NCBI GenBank assembly: GCA_025356815.1
Contig: JANXQL010000130.1
Coordinates: forward strand, 1 to 41,231
Origin: Pseudomonadota bacterium
GTDB taxonomy: Bacteria > Pseudomonadota > Gammaproteobacteria > Steroidobacterales > Steroidobacteraceae
Length of the DNA stretch: 41,231 nucleotides
Direction: 5' to 3'
Position 1 is the first letter of the stretch, and each line of letters begins with the position of its first letter. Below, one piece after another: positions 1 through 41,231 of the stretch. The notes below the pieces were generated by a model. The model searched no databases. It was not told the origin of the DNA and worked only from the letters and a program-made list of their open reading frames with translations. A program made the translations under genes and the position numbers.

Positions 1-1171
1 CCACCAGATCACGCAGCGGCGCGGGCGTCTCGGGCCACGGGGCGAGCGGCTCGCGCGTGGCGCGGTCGCGTACCAGCTCGATGACCGCGAACAGGCCATC
101 GCCGCCGCGGACGTCGCCGATGACTGAATGGCGACCGGCGAGGGCGCGCAGCGAGGCGTACAGCGAACGCCCCAGCGCCCGCGAGCGCTCGATCAGTTGC
201 TCGTCCTCGTAGGCGCTGAGTGCTGCGACGCCCGCCGCGCACGCCAGCGGATGACCGCAGTACGTCAGGCCCGTGTACAGCATCTGGTGTTCGAGCCGCT
301 GCGCGAGGCCAGCATTCACCACCACCGCGCCGAGCGGCAGGTGGGCCCCGGTCAGGCCCTTGGCAAGGGTCATGATGTCGGGCCGCCCGGCCTCGCCGTG
401 CTTCTGCCAGGCAAACCACTCGCCGCAGCGCCCGAAGCCGCTCATGACTTCGTCGGCGATCAGGTATACGCCACGCCTGCGGGTTTCCTCGCGCAGCCGC
501 GGCCAGAACTCCTCTGGCGCGACGATCCCGTTGGTGCCGGCATTCACCTCCATCAGCACGGCCGCCGTCTGCGCCGCGCCGTGGGCGTCGATCGCAGCAC
601 CGACCGCCGCCGCACTGCGTTCGGCGCACTCGCTGTCGGTGACCGAACCAAACGTGCAGCGATAGGCGTAGGGCGGCGGCACGCGCACGACCCCGAATGC
701 CGCCGCGTCGACCTGCCGCTGGGTGCGCGCATCGCCCGACAAGGCCATCGTCGCGTAGCTCGCGCCATGGTACGAGCGGTCGCGGGCGACGATCAGTCCT
801 CGCGGCTTGCCGCTGGCCTGGCGCGCGAACTTGACGGCATGTTCGTTCGCATCGGCACCACCCAGCGAGAAGTAGACCCGCCCGCCCGCGAAACCTGACT
901 TCTCCAGCAGGCGCCGCGCGAGCTGTGCGCGCGGCTCGGCGCCCCAGCTCGCCGTGATGAAGCACAGCCGCGCGGCCTGCTCCTGGATGGCGCGGATCAC
1001 AGCCGGGTGCTGGTGGCCGAGGTTCATGCACTCGGCGAGGCTGCTCATGTCGAGGTACGAACGGCCCTGGTCGTCGTGGAAGCGTGCGCCGGATCCGCCG
1101 ACGATCGTCGGCGCGTTCCAGTTGGCCTGGACGCACCAGCTGTGCAGCACATCGTCTCTTTCTGTGTTCAT
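1..1171 (-). CDS. Class III aminotransferase, PLP-dependent (partial, 3' end off the window)
   Basis: This PLP enzyme should move an amino group from an amine or omega-amino acid to a keto acid in the cytoplasm. Reading leftward from an ATG at 1171 the frame stays open for 390 codons to the window edge, so the C-terminus is missing. Family landmarks are the N-terminal substrate-side region (residues about 20-60), the Asp motif IADEVMSGFGR (residues 238-248, Asp240 pairing with the PLP ring nitrogen) and the Schiff-base lysine Lys271 in TLAKGLTGAHLPLGA. The protein resembles the taurine-pyruvate and omega-amino acid aminotransferases, but the substrate cannot be read from the sequence. It is the last visible gene of the hutF-hutC-hutU-hutG-SDR arm, 126 bp after the SDR gene, so it may be co-transcribed with histidine degradation genes. 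Long open frames on both strands over this stretch are shadows caused by high GC. Confidence 0.85.
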   Translation of the reverse strand, partial: MNTERDDVLHSWCVQANWNAPTIVGGSGARFHDDQGRSYLDMSSLAECMNLGHQHPAVIRAIQEQAARLCFITASWGAEPRAQLARRLLEKSGFAGGRVYFSLGGADANEHAVKFARQASGKPRGLIVARDRSYHGASYATMALSGDARTQRQVDAAAFGVVRVPPPYAYRCTFGSVTDSECAERSAAAVGAAIDAHGAAQTAAVLMEVNAGTNGIVAPEEFWPRLREETRRRGVYLIADEVMSGFGRCGEWFAWQKHGEAGRPDIMTLAKGLTGAHLPLGAVVVNAGLAQRLEHQMLYTGLTYCGHPLACAAGVAALSAYEDEQLIERSRALGRSLYASLRALAGRHSVIGDVRGGDGLFAVIELVRDRATREPLAPWPETPAPLRDLV

Positions 1172-1297
1172 GGAGTCTCGTCGCCCCCGGCGTCATCGCC
1201 ACAGAGCCAATTGATCATTGTCTCGCGCCGAACCCATCCGGCTCAAGCACGACCGGATCCGACGCCACCCGCTTGACAACGCCGCGCCAGGGGGAGC

Positions 1298-2074
1298 TCA
1301 GGCAAATTGTCCCATCCGCAGGTGCAGGCCTGCATCGACATGCAGGGTTTCCCCAGTCACGTGACGGGCGAATTCCAGCAGCCACAGGATCGGCTCGGCA
1401 ACATCGTCCGCAGCAGTGACCGCCTTCAGAGGCGTTCCCGCCAGCACCGTCGCCACGACCCGTTCCAGACGGGCGGGATCCAGGCCGCGCGTGTGCCACG
1501 GCGTATCCACGAAGCCCGGCGCAACGGCATTGATGCGCACATCCGGCGCCAGCGCCCGGGCGAGCGACGTCGTCATGTTGATCAGCGCCGCCTTGGAGGC
1601 GGCGTAGGCGACGGAGCTGCCGATCGCACAAGTGCCGGCAATGGAGGCGACATTGACGATCGCCCCATGCCCGGCCTGCCGCAGGGCAGGCATCGCCGCG
1701 CGGATCATCTGGAATGGACCGGTGACATTGACCGCGAAGATCCGCGCGAAGTCGACGGCGTCGAGCCCGTCGAGATTGGCGTGCGCAACGAAGGCGCTCA
1801 CGCCCGCGTTGTTGACGAGATAATCGAGCCGGCCATACTCGGCGACGGCGGTCGCGACGAGCTGGCGACAGGCCGCGTCGTCGGCGACGTCGCCCTGTAC
1901 GACGCGCGCGCGTCCGCCAGCGCGGCGACACGCGGCGGCCACCTCCTCGGCCGCCGCGACGCTGTGCACACAATTGACGATGACCCCCGTGCCGCGCGCG
2001 GCAAGTCGCAGCGCGACTGCGGCACCGATGCCGGACGAGGCTCCCGTGACGATCGCGGCACGCATGACGGCCAT
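1298..2074 (-). CDS. Short-chain dehydrogenase/reductase (SDR) family oxidoreductase
   Basis: This is a classical SDR of 258 residues, expected to be an NAD(P)(H)-dependent alcohol/ketone oxidoreductase. Visible motifs are the cofactor-binding TGASSGIG near residues 10-17, the NNAG motif near residue 88, the catalytic Ser in NVASIAG, and YAASK carrying the Tyr and Lys. The C-terminal VTGETLHVDAGL is typical of 3-oxoacyl-ACP reductase-like SDRs. The start at 2074 has an AGGAGA ribosome site 6 bases upstream; a second ATG three codons in is possible. It follows hutG by about 28 bp on the same strand and precedes the class III aminotransferase, so it probably belongs to the hut transcript. No known step of histidine degradation needs an SDR, so its role here is open. 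The motifs do not define the substrate. Confidence 0.9.
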   Translation of the reverse strand: MAVMRAAIVTGASSGIGAAVALRLAARGTGVIVNCVHSVAAAEEVAAACRRAGGRARVVQGDVADDAACRQLVATAVAEYGRLDYLVNNAGVSAFVAHANLDGLDAVDFARIFAVNVTGPFQMIRAAMPALRQAGHGAIVNVASIAGTCAIGSSVAYAASKAALINMTTSLARALAPDVRINAVAPGFVDTPWHTRGLDPARLERVVATVLAGTPLKAVTAADDVAEPILWLLEFARHVTGETLHVDAGLHLRMGQFA

Positions 2075-2102
2075 CGCAACTCTCCTGCCGCAGGCGCGGG
2101 TG

Positions 2103-2882
2103 TCAGTCCGGTCGAAACTCGAGTAGTTCGTCGATCACGCCGCGCAATACCGCCATCAGTGGCGCCGCGCGGGCCGGCTCGAAGTCCGTGCCGGACTCGT
2201 CCATGTAGCCGGCCTGGGCGAGCTCGATTTGCAGCGCATGGACTCCCTGCGCCGGAACGCCGTAGTGGCGTGTGATGTAGCCGCCCTTGAAGCGGCCATC
2301 CAGCACGCAGCGGAACGCGCTCTGGCGCGCCAGTTGCGCCATTACCTTCGTGCTCAGGTCCGCCGCGCAGGACCGGCCGGCGTTGGTGCCGACGTTGATG
2401 TCCGCCAGCCGTCCCGGGAAGAGCCTCGGCACCTCGCAGCGTATGGAATGCGCGTCGAGCAGGACGGCGTGGCCATGGCGTGCGATCGCCGCGTCCAGCA
2501 GCGAACGCAGCGCCGCATGGTACGGCGCCCAGTAGGTCTCGCGGCGCGCGGTGATGTCGGCCGGACCGGGTGCGGCATCGAGGTACAGCTCGGCGCCGTC
2601 AAAGGACTGCGCCGGGCACAGCCCCGTCGAGAGCTGCCCGGGATAAAGCGCGGCATCGTCCGGCGGCCGGTTCAGGTCCACCACGTAGCGCGACAGGCCC
2701 GGCTGCAGCCAGGCGACGCCGAGCGGGCGGGCAAACGCATACAGCCTTTCGACGTGCCAGTCCGTGTCCGGCACCGAGCGCGCCGTTGGCGTCATCCGCG
2801 CGGCGATCTCGGCCGGGATGCCCCGACCGACGTGCGGCAGACTGATGACCAGCGGCGTACGACCGGCGTGGACCTCGATCAC
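2103..2882 (-). CDS. hutG: N-formylglutamate deformylase (HutG)
   Basis: HutG hydrolyses N-formyl-L-glutamate to L-glutamate and formate, the last step of the five-enzyme histidine route. The 259-residue product begins [21 protein letters not shown] and carries features of the N-formylglutamate amidohydrolase family: [20 protein letters not shown], the SRYVVDLNR motif and the histidine-containing [13 protein letters not shown] segment expected to bind metal. The start is GTG at 2882, and its GTGA overlaps the TGA of hutU, which implies translational coupling. Its partner HutF, which makes formylglutamate, is present in the same arm, so the pathway assignment is well supported. Confidence 0.95.
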
Positions 2883-4555
2883 GGCCGCAGCATCGGCAGG
2901 TTGAGGCCCTGCTCGCGTGCGCAGTCGATCGCCTCCTGGTAACCGGCGTCCGCGTGGCGCATCACGCCCGTCCCCGGGTCGTTCCAGAGCACGCGCGCAA
3001 GGCGCTTCGCGGCGGCAGGCGTGCCGTCGGCGACGATCACGACGCCGGAATGCTGCGAGAATCCCATGCCAACGCCGCCGCCGTGGTGCAGCGATACCCA
3101 GGTCGCACCGCCGGCGGTGTTGAGTAGCGCGTTGAGCAACGGCCAGTCGGAGACCGCGTCGGAGCCGTCCTGCATCGACTCCGTCTCTCGGTTGGGACTC
3201 GCGACTGAGCCCGAATCCAGGTGGTCGCGCCCGATCACGATCGGCGCCTTGAGCTCGCCACTCGCGACCATCTCGTTGAAGGCGAGCCCGAGCCGGTGAC
3301 GCTGGCCGAGACCGACCCAGCAGATGCGGGCCGGCAGGCCCTGGAAGTGAATCCGCTCCGCCGCCATATCGAGCCAGCGATGCAGGTGCTTGTCATCCGG
3401 GATGAGCTCGCGCACCTTCGCATCCGTCCGCTTGATGTCCTCGGGATCACCGGACAGCGCCACCCAGCGGAACGGACCGATGCCGCGGCAGAACAACGGG
3501 CGGATGTATGCCGGCACGAAGCCCGGGAACGCGAACGCGTCCTTGACTCCCTCCTCGAGCGCGACCTGGCGGATGTTGTTGCCGTAGTCGAAGGTCGGGA
3601 TGCCGAGCCGGTGGAACTCGAGCATCGCCTCCACATGCTTGGCCATCGACGTGCGCGCGGCGCGAGCGACCTCCTGCGGCGCGCTGACCCGCTTGGCCTC
3701 CCACTCGGCCAAGGTCCAGCCACTCGGCAGGTAGCCGTTGACGGGGTCGTGCGCCGAAGTCTGGTCGGTCACGGCGTCGGGCCGCACGCCGCGACGCAGC
3801 AGTTCTGGCAGCACGTCGGCAGCGTTCGCGCACAGGCCGATGGAGCGGGCTCGCCTGGCTTTCGAATCCGCGGCCAGCATCGCCAGCGCCTCGTCGAGGT
3901 TGTGTGCCTCGACATCGAGGTAGCCGGTGCGCAGCCGCATGGCGATTCGGCTCGGCTGGCACTCGATCGCCAGCATCGAGGCACCTGCCATGGTCGCGGC
4001 GAGCGGTTGCGCGCCACCCATGCCACCCAAGCCCGCCGTCAGGATCCAGCGGCCGGCGAGGTCGCCGCCAAAATGCTTGCGGCCCATCTCGGCGAAGGTC
4101 TCGTAGGTGCCCTGTACGATGCCCTGGCTGCCGATGTAGATCCAGGAGCCGGCCGTCATCTGGCCGTACATCATCAGGCCCTTGCGGTCGAGCTCGTTGA
4201 AGTGATCCCAGTTGGCCCAGTGCGGCACGAGGTTCGAGTTCGCGATCAACACGCGCGGCGCGTCAGCGTGCGTCGGAAACACGCCGACCGGCTTGCCCGA
4301 CTGCACCAACAGCGTCTCCTCGTCACCGAGCGTCTTGAGCACCTCGACGATGCGGTCATAGCACTGCCAGTTGCGCGCCGCGCGACCGATGCCGCCGTAG
4401 ACGACCAGTTCGTCGGGTCGCTCCGCGACATCCGGGTCGAGGTTGTTGCGGAGCATCCGCAGCGCCGCCTCCGTCAGCCACGAACGGGCTTCGAGCTTCG
4501 TGCCGGTCTGTGCCCGGATCGTACGGCTCGGATCTTTGCGGGTCGGCATCACCAT
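2879..4555 (-). CDS. hutU: Urocanate hydratase (urocanase)
   Basis: HutU converts urocanate to 4-imidazolone-5-propionate using a tightly bound NAD+ as electrophile. The 558-residue length is normal for bacterial urocanase. Family signatures include the N-terminal [21 protein letters not shown] segment, the NAD-binding glycine-rich [12 protein letters not shown] region, the [14 protein letters not shown] segment and the conserved Cys-containing [15 protein letters not shown] near the C-terminus. The ATG at 4555 has a strong GGGGAGAG ribosome site about 5 bases upstream; a second ATG lies two codons in. It follows hutC by 38 bp and its stop overlaps the hutG start. Confidence 0.97.
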
Positions 4556-4593
4556 GAATCTCTCCCCTGCATCGGGATGGTTTGGGAATGGAA

Positions 4594-5307
4594 CTAGATG
4601 TCGAATACGCCGCGCAGCTCGAAGCGGCTGCCGGCATGGTGTAGACAGGCGAACGACGCCGGCTGCGCACGGCTCCAGGTGGTACGCTCGATCAGCAGCA
4701 CCGGCTCGTGTGGCACGAGCTCCAGCAGCAGGCGAATCCGCGCTTCGGGCGGTACGGCGCGAACGACATGCTGCACGCGCTCCAGCGGCGCGACCTGCAT
4801 CAGGTACTCATGCGCGGTCGTGGCCACGAGATCCACCGACAGGTAGGCGGGCGCGATCGCCGGGTTCACGTAGCGGTCCTCGACCTGCAGCGCAATACCG
4901 TTGTCGTGGTGCACAACGACGCTGCGAAACGCGTACCGCGCCCGGCCCTTCAGGCCGAGGTGCGCACGCACCGCCGCCGGCATCTCGACCCGCTCATGCG
5001 AAATCACCTCGGCCCGGTACTCATGGCCACGATCGCGGATGTCGGCGGCGATGTTGCGGATCTGCAGCGGATGACCCGTCGCGCGCAGGTCGGCGACGAA
5101 GGTGCCCAGGCCTGCGGTTCGAGAGAGCACGCCCGCCTGTACGAGCTCGCGGATGGCACGGTTCGCGGTCATCCGTGAAACCTTCAGCTCCCGAACAATC
5201 TCATGCTCGGACAGGACACGCGCTCCCGGACCCCACTCGCCGGAGCGGATGCGCGCCACGACGTGATGCTTGACCTTCTCGTACAGCGGCGTCGGCACAG
5301 CGCTCAT
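4594..5307 (-). CDS. hutC: Histidine utilization repressor, GntR family
   Basis: HutC is a GntR/HutC-type repressor that binds hut operators and is released by urocanate. The 237-residue protein has an N-terminal winged helix (residues about 5-70: [17 protein letters not shown], then [32 protein letters not shown]) and a C-terminal UTRA ligand domain (about 90-230) containing [13 protein letters not shown] and [13 protein letters not shown]. Its ATG overlaps the hutF stop (ATGA), so it is coupled to hutF and probably controls its own operon. The likely target is the palindrome at 6688-6701, in the gap between hutF and hutI. Confidence 0.95.
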
Positions 5308-6680
5308 CGCACACCCGCCGCCTGCAGTCGCGCGAGACTCGCCCGATACGCCGATTGAATCGCGTCGCGACGCCGATGCCGGCCGCCAACGACCAGCAGT
5401 TCGCCGCCGACCCAGACCGAATAAGCCGGGGCCGAGCGCGGCGCGAAAATCCAGGCGTCGAGCAGCGCGGCCTCCGGGACACCAGCGAACTCCGCGCGGC
5501 CGCTGTCAACCAGCACGATATCGGCCGGTGCGCCCGCCACGAATCCCGCGGCAGCGTGCCCGCAGGCCCGGGCGCCACCGGCAACTGCGTCGGTCCACAT
5601 CGCGGTACCGGCGTGTGGAACGGTGGCGGAGGCCGACAGAACGCGCCGCTCGCGCCACATGCGCACGTTGTATTCGGCGAGACGCAGTTCCTCGCGCGGG
5701 TCGATCGAGACATGGCTGTCGGAGCCGACGCCATAAACCCCGCCCTGTGCAATGTACTCATCGAGCGGGAAACGACCATCGCCGAGGTTGCCCTCGGTGG
5801 TCGGGCACAGGCCGACCACCGCACCGCTGGTGGCGATGCCGGCGAGCTCGACCGCATCGACGTGGGTCGCATGCACCAGACACCAGCGCGCGTCCAACAG
5901 GCCGTGCTCCAGCAGCAGCGCGAGCGGCCGGCGGCCATGGGCGGCGAGGCAGTCGGCAACCTCGCGCGCCTGCTCGGCGACATGGATGTGGACGGGCCAT
6001 GAGCGACCCTCACGGGCCGCCTCGCTCGCGACCGCCGCCAGTGCAGTCAACGGCACCGCCCGCAGGCTGTGCAGCGCGACACCGGTCCGCAGGCGGCCGC
6101 CATCACCCGCTGCGAGCCTGCCCGCGAAGGCGAGGAACTCGTCCGTACCGTGCTCGAAGCGGCGCTGGGCCACGCTCAGCGGCTGGCCGTCAAAGTTGCC
6201 CTGCTGGTACAGCGTCGCCAGCAGCAGGTGACGGATACCGGTGGTATCCGCACCGGCGCGCACCGCCTGCGACAGCGCGGCGGGATCGGGGTAACGCGCA
6301 CCCGCCGGGCCGTGGTGCAGGTAATGGAACTCTGCGACCGAGGTGTAGCCGGCCTCGAGCATCTCGAGGTAGGTGAACGCGCTGATCGCTTCGACGTCCG
6401 CAGGCGTCAGGCGCTCGACGAACCGGTACATCACGTCGCGCCAGCCCCAGAACGAGCCCTCGGCGCCGGCGCGCACTTCGGCGGAGCCTGCCATCGCACG
6501 CTGGAAGGCGTGGCTGTGCAGGTTCGGCATGCCGGGCACGGCGATCCCAGGCAGGAAGTACTCCGCGCCTGCCGCGGCGCCGTGCGCGACGCGGCCTATG
6601 TGGCCGCTGGCGTCGACCTCGATCAGCACCCGGGACGCGATTCCGTCCGGTAGCAGCGCACGCTCGAATCGAAGTTGCAC
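5304..6680 (-). CDS. hutF: Formimidoylglutamate deiminase (HutF)
   Basis: HutF removes ammonia from N-formimino-L-glutamate to give N-formyl-L-glutamate, the substrate of HutG. It is a 458-residue amidohydrolase-superfamily protein. The metal motif NLHSHAFQRAM, the AEFHYLHHGP segment, HVAEQAREV and VGSDSHVSIDPREELRLAEY are family features. The open frame runs well upstream of 6680, but that extension reads through the intergenic operator and into the antisense of hutI, so it is rejected. The chosen start is GTG at 6680 (VQLRFERALLPDG), which has AGGGG five bases upstream and gives the usual family length. The gene is first in the leftward hut arm and its ribosome site abuts the putative HutC operator. 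Confidence 0.93.
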   Translation of the reverse strand: MQLRFERALLPDGIASRVLIEVDASGHIGRVAHGAAAGAEYFLPGIAVPGMPNLHSHAFQRAMAGSAEVRAGAEGSFWGWRDVMYRFVERLTPADVEAISAFTYLEMLEAGYTSVAEFHYLHHGPAGARYPDPAALSQAVRAGADTTGIRHLLLATLYQQGNFDGQPLSVAQRRFEHGTDEFLAFAGRLAAGDGGRLRTGVALHSLRAVPLTALAAVASEAAREGRSWPVHIHVAEQAREVADCLAAHGRRPLALLLEHGLLDARWCLVHATHVDAVELAGIATSGAVVGLCPTTEGNLGDGRFPLDEYIAQGGVYGVGSDSHVSIDPREELRLAEYNVRMWRERRVLSASATVPHAGTAMWTDAVAGGARACGHAAAGFVAGAPADIVLVDSGRAEFAGVPEAALLDAWIFAPRSAPAYSVWVGGELLVVGGRHRRRDAIQSAYRASLARLQAAGVR

Positions 6681-6687
6681 GATAGCC

Positions 6688-6701
6688 CCTGTATATACAG
6701 G
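6688..6701. promoter_or_regulatory. Putative HutC operator: perfect 14-bp palindrome
   Basis: CCTGTATATACAGG is a perfect inverted repeat in the 69-bp gap between the divergent hutF and hutI genes. The core TGTATATACA matches the type of operator described for HutC repressors, whose sites centre on TGTATATACA-like sequence. It overlaps the ribosome site region of hutF, and the likely -35 region of hutI, so one bound HutC could block both arms. The hutC gene is 1.4 kb away in the same cluster. The palindrome is seen directly; binding is inferred. Confidence 0.8.
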
Positions 6702-6718
6702 TTGGATGCTGCGATAAT
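6690..6718 (+). promoter_or_regulatory. Possible hutI promoter
   Basis: GATAAT at 6713-6718 is a good -10 candidate with a weak TGTATA -35 at 6690-6695, spaced 17 bp. The -35 lies inside the palindrome, consistent with repression by HutC. The -35 match is poor, so this is a tentative call. Confidence 0.4.
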
Positions 6719-6749
6719 AGTCCGGCCGCGAGGCGTTGCACAGGGGCCT

Positions 6750-7991
6750 GTGAGCGTGTGGGACCAGATTTGGACGGACATCCGCGTGGCGACCGGCGCG
6801 CCGGGCGACGACGGCTTCGGTCTGATCGAGGCGGCGGCACTGGCCATTACCGGCGACCGGATCGCCTGGGTAGGCGCGGCCGGGGACCTGCCTGCTGCGC
6901 CGCAGCAGCTGGCCCGTCGGGTACATGCCGGCGGCGGGCGCCTGCTGACCCCTGGCCTGATCGACTGCCACACGCATGTCCTCTTCGGCGGCGACCGTGC
7001 GCTGGATTTCGACCTGCGCACGCAGGGCGCGAGCTACGCCGAGATTGCCGCTGCCGGTGGTGGCATTCGCTCGACGGTCGCCCACACCCGCCACCTGTCG
7101 GCGGAGGAACTCGCGCAGGCTGCCCTGCCGCGCGCCGCGGCACTGCTTGCCGACGGCGTCACTACGCTCGAGGTGAAGTCCGGCTATGGCCTGGATGTCG
7201 CCACGGAATTGAAGATGCTGGAGGCGGCGCGACTGCTCGGTGAACGCCTCGACGTCGAGATCGTGCCGACGCTGCTCGCACTGCACGCGCTGCCGCCGGA
7301 GTTCGCGAACGATCGCGCGGGCTTCGTCGACCGGGTCGTCGGCGAACTGATCCCGGCAGCTGCGGCCGCCGGGCTCGCCGTCGCCGTCGACGTATTCTGC
7401 GAATCCATCGCGTTCACGCCGGGCGAATGCGAGCGAGCACTGGCCGCCGCCTGCGCTCACGGGCTTGCAGTCAAGGTGCACGCGGACCAGTTGTCGGACC
7501 TCGGCGGGGCCGCCCTCGCCGCCCGCTACGGCGCACTGTCCGCCGACCATCTCGAGTACACCTCACCCGCGGGCGTCGAGGCGCTTGCCGCGAGCGGCAG
7601 CGTCGCCGTACTGCTGCCGGGTGCCTACCTGATGCTGGCTGAGACGCGGCGCCCGCCGGTCGCGGCCCTGCGCGCAGCCGGCGTGCCTATCGCCGTCGCG
7701 ACAGACCTGAACCCGGGCACCTCGCCGTGCACGTCGCTGCCGCTGGCGGTGACCCTCGCGCGGGCACAGTTCGGGCTGACCGCGGCGGAGGGCTTCGCGG
7801 GCGTGACCCGTCATGCGGCGCGTGCGCTGGGACTTGCAGGCTCGCGTGGGGTGCTGGCTGCCGGCCTGCGGGCCGACTTCTGCCTATGGGACCTCGCGCA
7901 CCCGCGCGAGCTCGGCTACTGGCTCGGGCGCGGCGGCTGTCACGCGGTGGTCCGCGGCGGCAGGCTGCGGCCCACCACGACACGAACCTGA
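6750..7991 (+). CDS. hutI: Imidazolonepropionase (HutI)
   Basis: HutI opens the imidazolone ring of 4-imidazolone-5-propionate to give N-formiminoglutamate, the substrate of HutF. The 413-residue product is a metal-dependent amidohydrolase: LTPGLIDCHTHVLFGGDR holds the HxH metal pair, VEVKSGYGLD-type sequence the substrate loop, KVHADQLSDLGG another metal histidine and AVATDLNPGTSPCTSLP the C-terminal metal Asp. The frame is open upstream to 6675 through the operator, but no ATG is present. GTG at 6750 (SVWDQIW) is chosen because AGGGG lies a few bases upstream; GTG at 6756 is nearly as good. It is the first gene of the rightward hut arm. Confidence 0.95.
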   Translation: MSVWDQIWTDIRVATGAPGDDGFGLIEAAALAITGDRIAWVGAAGDLPAAPQQLARRVHAGGGRLLTPGLIDCHTHVLFGGDRALDFDLRTQGASYAEIAAAGGGIRSTVAHTRHLSAEELAQAALPRAAALLADGVTTLEVKSGYGLDVATELKMLEAARLLGERLDVEIVPTLLALHALPPEFANDRAGFVDRVVGELIPAAAAAGLAVAVDVFCESIAFTPGECERALAAACAHGLAVKVHADQLSDLGGAALAARYGALSADHLEYTSPAGVEALAASGSVAVLLPGAYLMLAETRRPPVAALRAAGVPIAVATDLNPGTSPCTSLPLAVTLARAQFGLTAAEGFAGVTRHAARALGLAGSRGVLAAGLRADFCLWDLAHPRELGYWLGRGGCHAVVRGGRLRPTTTRT

Positions 7992-8097
7992 CACCTGCTC
8001 CGCCGCCGGCGGCGATCCCGCCCACAGTTGCTGTAGGATCGCGTCACGACAGGCCCGTCGCGACGGGTGCCCGCCAACGGATCCGAAGCAACCGCCG

Positions 8098-9159
8098 ATG
8101 CACAATCGTTCCCGCCGAGACTTTTCCAGCGACAACATCACCGGCGTCGCGCCCCAGATCCTCGCCGCGATCGCGGCGGCCAGCGACGGCACCGTCCATT
8201 CCTACGGCGCGGATCCGCACAGCGACGCCCTGCGTCATCGCGCGAACGCACTGTTCGAAAGGCCGGTGACGATCCTGCCGGTCGCCACCGGCACTGCGGC
8301 GAACGCGATCGCACTGTCGGTGCTCGCACGTCCGTACCAGGGGATCTACTGCCCCGCAAGCGCGCATGTGAACACCGACGAATGCGCGGCGCCGGAGTTC
8401 TTCAGTGGCGGCGCAAAACTGCTCGGTCTGCCGAGCGCCGACGGCAAGCTCGTCCCGGGGCAGCTGAGCGAGGCGGTGGCGTTCGCCCGCTCGATGGGCG
8501 TGCACCACGTCGAGCCCGCTGCGGTAACGCTCTCGCAAGCGACCGAATGGGGCACGATCTACACGCTCGCCGAGCTTCGCGCGTTGTGCGGCGAGGCCCA
8601 TGCCCTCGGACTGCGCGTCCACATGGACGGCGCTCGCTTCGCCAACGCGATCGCCCGCCTCGGCTGCACGGCGGCCGAGGCGACCTGGAAGATCGGCGTC
8701 GACGCGCTGTCGTTCGGCGCCACGAAGAACGGCGCACTCGCGGCGGAGGCCATCGTCGTGTTCGACGCGGCACTTGCTGGCGAGCTTGAGTACCGTCGCA
8801 AGCGAAGCGGCCACCTGTGGTCAAAGCACCGCTTCCTGAGCGCACAGCTGTCAGCCTACCTCGAGGGCGACCTGTGGCTCGCGCATGGTCGCCAGTCCAA
8901 TGCGATGGCTGACCGGCTCTTGGCCGGTCTCGCAGGCGTCCCCGGCTCGCAGTGCCTGCAATCGGTGGACGCGAACGAGATCTTCATCCGCCTGCCCGAA
9001 GCGGTCATCGCCCGACTGCGGGCCGCGGGGTTCGAGTTCTACGACTGGCCGCCCCCCGCCGGCTCGGACGGCCCCGTGGTCCGCCTGGTCACCTCCTTCG
9101 ACATGGTCGAGGCGGACGTCGATGCGTTCGTCGCGGTCGCCCGCCAGACGGCGGGATAG
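8098..9159 (+). CDS. Threonine aldolase-like PLP enzyme (beta-eliminating lyase family)
   Basis: The 353-residue protein belongs to the low-specificity threonine aldolase group (fold type I PLP enzymes), which cleave L-threonine or allo-threonine to glycine and acetaldehyde. It opens RRDFSSDNITGVAPQI, the standard N-terminus of the family. HMDGARFANA (residues 175-184) supplies the Asp that pairs with PLP, and Lys210 in SFGATKNGAL is the Schiff-base lysine. The start is ATG at 8098; there is only a weak ribosome site. It lies 106 bp after hutI on the same strand and could share its transcript, although it catalyses no known hut step. Other beta-elimination activities in the family cannot be excluded. 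Confidence 0.88.
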   Translation: MHNRSRRDFSSDNITGVAPQILAAIAAASDGTVHSYGADPHSDALRHRANALFERPVTILPVATGTAANAIALSVLARPYQGIYCPASAHVNTDECAAPEFFSGGAKLLGLPSADGKLVPGQLSEAVAFARSMGVHHVEPAAVTLSQATEWGTIYTLAELRALCGEAHALGLRVHMDGARFANAIARLGCTAAEATWKIGVDALSFGATKNGALAAEAIVVFDAALAGELEYRRKRSGHLWSKHRFLSAQLSAYLEGDLWLAHGRQSNAMADRLLAGLAGVPGSQCLQSVDANEIFIRLPEAVIARLRAAGFEFYDWPPPAGSDGPVVRLVTSFDMVEADVDAFVAVARQTAG

Positions 9160-9231
9160 CGCCCCGCCAGGCGACTTCCTGCGGCTTTTGCCAACCCGCG
9201 CACGCCCCGCGCGGGGGCCCAGCGGATTAAA

Positions 9232-9361
9232 TGCGGTCTGGAAGTCTCCGACCGCACTGATGCCTATGCGTGCAGGCCAGAACGTGAACCGCGTCGCATT
9301 TGTGCGACGGCAGACACCCCGGCCCTGCCGGGCGCCGAGCCCGTGGTCCCTCGCGAGGGAC
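9232..9361 (+). promoter_or_regulatory. Structured leader with four perfect inverted repeats upstream of the GGDEF/EAL gene
   Basis: Four stems follow each other: 9232-9238 with 9250-9256 (TGCGGTC/GACCGCA, 11-nt loop), 9292-9298 with 9303-9309 (CGTCGCA/TGCGACG, 4-nt loop), 9318-9323 with 9327-9332 (CCCGGC/GCCGGG, 3-nt loop) and the palindrome 9346-9361 (GTCCCTCGCGAGGGAC). The last one contains the only good ribosome-site sequence (GAGGGA) for the ATG at 9369, so folding would hide it. I could not fit it to a known riboswitch class. Some pairing is expected by chance in GC-rich DNA. Confidence 0.45.
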
Positions 9362-9368
9362 TAAAGCG

Positions 9369-11726
9369 ATGCAACTACGAACGCGCATCGCACTGACCTT
9401 CCTGCTGCTGCTCGGCGCGGTGCTCGCCGCCGCGTTCATCGCCGTTTCAGCCGCGAACCGGGCGAACGCGGGCCGCGAGATCACCCGGCAGCTGGAGATC
9501 GGCCAGCACGTCTTCGAGCGCGCGATTGAATCCAACCGTCGCCAGCTCGTGCAAGCAGCCCAGGTGTTGTCCGCGGACTGGGCGTTCCGCGAGGCGGTCA
9601 GTTCCCACGATGCGAGCACCCTCGCGTCCGCGCTACAGAATCACGGCGCACGCATCGGGGCGTCACTGGCGATGCTCCTCTCGCTCGACGGCACGGTACT
9701 CGCCTCGACCGTCCCCTCCGCCGTTCCCGGCGAGAGGTTTTCGCACGCTGACATGCTGCCGACCGCCGACGAACGCCGGCGCCTGACACGCATCGTGATG
9801 CAGGATGGCCACGTCTACCAACTGGTGCTCGTCGCGGTGCGCACGCCGCTGCCCGAGGCCTGGGTCGTGATGGGCTTCGAACTCGACCAGAAGTCGGTCG
9901 CCGAGCTCGCCGCGGTGACCGGTCTGGACGTCACCCTCGCCGTGCACGACGCCCGCGGCTGGAACGCCACTGCCAGCACCCTCGGACGAGATGCGCTGAC
10001 GGTGGCGCTGCAGGGTCTTGGCGGCGAGCAAGCCGGCGACGGCGACCTGATCGCGCGCACGATGTCGCTGTCGACCGGCGATGGCGCGCCGGTCACGGCG
10101 CTCTTGACCCGTTCGATGACCGAGGCGCGCAAGCCCTTCGACCACCTCAGCGACCGGCTACTCGTGATCGCGATTGCAAGCCTGAGCCTGACCGCAGTCG
10201 CCGCCTTCTGGCTGGCACGCAACATCACCCGCCCGCTGCAAGCCCTCGGCGCGGTCGTCGAGCGGATCCGCAACGGTCGCTACGACACGGACGTCGTCGT
10301 CGAGCGACGCGACGAGATCGGGCTGCTGGCCGAAGGCCTGCAGCTGATGCGCAACGCCGTCGAGGCACGCGACACCGACATCCGCGCCCTCGCCTACAGC
10401 GATCGCCTTACAGGGCTGATGAACCGCACGGCGTTCACAGCCGCACTCACGAGTGCGCTCAGCCAACGCGAGCAGACGGTGGCGCTGGCGCTGATCAACG
10501 TGCGCCGCTTCCGTCGCATCAACGAGTGCCTGGGCTATTCGGTCGGTGACGGCGTGCTGCGCCAGATCGGCGAGCGTCTCTCCGACCCGCGGGCCCTTGC
10601 CACGGCGGTTGCTCGCGTCGCCGGCGACCACTTCGCCGCGTTCACGATCCTGCCAGCAGGTACGACGGCCATCGCATGGGGCAGTGGACTACTCGAGCAG
10701 CTGTCGGCGCCGGTGATGGTCTCCGCGCAGGCCATCGACGTCAGCACCGCGGTAGGGCTTGCAAGTGCTCCGCAGGACTCCCGCGACGCGGACGACCTGT
10801 TGCGCTGCGCGGACCTTGCGCTCGAACGGGCGCGACACGAGAATGCGACGCTCTACGCCTACGACTCCAAGCTCAGGGTCGGCACGCGCGAGCAACTGTC
10901 GCTGCTGGGCGAGCTGCAGCGCGCCATCGAGGAGGACGAACTGATCCTCGCGTTCCAGCCCAAGCTGCGTCTTACCGACGGTGCCTTGACCGGCGCCGAG
11001 GCACTGCTGCGCTGGCAGCATCCCGCGCGGGGGCTGCTACCGCCGGCCGCGTTCATTCCGTTCGCCGAGCAGACCGGCTTCATTCGCAAGGTGACGCGCT
11101 GGGCGCTGCGCGCCGGCGTGCATACCGCTGCCGAATGGGCCCGCTCGGGGAAGCCGCTACCGCTGTCGGTGAACATCAGCGCAGACGACCTGGCAGACCC
11201 CGCACTCGCCGACTACGTCTGGCAGGTACTCTCGGCAAGCGGGCTTGATCCATCGCTGTTGACGCTCGAGCTCACCGAGAGCGGCTTCATCACCGACCCT
11301 GAGCGGGCACTGGCCCGTCTCGAGGCGCTGCGCGCGCTCGGCGTCGGCCTGTCGATCGACGATTTTGGCACCGGCTATTCGTCGTTGTCCTACCTCGCCC
11401 GGATGCCGGTGACCGAGCTGAAGATCGACCGCTCATTCGTGATCGCGATCCGCGAGCGCACCGAAGTCGCCGCAATCGTGCGCGCTGCCGCGGAGATGGC
11501 GCATTGCCTGGGGCTATCGGTCGTGGCGGAAGGCATCGAGGACGAGCCGACCGCGGCGATGCTCGCTGCACTCGGCTGCGATCTTGGCCAAGGCTACCTG
11601 TATGCCAAGCCGATGCTGGAGGCGGACTTCCAGCGCTGGCGCCAGTCGCAACCGGTCGCGACTGGCGCACTCACGCCGACGCAGTGCTTCGTGATGCCGG
11701 CCCAGCCCGCGATTCGACGCGCCTGA
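9369..11726 (+). CDS. Membrane GGDEF/EAL protein, probable c-di-GMP phosphodiesterase with degenerate cyclase domain
   Basis: The 785-residue inner-membrane signalling protein has a first membrane helix (residues 7-29), an extracytoplasmic sensor region (about 30-260, CACHE-like), a second helix (about 263-284), a HAMP domain (about 285-335), a GGDEF domain (340-500) and an EAL domain (510-760). The cyclase signature reads AGDHF at 418-422 instead of GGDEF, and the upstream metal Asp position is Asn377 (LINVRRFRRIN), so synthesis of c-di-GMP is unlikely. The EAL domain keeps EALLRW (544-549), DDFGTGYSSLSYL (664-676), KIDRSF (685-690) and VVAEGIE (718-724), which fits an active phosphodiesterase. 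ATG 9369 gives a proper membrane anchor; the open frame to 9300 upstream is within the structured leader. It stands alone between the threonine aldolase and a convergent peptidase gene. Confidence 0.93.
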   Translation: MQLRTRIALTFLLLLGAVLAAAFIAVSAANRANAGREITRQLEIGQHVFERAIESNRRQLVQAAQVLSADWAFREAVSSHDASTLASALQNHGARIGASLAMLLSLDGTVLASTVPSAVPGERFSHADMLPTADERRRLTRIVMQDGHVYQLVLVAVRTPLPEAWVVMGFELDQKSVAELAAVTGLDVTLAVHDARGWNATASTLGRDALTVALQGLGGEQAGDGDLIARTMSLSTGDGAPVTALLTRSMTEARKPFDHLSDRLLVIAIASLSLTAVAAFWLARNITRPLQALGAVVERIRNGRYDTDVVVERRDEIGLLAEGLQLMRNAVEARDTDIRALAYSDRLTGLMNRTAFTAALTSALSQREQTVALALINVRRFRRINECLGYSVGDGVLRQIGERLSDPRALATAVARVAGDHFAAFTILPAGTTAIAWGSGLLEQLSAPVMVSAQAIDVSTAVGLASAPQDSRDADDLLRCADLALERARHENATLYAYDSKLRVGTREQLSLLGELQRAIEEDELILAFQPKLRLTDGALTGAEALLRWQHPARGLLPPAAFIPFAEQTGFIRKVTRWALRAGVHTAAEWARSGKPLPLSVNISADDLADPALADYVWQVLSASGLDPSLLTLELTESGFITDPERALARLEALRALGVGLSIDDFGTGYSSLSYLARMPVTELKIDRSFVIAIRERTEVAAIVRAAAEMAHCLGLSVVAEGIEDEPTAAMLAALGCDLGQGYLYAKPMLEADFQRWRQSQPVATGALTPTQCFVMPAQPAIRRA

Positions 11727-11745
11727 TCCGGTCGCGCGGCGATCG

Positions 11746-12891
11746 CTATCTGGCGAGCCGGTTGTAGCGCCTCAGCACCTCGCGCAACGCATCGTGCGAG
11801 ATCGCGAAGGCTGCGTGCCCACCCTGGCCCTGCAGGTCACGCGCCGCGACCATCGCGTTGATGATGGCCTCCTCGGTCGCCTCGACGGTGCCGCGGAAAA
11901 GCGGGTCGATCGAGTCATTGCCGATGAACTTCGCCTCGTTGACCGGCTTGTCGAGCACCGCGGCGGCGTTGGCAGTGGAAAACGCGATGAAGATGTCGCC
12001 GGAGCCGTTGCCGGCATAGCTGCCGTTGCGCGCAACGCCCAGCCCCGCCCGGCGCGCAACGCGCTTGAGCTGGTGCGGCAGCAGCGGCGCATCGGTCGCA
12101 ACCACGACGATGATCGAGCCGGTCTCGTCGCCGGACGGATGCTTGTCGAGGCGATGCTCGGTCAGGTGCTGCCCGACCGGCACGCCGGCGATGCGCAGCG
12201 TATCGCGCACGCCGTAGTTGGCCTGCACGAGCACACCGACCGTGTAATTCGTCCCGTCGATCGCGACGCGCCGCGACGAGGTGCCGATGCCGCACTTGAA
12301 CTCGTGGCAGATCATGCCCGTTCCGCCACCGACGTTGCCCTCGGCGACCGGGCCCGTCTTCGCGCCGTCGAGCGCGGCGTACACGTGCTCCGGTCGCACG
12401 TGGAAGCCGTTGATGTCGTTGAGGTAGCCATCCCAGGTCTCGGCGACGACCGGCAGCGACCACCAGTACCCGCTCGCATCCGGCGCCCGGGCGTGCACCC
12501 GCCAAGCGATGACCGCGTCGCGCACGATCCCGACGCTGTGGGTGTTGGTGAGCACCACCGGCCCCTCGAGCATGCCGGACTCCTCCACCCAGGCCGTACC
12601 GGTCATCTCGCCGTTGCCGTTGAGTGCGACGCTCGCCGCAAAAGTCGGTGCCGACACGCTGTCCGGCCCTCGCGGCAGCACGGCCGTCACGCCGGTGCGT
12701 ACCAGATGTGCCGGGTCCGCCGAGTCGATCAGCGTCGTATGGCCAACCAGCACGCCGGTCACGTCGGTGATTGCATTCAGGGGTCCCGGCGTACCCTCGA
12801 ACGGCACGCCGAGCTCGCGCGCGCGCGGCTCAGCCGCGAACGCAGCCGCCGCACACAGGCACAGGACGCAGGCCGCCGCGAGCCGCGTCAT
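11746..12891 (-). CDS. P1 family (DmpA-like) peptidase, probably exported
   Basis: P1 peptidases are N-terminal nucleophile hydrolases that self-cleave into two chains and release N-terminal residues from short peptides, in some cases D- or beta-amino acids. The 381-residue precursor starts with a signal peptide (MTRLAAACVLCLCAAAAFAA). Family sequence includes GVLVGHTTL, GNVGGGTGM at 186-193 and the expected autocleavage point Gly258-Ser259 in ETGSIIVVVATDAPLLPHQL, where Ser259 would become the nucleophile. The end of the chain has NGSYAGNGSGDIFIAFSTAN. ATG at 12891 overlaps the rluF stop (ATGA), implying coupling. The longer frame upstream of 12891 is inside rluF and lacks the signal peptide. 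Periplasmic location is inferred. Confidence 0.9.
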   Translation of the reverse strand: MTRLAAACVLCLCAAAAFAAEPRARELGVPFEGTPGPLNAITDVTGVLVGHTTLIDSADPAHLVRTGVTAVLPRGPDSVSAPTFAASVALNGNGEMTGTAWVEESGMLEGPVVLTNTHSVGIVRDAVIAWRVHARAPDASGYWWSLPVVAETWDGYLNDINGFHVRPEHVYAALDGAKTGPVAEGNVGGGTGMICHEFKCGIGTSSRRVAIDGTNYTVGVLVQANYGVRDTLRIAGVPVGQHLTEHRLDKHPSGDETGSIIVVVATDAPLLPHQLKRVARRAGLGVARNGSYAGNGSGDIFIAFSTANAAAVLDKPVNEAKFIGNDSIDPLFRGTVEATEEAIINAMVAARDLQGQGGHAAFAISHDALREVLRRYNRLAR

Positions 12892-13622
12892 GGCGCGGGC
12901 GCCAGCTGTTTCGCCTCGAACAACTGCGGCACCAGGCCGACAAGCTCGGCATGCGTCAGGTTGCGCCAGCGGCCCGGCTCGAGGCCCTCGAGCTTGATGT
13001 TCACGAAACGCACCCGCACGAGGCGGCGCACGGTGTAGCCGAAGACATCGCACATGCGGCGGATCTGCCGGTTGAGTCCCTGCGTCAGCACGATGCGAAA
13101 AACGTTCTTGGCGACCCGCTCGACCTCGCAGGGCGCGGTCATCGTGTCGAGGATCTGCACGCCTTTCGCCATGCCGGCGAGGAACTCGTCGGTGACCGGA
13201 CGATCGACCGTGACGATGTATTCCTTTTCATGCCGGTTCTCGCGGCGCAGCAGCAGGTTCACGATATCGCCGTTGTTGGTCATCAGGATCAGGCCCTCCG
13301 AGTCCTTGTCCAGGCGTCCAACCGGAAAGACCCGCTCGCGATGCGCGACGAAGTCGACGATGTTGTGCGCCACGCGCTGGTCGGTGGTGCACTCGATGCC
13401 CAGCGGCTTGTGCAGCGCGAGGTAGACATGCCGCGACGGGTCTCCGGCCACGACGCCGTCGACCGCGACCTCGTCGGTGGGCAGCACGCGCGTCCCGAGG
13501 GTTGCCACCACGCCGTTGACCGCAACGCGGCCGGCCGCGACCCAGGAGTCGGCCTCGCGCCGCGAGCACAGACCGCGCTCGCTGAGGTACTTGTTGATCC
13601 GCAGGCCCGCTTCGGTGTTCAA
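12888..13622 (-). CDS. rluF: 23S rRNA pseudouridine synthase, RluF type
   Basis: RluF converts uridine 2604 of 23S rRNA to pseudouridine in E. coli. The 244-residue protein has an N-terminal S4 RNA-binding domain (LRINKYLSERGLCSRREAD, residues 6-24) and an RsuA/RluB-type catalytic domain with the active Asp in GRLDKDSEGLILMTNNGD. NRQIRRMC is the conserved late motif. NHEKEY-like ENRHEKEYIVTVDRPVTDEF is close to E. coli RluF, which is why I prefer RluF over RluB/E. It lacks the basic C-terminal tail of the E. coli protein. The start is TTG at 13622, overlapping the dnaB stop as TTGA; no better start exists in frame before the S4 domain. It is the middle gene of dnaB-rluF-peptidase. Confidence 0.9.
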   Translation of the reverse strand: MNTEAGLRINKYLSERGLCSRREADSWVAAGRVAVNGVVATLGTRVLPTDEVAVDGVVAGDPSRHVYLALHKPLGIECTTDQRVAHNIVDFVAHRERVFPVGRLDKDSEGLILMTNNGDIVNLLLRRENRHEKEYIVTVDRPVTDEFLAGMAKGVQILDTMTAPCEVERVAKNVFRIVLTQGLNRQIRRMCDVFGYTVRRLVRVRFVNIKLEGLEPGRWRNLTHAELVGLVPQLFEAKQLAPAP

Positions 13623-16228
13623 CGGAAGGCGCCTTCGCCATAGGATTCGGCGACAAGGTTCTCGAAGCGAGTGAACTCGCCGAGGAACGTCAGGTGCACT
13701 TCGCCCGTCGGGCCGTTACGCTGCTTGGCGATGATGATGTCGGCAATGCCCTTGCGCGTCGTCGCAGGCTCGTACACCTCCTCGCGATAGATCATCAGGA
13801 TCAGGTCGGCATCCTGCTCGATCGCGCCGGAGTTGTGCGTGACGATGCCGTCGGCGAGCCAGTTGGCGGGTCCCGGTACCGTCAGGTCGAAGACCTCTTC
13901 CTCACCGGCCGGCTCGATCGCAACGACCGGGTCCCAGAACAGTGCGGAGTCGGAACACGTGCCTGGCGCCGCCGCCTGCCGCTGGCAGGCGTGCGAGACA
14001 CTCATCGACCGGCTCGGCGTGAACCGAACGTGGCGCGTACCACCGTACGGCGTGCCGCCCGTCGCCTGGCGGATGTCTGCGCAGGCCTCGAGCGGCAGTG
14101 CGTCCGCAGTCGCGCTCGGCTCGAGCGCATCGAGGTTGCGACGCAGCGCCTCGGCCGGCGCCACTCGCGGTCCATAGGCACCGACGCGGTCCAGGAACAC
14201 ACGTTGCTGCTGCGCGCCGGCCACATCGACCGTGTGCATGGGGCGCCCCAGCGCGGAAGCGGTCGTGCGCATGCGCGCGACGATGCCGAGCCTCAGCAGC
14301 AGCGCCGCGACGTCGCGCGCAAGGCCCAGGCTACAGGTAGCGAAGCGGACGCGGGCGCTGGCACGCTGCCCGACCCCGCGCACGTCGATCCTTCCGCCGG
14401 TCGCCCAGAGGTGTTGCAGCAACGTTCCGATCTGCGCGTCCGGAAGCTGAAACACGCTGCCCGGCAGGCGCTTCTGGTGGCCGCGCTGGCCCCAGATGCC
14501 GAGGCGCTTGAGCCATCCGCGAACACCATCCGCATGCCAGTGATCGTCTGCGCCGGCGATCCCGAGCTGGCTAGGAGCGGCGTATGGGTCCACCGTGCCG
14601 CCGAGGGACTCGACCGCGGCGCGGACCGCGTCACGATTGGCGCCGGACGCCGCGACATAGCGCCGTGGCTCGTGAAATCGATAGCCGGCGTCGCCGACCA
14701 GCTGTCCGAGCAGGACAAGCTCGTGCTCGTTCCACGCCACGGGCGCTTCGGACGCGGGGACGCGCCGGGCGAGCGCGAGGCGGTCGCCCGGGCCGAGCTC
14801 GGCGACCCTGCGCCAACCGGCCGCGGCGTACAGGCGGTGCTCGCCGGTGGCGCGGATCGACCGACCACTCGCGAGGCTGACCCGGAACACCGGCTTCACA
14901 CCGACGGACCAGACGAGGTCCGACTGCGCGGCAACCAGCTGCCGCCGTGCGTCCATTGCCCAGACACGCGGCGTCTGGCCGACCAGCTCGCGAATGGGCA
15001 GTCGCCGGCCGTCGGCAAGGCAGACCAGCGTGTCTCCCGTCACGCACTCGCGCAGGTCGCTCATCACCGGCTTCTTCTCGACGCGCTGCTCGACGCTGCG
15101 ATTGAGCTGCGACAGCGCAATTACCGGACAGCCGATTTCCTTGGCGAGCGCTTTCAGCGAACGCGAGATCTCTGAGATCTCGGTCGCTCGATTTTCCTTG
15201 GTGCCGGCAACTGTCATCAGCTGCAGATAGTCGACGACGATCAGTCCAAGCCCCTTCTCGCGCTTCAGCCGTCGCGCGCGAGCACGGATCTCGGTGGGCG
15301 TGAGACCGGCAGTCTCGTCGATGTAGATCGGCGCCTGCGACAACACCTCGGTCGCGCTGGTGATCCTTGGCCAGTCCTCGGGCGAGAGCGCACCGGTGCG
15401 CAGATGGCTCTGGCTGACCCGTCCGAGCGAGGAGATCATGCGCAGCGTCAGCTGCTCGGCCGACATTTCCATCGAGAAGATCGCGGTCGGTACCTTGCGA
15501 TCGATCGACGCGTTCTCGGCGATGTTCACCGCGAGGGTCGTCTTGCCCATCGACGGGCGGCCGGCGATGATCACAAGGTCACCCGGCTGCAGGCCTGTCG
15601 TCATGCGGTCCAGCTCGGTGTAACCGGTCGACACGCCGGTGAACGCACCCGGGTTCTGGTGCAGCATGTCGATGCGATCGATCGTCGCGGGCAGGACATC
15701 GCGGATGTTCTGAAAGCCATTGCGCGTGCGCGTGCCGCGCTCGGCGATCGCGAACACCAGCCGCTCCGCCTCCTCGACCAGCTCGCCAGGCGCGCGACCC
15801 TGAGTGTCGAGCGCCGCCGCGGCGATCTCGCCGCCGGCATGCACCAGCTGGCGCAGCAGCCCGTAGTCGCGGACGATCGAGGCATAGGCGCGCACGTTGG
15901 CGGCGCTCGGGGTGTCGCGCGTCAGGCGCGCAAGATAGGCAAGTCCGCCGACGTCGTCGACGATCCCCTTGTTGCCGAGCACCTCGGAGACGGTGACCGC
16001 GTCGCACGGGCTGTTGCCTGCGACGAGCTCGGCGATCGCCACGAAGATCAGCTGGTGATCGCGGCGATAGAAGTCTTCGGGCTGGATGAGGTCGGCGACG
16101 CCATCCCAGGCGCTGGCGTCCAGCATCAGGCCGCCAAGCACGGCCTGCTCCGCCTCCACGGAATGAGGCGGCAGCCGCAGGCCGTCGGTGGCGTCGACAG
16201 AGCGGCGCGGAGAGTCGCTGTACGCCAT
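13619..16228 (-). CDS. dnaB: Replicative DNA helicase DnaB containing an intein
   Basis: DnaB is the hexameric 5'-3' helicase that unwinds DNA at the replication fork. The 869-residue precursor contains the N-terminal primase-interacting domain (residues about 20-120), a linker and the RecA-like ATPase core: Walker A GRPSMGKTT near residues 223-231 and Walker B IVVDYLQLM near 330-338. At SDLRE the helicase is interrupted by an intein (residues 395-799) and resumes SGAIEQDADLILMIYREE. Removing the intein leaves 464 residues, the normal DnaB length, with no other insertion. The ATG at 16228 (MAYSDSPRR) has an AGG-type ribosome site 8 bases upstream; a GTG at 16255 is in frame but has no better site. 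It lies after rplI, separated by a strong hairpin, and overlaps rluF. Confidence 0.97.
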   Translation of the reverse strand: MAYSDSPRRSVDATDGLRLPPHSVEAEQAVLGGLMLDASAWDGVADLIQPEDFYRRDHQLIFVAIAELVAGNSPCDAVTVSEVLGNKGIVDDVGGLAYLARLTRDTPSAANVRAYASIVRDYGLLRQLVHAGGEIAAAALDTQGRAPGELVEEAERLVFAIAERGTRTRNGFQNIRDVLPATIDRIDMLHQNPGAFTGVSTGYTELDRMTTGLQPGDLVIIAGRPSMGKTTLAVNIAENASIDRKVPTAIFSMEMSAEQLTLRMISSLGRVSQSHLRTGALSPEDWPRITSATEVLSQAPIYIDETAGLTPTEIRARARRLKREKGLGLIVVDYLQLMTVAGTKENRATEISEISRSLKALAKEIGCPVIALSQLNRSVEQRVEKKPVMSDLRECVTGDTLVCLADGRRLPIRELVGQTPRVWAMDARRQLVAAQSDLVWSVGVKPVFRVSLASGRSIRATGEHRLYAAAGWRRVAELGPGDRLALARRVPASEAPVAWNEHELVLLGQLVGDAGYRFHEPRRYVAASGANRDAVRAAVESLGGTVDPYAAPSQLGIAGADDHWHADGVRGWLKRLGIWGQRGHQKRLPGSVFQLPDAQIGTLLQHLWATGGRIDVRGVGQRASARVRFATCSLGLARDVAALLLRLGIVARMRTTASALGRPMHTVDVAGAQQQRVFLDRVGAYGPRVAPAEALRRNLDALEPSATADALPLEACADIRQATGGTPYGGTRHVRFTPSRSMSVSHACQRQAAAPGTCSDSALFWDPVVAIEPAGEEEVFDLTVPGPANWLADGIVTHNSGAIEQDADLILMIYREEVYEPATTRKGIADIIIAKQRNGPTGEVHLTFLGEFTRFENLVAESYGEGAFR
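13832..15046 (-). other. DnaB intein with degenerate LAGLIDADG homing endonuclease
   Basis: The 405-residue element begins CVTGDTLVCLADGRR (block A, catalytic Cys at precursor residue 395), has block B GRSIRATGEHRLY with Thr and His, block F EEVFDLTVPGPANWLADG and ends IVTHN followed by Ser, so all standard class 1 splicing residues are present. The N-terminal 100 residues resemble the Rhodothermus marinus DnaB intein. Between the splicing halves are two LAGLIDADG-like helices: LLGQLVGDAGY (about 506-516) keeps its Asp, but LLQHLWATGGRID (about 603-615) has Gly at residue 611 where related inteins have Asp. Splicing is predicted to work while DNA cleavage is probably lost. Base composition matches the host gene, which suggests long residence. 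Confidence 0.93.
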
Positions 16229-16290
16229 CAGATACCTCAGGGTCGATCGGCCCACTCAATGGTGGCCCGATTCTACCCCGAGCGGAGTCT

Positions 16291-16324
16291 CGCAGGACGG
16301 ATCCCTAGCGGGATCCGTCCTGCG
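16291..16324. terminator. Strong 15-bp perfect hairpin between rplI and dnaB
   Basis: The 15 bases at 16291-16305 pair perfectly with 16310-16324 around a TAGC loop. It lies just after the rplI stop and about 60 bases before dnaB, both minus-strand genes. There is no T tract on either strand, so it is not a standard Rho-independent terminator. It may act as a partial terminator, an RNA processing or mRNA-stabilising site that separates ribosomal protein from helicase expression, or be a small dispersed repeat. Confidence 0.55.
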
Positions 16325-16333
16325 GCAGGGCCG

Positions 16334-16783
16334 TTAGGCCTCCGCGACGACCGTGACGGTGATGTCGACGTTGACGTCGGTGTGCAGGTGCAGCTGCAGC
16401 ACGGTCTCGCCGACCATGCGGATCGGGCCGTTCGGCATGCGCACTTCCGCGCGCACGACTGGATAGCCGGCAGCCGACAGCGCCTCGGCAATGTCGCCGG
16501 TGCCGATCGAGCCGAACAGCTTGCCCTCGCTGCCTGCCTTCGCGGCGATCGACAGCTTGTAGTCCTTCAGCGCGATCGCACGGCTCTCCGCGTCCGAGAG
16601 GTCCTGCGCGGCCTTCTTCTCGAACTCGGCGCGCTGCGCCTCGAACTTCGTGACGTTGCCCGCGGTCGCCAGCGTGGCGCGGCCAGTCGGCAGCAGAAAG
16701 TTGCGGCCGTAGCCGGACTTGACGCTGACGCGGTCGCCAATGTTGCCGAGGTTGGCAACTTTCTTCAGGAGGATCACTTCCAT
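16334..16783 (-). CDS. rplI: 50S ribosomal protein L9
   Basis: L9 binds 23S rRNA near the L1 stalk base and spans between ribosomes. The 149-residue length is standard. The N-terminal domain [32 protein letters not shown] is the family signature, followed by the long connecting helix (residues about 40-75) and the C-terminal domain containing [17 protein letters not shown]. It is the last gene of rpsF-rpsR-DUF2232-rplI. Confidence 0.98.
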
Positions 16784-16834
16784 GGAAGCACCTATATGAC
16801 TCTTACACTTACCTAGAAAACGATAGCGGGGCCG

Positions 16835-17794
16835 TCAGGCTCCGCCGCTCGGGCCACTACCCGGTCGCGGCCGAAACCGCTCGCGCAGAGGGACCCAGTT
16901 GTCCATAAACCCAACAATCGCCAGTCCGCCCTGCACGAACACGGTCGTGTAGGGCCAGAACGGCCAGAACAGCATCAGGTACGTCGCCACCAGCCACCAC
17001 ACGCTGATGCCCAGCGCATCCCGTGCGGCGTGCAGAACCGCGAGGCCCTGCAGCACGAACGCCCCGAGGAACACCCAGGCAGCGTCTGCCGCGAGGCTCC
17101 AGCGAAACAGCGCCGCCGCCAGCGTCGTCACGACCGCGGCGATGGCAAGCGTACGGCCTGCCTTCAGCTCGCGAAACGCAGGTCCCAGACGCGCCACGCG
17201 CTCCAGCACCCCCGACACCGCGGTCCCGACGAACACGGCCATCATCGTGTTCAGCAGGATCAGCCAGGACACGACGCCCCACATGCGGGCGGCCGAGGCC
17301 TGGATCAGGTCGCTGTCTTGCGGACGACGGCCCGATCCCACGTTCTGCATCACCGCGCCGACCCGGTCGAGCTCGGCGGCGAGCTTCTCCAGGACCGGCC
17401 GCCAGACTCCCGGCGGGTCGGCCAGCACCGCGTGAACCACCACCAGCAACAGCAGCGCCGCAAGCGTCGCCAGCTGGAACCCAAGGTTCAGCGAGCCGCC
17501 CCGCTGCAGCAGTCGCCCGATCAGGAGCGGCGGCAGCACCAGCGCCAGGCCGACCAGCAGCGCCGGCAGCGGACCTGCGCCGGCCTGCAGCACCCACCAG
17601 GCGAGCGTGCCGCCCGCGGCGAGCGCCCCCGCCCAGTCGGCCAGCGGCCGCCCCTCGCGCAGGGCCAGCAGCACCACGAAGGCCCCCGGCAGCCACGTGC
17701 AGAACGGCACGAGCAGCGCGAGGAAAGCCAACAGGCCTGCGCCGATGAAGGCGCGGACCCAAGAGGCCGTCAACCATTCAGCCAGGCTGTGCAT
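16835..17794 (-). CDS. DUF2232 family integral membrane protein
   Basis: The 319-residue protein is very hydrophobic with about eight predicted membrane spans, for example residues 15-45, 60-85, 105-130, 180-205, 210-250 and 265-300. It matches the DUF2232 (YybS-like) type that sits between rpsR and rplI in pseudomonads and related bacteria. Its biochemical role is not known. The position inside the S6-S18-L9 operon, 41 bp after rpsR and 51 bp before rplI, is conserved and suggests a housekeeping function. The ATG at 17794 gives MHSLAEWLTASWVRAF with an amphipathic start. Confidence 0.85.
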   Translation of the reverse strand: MHSLAEWLTASWVRAFIGAGLLAFLALLVPFCTWLPGAFVVLLALREGRPLADWAGALAAGGTLAWWVLQAGAGPLPALLVGLALVLPPLLIGRLLQRGGSLNLGFQLATLAALLLLVVVHAVLADPPGVWRPVLEKLAAELDRVGAVMQNVGSGRRPQDSDLIQASAARMWGVVSWLILLNTMMAVFVGTAVSGVLERVARLGPAFRELKAGRTLAIAAVVTTLAAALFRWSLAADAAWVFLGAFVLQGLAVLHAARDALGISVWWLVATYLMLFWPFWPYTTVFVQGGLAIVGFMDNWVPLRERFRPRPGSGPSGGA

Positions 17795-17835
17795 GGGGAA
17801 CGCCGCGCAGGTTCAACACCCGCGGCAGCGAACGC

Positions 17836-18060
17836 TCAGTGCTGGTCGGTATACGGCAGCAGCGCCAGGAAGCGCGCCCGCTTGACCGCCTCGGCCAGCT
17901 GACGCTGGTAGAACGAGCGCGTGCCGGTGATCCGGCTCGGCACGATCTTGCCAGTCTCGGTGATGTAGTTCTTCAGCGTACCCAGATCTTTGTAGTCGAT
18001 CTGCTCGACGCCGTCCGCAGTGAACTTGCAGAACTTCTTGCGGCGAAAATAACGGGCCAT
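17836..18060 (-). CDS. rpsR: 30S ribosomal protein S18
   Basis: S18 pairs with S6 on the small-subunit platform. The 74-residue product starts [17 protein letters not shown], contains the single-Cys FCKF of zinc-free S18 forms, and has the conserved [12 protein letters not shown] and [20 protein letters not shown] segments. It lies 15 bp after rpsF, with no priB gene between as there is in enterobacteria. Confidence 0.98.
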
Positions 18061-18075
18061 GTGCGTGCTCCTGGA

Positions 18076-18552
18076 TTACTCGCGCGGGGCGCGGTCGTCG
18101 CGGTCGTCGCGGCGGGAAGGACGATCACCGCGATCACCGCGATCACCCCGGTCACCGCGGTCACCGCGGTCACCGCGGTCGTCACGGTCGTCGCGGTCGT
18201 CGCGATCGCCACGGGTGTCCTCGCCCTTGTCGTCGCCGGCCTTCGCCATCGGCGAGGGTTCGGTGACAGCCGTATCGACGCGCGTCGTCAGGTGACGGAT
18301 CACGGCATCCGAGAAGCGGAACGAACCCTCAAGCTCGGTCAGCACCTTGCCGTCGCACTCGATGTTCATCAGCACGTAGTGGGCCTTGTGGACCTTGGAG
18401 ATCGGGAAAGCCAGCTGACGCCGACCCCAATCCTCAACGCGATGCACATTGCCGCCGCCCGCCGTGATCATGCCCTTGTAGCGCTCGATCATGGCCGGGA
18501 CCTGCTCGCTCTGGTCCGGATGGACCAGGAACACGATCTCGTAATGTCTCAT
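18076..18552 (-). CDS. rpsF: 30S ribosomal protein S6 with a long Gly-Asp-Arg repeat tail
   Basis: S6 binds S18 and 16S rRNA on the platform. The first 100 residues form a standard S6 domain ([43 protein letters not shown]). The remaining 58 residues are a charged tail: [15 protein letters not shown], then consecutive GDR/DDR triplets from residue 116 to 144 and another pair at 149-154. E. coli S6 also has a flexible acidic C-terminus that RimK extends with glutamate, but this Arg/Asp composition is different. The triplets are encoded by a 9-bp DNA repeat, so length may vary. It is the first gene of the ribosomal operon. Confidence 0.97.
18091..18207. repeat. 9-bp tandem repeat encoding the S6 GDR/DDR tail
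   Basis: On the plus strand units of the type CGCGGTCAC, with variants carrying GAT or GTC, follow each other almost without interruption from about 18121 to 18207, with a few more units at 18091-18108. Each unit encodes one GDR or DDR triplet on the minus strand. Multiples of 9 bp keep the reading frame, so slippage would change only tail length. Confidence 0.85.
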
Positions 18553-18658
18553 GGGTACTCCCTATGGCTGTGAGCTGCGGGGCTGAGACGGCCGTTGCAG
18601 CAGGGGAATCAATAACTTAGATGCGATCTTCGAGACCCCAAGGGTCACGGAGCCGCCT

Positions 18659-18687
18659 AGTGTAGGTGGCAGGATCGCTCGACGCAA
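18659..18687 (-). promoter_or_regulatory. Likely promoter of the rpsF operon
   Basis: On the minus strand TTGCGT (18687-18682) and TACACT (18664-18659) are separated by 17 bp. Transcription would start near 18652 and leave a leader of about 100 nt before the rpsF ATG at 18552. S6:S18 binds rpsF leaders in many bacteria, but I could not identify the binding structure here. Confidence 0.6.
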
Positions 18688-18705
18688 GTTGAAAAGCCAG
18701 CCTGC

Positions 18706-19461
18706 TCAGCGGCTTGCGGCAATCGTGGCCCGTTGGCGCAGCGCCTCGTAGAGCATGACCCCGGCGGCGACCGAGACGTTCAGGCTCTCGACGGCCCCGA
18801 GCATCGGCAGCTTCACCACCACGTCGCACTGGTCGCGGGTAAGCCTGCGCATGCCCGCCCCTTCCGCGCCCAGCACGAGTGCCAGTGGTCCTTTGAGGTC
18901 CGCCGCGTAGTGCAGCGTGTCGGCCTCGCCGTCGGAGCCGACGATCCACACGCCCTGATCCTTCAGCGCCCGCAGGAAGCGCGCGAGGTTGGTGACCTGC
19001 ACGAACGGCACCGTCTCGGCGGCGCCCGCGGCGACCTTGCGCACGACCGGCGTGAGCCCCGTCGCCCGGTCGCGCGGCACGATCACGGCATCGGCGCCCA
19101 CTGCATCGGCGCTGCGCAGGCACGCGCCGAGGTTGTGCGGATCCTGCACGCCATCGAGTACCAGCAGCAGCGGCGGCCGGCCGCTCGCGTCCAGCCGGAT
19201 CAGCAGGTCATCCTCGTCCAGCGGCTTCGCTGCGATGACCCGCGCGACGATCCCCTGGTGCACCTGCCCCGGCGCGAGCGCGTCCAGTTCCGCCGGCGGG
19301 CGCGACTCGACCTTCACGCCGTGCTCGCGCGCAAGCTCGAGCAGTTCCTGCACACGCTTGTCGTTGCGGCCCGCCTGCAGCACCAGCCGCTGCACATCGG
19401 CGGGACGCCGCGTCAGCAGCGCGCGCACCGCATGCACGCCATAGACGGTCTCTTCGCTCAT
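18706..19461 (-). CDS. rlmB: 23S rRNA (guanosine-2251-2'-O)-methyltransferase
   Basis: RlmB methylates G2251 in the P-loop of 23S rRNA. The 251-residue SpoU-type SPOUT enzyme has an N-terminal L30e-like RNA substrate-binding domain (residues 1-75, starting VYGVHAVRALL) and a trefoil-knot methyltransferase domain. Its three motifs are LDGVQDPHNLGACLRSADA (about 107-125), LVLGAEGAGMRRL and LPMLGAVESLNVSVAAGVMLYEALRQR. The ATG overlaps the rnr stop (ATGA), the usual rnr-rlmB pair. Confidence 0.97.
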   Translation of the reverse strand: MSEETVYGVHAVRALLTRRPADVQRLVLQAGRNDKRVQELLELAREHGVKVESRPPAELDALAPGQVHQGIVARVIAAKPLDEDDLLIRLDASGRPPLLLVLDGVQDPHNLGACLRSADAVGADAVIVPRDRATGLTPVVRKVAAGAAETVPFVQVTNLARFLRALKDQGVWIVGSDGEADTLHYAADLKGPLALVLGAEGAGMRRLTRDQCDVVVKLPMLGAVESLNVSVAAGVMLYEALRQRATIAASR

Positions 19462-21797
19462 CGTGCCTTACCCTTGCGTGAACCCCGACCCTTGCGCCCG
19501 CCGCCACTGCTCTTGGCGGACTTGGTCGCCTTGCGCGGCGCCGTCGGTCGCGCGGCACCGGCCGCGGCCGCCTCGGGCTGCCTGTCGCGACGGCGCGGAT
19601 GGTAGGCCGCCTCGGTCTTGCCGACCAGCTCGAAATCGATCTTGCGCTCGGATGGATCGACCCGCGCAACCTTGACGGTCAGCACATCGCCGAGCGTGTA
19701 GCGCTCGCCGCTGCGTTCGCCGACCAGCGCCTTGCGATCCTCCTCGTAGCGGAAGTAGTCGCGGCCGAGGTTGGCGACGTGCACGAGGCCGTCCACCTGC
19801 AGTCCCTGCAACTGCACGAACAGCCCGAAATCAGTGACGCCGGTGACCACGCCCGGGAACGTCTGGCCGAGCCGGTCGCGCATGAACTCGCACTTGAGGA
19901 ACGCGACGACGTCGCGAGCGGCCTCGTCGGCGCGGCGCTCGCGCATCGAGCACTCCTGACCGAACTGCTCCATCTGCTTGGCCGGATGCTCGAAGTTGTC
20001 GGCGGTACCGTCCTCGAGCGCATGGCGGATCGCGCGGTGCACGAGCAGGTCCGGGTAACGGCGGATCGGCGAGGTGAAGTGCGCGTAGGCGTCCAGGGCG
20101 AGGCCGAAGTGCCCAATGTTCTCCGGCTGGTACACGGCCTGCGCGAGCGAGCGGATGATCATGCTCTCCAGCAGCGCCGCGTCAGGCCGGTCCTGCACCT
20201 GCTTGAGCAGCTTGGCGAGCTTGAGCGGATCGAGGTCGCCCTCGGTTTCCAGCAGCAGCCCGCGCGTGGCGAGGAAGCGCTTGAGTTCGACGATGCGATC
20301 CTCGTCGGGCTGCGCATGCACCCGAAACAGCGCCGGCATGCCGTGCTTCTTGAGGAACCGCGCCGCCTCGACGTTGGCGGCGATCATGCACTCCTCGATC
20401 AGGCGGTGGGCGTCGTTGCGCGGATAGCTGCGCAGGTCGGCGACGTGCCCGTCCTCGCCGACGACCACCTTGACCTCGGCCGACTCGAAGTCGAGCGCAC
20501 CGCGCTCCTCGCGCCGGCGCCGGAACGCGCGGTAGACGTCGTACAGCGACTCGAGCGAGCCGAGCACCGGGGCTGAAAGCTCCGCACGCACGTCGGCCGC
20601 GCGGTCGATGAGCGCCGCAGCCGCCCGCGAATAGGTGAGTCGCGCGTGCGAGCGCATCAGCGCGGAGAAGAACTTCGCGCGGGTCACCTTGCCGTCGCGG
20701 CTGACCGCAAGCTCGGCGACCAGGCACGCGCGATCGACCGCCGGCATCAGCGAGCACAGGTGGTTCGACAGCTGCTCGGGCAACATCGGCAGCACGCGAT
20801 TGGGGAAGTACACGCTGGTCGCACGCTCGCGCGCCTCGGCATCCAGTGCGGAGCCCGGGCGCACGTAGTGGCTGACGTCGGCGATCGCGACCAGCAGGCG
20901 CCAGCCGCCCCGCGTGGGCTCGGCAAACACCGCGTCGTCGAAGTCACGCGCGTCCTCGCCGTCGATGGTCACCAGCGGCACGGCGCGCAGGTCGATGCGT
21001 CGGCCCAGGCCCGCGGCATCGACGGTCTTGCCGAACTTGCGCGCCTCGCGCACCACCGCCGCCGGGAACTCGTGCGGCAGCTGGTGCGAGGCGATCGCAA
21101 GCTCCACCGCCGTTTGGGCGACGCCTTCCTCCGGCAGTACGCGGGCGATGCGCCCGACCGCCTCCGAGTAGCGGCTTGGCGGCTCGACGATCTCGGCGAC
21201 GACGAGGCTGCCGTGGCCGGCACCTGCGCGATCCTTGGAGGGGATGATCACCCGCTGGCTGATGCGGCGATTGTCCGACTCGACGAAGCCGATGCCGTGC
21301 TCGAGGTGGAAGCGACCCGCTACCTGCCGGGTCTTGCGCTCGAGCACCTCGACGATCTCACCCTGCTTGCGGTTGCGGGCGTCGACGCCGACGATGCGGA
21401 CCGCGACCCGGTCACCGTGCATCACCTGGCGCATTTGCGCCGGCGGCAGGAAGGCGTCGTCCGAGCCGTCGTCGGGGATCAGAAAGCCAAAGCCGTCGCG
21501 ATGGCCGACGACGCGGCCGGTGCGCAGCGCGACTCGATCGATCAGCAGGTACTCGTCGCGGCGGTTGCGCAGCAACTGGCCGTCGCGAACCATCGCGCCG
21601 AGGCGCTTGTCGAGCGCGAGCCGCAGGCCCTTGTCGCGCAGCTTCAGCGCCTCGGCGAGGCCGTCTGCGGTCAGCGGCGCGCCGGCCTGGGTGAGCACCT
21701 CGAGCAGGTATTCGCGGCTCGGAATGGGCTTTTCGTAACGTTCGGCCTCGGCCGTCTGACGCGAATCGGCGCGTCGCCAGTGTGTGTGTTGTGTCAT
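19458..21797 (-). CDS. rnr: Ribonuclease R
   Basis: RNase R is a processive 3'-5' exoribonuclease that degrades structured RNA and takes part in rRNA and tmRNA-linked quality control. The 779-residue protein has an N-terminal helix-turn-helix (about 25-85), cold-shock domains (about 90-220), the RNB catalytic domain with the Mg-binding aspartates in DGEDARDFDDAV (279-290), an S1 domain (VVTGVTDFGLFVQLQGLQVDGLVH) and a basic tail (KATKSAKSSGGGRKGRGSR). The start MTQHTHWRRADSR at 21797 is chosen. The frame is open upstream as far as 21977, but that part is antisense to the tRNA-Leu gene. No clear ribosome site precedes 21797. Confidence 0.95.
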   Translation of the reverse strand: MTQHTHWRRADSRQTAEAERYEKPIPSREYLLEVLTQAGAPLTADGLAEALKLRDKGLRLALDKRLGAMVRDGQLLRNRRDEYLLIDRVALRTGRVVGHRDGFGFLIPDDGSDDAFLPPAQMRQVMHGDRVAVRIVGVDARNRKQGEIVEVLERKTRQVAGRFHLEHGIGFVESDNRRISQRVIIPSKDRAGAGHGSLVVAEIVEPPSRYSEAVGRIARVLPEEGVAQTAVELAIASHQLPHEFPAAVVREARKFGKTVDAAGLGRRIDLRAVPLVTIDGEDARDFDDAVFAEPTRGGWRLLVAIADVSHYVRPGSALDAEARERATSVYFPNRVLPMLPEQLSNHLCSLMPAVDRACLVAELAVSRDGKVTRAKFFSALMRSHARLTYSRAAAALIDRAADVRAELSAPVLGSLESLYDVYRAFRRRREERGALDFESAEVKVVVGEDGHVADLRSYPRNDAHRLIEECMIAANVEAARFLKKHGMPALFRVHAQPDEDRIVELKRFLATRGLLLETEGDLDPLKLAKLLKQVQDRPDAALLESMIIRSLAQAVYQPENIGHFGLALDAYAHFTSPIRRYPDLLVHRAIRHALEDGTADNFEHPAKQMEQFGQECSMRERRADEAARDVVAFLKCEFMRDRLGQTFPGVVTGVTDFGLFVQLQGLQVDGLVHVANLGRDYFRYEEDRKALVGERSGERYTLGDVLTVKVARVDPSERKIDFELVGKTEAAYHPRRRDRQPEAAAAGAARPTAPRKATKSAKSSGGGRKGRGSRKGKAR

Positions 21798-21880
21798 TTG
21801 CGTGTCGCGGCGCCCCACGGGGGCGACCGCCAGAATCCTTGTGTATGCATGAGTCCCTAGCTGGGGACATAACTCGTCGA

Positions 21881-21909
21881 TTGACAGCGGGGGCACCACT
21901 GCGTAAATT
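21881..21909 (+). promoter_or_regulatory. Sigma-70 promoter of tRNA-Leu
   Basis: A consensus TTGACA at 21881-21886 and TAAATT at 21904-21909 are spaced by exactly 17 bp. The following CCGCGCC is a GC-rich discriminator, as in stable RNA promoters under stringent control. The expected start is about 35 bases before the tRNA. Confidence 0.88.
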
Positions 21910-21949
21910 TCCGCGCCTCGTTCCCCGGCATTCCGGGGACCGGCACCTT

Positions 21950-22034
<85 letters not shown>

Positions 22035-22150
22035 TCCCCCGCCTCCGCGCGGGGGGGCGTTGGCGCAAGAGCCGGCCGAACCTCCCCATTGTGCGGCATT
22101 CCGGGCGCCGCGTGCAGACGGATTGTCCGATATCCCTAAGGATGGGCCCC

Positions 22151-22525
22151 ATGCGCACCGCGACCCTGCTTCTCGCCGCTGTCCTCGCCGGTTGCGCAGC
22201 CGCGCCCCAGACGCAGGTCCCGCCCCCCGCCGCAACCTCGTCGCCAGCCCCCGCGGCCAAGGCCGCGCCCGGCGCCAAGACCGCACCGCCGGCCGGCATC
22301 TCGGCTGAGTTGTATTCGCGCGCCCTGGAAAACGGCTACCGCGCGCGTGAACACAAGGGCGCGACGCTGTTTTGCAAGACCGAGGCGCCGATCGGCTCCC
22401 GAATCCAGAAGGACACCTGTGTGTCCGTCGACCAGCTGGAGGAATCCATCCGCCAGGCGGAGCTCGTCCGTGACCGGATGCGCCGTGGCACCACTTGCGC
22501 CAAGGCGGACTGCGGCGGCGGCTGA
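22151..22525 (+). CDS. Small putative lipoprotein with four cysteines, function unknown
   Basis: The 124-residue product has a lipoprotein signal (MRTATLLLAAVLAGC, lipobox LAGC with Cys15), then a Pro/Ala-rich linker (residues 16-48) and a small domain (about 50-124). That domain has four cysteines, in LFCKTEAP, KDTCVSVDQ, TTCAKADC near the end, which could form disulfides. AAGGA at 22138-22142 selects ATG 22151 over the ATG at 22142. I do not recognise a named family. It sits downstream of tRNA-Leu and converges with purA. Confidence 0.75.
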   Translation: MRTATLLLAAVLAGCAAAPQTQVPPPAATSSPAPAAKAAPGAKTAPPAGISAELYSRALENGYRAREHKGATLFCKTEAPIGSRIQKDTCVSVDQLEESIRQAELVRDRMRRGTTCAKADCGGG

Positions 22526-22572
22526 TTGACCCGGGCCGACCGCGGGCCTGGGGGCGCGGGATCGGCTGGTGT

Positions 22573-24094
<1,522 letters not shown>

Positions 24095-24128
24095 CCGCCC
24101 GCCGCGTCGCGCCGCCCGCGCCCCGCGT

Positions 24129-24998
24129 TCACTTCGCGGACGGGTCGCGCAGGTACTTGAAGAACTGGCTGTCCGGCGACACGACCATCATGTCGCCGTC
24201 CTTGCCGAGCGTTTTGCGGTAGGCCTGCAAGCTGCGGTAGAACGCGTAGAACTCGCCGTTGTGACCGGCTGCGGCGGCATAGATGCCCGCCGCACGCGCA
24301 TCGCCCTCGCCACGGACCTTCTCCGCGTCGCGGGCCGCCTGCGACAGGATCTCGGTGCGCTGGCGATCGGACTCCGCGCGAATCTTGATCGCCTGCTCCT
24401 CGCCCTCGGCCCGCAGCTGCGCGGCCTGGCGGGCGAAGTCGGACTCCATGCGCTTGAACACCGAGTCGCTGACGTCGTCCGGCAGGTCGATGCGCTTGAC
24501 GCGCACGTCGATGAGCGCGACGCCGAGCTGCTTGACGCTGTTGCCGGCGAAGGTCTGCACGTCGCCGATCAGCTCGGTGCGCTCGGCGGCGACCACCTGC
24601 TGGATGGTGTTGCGCGCGATCGTGCCCTTCAGGCCGTCCTTGACGATCTCGGCGAGGCGATCCGCCGCCACACCCTCGTTGCCGCCGGTCGCGCGGTAGT
24701 ACTGGGCCACGTCGGCGATGCGCCACTTCACGTAGAAGTCGACGTTGAGGATCTTGCCCTCGCTCGTCAGGAACTGCTCGGCGGGGTAGTTGCGCGTCAT
24801 CAGGCGCTTCTCGAACTTCTCCACCGTCTGCACCAGCGGCAGCCGGAAGTGCAGTCCCGGCGTGTAGTCGGAGCGCACCAGCTCACCGAGCTGCAGGTTG
24901 ATGGCGTACTCGGTCTCACGGACCACGAACAAGCTCTGCACGGCCAGCAGCAGCACGATGGCCGCGACGACGGCGAGCACTATCTTGCGAGAGGTCAT
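24129..24998 (-). CDS. hflC: HflC, protease modulator
   Basis: HflC forms with HflK a large SPFH (band 7) cage in the inner membrane around FtsH and affects its proteolysis. The 289-residue protein has one N-terminal membrane helix (residues 6-25) followed by the SPFH domain (ETEYAINLQLGELVRSDYTPGLHFRLP) and a helical region with EQAIKIRAESDRQRTEIL. ATG 24998 overlaps the hflK stop by one base (TGATG). A longer frame upstream lies inside hflK and is rejected. Confidence 0.96.
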   Translation of the reverse strand: MTSRKIVLAVVAAIVLLLAVQSLFVVRETEYAINLQLGELVRSDYTPGLHFRLPLVQTVEKFEKRLMTRNYPAEQFLTSEGKILNVDFYVKWRIADVAQYYRATGGNEGVAADRLAEIVKDGLKGTIARNTIQQVVAAERTELIGDVQTFAGNSVKQLGVALIDVRVKRIDLPDDVSDSVFKRMESDFARQAAQLRAEGEEQAIKIRAESDRQRTEILSQAARDAEKVRGEGDARAAGIYAAAAGHNGEFYAFYRSLQAYRKTLGKDGDMMVVSPDSQFFKYLRDPSAK

Positions 24999-26170
24999 CA
25001 GCGATTCCCCCGGGCGCGCGTGCGCGCGTCGGCTGCCGCGTCCACCGATTCCTTCTGCGCCTGGTTCGGCAGCACCGTGACCTCCGGCAGCGTCGTCGGC
25101 GACCTGGCCGCGTCGCCGGACCTGCGATCGAGCAGCTTGTCCAGCGGCAGATACAGCATGTTGCCGTTGCCCTTGGCATCGACGAACACCTTGCCGGGGT
25201 TGCCGAGTACGGTCTCCATCGTCTCGAGGTACAGCCGCTGGCGCGTGACGGCTGGCGCCTTCTCGTAGGCGACCGCGAGTTGCGCGAAGCGCGAACCCTC
25301 GCCCTCCGCGTCGGCAACGATCCGCTGCCGGTAGGCCTCGGCATCCAGCAGCTGCCGTTCGGCCGTGCCGCGGGCGCGCGGCAGGATATCGCTGGAGTAG
25401 GTCTCGGCGTCGACGCGCAGTCGGTCCTTGTCCTCGCGCGCCTTGATCGCGTCCTTCTGCGAGGGCGCCACCTGCTCGGGAACGCTGACGTCCTGCAGGT
25501 TGACGCCGATGACCTCGAGGCCGGACTTGTAACTGTCGAGCGTCCGCTGGATCAGCTGGCGCGTGCGCACCGCGATCTGCTGGCGGCCCTGCTCGAGCAC
25601 GAAGTCGAGCTTGTTCTGGCCGACGATCTCGCGGATCGCGCTTTCTGAGACCTCGCCGAGGGTGAGCTGCGGGTCGACGATGTTGAACACGAAGGCCTGC
25701 GGGTTGGAACGGCGGTACTGCACGGCAATATTGATGACGACGAGCGCCTGGTCGAGCGTCAGCATCCGTGTGCGGTCGGTGAAGCTGAGCACTTCCTGGG
25801 TGTTGACCAACTGCTTGGACTCGATCGGCCACGGCAGCCGGACGTTCGGGCCCTCGCCGGTGAGACGGTCAAAGCGGCCGAAGCGCGTGACCACGGCCTT
25901 CTCCGCGGGACCGACGAGGTAGAAGCCGCTGGCGAACCAGACCGCGACGACGAGCGCAGCGATCATGCCGATCGAGGCGCCGAAGTGGCCACCGTCGCCA
26001 CCGCGGCCACCGCTGTCCGTCGCGGACGGACGCCCGGCGAACAGCTCAGCGAAGCGCTTGCGCAGGTGGCGCACGATCTCGTCGAGGTCGGGTGGCCCGC
26101 CCTCGGGCTTGCGGTCCCAGGGGTTGCGTGGACCCGGATTCTTGTTGCCGCCCGATTCGTTCCAGGACAT
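24998..26170 (-). CDS. hflK: HflK, FtsH protease activity modulator
   Basis: HflK is the partner of HflC in the FtsH cage. The 390-residue protein has a Gly/Pro-rich cytoplasmic N-terminus (MSWNESGGNKNPGPRNPWDRK), a membrane helix (about residues 67-87) and an SPFH domain (GPAEKAVVTRFGRFDRLTGEGPNVRLPWPIE), then a long helical coil (about 220-290) with EAYRQRIVADAEGEGSRF. The C-terminus is polar and disordered-looking. It is the first gene of the hflK-hflC pair, 35 bp after hflX. Confidence 0.97.
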   Translation of the reverse strand: MSWNESGGNKNPGPRNPWDRKPEGGPPDLDEIVRHLRKRFAELFAGRPSATDSGGRGGDGGHFGASIGMIAALVVAVWFASGFYLVGPAEKAVVTRFGRFDRLTGEGPNVRLPWPIESKQLVNTQEVLSFTDRTRMLTLDQALVVINIAVQYRRSNPQAFVFNIVDPQLTLGEVSESAIREIVGQNKLDFVLEQGRQQIAVRTRQLIQRTLDSYKSGLEVIGVNLQDVSVPEQVAPSQKDAIKAREDKDRLRVDAETYSSDILPRARGTAERQLLDAEAYRQRIVADAEGEGSRFAQLAVAYEKAPAVTRQRLYLETMETVLGNPGKVFVDAKGNGNMLYLPLDKLLDRRSGDAARSPTTLPEVTVLPNQAQKESVDAAADARTRARGNR

Positions 26171-26205
26171 GAAGTCGTTCCGTAGAGAGCTCTAGGGCGC
26201 GGGAC

Positions 26206-27549
26206 TCAGAGCGAGGGGGCCGCGGCAGCCGGTGATTGTAGGAAGGCGCCTGCGGCGATACAAGGCGCATGCTCGCCCAGATCGGGACGATCAAGGCCCT
26301 CGCGTCGGCACAGGTCGTCCAGGTCGCGCTCGGCGAGCTCCAGGGACAGCTGCCAGCCGCCGTCCTCGGCCGGGGTCTCCGCAAGCACCGCGCCGCGCCG
26401 GAAGAGCTCCGCCCGGGCGCGGCCATGCCGCGGCCCGAGGTGCAGCGCAAGCCGCACCAGCCGCGCGCCGAAGCGCTCGGCGAGGGCTCCCTGCAGCAGG
26501 TCGAGGCCCGCCCCGGTCGCGGCGGACAGCCAGACGCGGTTGACGACCCCGTCCGCATCGCGCTCGAGGCGGGGGCTCTCGCCCAGCAGGTCGATCTTGT
26601 TGTAGACCTCCAGCTGCGGCACGTCGCCCGCGCCGATGCTGGCGAGGACCTCGTTGACGGTGGCGATGCGCTCGCCCCGCTCCGGGTCCGCCGCGTCGAT
26701 GACATGCAGGTGCAGCTGCGCCTCGCGCGCTTCCAGCAGCGTCGAGCGGAACGCCGCGACGAGCTCGTGCGGCAGAGCACGAACGAAGCCGACGGTATCG
26801 GCGAGCACGATTTCAGGGCAGTGCGCCAGCTTCAGCCGCCGCACGGTCGGATCGAGCGTCGCAAACAGCTGGTCGGCCGCGTAGCTCGCAGCACCGGTGA
26901 GCACGTTGAACAGCGTCGACTTGCCGGCGTTGGTATAGCCGACGATCGCGGCGCCGGGGATGGGCACTTCCTTGCGGGTCTGCCGGCCGGTGTCGCGCTG
27001 CTGCGCGAGCTTCTGCAGACGTCGATTCAGCGTGCGCACGCGGTTCGCGATCAGGCGCCGGTCCGACTCGAGCTGCGTCTCGCCGGGACCGCGCATACCG
27101 ATGCCGCCCTTCTGGCGCTCGAGGTGGGTCCAACCCCGCACCAGCCGGGTCTGCAGGTGCTTGAGCTGGGCCAGCTCCACCTGCAGCTTGCCCTCGTGGC
27201 TGCGGGCACGCTGGGCGAAGATGTCGAGGATCAGCCCGCTGCGGTCGAGGACCCTCCGTCCGGTGAGCTTCTCAAGGTTGCGCTCCTGGCTGGGCGAGAG
27301 CGCGTGATCGACGAGAATCACATCGGCCGACAGCTCCTCGGCCCGCGCCTTCAGTTCCTCGGCCTTGCCGCTGCCGACGTAGAAGCGCGGATCAGGATGC
27401 TGGCGGGACCCGGTGACGACGCCGACCGGCACCGCGCCTGCGGACGAGGCCAGCGCCGACAGTTCCTCGAGCTCCGCCGGCGCTGGCTGGCCGCCACTGC
27501 CGATTCGGACCAAGAGGGCCCGTTCGCCACTGCGCGGCCGGTCAAACAC
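26206..27549 (-). CDS. hflX: GTPase HflX
   Basis: HflX is a ribosome-splitting GTPase that acts on stalled 70S particles, for example after heat stress. The 447-residue protein has the N-terminal HflX domain (about 1-195, with FYVGSGKAEELKARAEELSADVIL and RGPGETQLESDRRLI) and the G domain: P-loop GYTNAGKSTLFN, switch ADTVGFVRALPHELV and YNKIDLL. A C-terminal extension of about 90 residues follows. The start is GTG at 27549 with GGAG eight bases upstream. It lies between hfq and hflK as in E. coli. Confidence 0.96.
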   Translation of the reverse strand: MFDRPRSGERALLVRIGSGGQPAPAELEELSALASSAGAVPVGVVTGSRQHPDPRFYVGSGKAEELKARAEELSADVILVDHALSPSQERNLEKLTGRRVLDRSGLILDIFAQRARSHEGKLQVELAQLKHLQTRLVRGWTHLERQKGGIGMRGPGETQLESDRRLIANRVRTLNRRLQKLAQQRDTGRQTRKEVPIPGAAIVGYTNAGKSTLFNVLTGAASYAADQLFATLDPTVRRLKLAHCPEIVLADTVGFVRALPHELVAAFRSTLLEAREAQLHLHVIDAADPERGERIATVNEVLASIGAGDVPQLEVYNKIDLLGESPRLERDADGVVNRVWLSAATGAGLDLLQGALAERFGARLVRLALHLGPRHGRARAELFRRGAVLAETPAEDGGWQLSLELAERDLDDLCRREGLDRPDLGEHAPCIAAGAFLQSPAAAAPSL

Positions 27550-27579
27550 CGAGGTACTCCGGCCGCCGGCCGCAGGCGA

Positions 27580-27837
27580 TCATTCGACGACCGGGTCCTC
27601 GGTGATCTCTCCGCTCTCGCCGGTGGACAGGCGTACGTTGCGCGCCGGCACGACCGTCGAGATCGCGTGCTTATAGACCATCTGGCTGACGCTGTTACGA
27701 AGGAGCACGACGAACTGGTCGAAAGAATCGATGTGGCCTTGCAGCTTGATGCCGTTCACCAGGTAGATGGACACGGGCACCCGCTCTTTGCGCAGCGCGT
27801 TCAGGAAGGGATCCTGCAGGGACTGGCCTTTGGCCAT
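27580..27837 (-). CDS. hfq: RNA chaperone Hfq
   Basis: Hfq is the hexameric Sm-like protein that pairs small RNAs with mRNAs. The 85-residue protein contains Sm1 ([26 protein letters not shown]) and Sm2 ([13 protein letters not shown]) with the distal and proximal RNA-binding residues Gln8, Tyr25, Lys31 and the YKH motif. AAGGAG is 8 bases before the ATG at 27837 ([13 protein letters not shown]) and only 2 bases before an upstream ATG at 27843, so 27837 is preferred. The short acidic tail [13 protein letters not shown] is compact compared with E. coli Hfq. Confidence 0.98.
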
Positions 27838-27966
27838 CGTCATATCTCCTTGTTTTTTATTCGGAAAGCGCCGTCGTCACTGAAGCCTTCCATGGCCCGC
27901 GACAACATGTACCAGACCCATTGGCCAGTTACATGGGGACAGAAAGTAAAAATACTAGCACAGCGA

Positions 27967-28914
27967 TCATGACAAGCCGGCGGCCGTGTCGAGCCAGGGG
28001 CCGATCCACGCCCGCAGCGCGTCCACAGGCACCCCGCCGGCGCCGTCCAGCCAGTGCGCCCCCGGCTCGGCGCGCAGCCAGGTGTACTGGCGCTTGGCGA
28101 GCTGGCGGGTCGCCCGCAGGGCGTCCGCGCGCGCCGTGGCAAGGTCGCACCGCCCGGCGACGTACTCCCACAGCTGCCGGTAACCGACCGATCGCAACGC
28201 CGGAAGTTCCGGCTCCAGGTCGCCGCGCCGGTACAGCGTCTCGACTTCGGCCAGCAGGCCGGCGGCCAGCATCGCGTCCAGGCGTCGTTCGAGGGCAGGC
28301 TCCAGGTGCGAGCGCTCGGCGGGCCCCAGCACCAGCTTCAGGTACTGCGCCCCCACCGCGCCGCGCAGGTCCTGCTGCTGCAGCGCGCTCAGCGGGACCC
28401 CGGTCAGGGCATGCACCTCCAGCGCCCGCTGGATACGCTGTCCGTCGCGCGGCTGGATGCGCGCCGCGGCGGGTGGGTCGACCTCGGCAAGCTGGGCGTG
28501 CAGCGCCGGCCAGCCGAACTCGCGGGCGCGCGCCTCGTACCCGGCCCGCAGCACGGGGTCCGCCTGCGGCAGCGCGGCGAGCCCCGCCTGCAGGGCACGA
28601 AAGTACAGCATGGTGCCGCCGACCAGCAGCGGCACGCGGCCGCGGGACCGGATGTCGGTCATCGCAGCTTGCGCATCGCGCAGAAACTCCCCCGCCGAGT
28701 ACCGCGCGGTCGGCTCGCACAGGTCGATCAAGTGATGCGGGACCCGCGCGCGCTGCGCGGCGTCGGGCTTGGCCGTACCGATGTCGAGGCCGCGGTAGAC
28801 CATCGCCGAGTCGACGCTGACGATCTCCAGTGGCAGCCGCTCGACCAGCGCGAGCGCAGCGTCGGTCTTGCCAGCGCCGGTCGGGCCCATCAGCAGGATC
28901 GCAGGCGCCACCAT
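27967..28914 (-). CDS. miaA: tRNA dimethylallyltransferase
   Basis: MiaA adds a dimethylallyl group to A37 of tRNAs reading codons that start with U. The 315-residue protein has Walker A MGPTGAGKTDAAL (residues 9-21), the DSAMVYRGLDIGTAKPD segment with the catalytic Asp, LVGGTMLYFRAL and the tRNA-binding RQLAKRQYTWLRAE. The ATG at 28914 overlaps the mutL stop by one base (TGATG). The frame is open upstream but only inside mutL. Confidence 0.97.
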   Translation of the reverse strand: MVAPAILLMGPTGAGKTDAALALVERLPLEIVSVDSAMVYRGLDIGTAKPDAAQRARVPHHLIDLCEPTARYSAGEFLRDAQAAMTDIRSRGRVPLLVGGTMLYFRALQAGLAALPQADPVLRAGYEARAREFGWPALHAQLAEVDPPAAARIQPRDGQRIQRALEVHALTGVPLSALQQQDLRGAVGAQYLKLVLGPAERSHLEPALERRLDAMLAAGLLAEVETLYRRGDLEPELPALRSVGYRQLWEYVAGRCDLATARADALRATRQLAKRQYTWLRAEPGAHWLDGAGGVPVDALRAWIGPWLDTAAGLS

Positions 28915-30701
28915 CAGCGCCCGCGCAGGAACAGGCGATCGAGGTCGCCAAGCGTGAGCCGCACCCAGGTCGGCCGGCCGTGGTTGCACTGATCGGCGCG
29001 GTTGGTGCGCTCCATCTCGCGCAGCAGCGCGTTCATCTCGGCGATCGACAGCCTGCGGTGCGCTCGCACGGCGGCGTGGCAGGCCATCGTCGCGAGCGTC
29101 CGCTCGCGCCGGTCGGCGACGGCAAGCGTCGCGCCGTCGTCGGCGAGCTCGCGCAGCGCGTCGCGCACGAGTCCCGCCAGGTCACGGCTGCCGAACGCGA
29201 CCGGCACCTCGCGCAGCGCGAGCTGCCGCGGCCCGATGCGGTCGACCACGATGCCAAGTTCGGCGAGCAGCGGGGCCTGCTCGGCGGCGACCTCCGCCTC
29301 GCTCTCGGCCAGCTCCAGCACTTGCGGCACCAGCAGCCCCTGCCGCGGCGGCCCCCCCTGCGCCATCGCCGCCTTCAGTTGCTCGTAGAGCACGCGCTCG
29401 TGCGCGGCGTGCATGTCGACCAGCGCGAGCCCCTCGGCGGTCTCGCTGACGATGTAGATGCCGTGCAGCTGGCCAAGCGCGTAGCCGAGCGGGGGCACGG
29501 CGCCTTCGCCGACGGCATCGGCGGCGGCCTGCGGCAGCGGTGGCGATGCATCGGCGCGCTCGTGCGCAAGCGTGGTCCAGTCCAGCGCACCACTGATCCG
29601 CTGCGCCATCGCAAGGCCCATCTGCGCTGGCCGCGCGGGCAACGCCGCAGGCGTGCCCCCGGCCAGGGCCTGCGCGGCGATCGGGCCGGGCGCATCGGCG
29701 GCCGGGCGGGTGCCGGCGAGCACCGTCTCGACGGTACGCCGGACGAAGTCGTGCACGGTGCGCGAATCGCGCAAGCGCACTTCGAGCTTCTGCGGATGGG
29801 CATTGGCATCGACGCGCGCCGGATCGAGGTCCAGGTACAGCACATAGGCCGGATGGCGGCCGTGGAAGAGCACGTCGCGGTAGCCCTGGCGGACGGCATT
29901 GCTGAGGAAGCGGTCGCGCACGGCGCGGCCATTGACGATCAGGTACTGCTCGTCCGGCTGTGCGCGGGTGTAGGTCGGCAGCCCCACCCAGCCGCGCAGC
30001 GAAAGACCGAGCGCCTCGTGCTCTACATACAGTGACGAGGCGACGAACTCGTCGCCGAGCAGGCCTGCGAGGCGCCGTTCCTCGCCCTCGCGGGAACTCG
30101 CCGCCTCCACCGCGAACGACTTGCGCCCGTTGTGCGTGAGCAGGAACGCGACGGTCGGCCGGCTCAGCGCAAGCCGCACCAGCATGCGTTCGAGGTGCTG
30201 GAACTCGGTGGCCGCGCTGCGCAGGAACTTGCGACGTGCCGGTACGTTGAAGAACAGGTCCCGCACCTCGACCGAAGTGCCCGGCGGATGCGGGGCGGGG
30301 CGCGGCGGCCCGACGCGGCCACCGTCCACCTCGATCTGGGTCCCGTGCGAGGCGCCGCCGTCGCGCGAGGCCAGGCGCAGCCGCGCGACCGAGGCGATGC
30401 TCGGCAGCGCCTCGCCACGAAAGCCGAGGCTGGCGACGTGCTCGAGGTCCTCGAGGCTCGCGATCTTGCTGGTGGCGTGCCGCTCGAGCGCGAGCGGCAG
30501 CTCGTCGGGTGCAATGCCGCCGCCATCGTCACGCACCGCGACCAGCGCGATGCCACCCTCCTCGGCCGCGACCTCGATGCGCCGCGCACCGGCGTCGAGC
30601 GCGTTCTCGACCAGTTCCTTGGCCAGTGACGCCGGCCGCTCGATGACCTCGCCGGCAGCGATCTGGTTGACCAGATGGGAAGGGAGAAGTCGGATCGGCA
30701 T
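28914..30701 (-). CDS. mutL: DNA mismatch repair protein MutL with an endonuclease-type motif
   Basis: MutL couples mismatch recognition by MutS to strand removal. The 595-residue protein has an N-terminal GHKL ATPase (IAAGEVIERPASLAKELVENALDAGA, DDGGGI, SLGFRGEALPSI) and a C-terminal dimerisation domain. Residues 429-440 read DMHAAHERVLYE, matching the endonuclease motif DQHA(X)2E(X)4E except that Met replaces Gln. This suggests a nicking MutL, as in bacteria without MutH, rather than the enterobacterial form. It sits between the amidase gene and miaA. Confidence 0.97.
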   Translation of the reverse strand: MPIRLLPSHLVNQIAAGEVIERPASLAKELVENALDAGARRIEVAAEEGGIALVAVRDDGGGIAPDELPLALERHATSKIASLEDLEHVASLGFRGEALPSIASVARLRLASRDGGASHGTQIEVDGGRVGPPRPAPHPPGTSVEVRDLFFNVPARRKFLRSAATEFQHLERMLVRLALSRPTVAFLLTHNGRKSFAVEAASSREGEERRLAGLLGDEFVASSLYVEHEALGLSLRGWVGLPTYTRAQPDEQYLIVNGRAVRDRFLSNAVRQGYRDVLFHGRHPAYVLYLDLDPARVDANAHPQKLEVRLRDSRTVHDFVRRTVETVLAGTRPAADAPGPIAAQALAGGTPAALPARPAQMGLAMAQRISGALDWTTLAHERADASPPLPQAAADAVGEGAVPPLGYALGQLHGIYIVSETAEGLALVDMHAAHERVLYEQLKAAMAQGGPPRQGLLVPQVLELAESEAEVAAEQAPLLAELGIVVDRIGPRQLALREVPVAFGSRDLAGLVRDALRELADDGATLAVADRRERTLATMACHAAVRAHRRLSIAEMNALLREMERTNRADQCNHGRPTWVRLTLGDLDRLFLRGR

Positions 30702-30784
30702 GCGTGGGGCCGCGCGCCGGGAACGGGGGGAGGCGCGCGCGCAAGTCTAGCAGCCAGCCGCCACCGCGGCGGCACCCCGGACGG

Positions 30785-32023
30785 CTACGGCGCCTGGGCC
30801 ACCAGCGCCGCCAGGCGCGTGCCGGGCGGCGGGTTTTCGCGGAAGTAGCGGCGCACACCGCTCAAGATCGCGTCGGCGAGGCGCGCCTGGTACTTCTCGT
30901 CGCGCAGGCGCCGCTCCTCGCCGGGATTGGTGATGTAGGCAGTCTCGATCAGCAGTGACGGAATGTCCGGCGACTTGAGCACGACGAACCCGGCCTGCTG
31001 GACGCGGGACTTGCGCACCTCGCCGATCTGGTTGAGTTCCGTCAGGACCTTCTCGGCGGCAACCATGCTCGAGCTCATCGCGGCCGACTGCGACAGGTCC
31101 AGCAGCACCGAGGCGAGCACGTTGTCCTTGTCGTCGAGCGACACGCCGCCGACGAGGTCGGCGGCGTTCTCGCGGTCCGCCAGCCATTTCGCCGCCTCGT
31201 TGGTGGCGCCACGGGCGGACAGCACGTAGACCGAGGAGCCTGCCACCGTCGGATCGCGGACCGCGTCCGCGTGCACCGAGACGAACAGGTCCGCTTGCGC
31301 CAGGCGCGCACGATGGATGCGCTCGCGCAGCGGCACGAAGTAGTCGCCATCGCGGGTCAGCACGGCGCGCATGCCGCGCTCGGCGTTGATTCGTTCAGCG
31401 AGCACCCGGGCGACGGCGAGCGTCACGTTCTTCTCACGCGTGCCGTCAGGACCGGTCGCACCCGGATCCTCGCCGCCGTGGCCGGCGTCGACGGCGATCA
31501 CCAGATCGCGCGCCGCCGGCAGCGTCCGCGGGGCGGTCGGGGTCATGACGACCGCCGCGGCCGGTGCCGGCGTGGACGCGGGCGACGAGGCCGCGGCACG
31601 CGCAGGCTCGCCGGCGGTCAGCTCAAGCACCAGGCGCCGGTCGCCGGCGACCGGCGGCAGCCGCCGGGCGACAACCTGACGGTCGACCTCGAGCACGATC
31701 CGCAGCCCACCGCCATCCCGTGGGCCGACCCGCAGCTGATGCACCAGTCCCTGCGGCGCGGGCAGTCGCAGCTGCCTGTCGAGTGTGGCGGGCTTAAGAT
31801 CAAGCACGACCCGCGAGGGGTGGTCGAGCGTGAAGATCGCGTCGGTGACCGAGTCGCTCAGGCCGACCTCAAGGCGCGTGCCGCCGGCGATGTTGGTCAG
31901 GCGCAGGTCGCGGATCTGGGCCGCCAGGCTCGGGGCCGGGCAAAGCGCGCACGACACCAGCAGCAGGCCCGCGAGGCGGGCCCGATGGCGGCTCGAACGG
32001 TCGCTTGCGACGAGGGAACGCAT
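30785..32023 (-). CDS. N-acetylmuramoyl-L-alanine amidase (AMIN plus Amidase_3)
   Basis: This periplasmic zinc amidase cleaves the stem peptide from MurNAc during daughter-cell separation. The 412-residue protein has a signal peptide (about residues 15-36, ending PSLAA), an AMIN domain (about 37-140, IRDLRLTNIAGGTRLEVGLS) and an Amidase_3 catalytic domain (about 175-400). Zinc ligands are in VIAVDAGHGGEDPGA and FVSVHADA, and the catalytic Glu in SLLIETAYITN. The organisation is that of AmiB/AmiC; there is no LysM domain. Its position between tsaE and mutL corresponds to E. coli amiB. Confidence 0.94.
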   Translation of the reverse strand: MRSLVASDRSSRHRARLAGLLLVSCALCPAPSLAAQIRDLRLTNIAGGTRLEVGLSDSVTDAIFTLDHPSRVVLDLKPATLDRQLRLPAPQGLVHQLRVGPRDGGGLRIVLEVDRQVVARRLPPVAGDRRLVLELTAGEPARAAASSPASTPAPAAAVVMTPTAPRTLPAARDLVIAVDAGHGGEDPGATGPDGTREKNVTLAVARVLAERINAERGMRAVLTRDGDYFVPLRERIHRARLAQADLFVSVHADAVRDPTVAGSSVYVLSARGATNEAAKWLADRENAADLVGGVSLDDKDNVLASVLLDLSQSAAMSSSMVAAEKVLTELNQIGEVRKSRVQQAGFVVLKSPDIPSLLIETAYITNPGEERRLRDEKYQARLADAILSGVRRYFRENPPPGTRLAALVAQAP

Positions 32024-32063
32024 GCCGCGACTGTACGCGCGGACCTTGGAATTTTCAATTTAT

Positions 32064-32069
32064 ATTATA
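32064..32069 (-). promoter_or_regulatory. Likely -10 element of the amidase-mutL-miaA operon
   Basis: A perfect TATAAT on the minus strand lies in an unusually AT-rich stretch (32047-32070) 40 bases before the amidase ATG, just past the tsaE stop. No good -35 is present at the right spacing, so an activator or extended contacts may be needed. Confidence 0.5.
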
Positions 32070-32086
32070 GACCTACGGAACTATCC

Positions 32087-32578
32087 TCATGCTGGATCTG
32101 CCATCCAGTGACGCAGGATAGACGTCCCGCGGGACGTGCCTGCGACGGCATGCAGGCAGCGCCCGCCATCGACATAGTCGAGGCGCAGCGCGAGATCCGC
32201 GCTCGCCGCCGCCTGCGGCACGCGCTCCGGCCACTCCACCAGCAGCCACTGGCCGGGCGCCTGCAGATCCCGAAAGCCGATCCCCTCGAGGTCGTCGAGG
32301 CTCCCGATCCGGTACCAGTCGAGGTGGTGCACGCTGACCGTGCCCAGCGGGTAGCTTTCAACCAGCGTATAGGTCGGGCTGCGGACCGCGCCGACGACGC
32401 CCAGCGCCTCGAGCACGCCGCGCGCCAGCGTTGTCTTGCCGGCCCCGAGGTCCCCCTGCAGCGTGATGAACGCACCGCTCATGCCGCAGGCGAGCAGCGC
32501 CCGACCCAGCGCCGCGCCCGCCCGGCGGGTGGCCGCCTCGTCGGCAAGGACCCGACTCAGTTCGCCGGGTTCACGCAT
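32087..32578 (-). CDS. tsaE: tRNA threonylcarbamoyladenosine biosynthesis ATPase
   Basis: TsaE is the ATPase that works with TsaB and TsaD to make t6A37 in ANN-decoding tRNAs. The 163-residue product has the Walker A motif QGDLGAGKTTLARGVLEALG (about 41-60), VRSPTYTLVESY and the downstream HHLDWYRIG and VEWPERVP segments. The ATG at 32578 lies 22 bp before the end of nnr, so the two are translationally linked. Confidence 0.96.
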   Translation of the reverse strand: MREPGELSRVLADEAATRRAGAALGRALLACGMSGAFITLQGDLGAGKTTLARGVLEALGVVGAVRSPTYTLVESYPLGTVSVHHLDWYRIGSLDDLEGIGFRDLQAPGQWLLVEWPERVPQAAASADLALRLDYVDGGRCLHAVAGTSRGTSILRHWMADPA

Positions 32579-34047
32579 GCGGGCAGGCAGGCAATCAGGT
32601 CCGAGGCGAGGATGCCGCGCTCGCCGCCCCGGGCAGCCAGGTCGCCCGCCGAAGCGTGCACGTACACGCCGACCGCCGCGGCGCTCGCCAGAGCCGCGGC
32701 CGGATTCGGCTGCTGCGCGAGGATGGCGGCGATGACCCCGGTCAGCGCATCGCCCATGCCGGCGGCGGCCATGCCGGGGTTGCCTCGATCGCAGACCCAC
32801 GGCGCACCGTTCGCCTCGCCCACCAGAGTGCCCGCGCCCTTCAGCACGACCACGCCGCCGTAGCGGGCGACGAGCCGGTGCAGCGCGCCGAGCCGGTCGG
32901 CCTGGATCGCCGCAGGCTCGATGCCAAGCAGGCGCGCCGCCTCGCCCGGATGGGGCGTCAGGCACCAGTGGGGACCGTGCTGCGGGCGGTTGGCGAGCAC
33001 GTTCAACGCATCGGCATCGACGACCAGCGGCTTGCCGCAGCGAAAGGCCGCCTCGACCAGATGGTCGGCCCAGTTCGAGCGACCCAGTCCCGGTCCGACC
33101 GCGACCACGTCGGCCGCTGCGAATGCCGCGGTGAGGCTCGCCGGATCCTCCGCCGCGAGGCAGATCAACTCCGGTCGGCCCGAGGCGACCGCGGCGGCGT
33201 GGGCGGGCCATGTCGCGACCGTGACAAGTCCCGCACCCGCGCGCAGCGCCGCCTCGCCCGCAAGGCGCACCGCTCCGGGCATGCCGGCGCCACCGCCGAT
33301 GATCAGCACCCGGCCGTGGGTGCCCTTGTGGGCGGTACGGGTGCGCCGCGGCAGGACGCGATACAGGTCGGCATCGGCGAGTCGCCGCAGGACCGGCGGC
33401 GCCTCCCCCAGGGCCGCGGCCGGCACGCCGAGGTCGTCGCACAGCAGGTGGCCGACGTAGTCGGGGCCGTCCCCCAGGAAGAACCCGGGCTTGAGACCGA
33501 CGAAGGTGACGGTGAGCGCCGCGCGCACGGCGGCGCCACGCGCGAGGCCCGTGTCGGCGTCAAGGCCGGACGGCGTGTCCAGCGCGAGCACCGGGCGGCC
33601 GCTCGCGTTGACGGCCTCGACCACCTCCAGCAGCCGCCCCTCGAGCGGTCGCGTCAGCCCCGTGCCGAGCAGACCGTCGACGATCACCTCGGCAGTGGCG
33701 AGCGAGCTGGCATCCCATGGCGCCACACCGCCGCCTGAGCCCAGCCAGTCGCGTTCGGCCAGTGCCCCGTCGCCTGTACAGGCGCCGGCCGGTGCGAACA
33801 GCGTGACCTCAAGGCCCGATGCGCGCGCAAGACGCGCGACGACATAGGCGTCGCCGCCATTGTTGCCGCTGCCCGCGACAATCACCAGGCGGCGCGCCAG
33901 CGGCCACTGTCGCCGCAGCTGGGCGAGCGCGCCCTCCCCGGCACGCTGCATCAATGCGCGGCCCGGGATGCCGAGCACGTCAATCGCGTAGCGATCCGCC
34001 CCGCGGACCGCGGCGGTGGAACAGACGAAGGTGGGAAGCGGACTCAT
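32557..34047 (-). CDS. nnr: Bifunctional NAD(P)H-hydrate epimerase / ADP-dependent dehydratase
   Basis: This enzyme repairs damaged NADH and NADPH hydrates: the N-terminal YjeF_N domain epimerises, the C-terminal domain dehydrates using ADP. The 496-residue length fits the fused form. The N-domain has VAGSGNNGGDAYVVARLA and the LALDTPSGLDADTG segment; the C-domain has GRVLIIGGGAGMPGAVRLA, LVVDADALN, LTPHPGEAARLLG and NPGMAAAGMGDALTGVIAA. The ATG at 34047 (MSPLPTFVCSTAAV) is chosen; the frame is open further upstream, over the queG start region. It is divergent from queG. Confidence 0.96.
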   Translation of the reverse strand: MSPLPTFVCSTAAVRGADRYAIDVLGIPGRALMQRAGEGALAQLRRQWPLARRLVIVAGSGNNGGDAYVVARLARASGLEVTLFAPAGACTGDGALAERDWLGSGGGVAPWDASSLATAEVIVDGLLGTGLTRPLEGRLLEVVEAVNASGRPVLALDTPSGLDADTGLARGAAVRAALTVTFVGLKPGFFLGDGPDYVGHLLCDDLGVPAAALGEAPPVLRRLADADLYRVLPRRTRTAHKGTHGRVLIIGGGAGMPGAVRLAGEAALRAGAGLVTVATWPAHAAAVASGRPELICLAAEDPASLTAAFAAADVVAVGPGLGRSNWADHLVEAAFRCGKPLVVDADALNVLANRPQHGPHWCLTPHPGEAARLLGIEPAAIQADRLGALHRLVARYGGVVVLKGAGTLVGEANGAPWVCDRGNPGMAAAGMGDALTGVIAAILAQQPNPAAALASAAAVGVYVHASAGDLAARGGERGILASDLIACLPACVNPAN

Positions 34048-34075
34048 CGCGGCATTATCCCTCAGCCGGGGGCCA

Positions 34076-34081
34076 TATACT
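34076..34081 (+). promoter_or_regulatory. Possible -10 element of queG
   Basis: TATACT lies 12 bases before the queG ATG in the 46-bp gap to the divergent nnr gene. The -35 region is poor. Transcription from here would give a leader of only about 6 nt. Confidence 0.35.
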
Positions 34082-34093
34082 GGCGCGCTCATC

Positions 34094-35164
34094 ATGAGCC
34101 ACCCCTCTCCCCCCCTGCATGCCGCCGAGATCAAGGCCCTCGCCCTCGCGCTCGGCTTCGACGAGGTCGGTATCACCGGCATCGACCTGGCCGCCGACGA
34201 GGCACGGCTGCTGGCGTGGCTCGCGGCCGGCCTGCATGGCGAACTGCACTACATGGAGCGCTTCGGCGCGCGCCGGGCGCGGCCGGCCGAGATCAAGCCG
34301 GGCACACTGCGGGTGATCTCGGTGCGGCTGGACTACTGGCCGGGCAGCGCACGAGACCCCTTCGAGACACTCGTCGACGGCCGGGTCGGCTACGTCTCGC
34401 GCTACGCGCTCGGCCGTGACTACCACCGCCTGATGCGCAACCGCCTGCAGGACCTCGCCGACCGCATCGAGGCGCGCATCGGCCCGTTTGGTCACCGCGT
34501 GTTCGTCGACACCGGCCCCGTGCTCGAGAAGCCCCTCGCCCGCAACGCGGGTCTCGGCTGGATCGGCAAGCACACGAATCTGATCAACTCGCGCGCAGGC
34601 TCGTATTTCTTCCTCGGCGAGCTGTACACCGACCTGCCACTGCAGACGGACGAAGCTGCAACCGACCACTGCGGCACATGCAGCGCGTGCATCCCGGCCT
34701 GCCCGACCGCGGCCATCACCGCCCCGTACCGGCTGGACGCGCGCCGCTGCATCTCGTACCTGACGATCGAGCTGGAAGGCCCCATCCCCGAGGAACTGCG
34801 ACCGCTGATGGGCAACCGCATCTACGGCTGCGATGACTGCCAGCTCGTATGCCCGTGGAACAAGTTTGCGCGCAGCGCGCGCGAGGCTGGCTTCGAGCCG
34901 CGCCACGGACTGGACACGGCCGAACTCACCGCGCTGTTCGCGTGGACCGCCACCGAGTTCGACGAGCGACTTCGCGGCAGCCCCATCCGCCGCATCGGTC
35001 ACGCTCGTTGGCTGCGCAACATCGCGGTGGCGCTGGGCAACGCGCCGGTGGACCAGTCGGTCGTGGCGGCGCTCGAGGCGCGCCGCGACGATGCATCGGC
35101 GCTGGTACGCGAGCACGTCGCCTGGGCACTCGAAGCGCAGCGCGAGCGGCGGGTCAGCCGCTGA
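34094..35164 (+). CDS. queG: Epoxyqueuosine reductase
   Basis: QueG reduces epoxyqueuosine to queuosine in tRNA using cobalamin and two 4Fe-4S clusters. The 356-residue protein has the cobalamin-binding DUF1730-like N-terminal part, the ferredoxin-like motif CGTCSACIPACPT, the CISYLTIELEGPIPEELR segment and the second cluster motif CDDCQLVCPWN. A HEAT-like C-terminus follows. The ATG at 34094 gives MSHPSPPLHAAEIK. A TATACT -10 sits at 34076-34081 with no clear ribosome site, so the mRNA may have a very short leader. The last 11 bp overlap the convergent kinase gene. Confidence 0.96.
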   Translation: MSHPSPPLHAAEIKALALALGFDEVGITGIDLAADEARLLAWLAAGLHGELHYMERFGARRARPAEIKPGTLRVISVRLDYWPGSARDPFETLVDGRVGYVSRYALGRDYHRLMRNRLQDLADRIEARIGPFGHRVFVDTGPVLEKPLARNAGLGWIGKHTNLINSRAGSYFFLGELYTDLPLQTDEAATDHCGTCSACIPACPTAAITAPYRLDARRCISYLTIELEGPIPEELRPLMGNRIYGCDDCQLVCPWNKFARSAREAGFEPRHGLDTAELTALFAWTATEFDERLRGSPIRRIGHARWLRNIAVALGNAPVDQSVVAALEARRDDASALVREHVAWALEAQRERRVSR

Positions 35165-35825
35165 AGGGATTGAAGTAGTGGCGACCGCGCCGCGGCCGTG
35201 TGACTTCCGCCTGTAGCTGGCGAAAGTGCTCGTCGTTGCCGATGAAGTCCACGTCGCCCGCATTGACGATCAACAGCGGCGTTGCGTCGTACAGGTGGAA
35301 GAAGCGCGTGTACGCGTCGACCAGCCGCTCCAGATAGTCGCGCTCCATGCCCTGCTCGTAGCGAATCCCGCGCCGCGCGATGCGTTCCTGCAACACCTCC
35401 ACCGGCGCCTGCAGGTAGACCACCAGGTCCGGCACCGGCGCGTCGATGGACAGCCGCTCGTAGACCTGCTCGTAGAGGGCGTACTCCTCGTCGTCAAGGG
35501 TCACGCGCGCGAACAGCCGATCCTTCTCGAGCAGGAAGTCGGCGACCCGCACCGGCGCGAACAGATCACTCTGGCGCAGCTGCTGCATCTGCCGGGCACG
35601 CTGGAACAGGAAGAACAGCTGCGCCGGGAACGCGCCGGTGCGCGGGCTGCGGTAGAAGCGCTCGAGGAAGGGATTGTCCTCAGCGCTCTCGAGCACAAGG
35701 TCCGCGCTGCTGACGTCGGCGAGCCGGCGCGCGAGGCTGGTCTTGCCGACGCCGATCGGGCCTTCGATCACGACGTAACGGTACGGCGAGGTGGCGTTGG
35801 CGGCGGGTGCGGGTGTCGGGGTCAC
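35154..35825 (-). CDS. Deoxynucleoside kinase family protein
   Basis: The 223-residue protein is a dNK/dGK-type kinase that phosphorylates deoxynucleosides such as dAdo or dGuo. It has the P-loop IEGPIGVGKTSLARRL (about 20-35), the substrate region VLESAEDNPFLERFY, the catalytic-helix motif SPRTGAFPAQLFFLFQRARQM, and the DRLFARVTLDDEEYALYEQVYE and lid RRGIRYEQGMERDYL segments. The family is regularly next to folK in gammaproteobacteria. The start is GTG at 35825, 10 bp after folK. Its 3' end overlaps queG by 11 bp tail to tail. Confidence 0.88.
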   Translation of the reverse strand: MTPTPAPAANATSPYRYVVIEGPIGVGKTSLARRLADVSSADLVLESAEDNPFLERFYRSPRTGAFPAQLFFLFQRARQMQQLRQSDLFAPVRVADFLLEKDRLFARVTLDDEEYALYEQVYERLSIDAPVPDLVVYLQAPVEVLQERIARRGIRYEQGMERDYLERLVDAYTRFFHLYDATPLLIVNAGDVDFIGNDEHFRQLQAEVTRPRRGRHYFNPFSG

Positions 35826-35835
35826 GCGTGGCGGG

Positions 35836-36330
35836 TCACTGCAGTGTTAGACCATCGCCGCGCACCGCAGCCTTCAGCGTGGCCACCCGGCCGCGGCCCG
35901 GAATCCAAAGGTCGGGCGCGAGTTCCGCCAGAGGATACAGCACGAATGCGCGTTCGTGCAGGCGCGGGTGCGGGACCTGCAGCAGCTCGGTGTCGATCAC
36001 CGTCTGTCCGTACGCCAGCAGGTCGAGGTCGATTCGGCGCGGCCCAAAGCGCACGGTGGGCGCGACCTTGCCGAGCGCGACCTCGATCGCGCGCAGCGCC
36101 GCGTGCAGCACGGCTGGATCGAGCAGGGTGAGCACCGCCGCTGCGGTGTTCAGGAAGCGGGGCTGGTCCTGCGGGCCGACCGGATCAGAGCCGTAGCGGC
36201 GCGCGACGGCGATGAGGCGCGTGTCCGCAAGCCGCGCGAGTGCCGCGGTGGCGGCGTCGAGCTGGCGGGGCGGATCGTCGAGATTGCTACCCAGGCCAAT
36301 CCAGGCCGGCATCCACGACGATGATCTCAT
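35836..36330 (-). CDS. folK: 2-amino-4-hydroxy-6-hydroxymethyldihydropteridine pyrophosphokinase
   Basis: FolK transfers pyrophosphate from ATP to 6-hydroxymethyl-dihydropterin in folate synthesis. The 164-residue protein starts with AWIGLGSNLDDPPRQLDAA and has the RYGSDPVGPQDQPRFLNTAA and FGPRRIDLDLLAYG signatures (the DxD metal pair is in the last) followed by VPHPRLHERAFVLYPLAEL. ATG 36330 is one base after the pcnB stop; a second in-frame ATG at 36312 starts MPAWIGLGSN and is equally plausible. Confidence 0.95.
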   Translation of the reverse strand: MRSSSWMPAWIGLGSNLDDPPRQLDAATAALARLADTRLIAVARRYGSDPVGPQDQPRFLNTAAAVLTLLDPAVLHAALRAIEVALGKVAPTVRFGPRRIDLDLLAYGQTVIDTELLQVPHPRLHERAFVLYPLAELAPDLWIPGRGRVATLKAAVRGDGLTLQ

Positions 36331-36331
36331 G

Positions 36332-37690
36332 TCAGGCGGACGGTGCGTCCGAACCCCCGCCGCCACCCGGGCGACGACGGCGTCGGCGACGGCGGCGCGG
36401 GCGATCGCCGTCCGGCGCCTCGCCGGGTTCCGCCCCCTCGGCGGGCGCGAGCTGCGCGACGCGCTCGTGCCGCTCGTCGGCCGGAAGGGTCTGGATCTCT
36501 GTCCACCAGGCGGCGACTTCGGCGGGGATCATCCCCGCCTCGGCGCGCAGCAGCATGAAATCGTACGCTGCGCGGAAGCGCGGGTGCTGCAGCAGTGCGA
36601 GCGAGCGACGCCCGTCGCGGCGATCGAAGCGCGGCTGCAGCACGAGCAGCTCGCGCAGCGGCAGCGTGAAGCGCTTCGGGATCGCGACCCGGCGCACCTG
36701 GGTCGACAGCACCTCGTCGGTGGCGTCGCTCCAGGCATGCGACTCGGACGCGCCCGCCTCGATGTTCGCCAGCGCCAGCCGCTGGATCGGGCCGAACAGC
36801 AGCACCGCGAACAGGAACGTGGGCGTGACGGCGCGATCCGCGGCGACACGCGCATCGGTGCCCGCAAGGCCGAGGCGAAGCAGCTTCGCCGCAGGGCCGG
36901 CAGGATCGCGCGACAGCTCCTCGGCGGTATCCGGCAGCAGATGCGGCAGCAGGCCGAAATCGACAAGGCGCTCGAGCGAGGCGAGCCCGTGCCCGCCGAG
37001 GAAGATCTTGGTCGACTCGTCGAACAGGCGCGCCGCGGGCACGCCGGCAAGCAGCGGCGCGAGTTCGTCCATCGGCGCGCGCGTGTCGGGATGCATCGTG
37101 AAACCGAGCTTCGCGGCGAAGCGGGCGGCGCGCAGCATGCGCACCGGGTCCTCGCGATAGCGAAGCTCCGGGTCGCCGATCAGGCGCATCACCCGGGCGT
37201 GGACGTCCTCGGCACCGTTGACGTAGTCCCAGACCGAGAAGTCGGCGATGTTGTAGTACAGCGCGTTGCAGGTGAAGTCGCGGCGCCAGACGTCGCCGTC
37301 GATCGCGCCGTAGACGTTGTCGCGCAGGATGCGGCCACTGTCGTCCGAGACGCGCGCATCGTCGATCTCGCGATGGTCCTCGTCGTCCACTTCCGGCGGC
37401 GCGGCCGCGGCGCGGAACGTCGCGACCTCGATGATCTCGTCGCCGTAGTGAACGTGCGCAAGGCGAAAGCGCCGGCCGATCAGCCGGCAGTTGCGAAACA
37501 GGCGCCGGACCTCCTCGGGCAGCGCGTCAGTCGCGACGTCGAAGTCCTTGGGGCGGATACCCAGCAGCAGGTCGCGGACACTGCCGCCGACGAGGAACGC
37601 CTGGAAACCGGCGTCCTTCAGGCGATAGAGCACCTTGAGCGCAGCCGGGGAAATATGGGCACGCGAAATGCTGTGGGCTGCGCGTGAAAT
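36332..37690 (-). CDS. pcnB: Poly(A) polymerase I, with an atypical start codon
   Basis: PcnB adds poly(A) tails that mark RNAs for decay. The nucleotidyltransferase core has LVGGSVRDLLLG and RPKDFDVATDA (Gly-Ser and DxD metal motifs), then the RRDFTCNALYYN and RYREDPVRMLRAARFAAKLGF neck segments, and an Arg-rich, Gly-rich tail (RPRRRRRRRRRPGGGGG). The first usual start is GTG at 37633, yet 19 further codons upstream encode ISRAAHSISRAHISPAALKV, which aligns with E. coli PREQHAISRKDISENALKV, so the protein starts earlier. No ATG, GTG or TTG exists there. ATT at 37690 is used here as a working start, because E. coli pcnB is known to use AUU; CTG at 37756 is the alternative. Confidence 0.85.
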   Translation of the reverse strand: MSRAAHSISRAHISPAALKVLYRLKDAGFQAFLVGGSVRDLLLGIRPKDFDVATDALPEEVRRLFRNCRLIGRRFRLAHVHYGDEIIEVATFRAAAAPPEVDDEDHREIDDARVSDDSGRILRDNVYGAIDGDVWRRDFTCNALYYNIADFSVWDYVNGAEDVHARVMRLIGDPELRYREDPVRMLRAARFAAKLGFTMHPDTRAPMDELAPLLAGVPAARLFDESTKIFLGGHGLASLERLVDFGLLPHLLPDTAEELSRDPAGPAAKLLRLGLAGTDARVAADRAVTPTFLFAVLLFGPIQRLALANIEAGASESHAWSDATDEVLSTQVRRVAIPKRFTLPLRELLVLQPRFDRRDGRRSLALLQHPRFRAAYDFMLLRAEAGMIPAEVAAWWTEIQTLPADERHERVAQLAPAEGAEPGEAPDGDRPRRRRRRRRRPGGGGGSDAPSA

Positions 37691-37768
37691 GATGACGGGG
37701 CCGCCGTCCGGCGGCGTGCCGGCGCCACGGTCGGCGCTAGAGGGGGACGTGCTCAGGAACTATCTCGC

Positions 37769-37796
37769 TTGTCGAATGGCCATCTCGTCGTATAAT
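37769..37796 (+). promoter_or_regulatory. Promoter of tRNA-Glu
   Basis: TTGTCG at 37769-37774 and a perfect TATAAT at 37791-37796 are spaced 16 bp, about 43 bases before the tRNA. The same AT block reads TATTAT on the minus strand and could serve as a -10 for pcnB. Confidence 0.7.
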
Positions 37797-37839
37797 AGCA
37801 GGCTAACGTCGACCGGCGCCTCTCCGGACCGACGGCGAC

Positions 37840-37915
37840 GCTCCCATCGTCTAGAGGCCCAGGACACAGCCCTCTCAAGGCTGGTACGAGGGTTCGAATC
37901 CCTCTGGGAGCGCCA
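37840..37915 (+). tRNA. tRNA-Glu (anticodon CTC)
   Basis: The 76-nt gene has acceptor strands GCTCCCA and TGGGAGC, the D arm CGTCTAGAGGCCCAGGAC typical of tRNA-Glu, anticodon stem CAGCC/GGCTG around CTCTCAA (anticodon CTC) and T loop GGTTCGAATCC. The 3' GCCA includes the encoded CCA. It diverges from pcnB. Confidence 0.96.
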
Positions 37916-38130
37916 CTTCTTCCGCTGCGCGACGATCACCGCCAACGGACTCGACGTCGGGTACGCCCGGTCGGGTCCAGCGATGTAGACGTTGCGGCGG
38001 GCGCGGTCGACGCATTGGCCGGAGCATGCATCGTCGCCGGTCGTGGAAGGGCGCCTTGCCTCGACTCAAGTCCCGAACGCGAAGGTGCCCGCGCTCACGA
38101 TGCCCGCGTCACCGGGCGTCGTCCGGCGAC

Positions 38131-38805
38131 CTATGGCGCGACCTGGTGTGGCTGCGCCAGCGGCTGGCCGTTCTCCGGGTAGTAGGGTCCCGGCGGCAGC
38201 TCCCGTCCCTTCGTGAAGAACAGCTGGTTGTTCGCGACGCGGCTGACCTGGTGACCGAGGTCGCTCTTGGCCGTGAGCACCTGCGAGAGCAGCGCACCGA
38301 TCAACGCTCCGGCCAGCCCCTGGTTGCCGTCGCTGGAGCCCTGGGCGGCTACGCCGCGGCCTTCCCACAGCAGCTTCCCGGAACGCGTGTCGACGAGCCG
38401 CATGCCGACGTCGACCGTGGTGGTGGAGCTGAGGACCACGTACTTCGTGCCGTAGGCATGCAGTACCGGATAGAGAACGGCGTCCGCGCCGGTGATCGCG
38501 CGCAGCTTGTCGAGCGGCACCTGGTGCATCTCGCCCGGCGTCGGCATGCCGTTTTCCTTCAGCAGCTGGTCGACGACCTCCACCGGGAACACGTAGTAGC
38601 CGCGCTCGGCGATCGGCCTGGTGACGGTCGAGAGGTAGCTGTACGGCCCGATGATGGACGTCGTCTCGTCGAGCGGTGGCAGCACCAGGATCGACCGCGG
38701 CGGGCTCGCACGGAAGTCGGTGTAGTCGTACGGCGGCGGGGCGGCGACGCAGCCGCCGAGCACGGCAAGGACCGCGAGGCCCGCCAGTCTGGTGGTGGAC
38801 GTCAT
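38131..38805 (-). CDS. DUF799 / GNA1162-type putative lipoprotein
   Basis: The 224-residue product has a lipoprotein signal (MTSTTRLAGLAVLAVLGGC, Cys19) and the DUF799 body (ILVLPPLDETTSIIGPYSYLSTVTRPIAERGYYVFPVEVVDQLLKENG). It resembles Neisseria GNA1162, which has a TolB-like N-terminal fold and is surface-related. The central VDVGMRLVDTRSGKLLWEGRG is typical of these and CsgG-like proteins. ATG overlaps the DUF4810 stop (ATGA). It is the third gene of the CsgG-DUF4810-DUF799 operon. Confidence 0.9.
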   Translation of the reverse strand: MTSTTRLAGLAVLAVLGGCVAAPPPYDYTDFRASPPRSILVLPPLDETTSIIGPYSYLSTVTRPIAERGYYVFPVEVVDQLLKENGMPTPGEMHQVPLDKLRAITGADAVLYPVLHAYGTKYVVLSSTTTVDVGMRLVDTRSGKLLWEGRGVAAQGSSDGNQGLAGALIGALLSQVLTAKSDLGHQVSRVANNQLFFTKGRELPPGPYYPENGQPLAQPHQVAP

Positions 38806-39209
38806 GGCTTGGACTCCGTTGCCTCGGACGCCGTGGCCTTGGCCTTCGCGGCCGTGGCTCCAAGGTTCGTCAGCAACTGGTCGCAGAACACAGTCGCCTC
38901 GGGAAACGCCGTCTTTTCGGCGAGCAGTTCGTCGGCGGCAAGGTCAGGCTTGCCAGCAACCGAGTAGAGGTAGGCGAGGTGCGCGTGCCAACCCGGCGGG
39001 AAGCGCTGGCTCTTGGCGCGATTCACCTCGCGCTCCTTCTCCATCGTCTCAATCTGCGCTTCAGGTGGCACCGAGCCGGGCTTTGTCGTGGCGACGTAGA
39101 CGAGTTCCTCGTAGCTGCCCCAGGCATACGTCTCGCGCGGCGCCGTGACGCAGCCACCGAGCAGCGCCGCGAGCACGAGGCCCGCGGCCGCAGGTAGCAG
39201 GCGGCTCAT
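38802..39209 (-). CDS. DUF4810 putative lipoprotein
   Basis: The 135-residue protein has a lipoprotein signal (MSRLLPAAAGLVLAALLGGC, Cys20) and a short helical domain with YAWGSYEELVYVATTKPG, the KEREVNRAKSQRFPPGWHAHLAYLYSVAG segment and an alternating Ala/Lys tail. The DUF4810 family is found between CsgG-like and DUF799 genes. ATG at 39209 overlaps the CsgG-like stop (ATGA); both neighbours overlap by 4 bp, so the three proteins are likely made together. Function unknown. Confidence 0.88.
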   Translation of the reverse strand: MSRLLPAAAGLVLAALLGGCVTAPRETYAWGSYEELVYVATTKPGSVPPEAQIETMEKEREVNRAKSQRFPPGWHAHLAYLYSVAGKPDLAADELLAEKTAFPEATVFCDQLLTNLGATAAKAKATASEATESKP

Positions 39210-39889
39210 CGGCCGCTCTTCCACTTGCCCTGCTCGAGCCCCTCCACCAGCCGATCCACGGCTTCCCGGATTGCGAGGTCGAGCACCTTGCCATTGAGGG
39301 TCGAGTCGTAGCCCGACTCACTGCCGAAACCGAGAACCTCGCGGCTGTCGAGTGCGTACTCGCCAGCACCCTGCGCGGAGAACACGACCCGCGAGGTATG
39401 CACGTCGACGACGCTGAGCGTCACCTTGGAGTATGCGACCTGACTCTTGCCTGAACCGAGGATGCCGAACAGCTGGGTGTCGCCGGTGACCTTGCGGCCG
39501 AATTCGGTGACAGCCCCGGTCACGGCGTAGTCTGCGCCCTGCAGCGCCTGGTTCTGGCTCTTGAGGCTCGCCTCCCGGGCAATCTCCTCGAGGTTGTCAC
39601 GGTCCATCAGGTCGAAGCGCCCGGTCTGCTGCAGGTGCGAGACGAGAATCGACTTCGACTGACCGCCTAGGCGGTCGACGCTGTCCGAGAACATCCCGCG
39701 CATGTACGGCGAGCGGTTGTCGAACTTGCCGACGACGAGTCCGCTGCGCGGACCGTTGTAGACCGCGGCAGAGGCTGCGGCGACCGACTTCTCGGCGGCC
39801 ACGGCATGGTGGGTCTCGGTGGTCGCGCAGCCTGCCGCAAGGGCGGCGAGCGACGCGAGTGCGAAGGTGGCAATCAGGCGGGTACGCAT
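39206..39889 (-). CDS. CsgG/HfaB family putative lipoprotein
   Basis: The 227-residue product has a lipoprotein signal (MRTRLIATFALASLAALAAGC, Cys21) and a CsgG-like domain (SGLVVGKFDNRSPYMRGMFSDSVDRLGGQ; LVSHLQQTGRFDLMDRDNLEEI; GADYAVTGAVTEFGRKVTGD; KVTLSVVDVHTSRVVFSAQGAGEY). Curli CsgG forms an outer-membrane secretion pore, but this protein stands with DUF4810 and DUF799 rather than curlin genes. AGGGAG is 8 bases before ATG 39889, which is preferred over a GTG at 39898. Confidence 0.9.
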   Translation of the reverse strand: MRTRLIATFALASLAALAAGCATTETHHAVAAEKSVAAASAAVYNGPRSGLVVGKFDNRSPYMRGMFSDSVDRLGGQSKSILVSHLQQTGRFDLMDRDNLEEIAREASLKSQNQALQGADYAVTGAVTEFGRKVTGDTQLFGILGSGKSQVAYSKVTLSVVDVHTSRVVFSAQGAGEYALDSREVLGFGSESGYDSTLNGKVLDLAIREAVDRLVEGLEQGKWKSGR

Positions 39890-39928
39890 CGGATTCACTC
39901 CCTGTGTGGGCCGAGCTGCACAATCTCG

Positions 39929-39956
39929 TTTATATCACGGGTCAGACCCCGCCAAA
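39929..39956 (-). promoter_or_regulatory. Possible promoter of the CsgG-like operon with an internal palindrome
   Basis: On the minus strand TTTGGC (39956-39951) and TATAAA (39934-39929) are 16 bp apart. The spacer holds GGGTC-T-GACCC (39949-39939), an inverted repeat that could be a regulator site. Similar GGGTC/GACCC blocks occur in intergenic repeats of proteobacteria, so this could also be repeat-derived. Confidence 0.4.
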
Positions 39957-40213
39957 TGTCAGTATTCCTTAAGTCGCGTCACCGGAAACTCGTTGCGAAT
40001 CATTCCTATGCGGATGCCGGCTTGGGATCGAGGTCGCGCGTCGTCCCCGCACCGTTCCCCGAACCGCCCACCCAGCGGTTTCCTTGGCCAGGGCAGGGAT
40101 TGGGAGCTGAATCAGCCCCCGTCAACATGGGGTCCGGCCATCGTCGCCCGCCGCCAGGTGCGTCGCCGCTGGCAACGTGACGGTCTCGCCAGCGCCCCGT
40201 GGCAATGGTGAGG
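39957..40213. other. Non-coding stretch between the CsgG-like operon and the TIM-barrel gene
   Basis: Together with 39890-39956 this forms a 324-bp gap. Several short open frames cross it but none has a recognisable product, ribosome site or codon pattern. No tRNA, tandem repeat or convincing terminator is seen. Confidence 0.5.
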
Positions 40214-41074
40214 CTAGACGCCCCCCGCCCGCTCCTCGCGCTCCAGCTCGGCCCAGAGTTCCCTGACCCACTGCCGGATCGTAAGCGCCTCGAGCCAGCG
40301 ATCGGACAACTCGAGCCTGCGCGCATCGGTGATCGCGTAGCTCGGCGGCCCGAGCTCGCACAGGAACACACAGGTGGCGTCAGCAGCGTTGCGCTTGCGC
40401 CAGCTGCGCAGCCCGTCCTTCCACAGTTGCCTGAACAGCGCGACCCACGGCGCATGCTGCGGAAAATCCAGCTGGATCTGGATCTGCTCGCGCGAGGCGA
40501 CGCGCCCCTGGAAGCAGTCCGAGCGATCGTGGATCCGCTGCAGCAAGCCGCGGTCGCGAAAACTCAGCGGCAACTGAAATTCGCGCTCGAGGACAAAGTG
40601 CGACAGATCCGCCGTGAGCATCAGCTCCGGCACGGCATCGAGCACCTCGAGCGTGTAGTACAGATCGTTCAGCAGACTGTCGCGGTGGGTCTCGAACAGC
40701 AGGTCGATGCCCATCGCCTCCGCCTCGCCCATCCAGCGATAGATCAGCGGCAGGGCCCCGGCGACACTGACCGGCGTGACTTGCGCGATGGTATTGACCT
40801 TGACCGCCTCCGCCTCCTTGGCGAAGGCGAGTAGCGGCTGCATGTCGCGGCGGCTCCGCGGGAACAGGTTGACCATGCTCTTGAGACGGTGCTGGCGCAA
40901 CAGTGGCAGCGTCACGCGGTACTTCTCGATCTCGTCGACCGCGGGGTCGAGGCAGACGCCGTCGTAACCGGCCTCGGCGATCATCGCGAAGTTCTGCTCG
41001 TGGCTGCGTTCCGGCAGTTCCGGATGGCGCAGCTCCATGGCCCACAGCGACTGGAAGATCTCTAGCTTCTGCAT
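40214..41074 (-). CDS. TIM-barrel sugar isomerase/epimerase-like protein
   Basis: The 286-residue protein looks like the xylose isomerase-like TIM-barrel family (AP endonuclease 2 fold). It begins LEIFQSLWAMELRHPE, followed by AEAGYDGVCLDP (end of strand 2), VNLFPRSRRDM, VKVNTIAQVTPV, LLFETHRDSLLND (the Glu-Thr-His-Arg stretch resembles the metal-binding Glu region), ELMLTADLSHFVLERE and LDFPQHAPWVALFRQLW. The substrate is not identifiable. ATG 41074 is 11 bases after the stop of the preceding partial gene, suggesting one transcript. Confidence 0.78.
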   Translation of the reverse strand: MQKLEIFQSLWAMELRHPELPERSHEQNFAMIAEAGYDGVCLDPAVDEIEKYRVTLPLLRQHRLKSMVNLFPRSRRDMQPLLAFAKEAEAVKVNTIAQVTPVSVAGALPLIYRWMGEAEAMGIDLLFETHRDSLLNDLYYTLEVLDAVPELMLTADLSHFVLEREFQLPLSFRDRGLLQRIHDRSDCFQGRVASREQIQIQLDFPQHAPWVALFRQLWKDGLRSWRKRNAADATCVFLCELGPPSYAITDARRLELSDRWLEALTIRQWVRELWAELEREERAGGV

Positions 41075-41085
41075 GGCGCGGCCCG

Positions 41086-41231
41086 TCAGAACGAGGTCAG
41101 GAACGAGACCGCGTTGCCGCCGCTGACGGCGCCGACGCGGGCGAGCTTCAGGTAGGCGTCGCCCTCCTCGCTCGTGGATTCGCCGATCACGCGCGAGACG
41201 CGGTAGCGGTGAAAGCTCCTCCACGACGGCC
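41086..41231 (-). CDS. C-terminal fragment of an unidentified protein (partial)
   Basis: The frame enters at the window edge and stops at 41086 (TGA), giving 48 residues that end VSGGNAVSFLTSF and contain YRVSRVIGESTSEEGDAYLK. The stop lies 11 bp upstream of the TIM-barrel start, so the two are probably co-transcribed. I do not recognise the family from this short tail. A competing frame that joins the TIM-barrel frame upstream reads as Arg-rich shadow sequence. Confidence 0.55.
   Translation of the reverse strand, partial: PSWRSFHRYRVSRVIGESTSEEGDAYLKLARVGAVSGGNAVSFLTSF

Follow-up and report, generated by a model that had tools for sequence, protein, structure and literature searches.

Why should a replicative helicase gene carry an intein whose splicing residues all seem intact and whose homing endonuclease appears to be dead? 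The question is raised by dnaB in the window, the whole 41,231-nucleotide stretch of DNA analysed here, which belongs to a genome of the Steroidobacteraceae (G000; 207 contigs, 95% complete). PMC8966425 and PMC3229294 describe inteins as passing through a homing cycle of invasion, fixation, degeneration and deletion. The cycle is an accepted model, and we regard the G000 intein as one more case among the known decayed inteins. New here are the comparative evidence for decay, the series of stages within one genus and the apparently uneven course of the decay; searches of the open-licence literature listed no report of a DnaB intein from this bacterial family.

The explanation that we consider very probable is that splicing has been kept while the endonuclease decayed under relaxed selection, the intein having arrived with a working LAGLIDADG domain. 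A sequence-only reading of the window had proposed decay with splicing kept, and the proposal is now supported by altered conserved columns, a faster-evolving G000 endonuclease, two in-frame deletions, a single dnaB and the stages seen in relatives.

An intein in the cell's own dnaB

The minus-strand reading frame spanning 13619-16255 encodes the replicative DnaB helicase (Table 1), the likely start being the ATG at 16228. An alternative in-frame GTG lies 5' of this ATG and gives an 878 aa product. Profile searches of the precursor return DnaB_C at 345.7 bits and the DnaB N-terminal domain at 113.3 bits. The NCBIfam replicative helicase model PRK07773, which we take to be mycobacterial in origin, aligns over residues 21-868 (853.5 bits, cut-off 780) and is long enough to contain an intein. 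Because genes for L9 (16334-16783) and S6 (18076-18552) lie nearby and the N-extein finds one match across G000 at E<=1e-60, the gene interrupted by the intein most probably encodes the helicase native to this cell.

Table 1. Features of the intein-bearing dnaB gene, in window coordinates
Feature	Position	Strand	Details
dnaB with intein	13619..16228	-	Likely ATG start; precursor of 869 aa
N-extein	15047..16228	-	C-terminal end SDLRE
Class 1 intein	13832..15046	-	405 residues; starts CVTGDT, ends THN; profile matches
N-terminal splicing half	14747..15046	-	Residues 1-100; Cys1, TGEH; 1 departure in 44 conserved columns
LAGLIDADG endonuclease domain	14222..14746	-	Residues 101-275; 26/101 conserved columns altered
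LAGLIDADG motif 1	14687..14713	-	LLGQLVGDA; Asp119 at 14690-14692, kept
In-frame 3-residue deletion site	14569..14570	-	Relative to the 421-residue orthologue G005
LAGLIDADG motif 2	14393..14422	-	LLQHLWATGG; Gly217 (GGC) at 14396-14398 replaces Asp
Little-changed segment	14126..14341	-	Residues 236-307; little altered although the endonuclease is decaying
Linker/accessory region	13958..14221	-	Residues 276-363; 11/32 conserved columns altered
In-frame 13-residue deletion site	14065..14066	-	Compared with G005; placement is alignment-dependent
C-terminal splicing half	13832..13957	-	Residues 364-405; ends His-Asn; 1 departure in 23 conserved columns; TIGR01443
C-extein	13619..13831	-	Starts at Ser+1 (SGAIEQDAD); stop codon included

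The boundaries given for the intein by the sequence-only reading, between SDLRE and SGAIEQDAD, proved exact, and its scripted removal reproduced the anticipated 464-residue DnaB, of 50.4 kDa. The element lies in frame at a conserved DnaB site and is missing from homologues: the corresponding SDLRESGA(I/L)EQ is unbroken in G002, G004, G013, G014 and the other empty relatives read.

Class 1 inteins were recognised by an N-terminal Cys or Ser, a TxxH motif, a C-terminal His-Asn and a Cys, Ser or Thr at +1. The window's intein has Cys1, T67 and H70 (within TGEH, residues 67-70), H404-N405 and Ser+1, all of which had been listed from the letters alone; it also has D387. To these residues we take the usual intein block names to apply. 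Profile scoring agrees, with Intein_splicing (Pfam PF14890) at 66.7 bits against a cut-off of 35.8, and NCBIfam TIGR01445 and TIGR01443 both above cut-off. Two of the 67 splicing-part columns that are conserved in at least 10 of the 11 other full-length copies are altered in G000. A wider comparison used 81 relatives, including the top 80 among no fewer than 560 genome places and leaving aside the distant viral loci L142 and L143; G000 departs at none of the 53 splicing columns that are at least 90% conserved in this set. Judged by these residues, the precursor would splice to a working DnaB: attack by Cys1 would lead to transfer to Ser+1, cyclisation of Asn405 and ligation of the 464-residue helicase.

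Changes in the endonuclease motifs

The second half of the endonuclease is recognised by LAGLIDADG_3 (Pfam PF14528; 45.5 bits on residues 209-289, cut-off 22.5). A predicted model of the intein, built from an alignment (A2) of 45 of the 81 relatives, has a mean pLDDT of 84.2 and a pTM of 0.85, confidence being low at residues 311-370 (block means 38-66). It matches the solved intein endonucleases 7qss, 1dq3 and 1vde, with TliVMA best, and it contains the two LAGLIDADG helices anticipated by the earlier reading, at residues 107-118 and 203-217.

An active enzyme would be expected to have an acid at the end of both helices. Asp119 is present, as the earlier reading had noted, and the corresponding Asp is found in 78 of the 81 relatives (top 80 among no fewer than 560 places). 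Helix 203-217 instead terminates in the model at Gly217, within the WATGG to which that reading had drawn attention; a search for a catalytic acid elsewhere in this helix found D203, its sole acid, at the opposite end. All 81 relatives have Asp where G000 has Gly217, a count from the top 80 among no fewer than 560 places that is biased because one of the two search patterns contains that Asp. Among 13 full-length copies taken from a whole-protein search, motif 2 Asp is absent in G000 and G040 only. We therefore consider that the endonuclease has probably lost the ability to cut DNA.

The replacement of Asp by Gly at codon 217 takes a single base (GAC to GGC), and in a 207-contig assembly that codon alone may carry a base error. 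That the endonuclease is intact and the missing acid a sequencing or assembly artefact is nevertheless a negligible prospect: 25 further conserved endonuclease columns are altered and two in-frame deletions are present, while the splicing part and exteins are normal. The case for decay does not hang on codon 217, because 26 of 101 endonuclease columns are altered, whereas the splicing part has 2 altered columns of 67.

Could slow homing continue because the enzyme still nicks DNA, or works with Asp119 as its one acid? Asp119 is kept, all eight conserved first-helix columns (G005 residues 101-118) are unaltered, and motif 1 Asp is missing in three of the 81 relatives (top 80 among no fewer than 560 places), which indicates that loss of one acid can precede wider decay. 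However, the altered columns include the Gly beside Asp119, the Ser that follows and much of residues 120-172; the two residues after Asp119 are Ala and Gly in G000, where every one of the 81 relatives (top 80 among no fewer than 560 places) has Gly followed by Ser. Furthermore, in other LAGLIDADG enzymes that have been studied, double-strand cutting depends on both acids. Continued activity of this kind is thus very unlikely.

Evidence for relaxed selection on the endonuclease

The main evidence is a leave-one-out count of departures at conserved columns, because it is independent of any tree. G000 departs at 26 of 101 endonuclease columns; in the 11 other full-length copies, with 90 to 96 such columns each, between 1 and 8 are altered. 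G040, which has lost both acids, is altered at 36 of 90. Of the 68 conserved endonuclease columns in the 81-relative set (top 80 among no fewer than 560 places), 15 are altered in G000, the highest value among the 81 being 11.

Relative rates were counted for G000 against its sisters G005 and G008, using G034 and G010 as references from outside the trio. For the endonuclease the G000:sister counts were 34:14 and 37:20 with G034 (p = 0.0055 and 0.033), 35:7 and 39:10 with G010 (p = 1.5e-5 and 3.8e-5), and 27:6 and 30:8 with both references jointly; overall, p runs from 0.033 to 1.5e-5. The splicing part gave 9:8 and 13:11 (G034), 5:6 and 9:10 (G010), and 4:2 and 7:5 (both), and a direct comparison of G005 with G008 showed no difference (6:9, 9:8). 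The contrast of endonuclease and splicing part is significant with G010 (p = 0.017 and 0.016) and not significant with G034 (p = 0.24 and 0.45) or with both references (p = 0.58 and 0.26). These counts replace an earlier main figure of 44:3 (G000:G005 endonuclease, reference G008), which overstates the contrast because it is valid only if G008 branched first, whereas in the intein tree G005 and G008 form a weakly supported pair (85/10). In the same tree the end branch of G000 measures 0.51, against 0.20 and 0.19.

Codon models point in the same direction. With branch lengths taken from the exteins, endonuclease omega is 0.65 on the G000 branch and 0.068 elsewhere, the former value being overstated because the intein is more diverged at 4-fold sites than the exteins are; the splicing part gives 0.12 against 0.074. 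A joint fit restricted to the intein yields endonuclease values of 0.14 and 0.037, with a domain-specific effect (p = 1.2e-5). The models differ in the size of the effect because synonymous sites are near saturation, and absolute omega is thus unreliable. A free five-species fit was set aside as saturated: end branches of the endonuclease reached lengths of 4-12, and the tail fit with one omega failed to converge. Its endonuclease omega was 0.071 on G000 against 0.031 (p = 0.036). Comparison of the sequences thus supports relaxed selection on the G000 endonuclease, to a degree short of demonstrated neutrality. The domain as a whole is not conserved as an active enzyme would be, although one segment is still partly constrained.

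A homing-cycle series at one site

Intein matches occur in 38 of 148 genomes (G000 included), and in 21 of the 148 the intein occupies the same DnaB site; eight of the 148 have no DnaB N-extein match at E 1e-60. Eleven of the 21 inteins retain both acids (G005, G008, G010, G034, G082, G087, G021, G024, G080, G026 and G077). In G077 the gene that carries it is a divergent, second DnaB-like gene. One acid is lost in two of the 21 (G000 in motif 2; G016, where motif 1 has Val) and both are lost in one (G040), and six are mini-inteins (G001, G003, G007, G011, G023 and G051). The remaining copy, in G009, is decayed and split over two contigs, with motif 2 out of view. G016 and G040 belong to another genus of the same family; like G000 they have lost acids at the same DnaB site, but both lack the motif 1 acid, whereas G000 retains Asp119.

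The genus to which the window belongs, represented by 15 genomes including G000, has three both-acid inteins, the decaying copy in G000, the G009 copy and four mini-inteins. Examination of the insertion site in close relatives, which had been suggested as a check, found it empty in four of the 15 (G002, G004, G013 and G014); it was unread in two (G006, which has no DnaB match, and G012, a fragment). The mini-inteins of the genus retain different endonuclease leftovers, which points to separate deletions. The genus is therefore a natural homing-cycle series at one site, running from an empty site through both-acid inteins and a decaying copy to mini-inteins with varied leftovers, and it allows one to study how fast, and by what steps, the endonuclease is lost in a single essential gene. 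The G000 copy would occupy the decay stage: its endonuclease appears to be decaying, its splicing residues are kept and the other stages are found in relatives.

Decay of the endonuclease with splicing kept would have unfolded as follows. A DnaB intein carrying a working LAGLIDADG endonuclease would have entered the lineage; most full-length relatives seemingly still have a working enzyme, as the ancestor would have had. The endonuclease would then have escaped selection, after which motif 2 Asp, many conserved residues of the first half and two in-frame pieces were presumably lost, an order and age of events that we infer from the comparisons above. Selection would have maintained the splicing domain and reading frame, since the sole dnaB of the cell has to yield a working helicase.

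Comparison with known inteins

Close counterparts are the DnaB inteins of about 421 residues from Proteobacteria and other phyla (G005, G008, L061 to L140), which are orthologous to the G000 intein and share 46-65% identity with it in the top 80 among no fewer than 560 loci. The junction is identical to that of G000 in the nine of the 81 loci whose flanks were read. The G000 intein differs in being 16 residues shorter than that of G005 and in having Gly in motif 2. NpuDnaB and Ssp DnaB mini-inteins (4o1r, 1mi8, 6frg) share the splicing domain, 4o1r superposing on the predicted model over 98 columns at 1.1 A with 44% identity; unlike G000, the solved forms are without an endonuclease domain. 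PMC8966425 describes PhoVMA as a full-size intein with a degenerated LAGLIDADG endonuclease and a retained splicing domain. PhoVMA (7qst), the fourth-ranked match of our model (TMt 0.66), thus resembles G000, although it is an archaeal VMA intein that has lost the acids of both motifs where G000 has lost one.

The mycobacterial intein DnaBi2 is described in PMC6195587 as class 1, with Cys1 and an endonuclease, and as lying at DnaB insertion site a, within the DNA-binding loop H4 of the helicase. DnaBi2, the Mtu DnaB intein, and the G000 intein share class, Cys1 and endonuclease, but in G000 the enzyme has lost one acid and appears to be decaying. An alignment made through PRK07773, rather than between the proteins themselves, suggests that the G000 site corresponds to site a.

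The same source bears on whether the G000 intein has been retained for the host's benefit as a stress-sensitive regulator of DnaB. Regulated splicing is reported there for another mycobacterial DnaB intein, DnaBi1, and the G000 intein contains six cysteines. Against this, DnaBi2, the class 1 intein of that helicase and the one more like the G000 intein, is described there as not inhibited by oxidants. The G005 intein has six cysteines too, the rate of the G000 splicing domain is unchanged, and the site is without an intein in four genomes of the genus. Apart from the shared cysteines there was no sign of redox regulation, which was set aside as a candidate; a regulatory role is highly improbable.

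Uneven decay along the endonuclease

Within the decaying endonuclease, 24 of 60 conserved columns are altered in the first half (G005 residues 101-194), whereas the second half (195-278) has 2 altered of 41 (p = 5e-5). The decayed copy from another genus, G040, differs in the same direction (26 of 50 against 10 of 40, p = 0.01). These counts suggest that the second half has been far less altered than the first. Segment omegas on the G000 branch, numbered as in G005, are 0.19 (101-118), 0.85 (119-208), 0.70 (209-238), 0.37 (239-310; p = 2e-5 against 1) and 1.25 (311-379), in windows chosen post hoc and with extein branch lengths, which inflate omega. Gene conversion or recombination with an intact copy was rejected as the source of the conserved second half, 4-fold divergence at 239-310 not being reduced.

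More than plain decay may be at work here. The endonuclease fold might be partly retained as a scaffold for folding or splicing of the precursor, a reading that we hold tentatively and think rather unlikely. It draws on the sparing of the second half in both G000 and G040, on an omega at 239-310 that differs from 1 with undiminished 4-fold divergence, and on the statement in PMC8966425 that some inteins need an endonuclease scaffold to splice. Nonetheless, the windows are post hoc and the omega test is inflated through the extein branch lengths. Moreover, the six mini-inteins among the 21 that occupy this site have lost most of the endonuclease, so that a scaffold is dispensable there, and those in the window's genus show that it is not a strict requirement. 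A correspondingly doubtful extension is that decay is ordered, the first half and linker eroding while the core at residues 236-307 is retained as a prop for folding or splicing of the essential DnaB precursor. If this were so, a dead endonuclease would be a domesticated scaffold until it could be deleted, which would account for the persistence of full-length dead copies. Selection against misfolded precursor would also explain uneven decay.

Age and origin of the intein

The host-like composition reported from the letters alone is confirmed by GC3 (intein 0.84, exteins 0.85, eight reading frames of the window 0.805-0.907) and by codon-fraction correlation with those eight frames (intein 0.92, exteins 0.91), and it speaks against a very recent arrival. 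The extein tree, which omits G040 (partial), the second piece of G009 and G077, groups G000, G005 and G008 with G014 (empty) and G009 (98/99). In the intein tree, from which the split G009 copy is omitted, G000 joins G005 and G008 (88/94). Both groupings are consistent with descent of the intein along with the G005 and G008 lineage.

At 4-fold sites the intein is more divergent than the exteins between G000 and G005 (p = 0.008) and between G000 and G008 (p = 1e-4), and no such excess is found between G005 and G008 (p = 0.39). Because of this excess, G000 may have acquired its intein separately; the excess may alternatively come from codon constraint on, or recombination within, the exteins. 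An intein predating the split of G000, G005 and G008 was dropped as a firm claim after the 4-fold and outside-reference checks. The earlier judgement that the intein is probably not recent thus stands as far as composition and grouping go, and is qualified by a possible separate arrival.

Intein matches were found in 8 of 50,697 phage records, one spanning most of the query at 25% identity, and at three loci in viral contigs, one of them close (L141, 47%). These matches say little about the route of entry, and phage carriage was set aside as an account of it. In one relative, G010, the intein has a GC3 of 0.65 in a gene of 0.94, a contrast that may be the look of a very recent arrival.

Inteins elsewhere in the genome and in relatives

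The ribonucleotide reductase intein of the genome that carries the window (G000) retains both endonuclease motifs, LLIGDG and LFDADG, so that endonucleases at different stages coexist within a single genome. A further endonuclease of this genome, that of the first dcd intein, seems from its motifs to have lost one acid. Its motif 1 reads IAAG, where the two relatives compared (G028 and G089) have ISEG, while its motif 2, AGDG, is retained; the apparent loss is in motif 1, whereas in the DnaB intein it is in motif 2. The dcd gene itself is a single gene interrupted by two inteins.

Among relatives, the DnaB intein of G010 (locus L006) has a GC content at third codon positions of 0.65, against 0.94 in its exteins, and this gap suggests a recent import. 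The intein in a DNA polymerase III alpha-like gene of G010, named by eye from its sequence, shares 32% identity with residues 28-405 of the G000 DnaB intein.

Viral counterparts of the DnaB intein

A full-length DnaB intein on a 59-kb IMG/VR viral contig (L141) is 47% identical to that of G000 and shares its junction. The match of the Planktothrix phage PaV-LD helicase covers 37% of the G000 query at 45% identity and involves both intein ends, as a mini-intein would be expected to do.

Ribosomal protein S6 gene near dnaB

By eye, near-tandem repeats are visible at window positions ~18090-18210, within the S6 gene, seemingly encoding a repetitive charged tail.

Coordinates of the genes discussed
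Feature	Location	Positions	Strand	Remark
Ribonucleotide reductase gene with intein	G000, contig C68 (L054)	699-3968	-	
dcd (dCTP deaminase) gene with inteins	G000, contig C23 (L002)	478-3009	-	
DNA polymerase III alpha-like gene with intein	G010, contig C1 (L056)	2263-7176	-	
PaV-LD DnaB-like helicase	HQ683709.1	4787-5209		
Ribosomal protein S6 gene	Window	18076-18552	-	Family assigned
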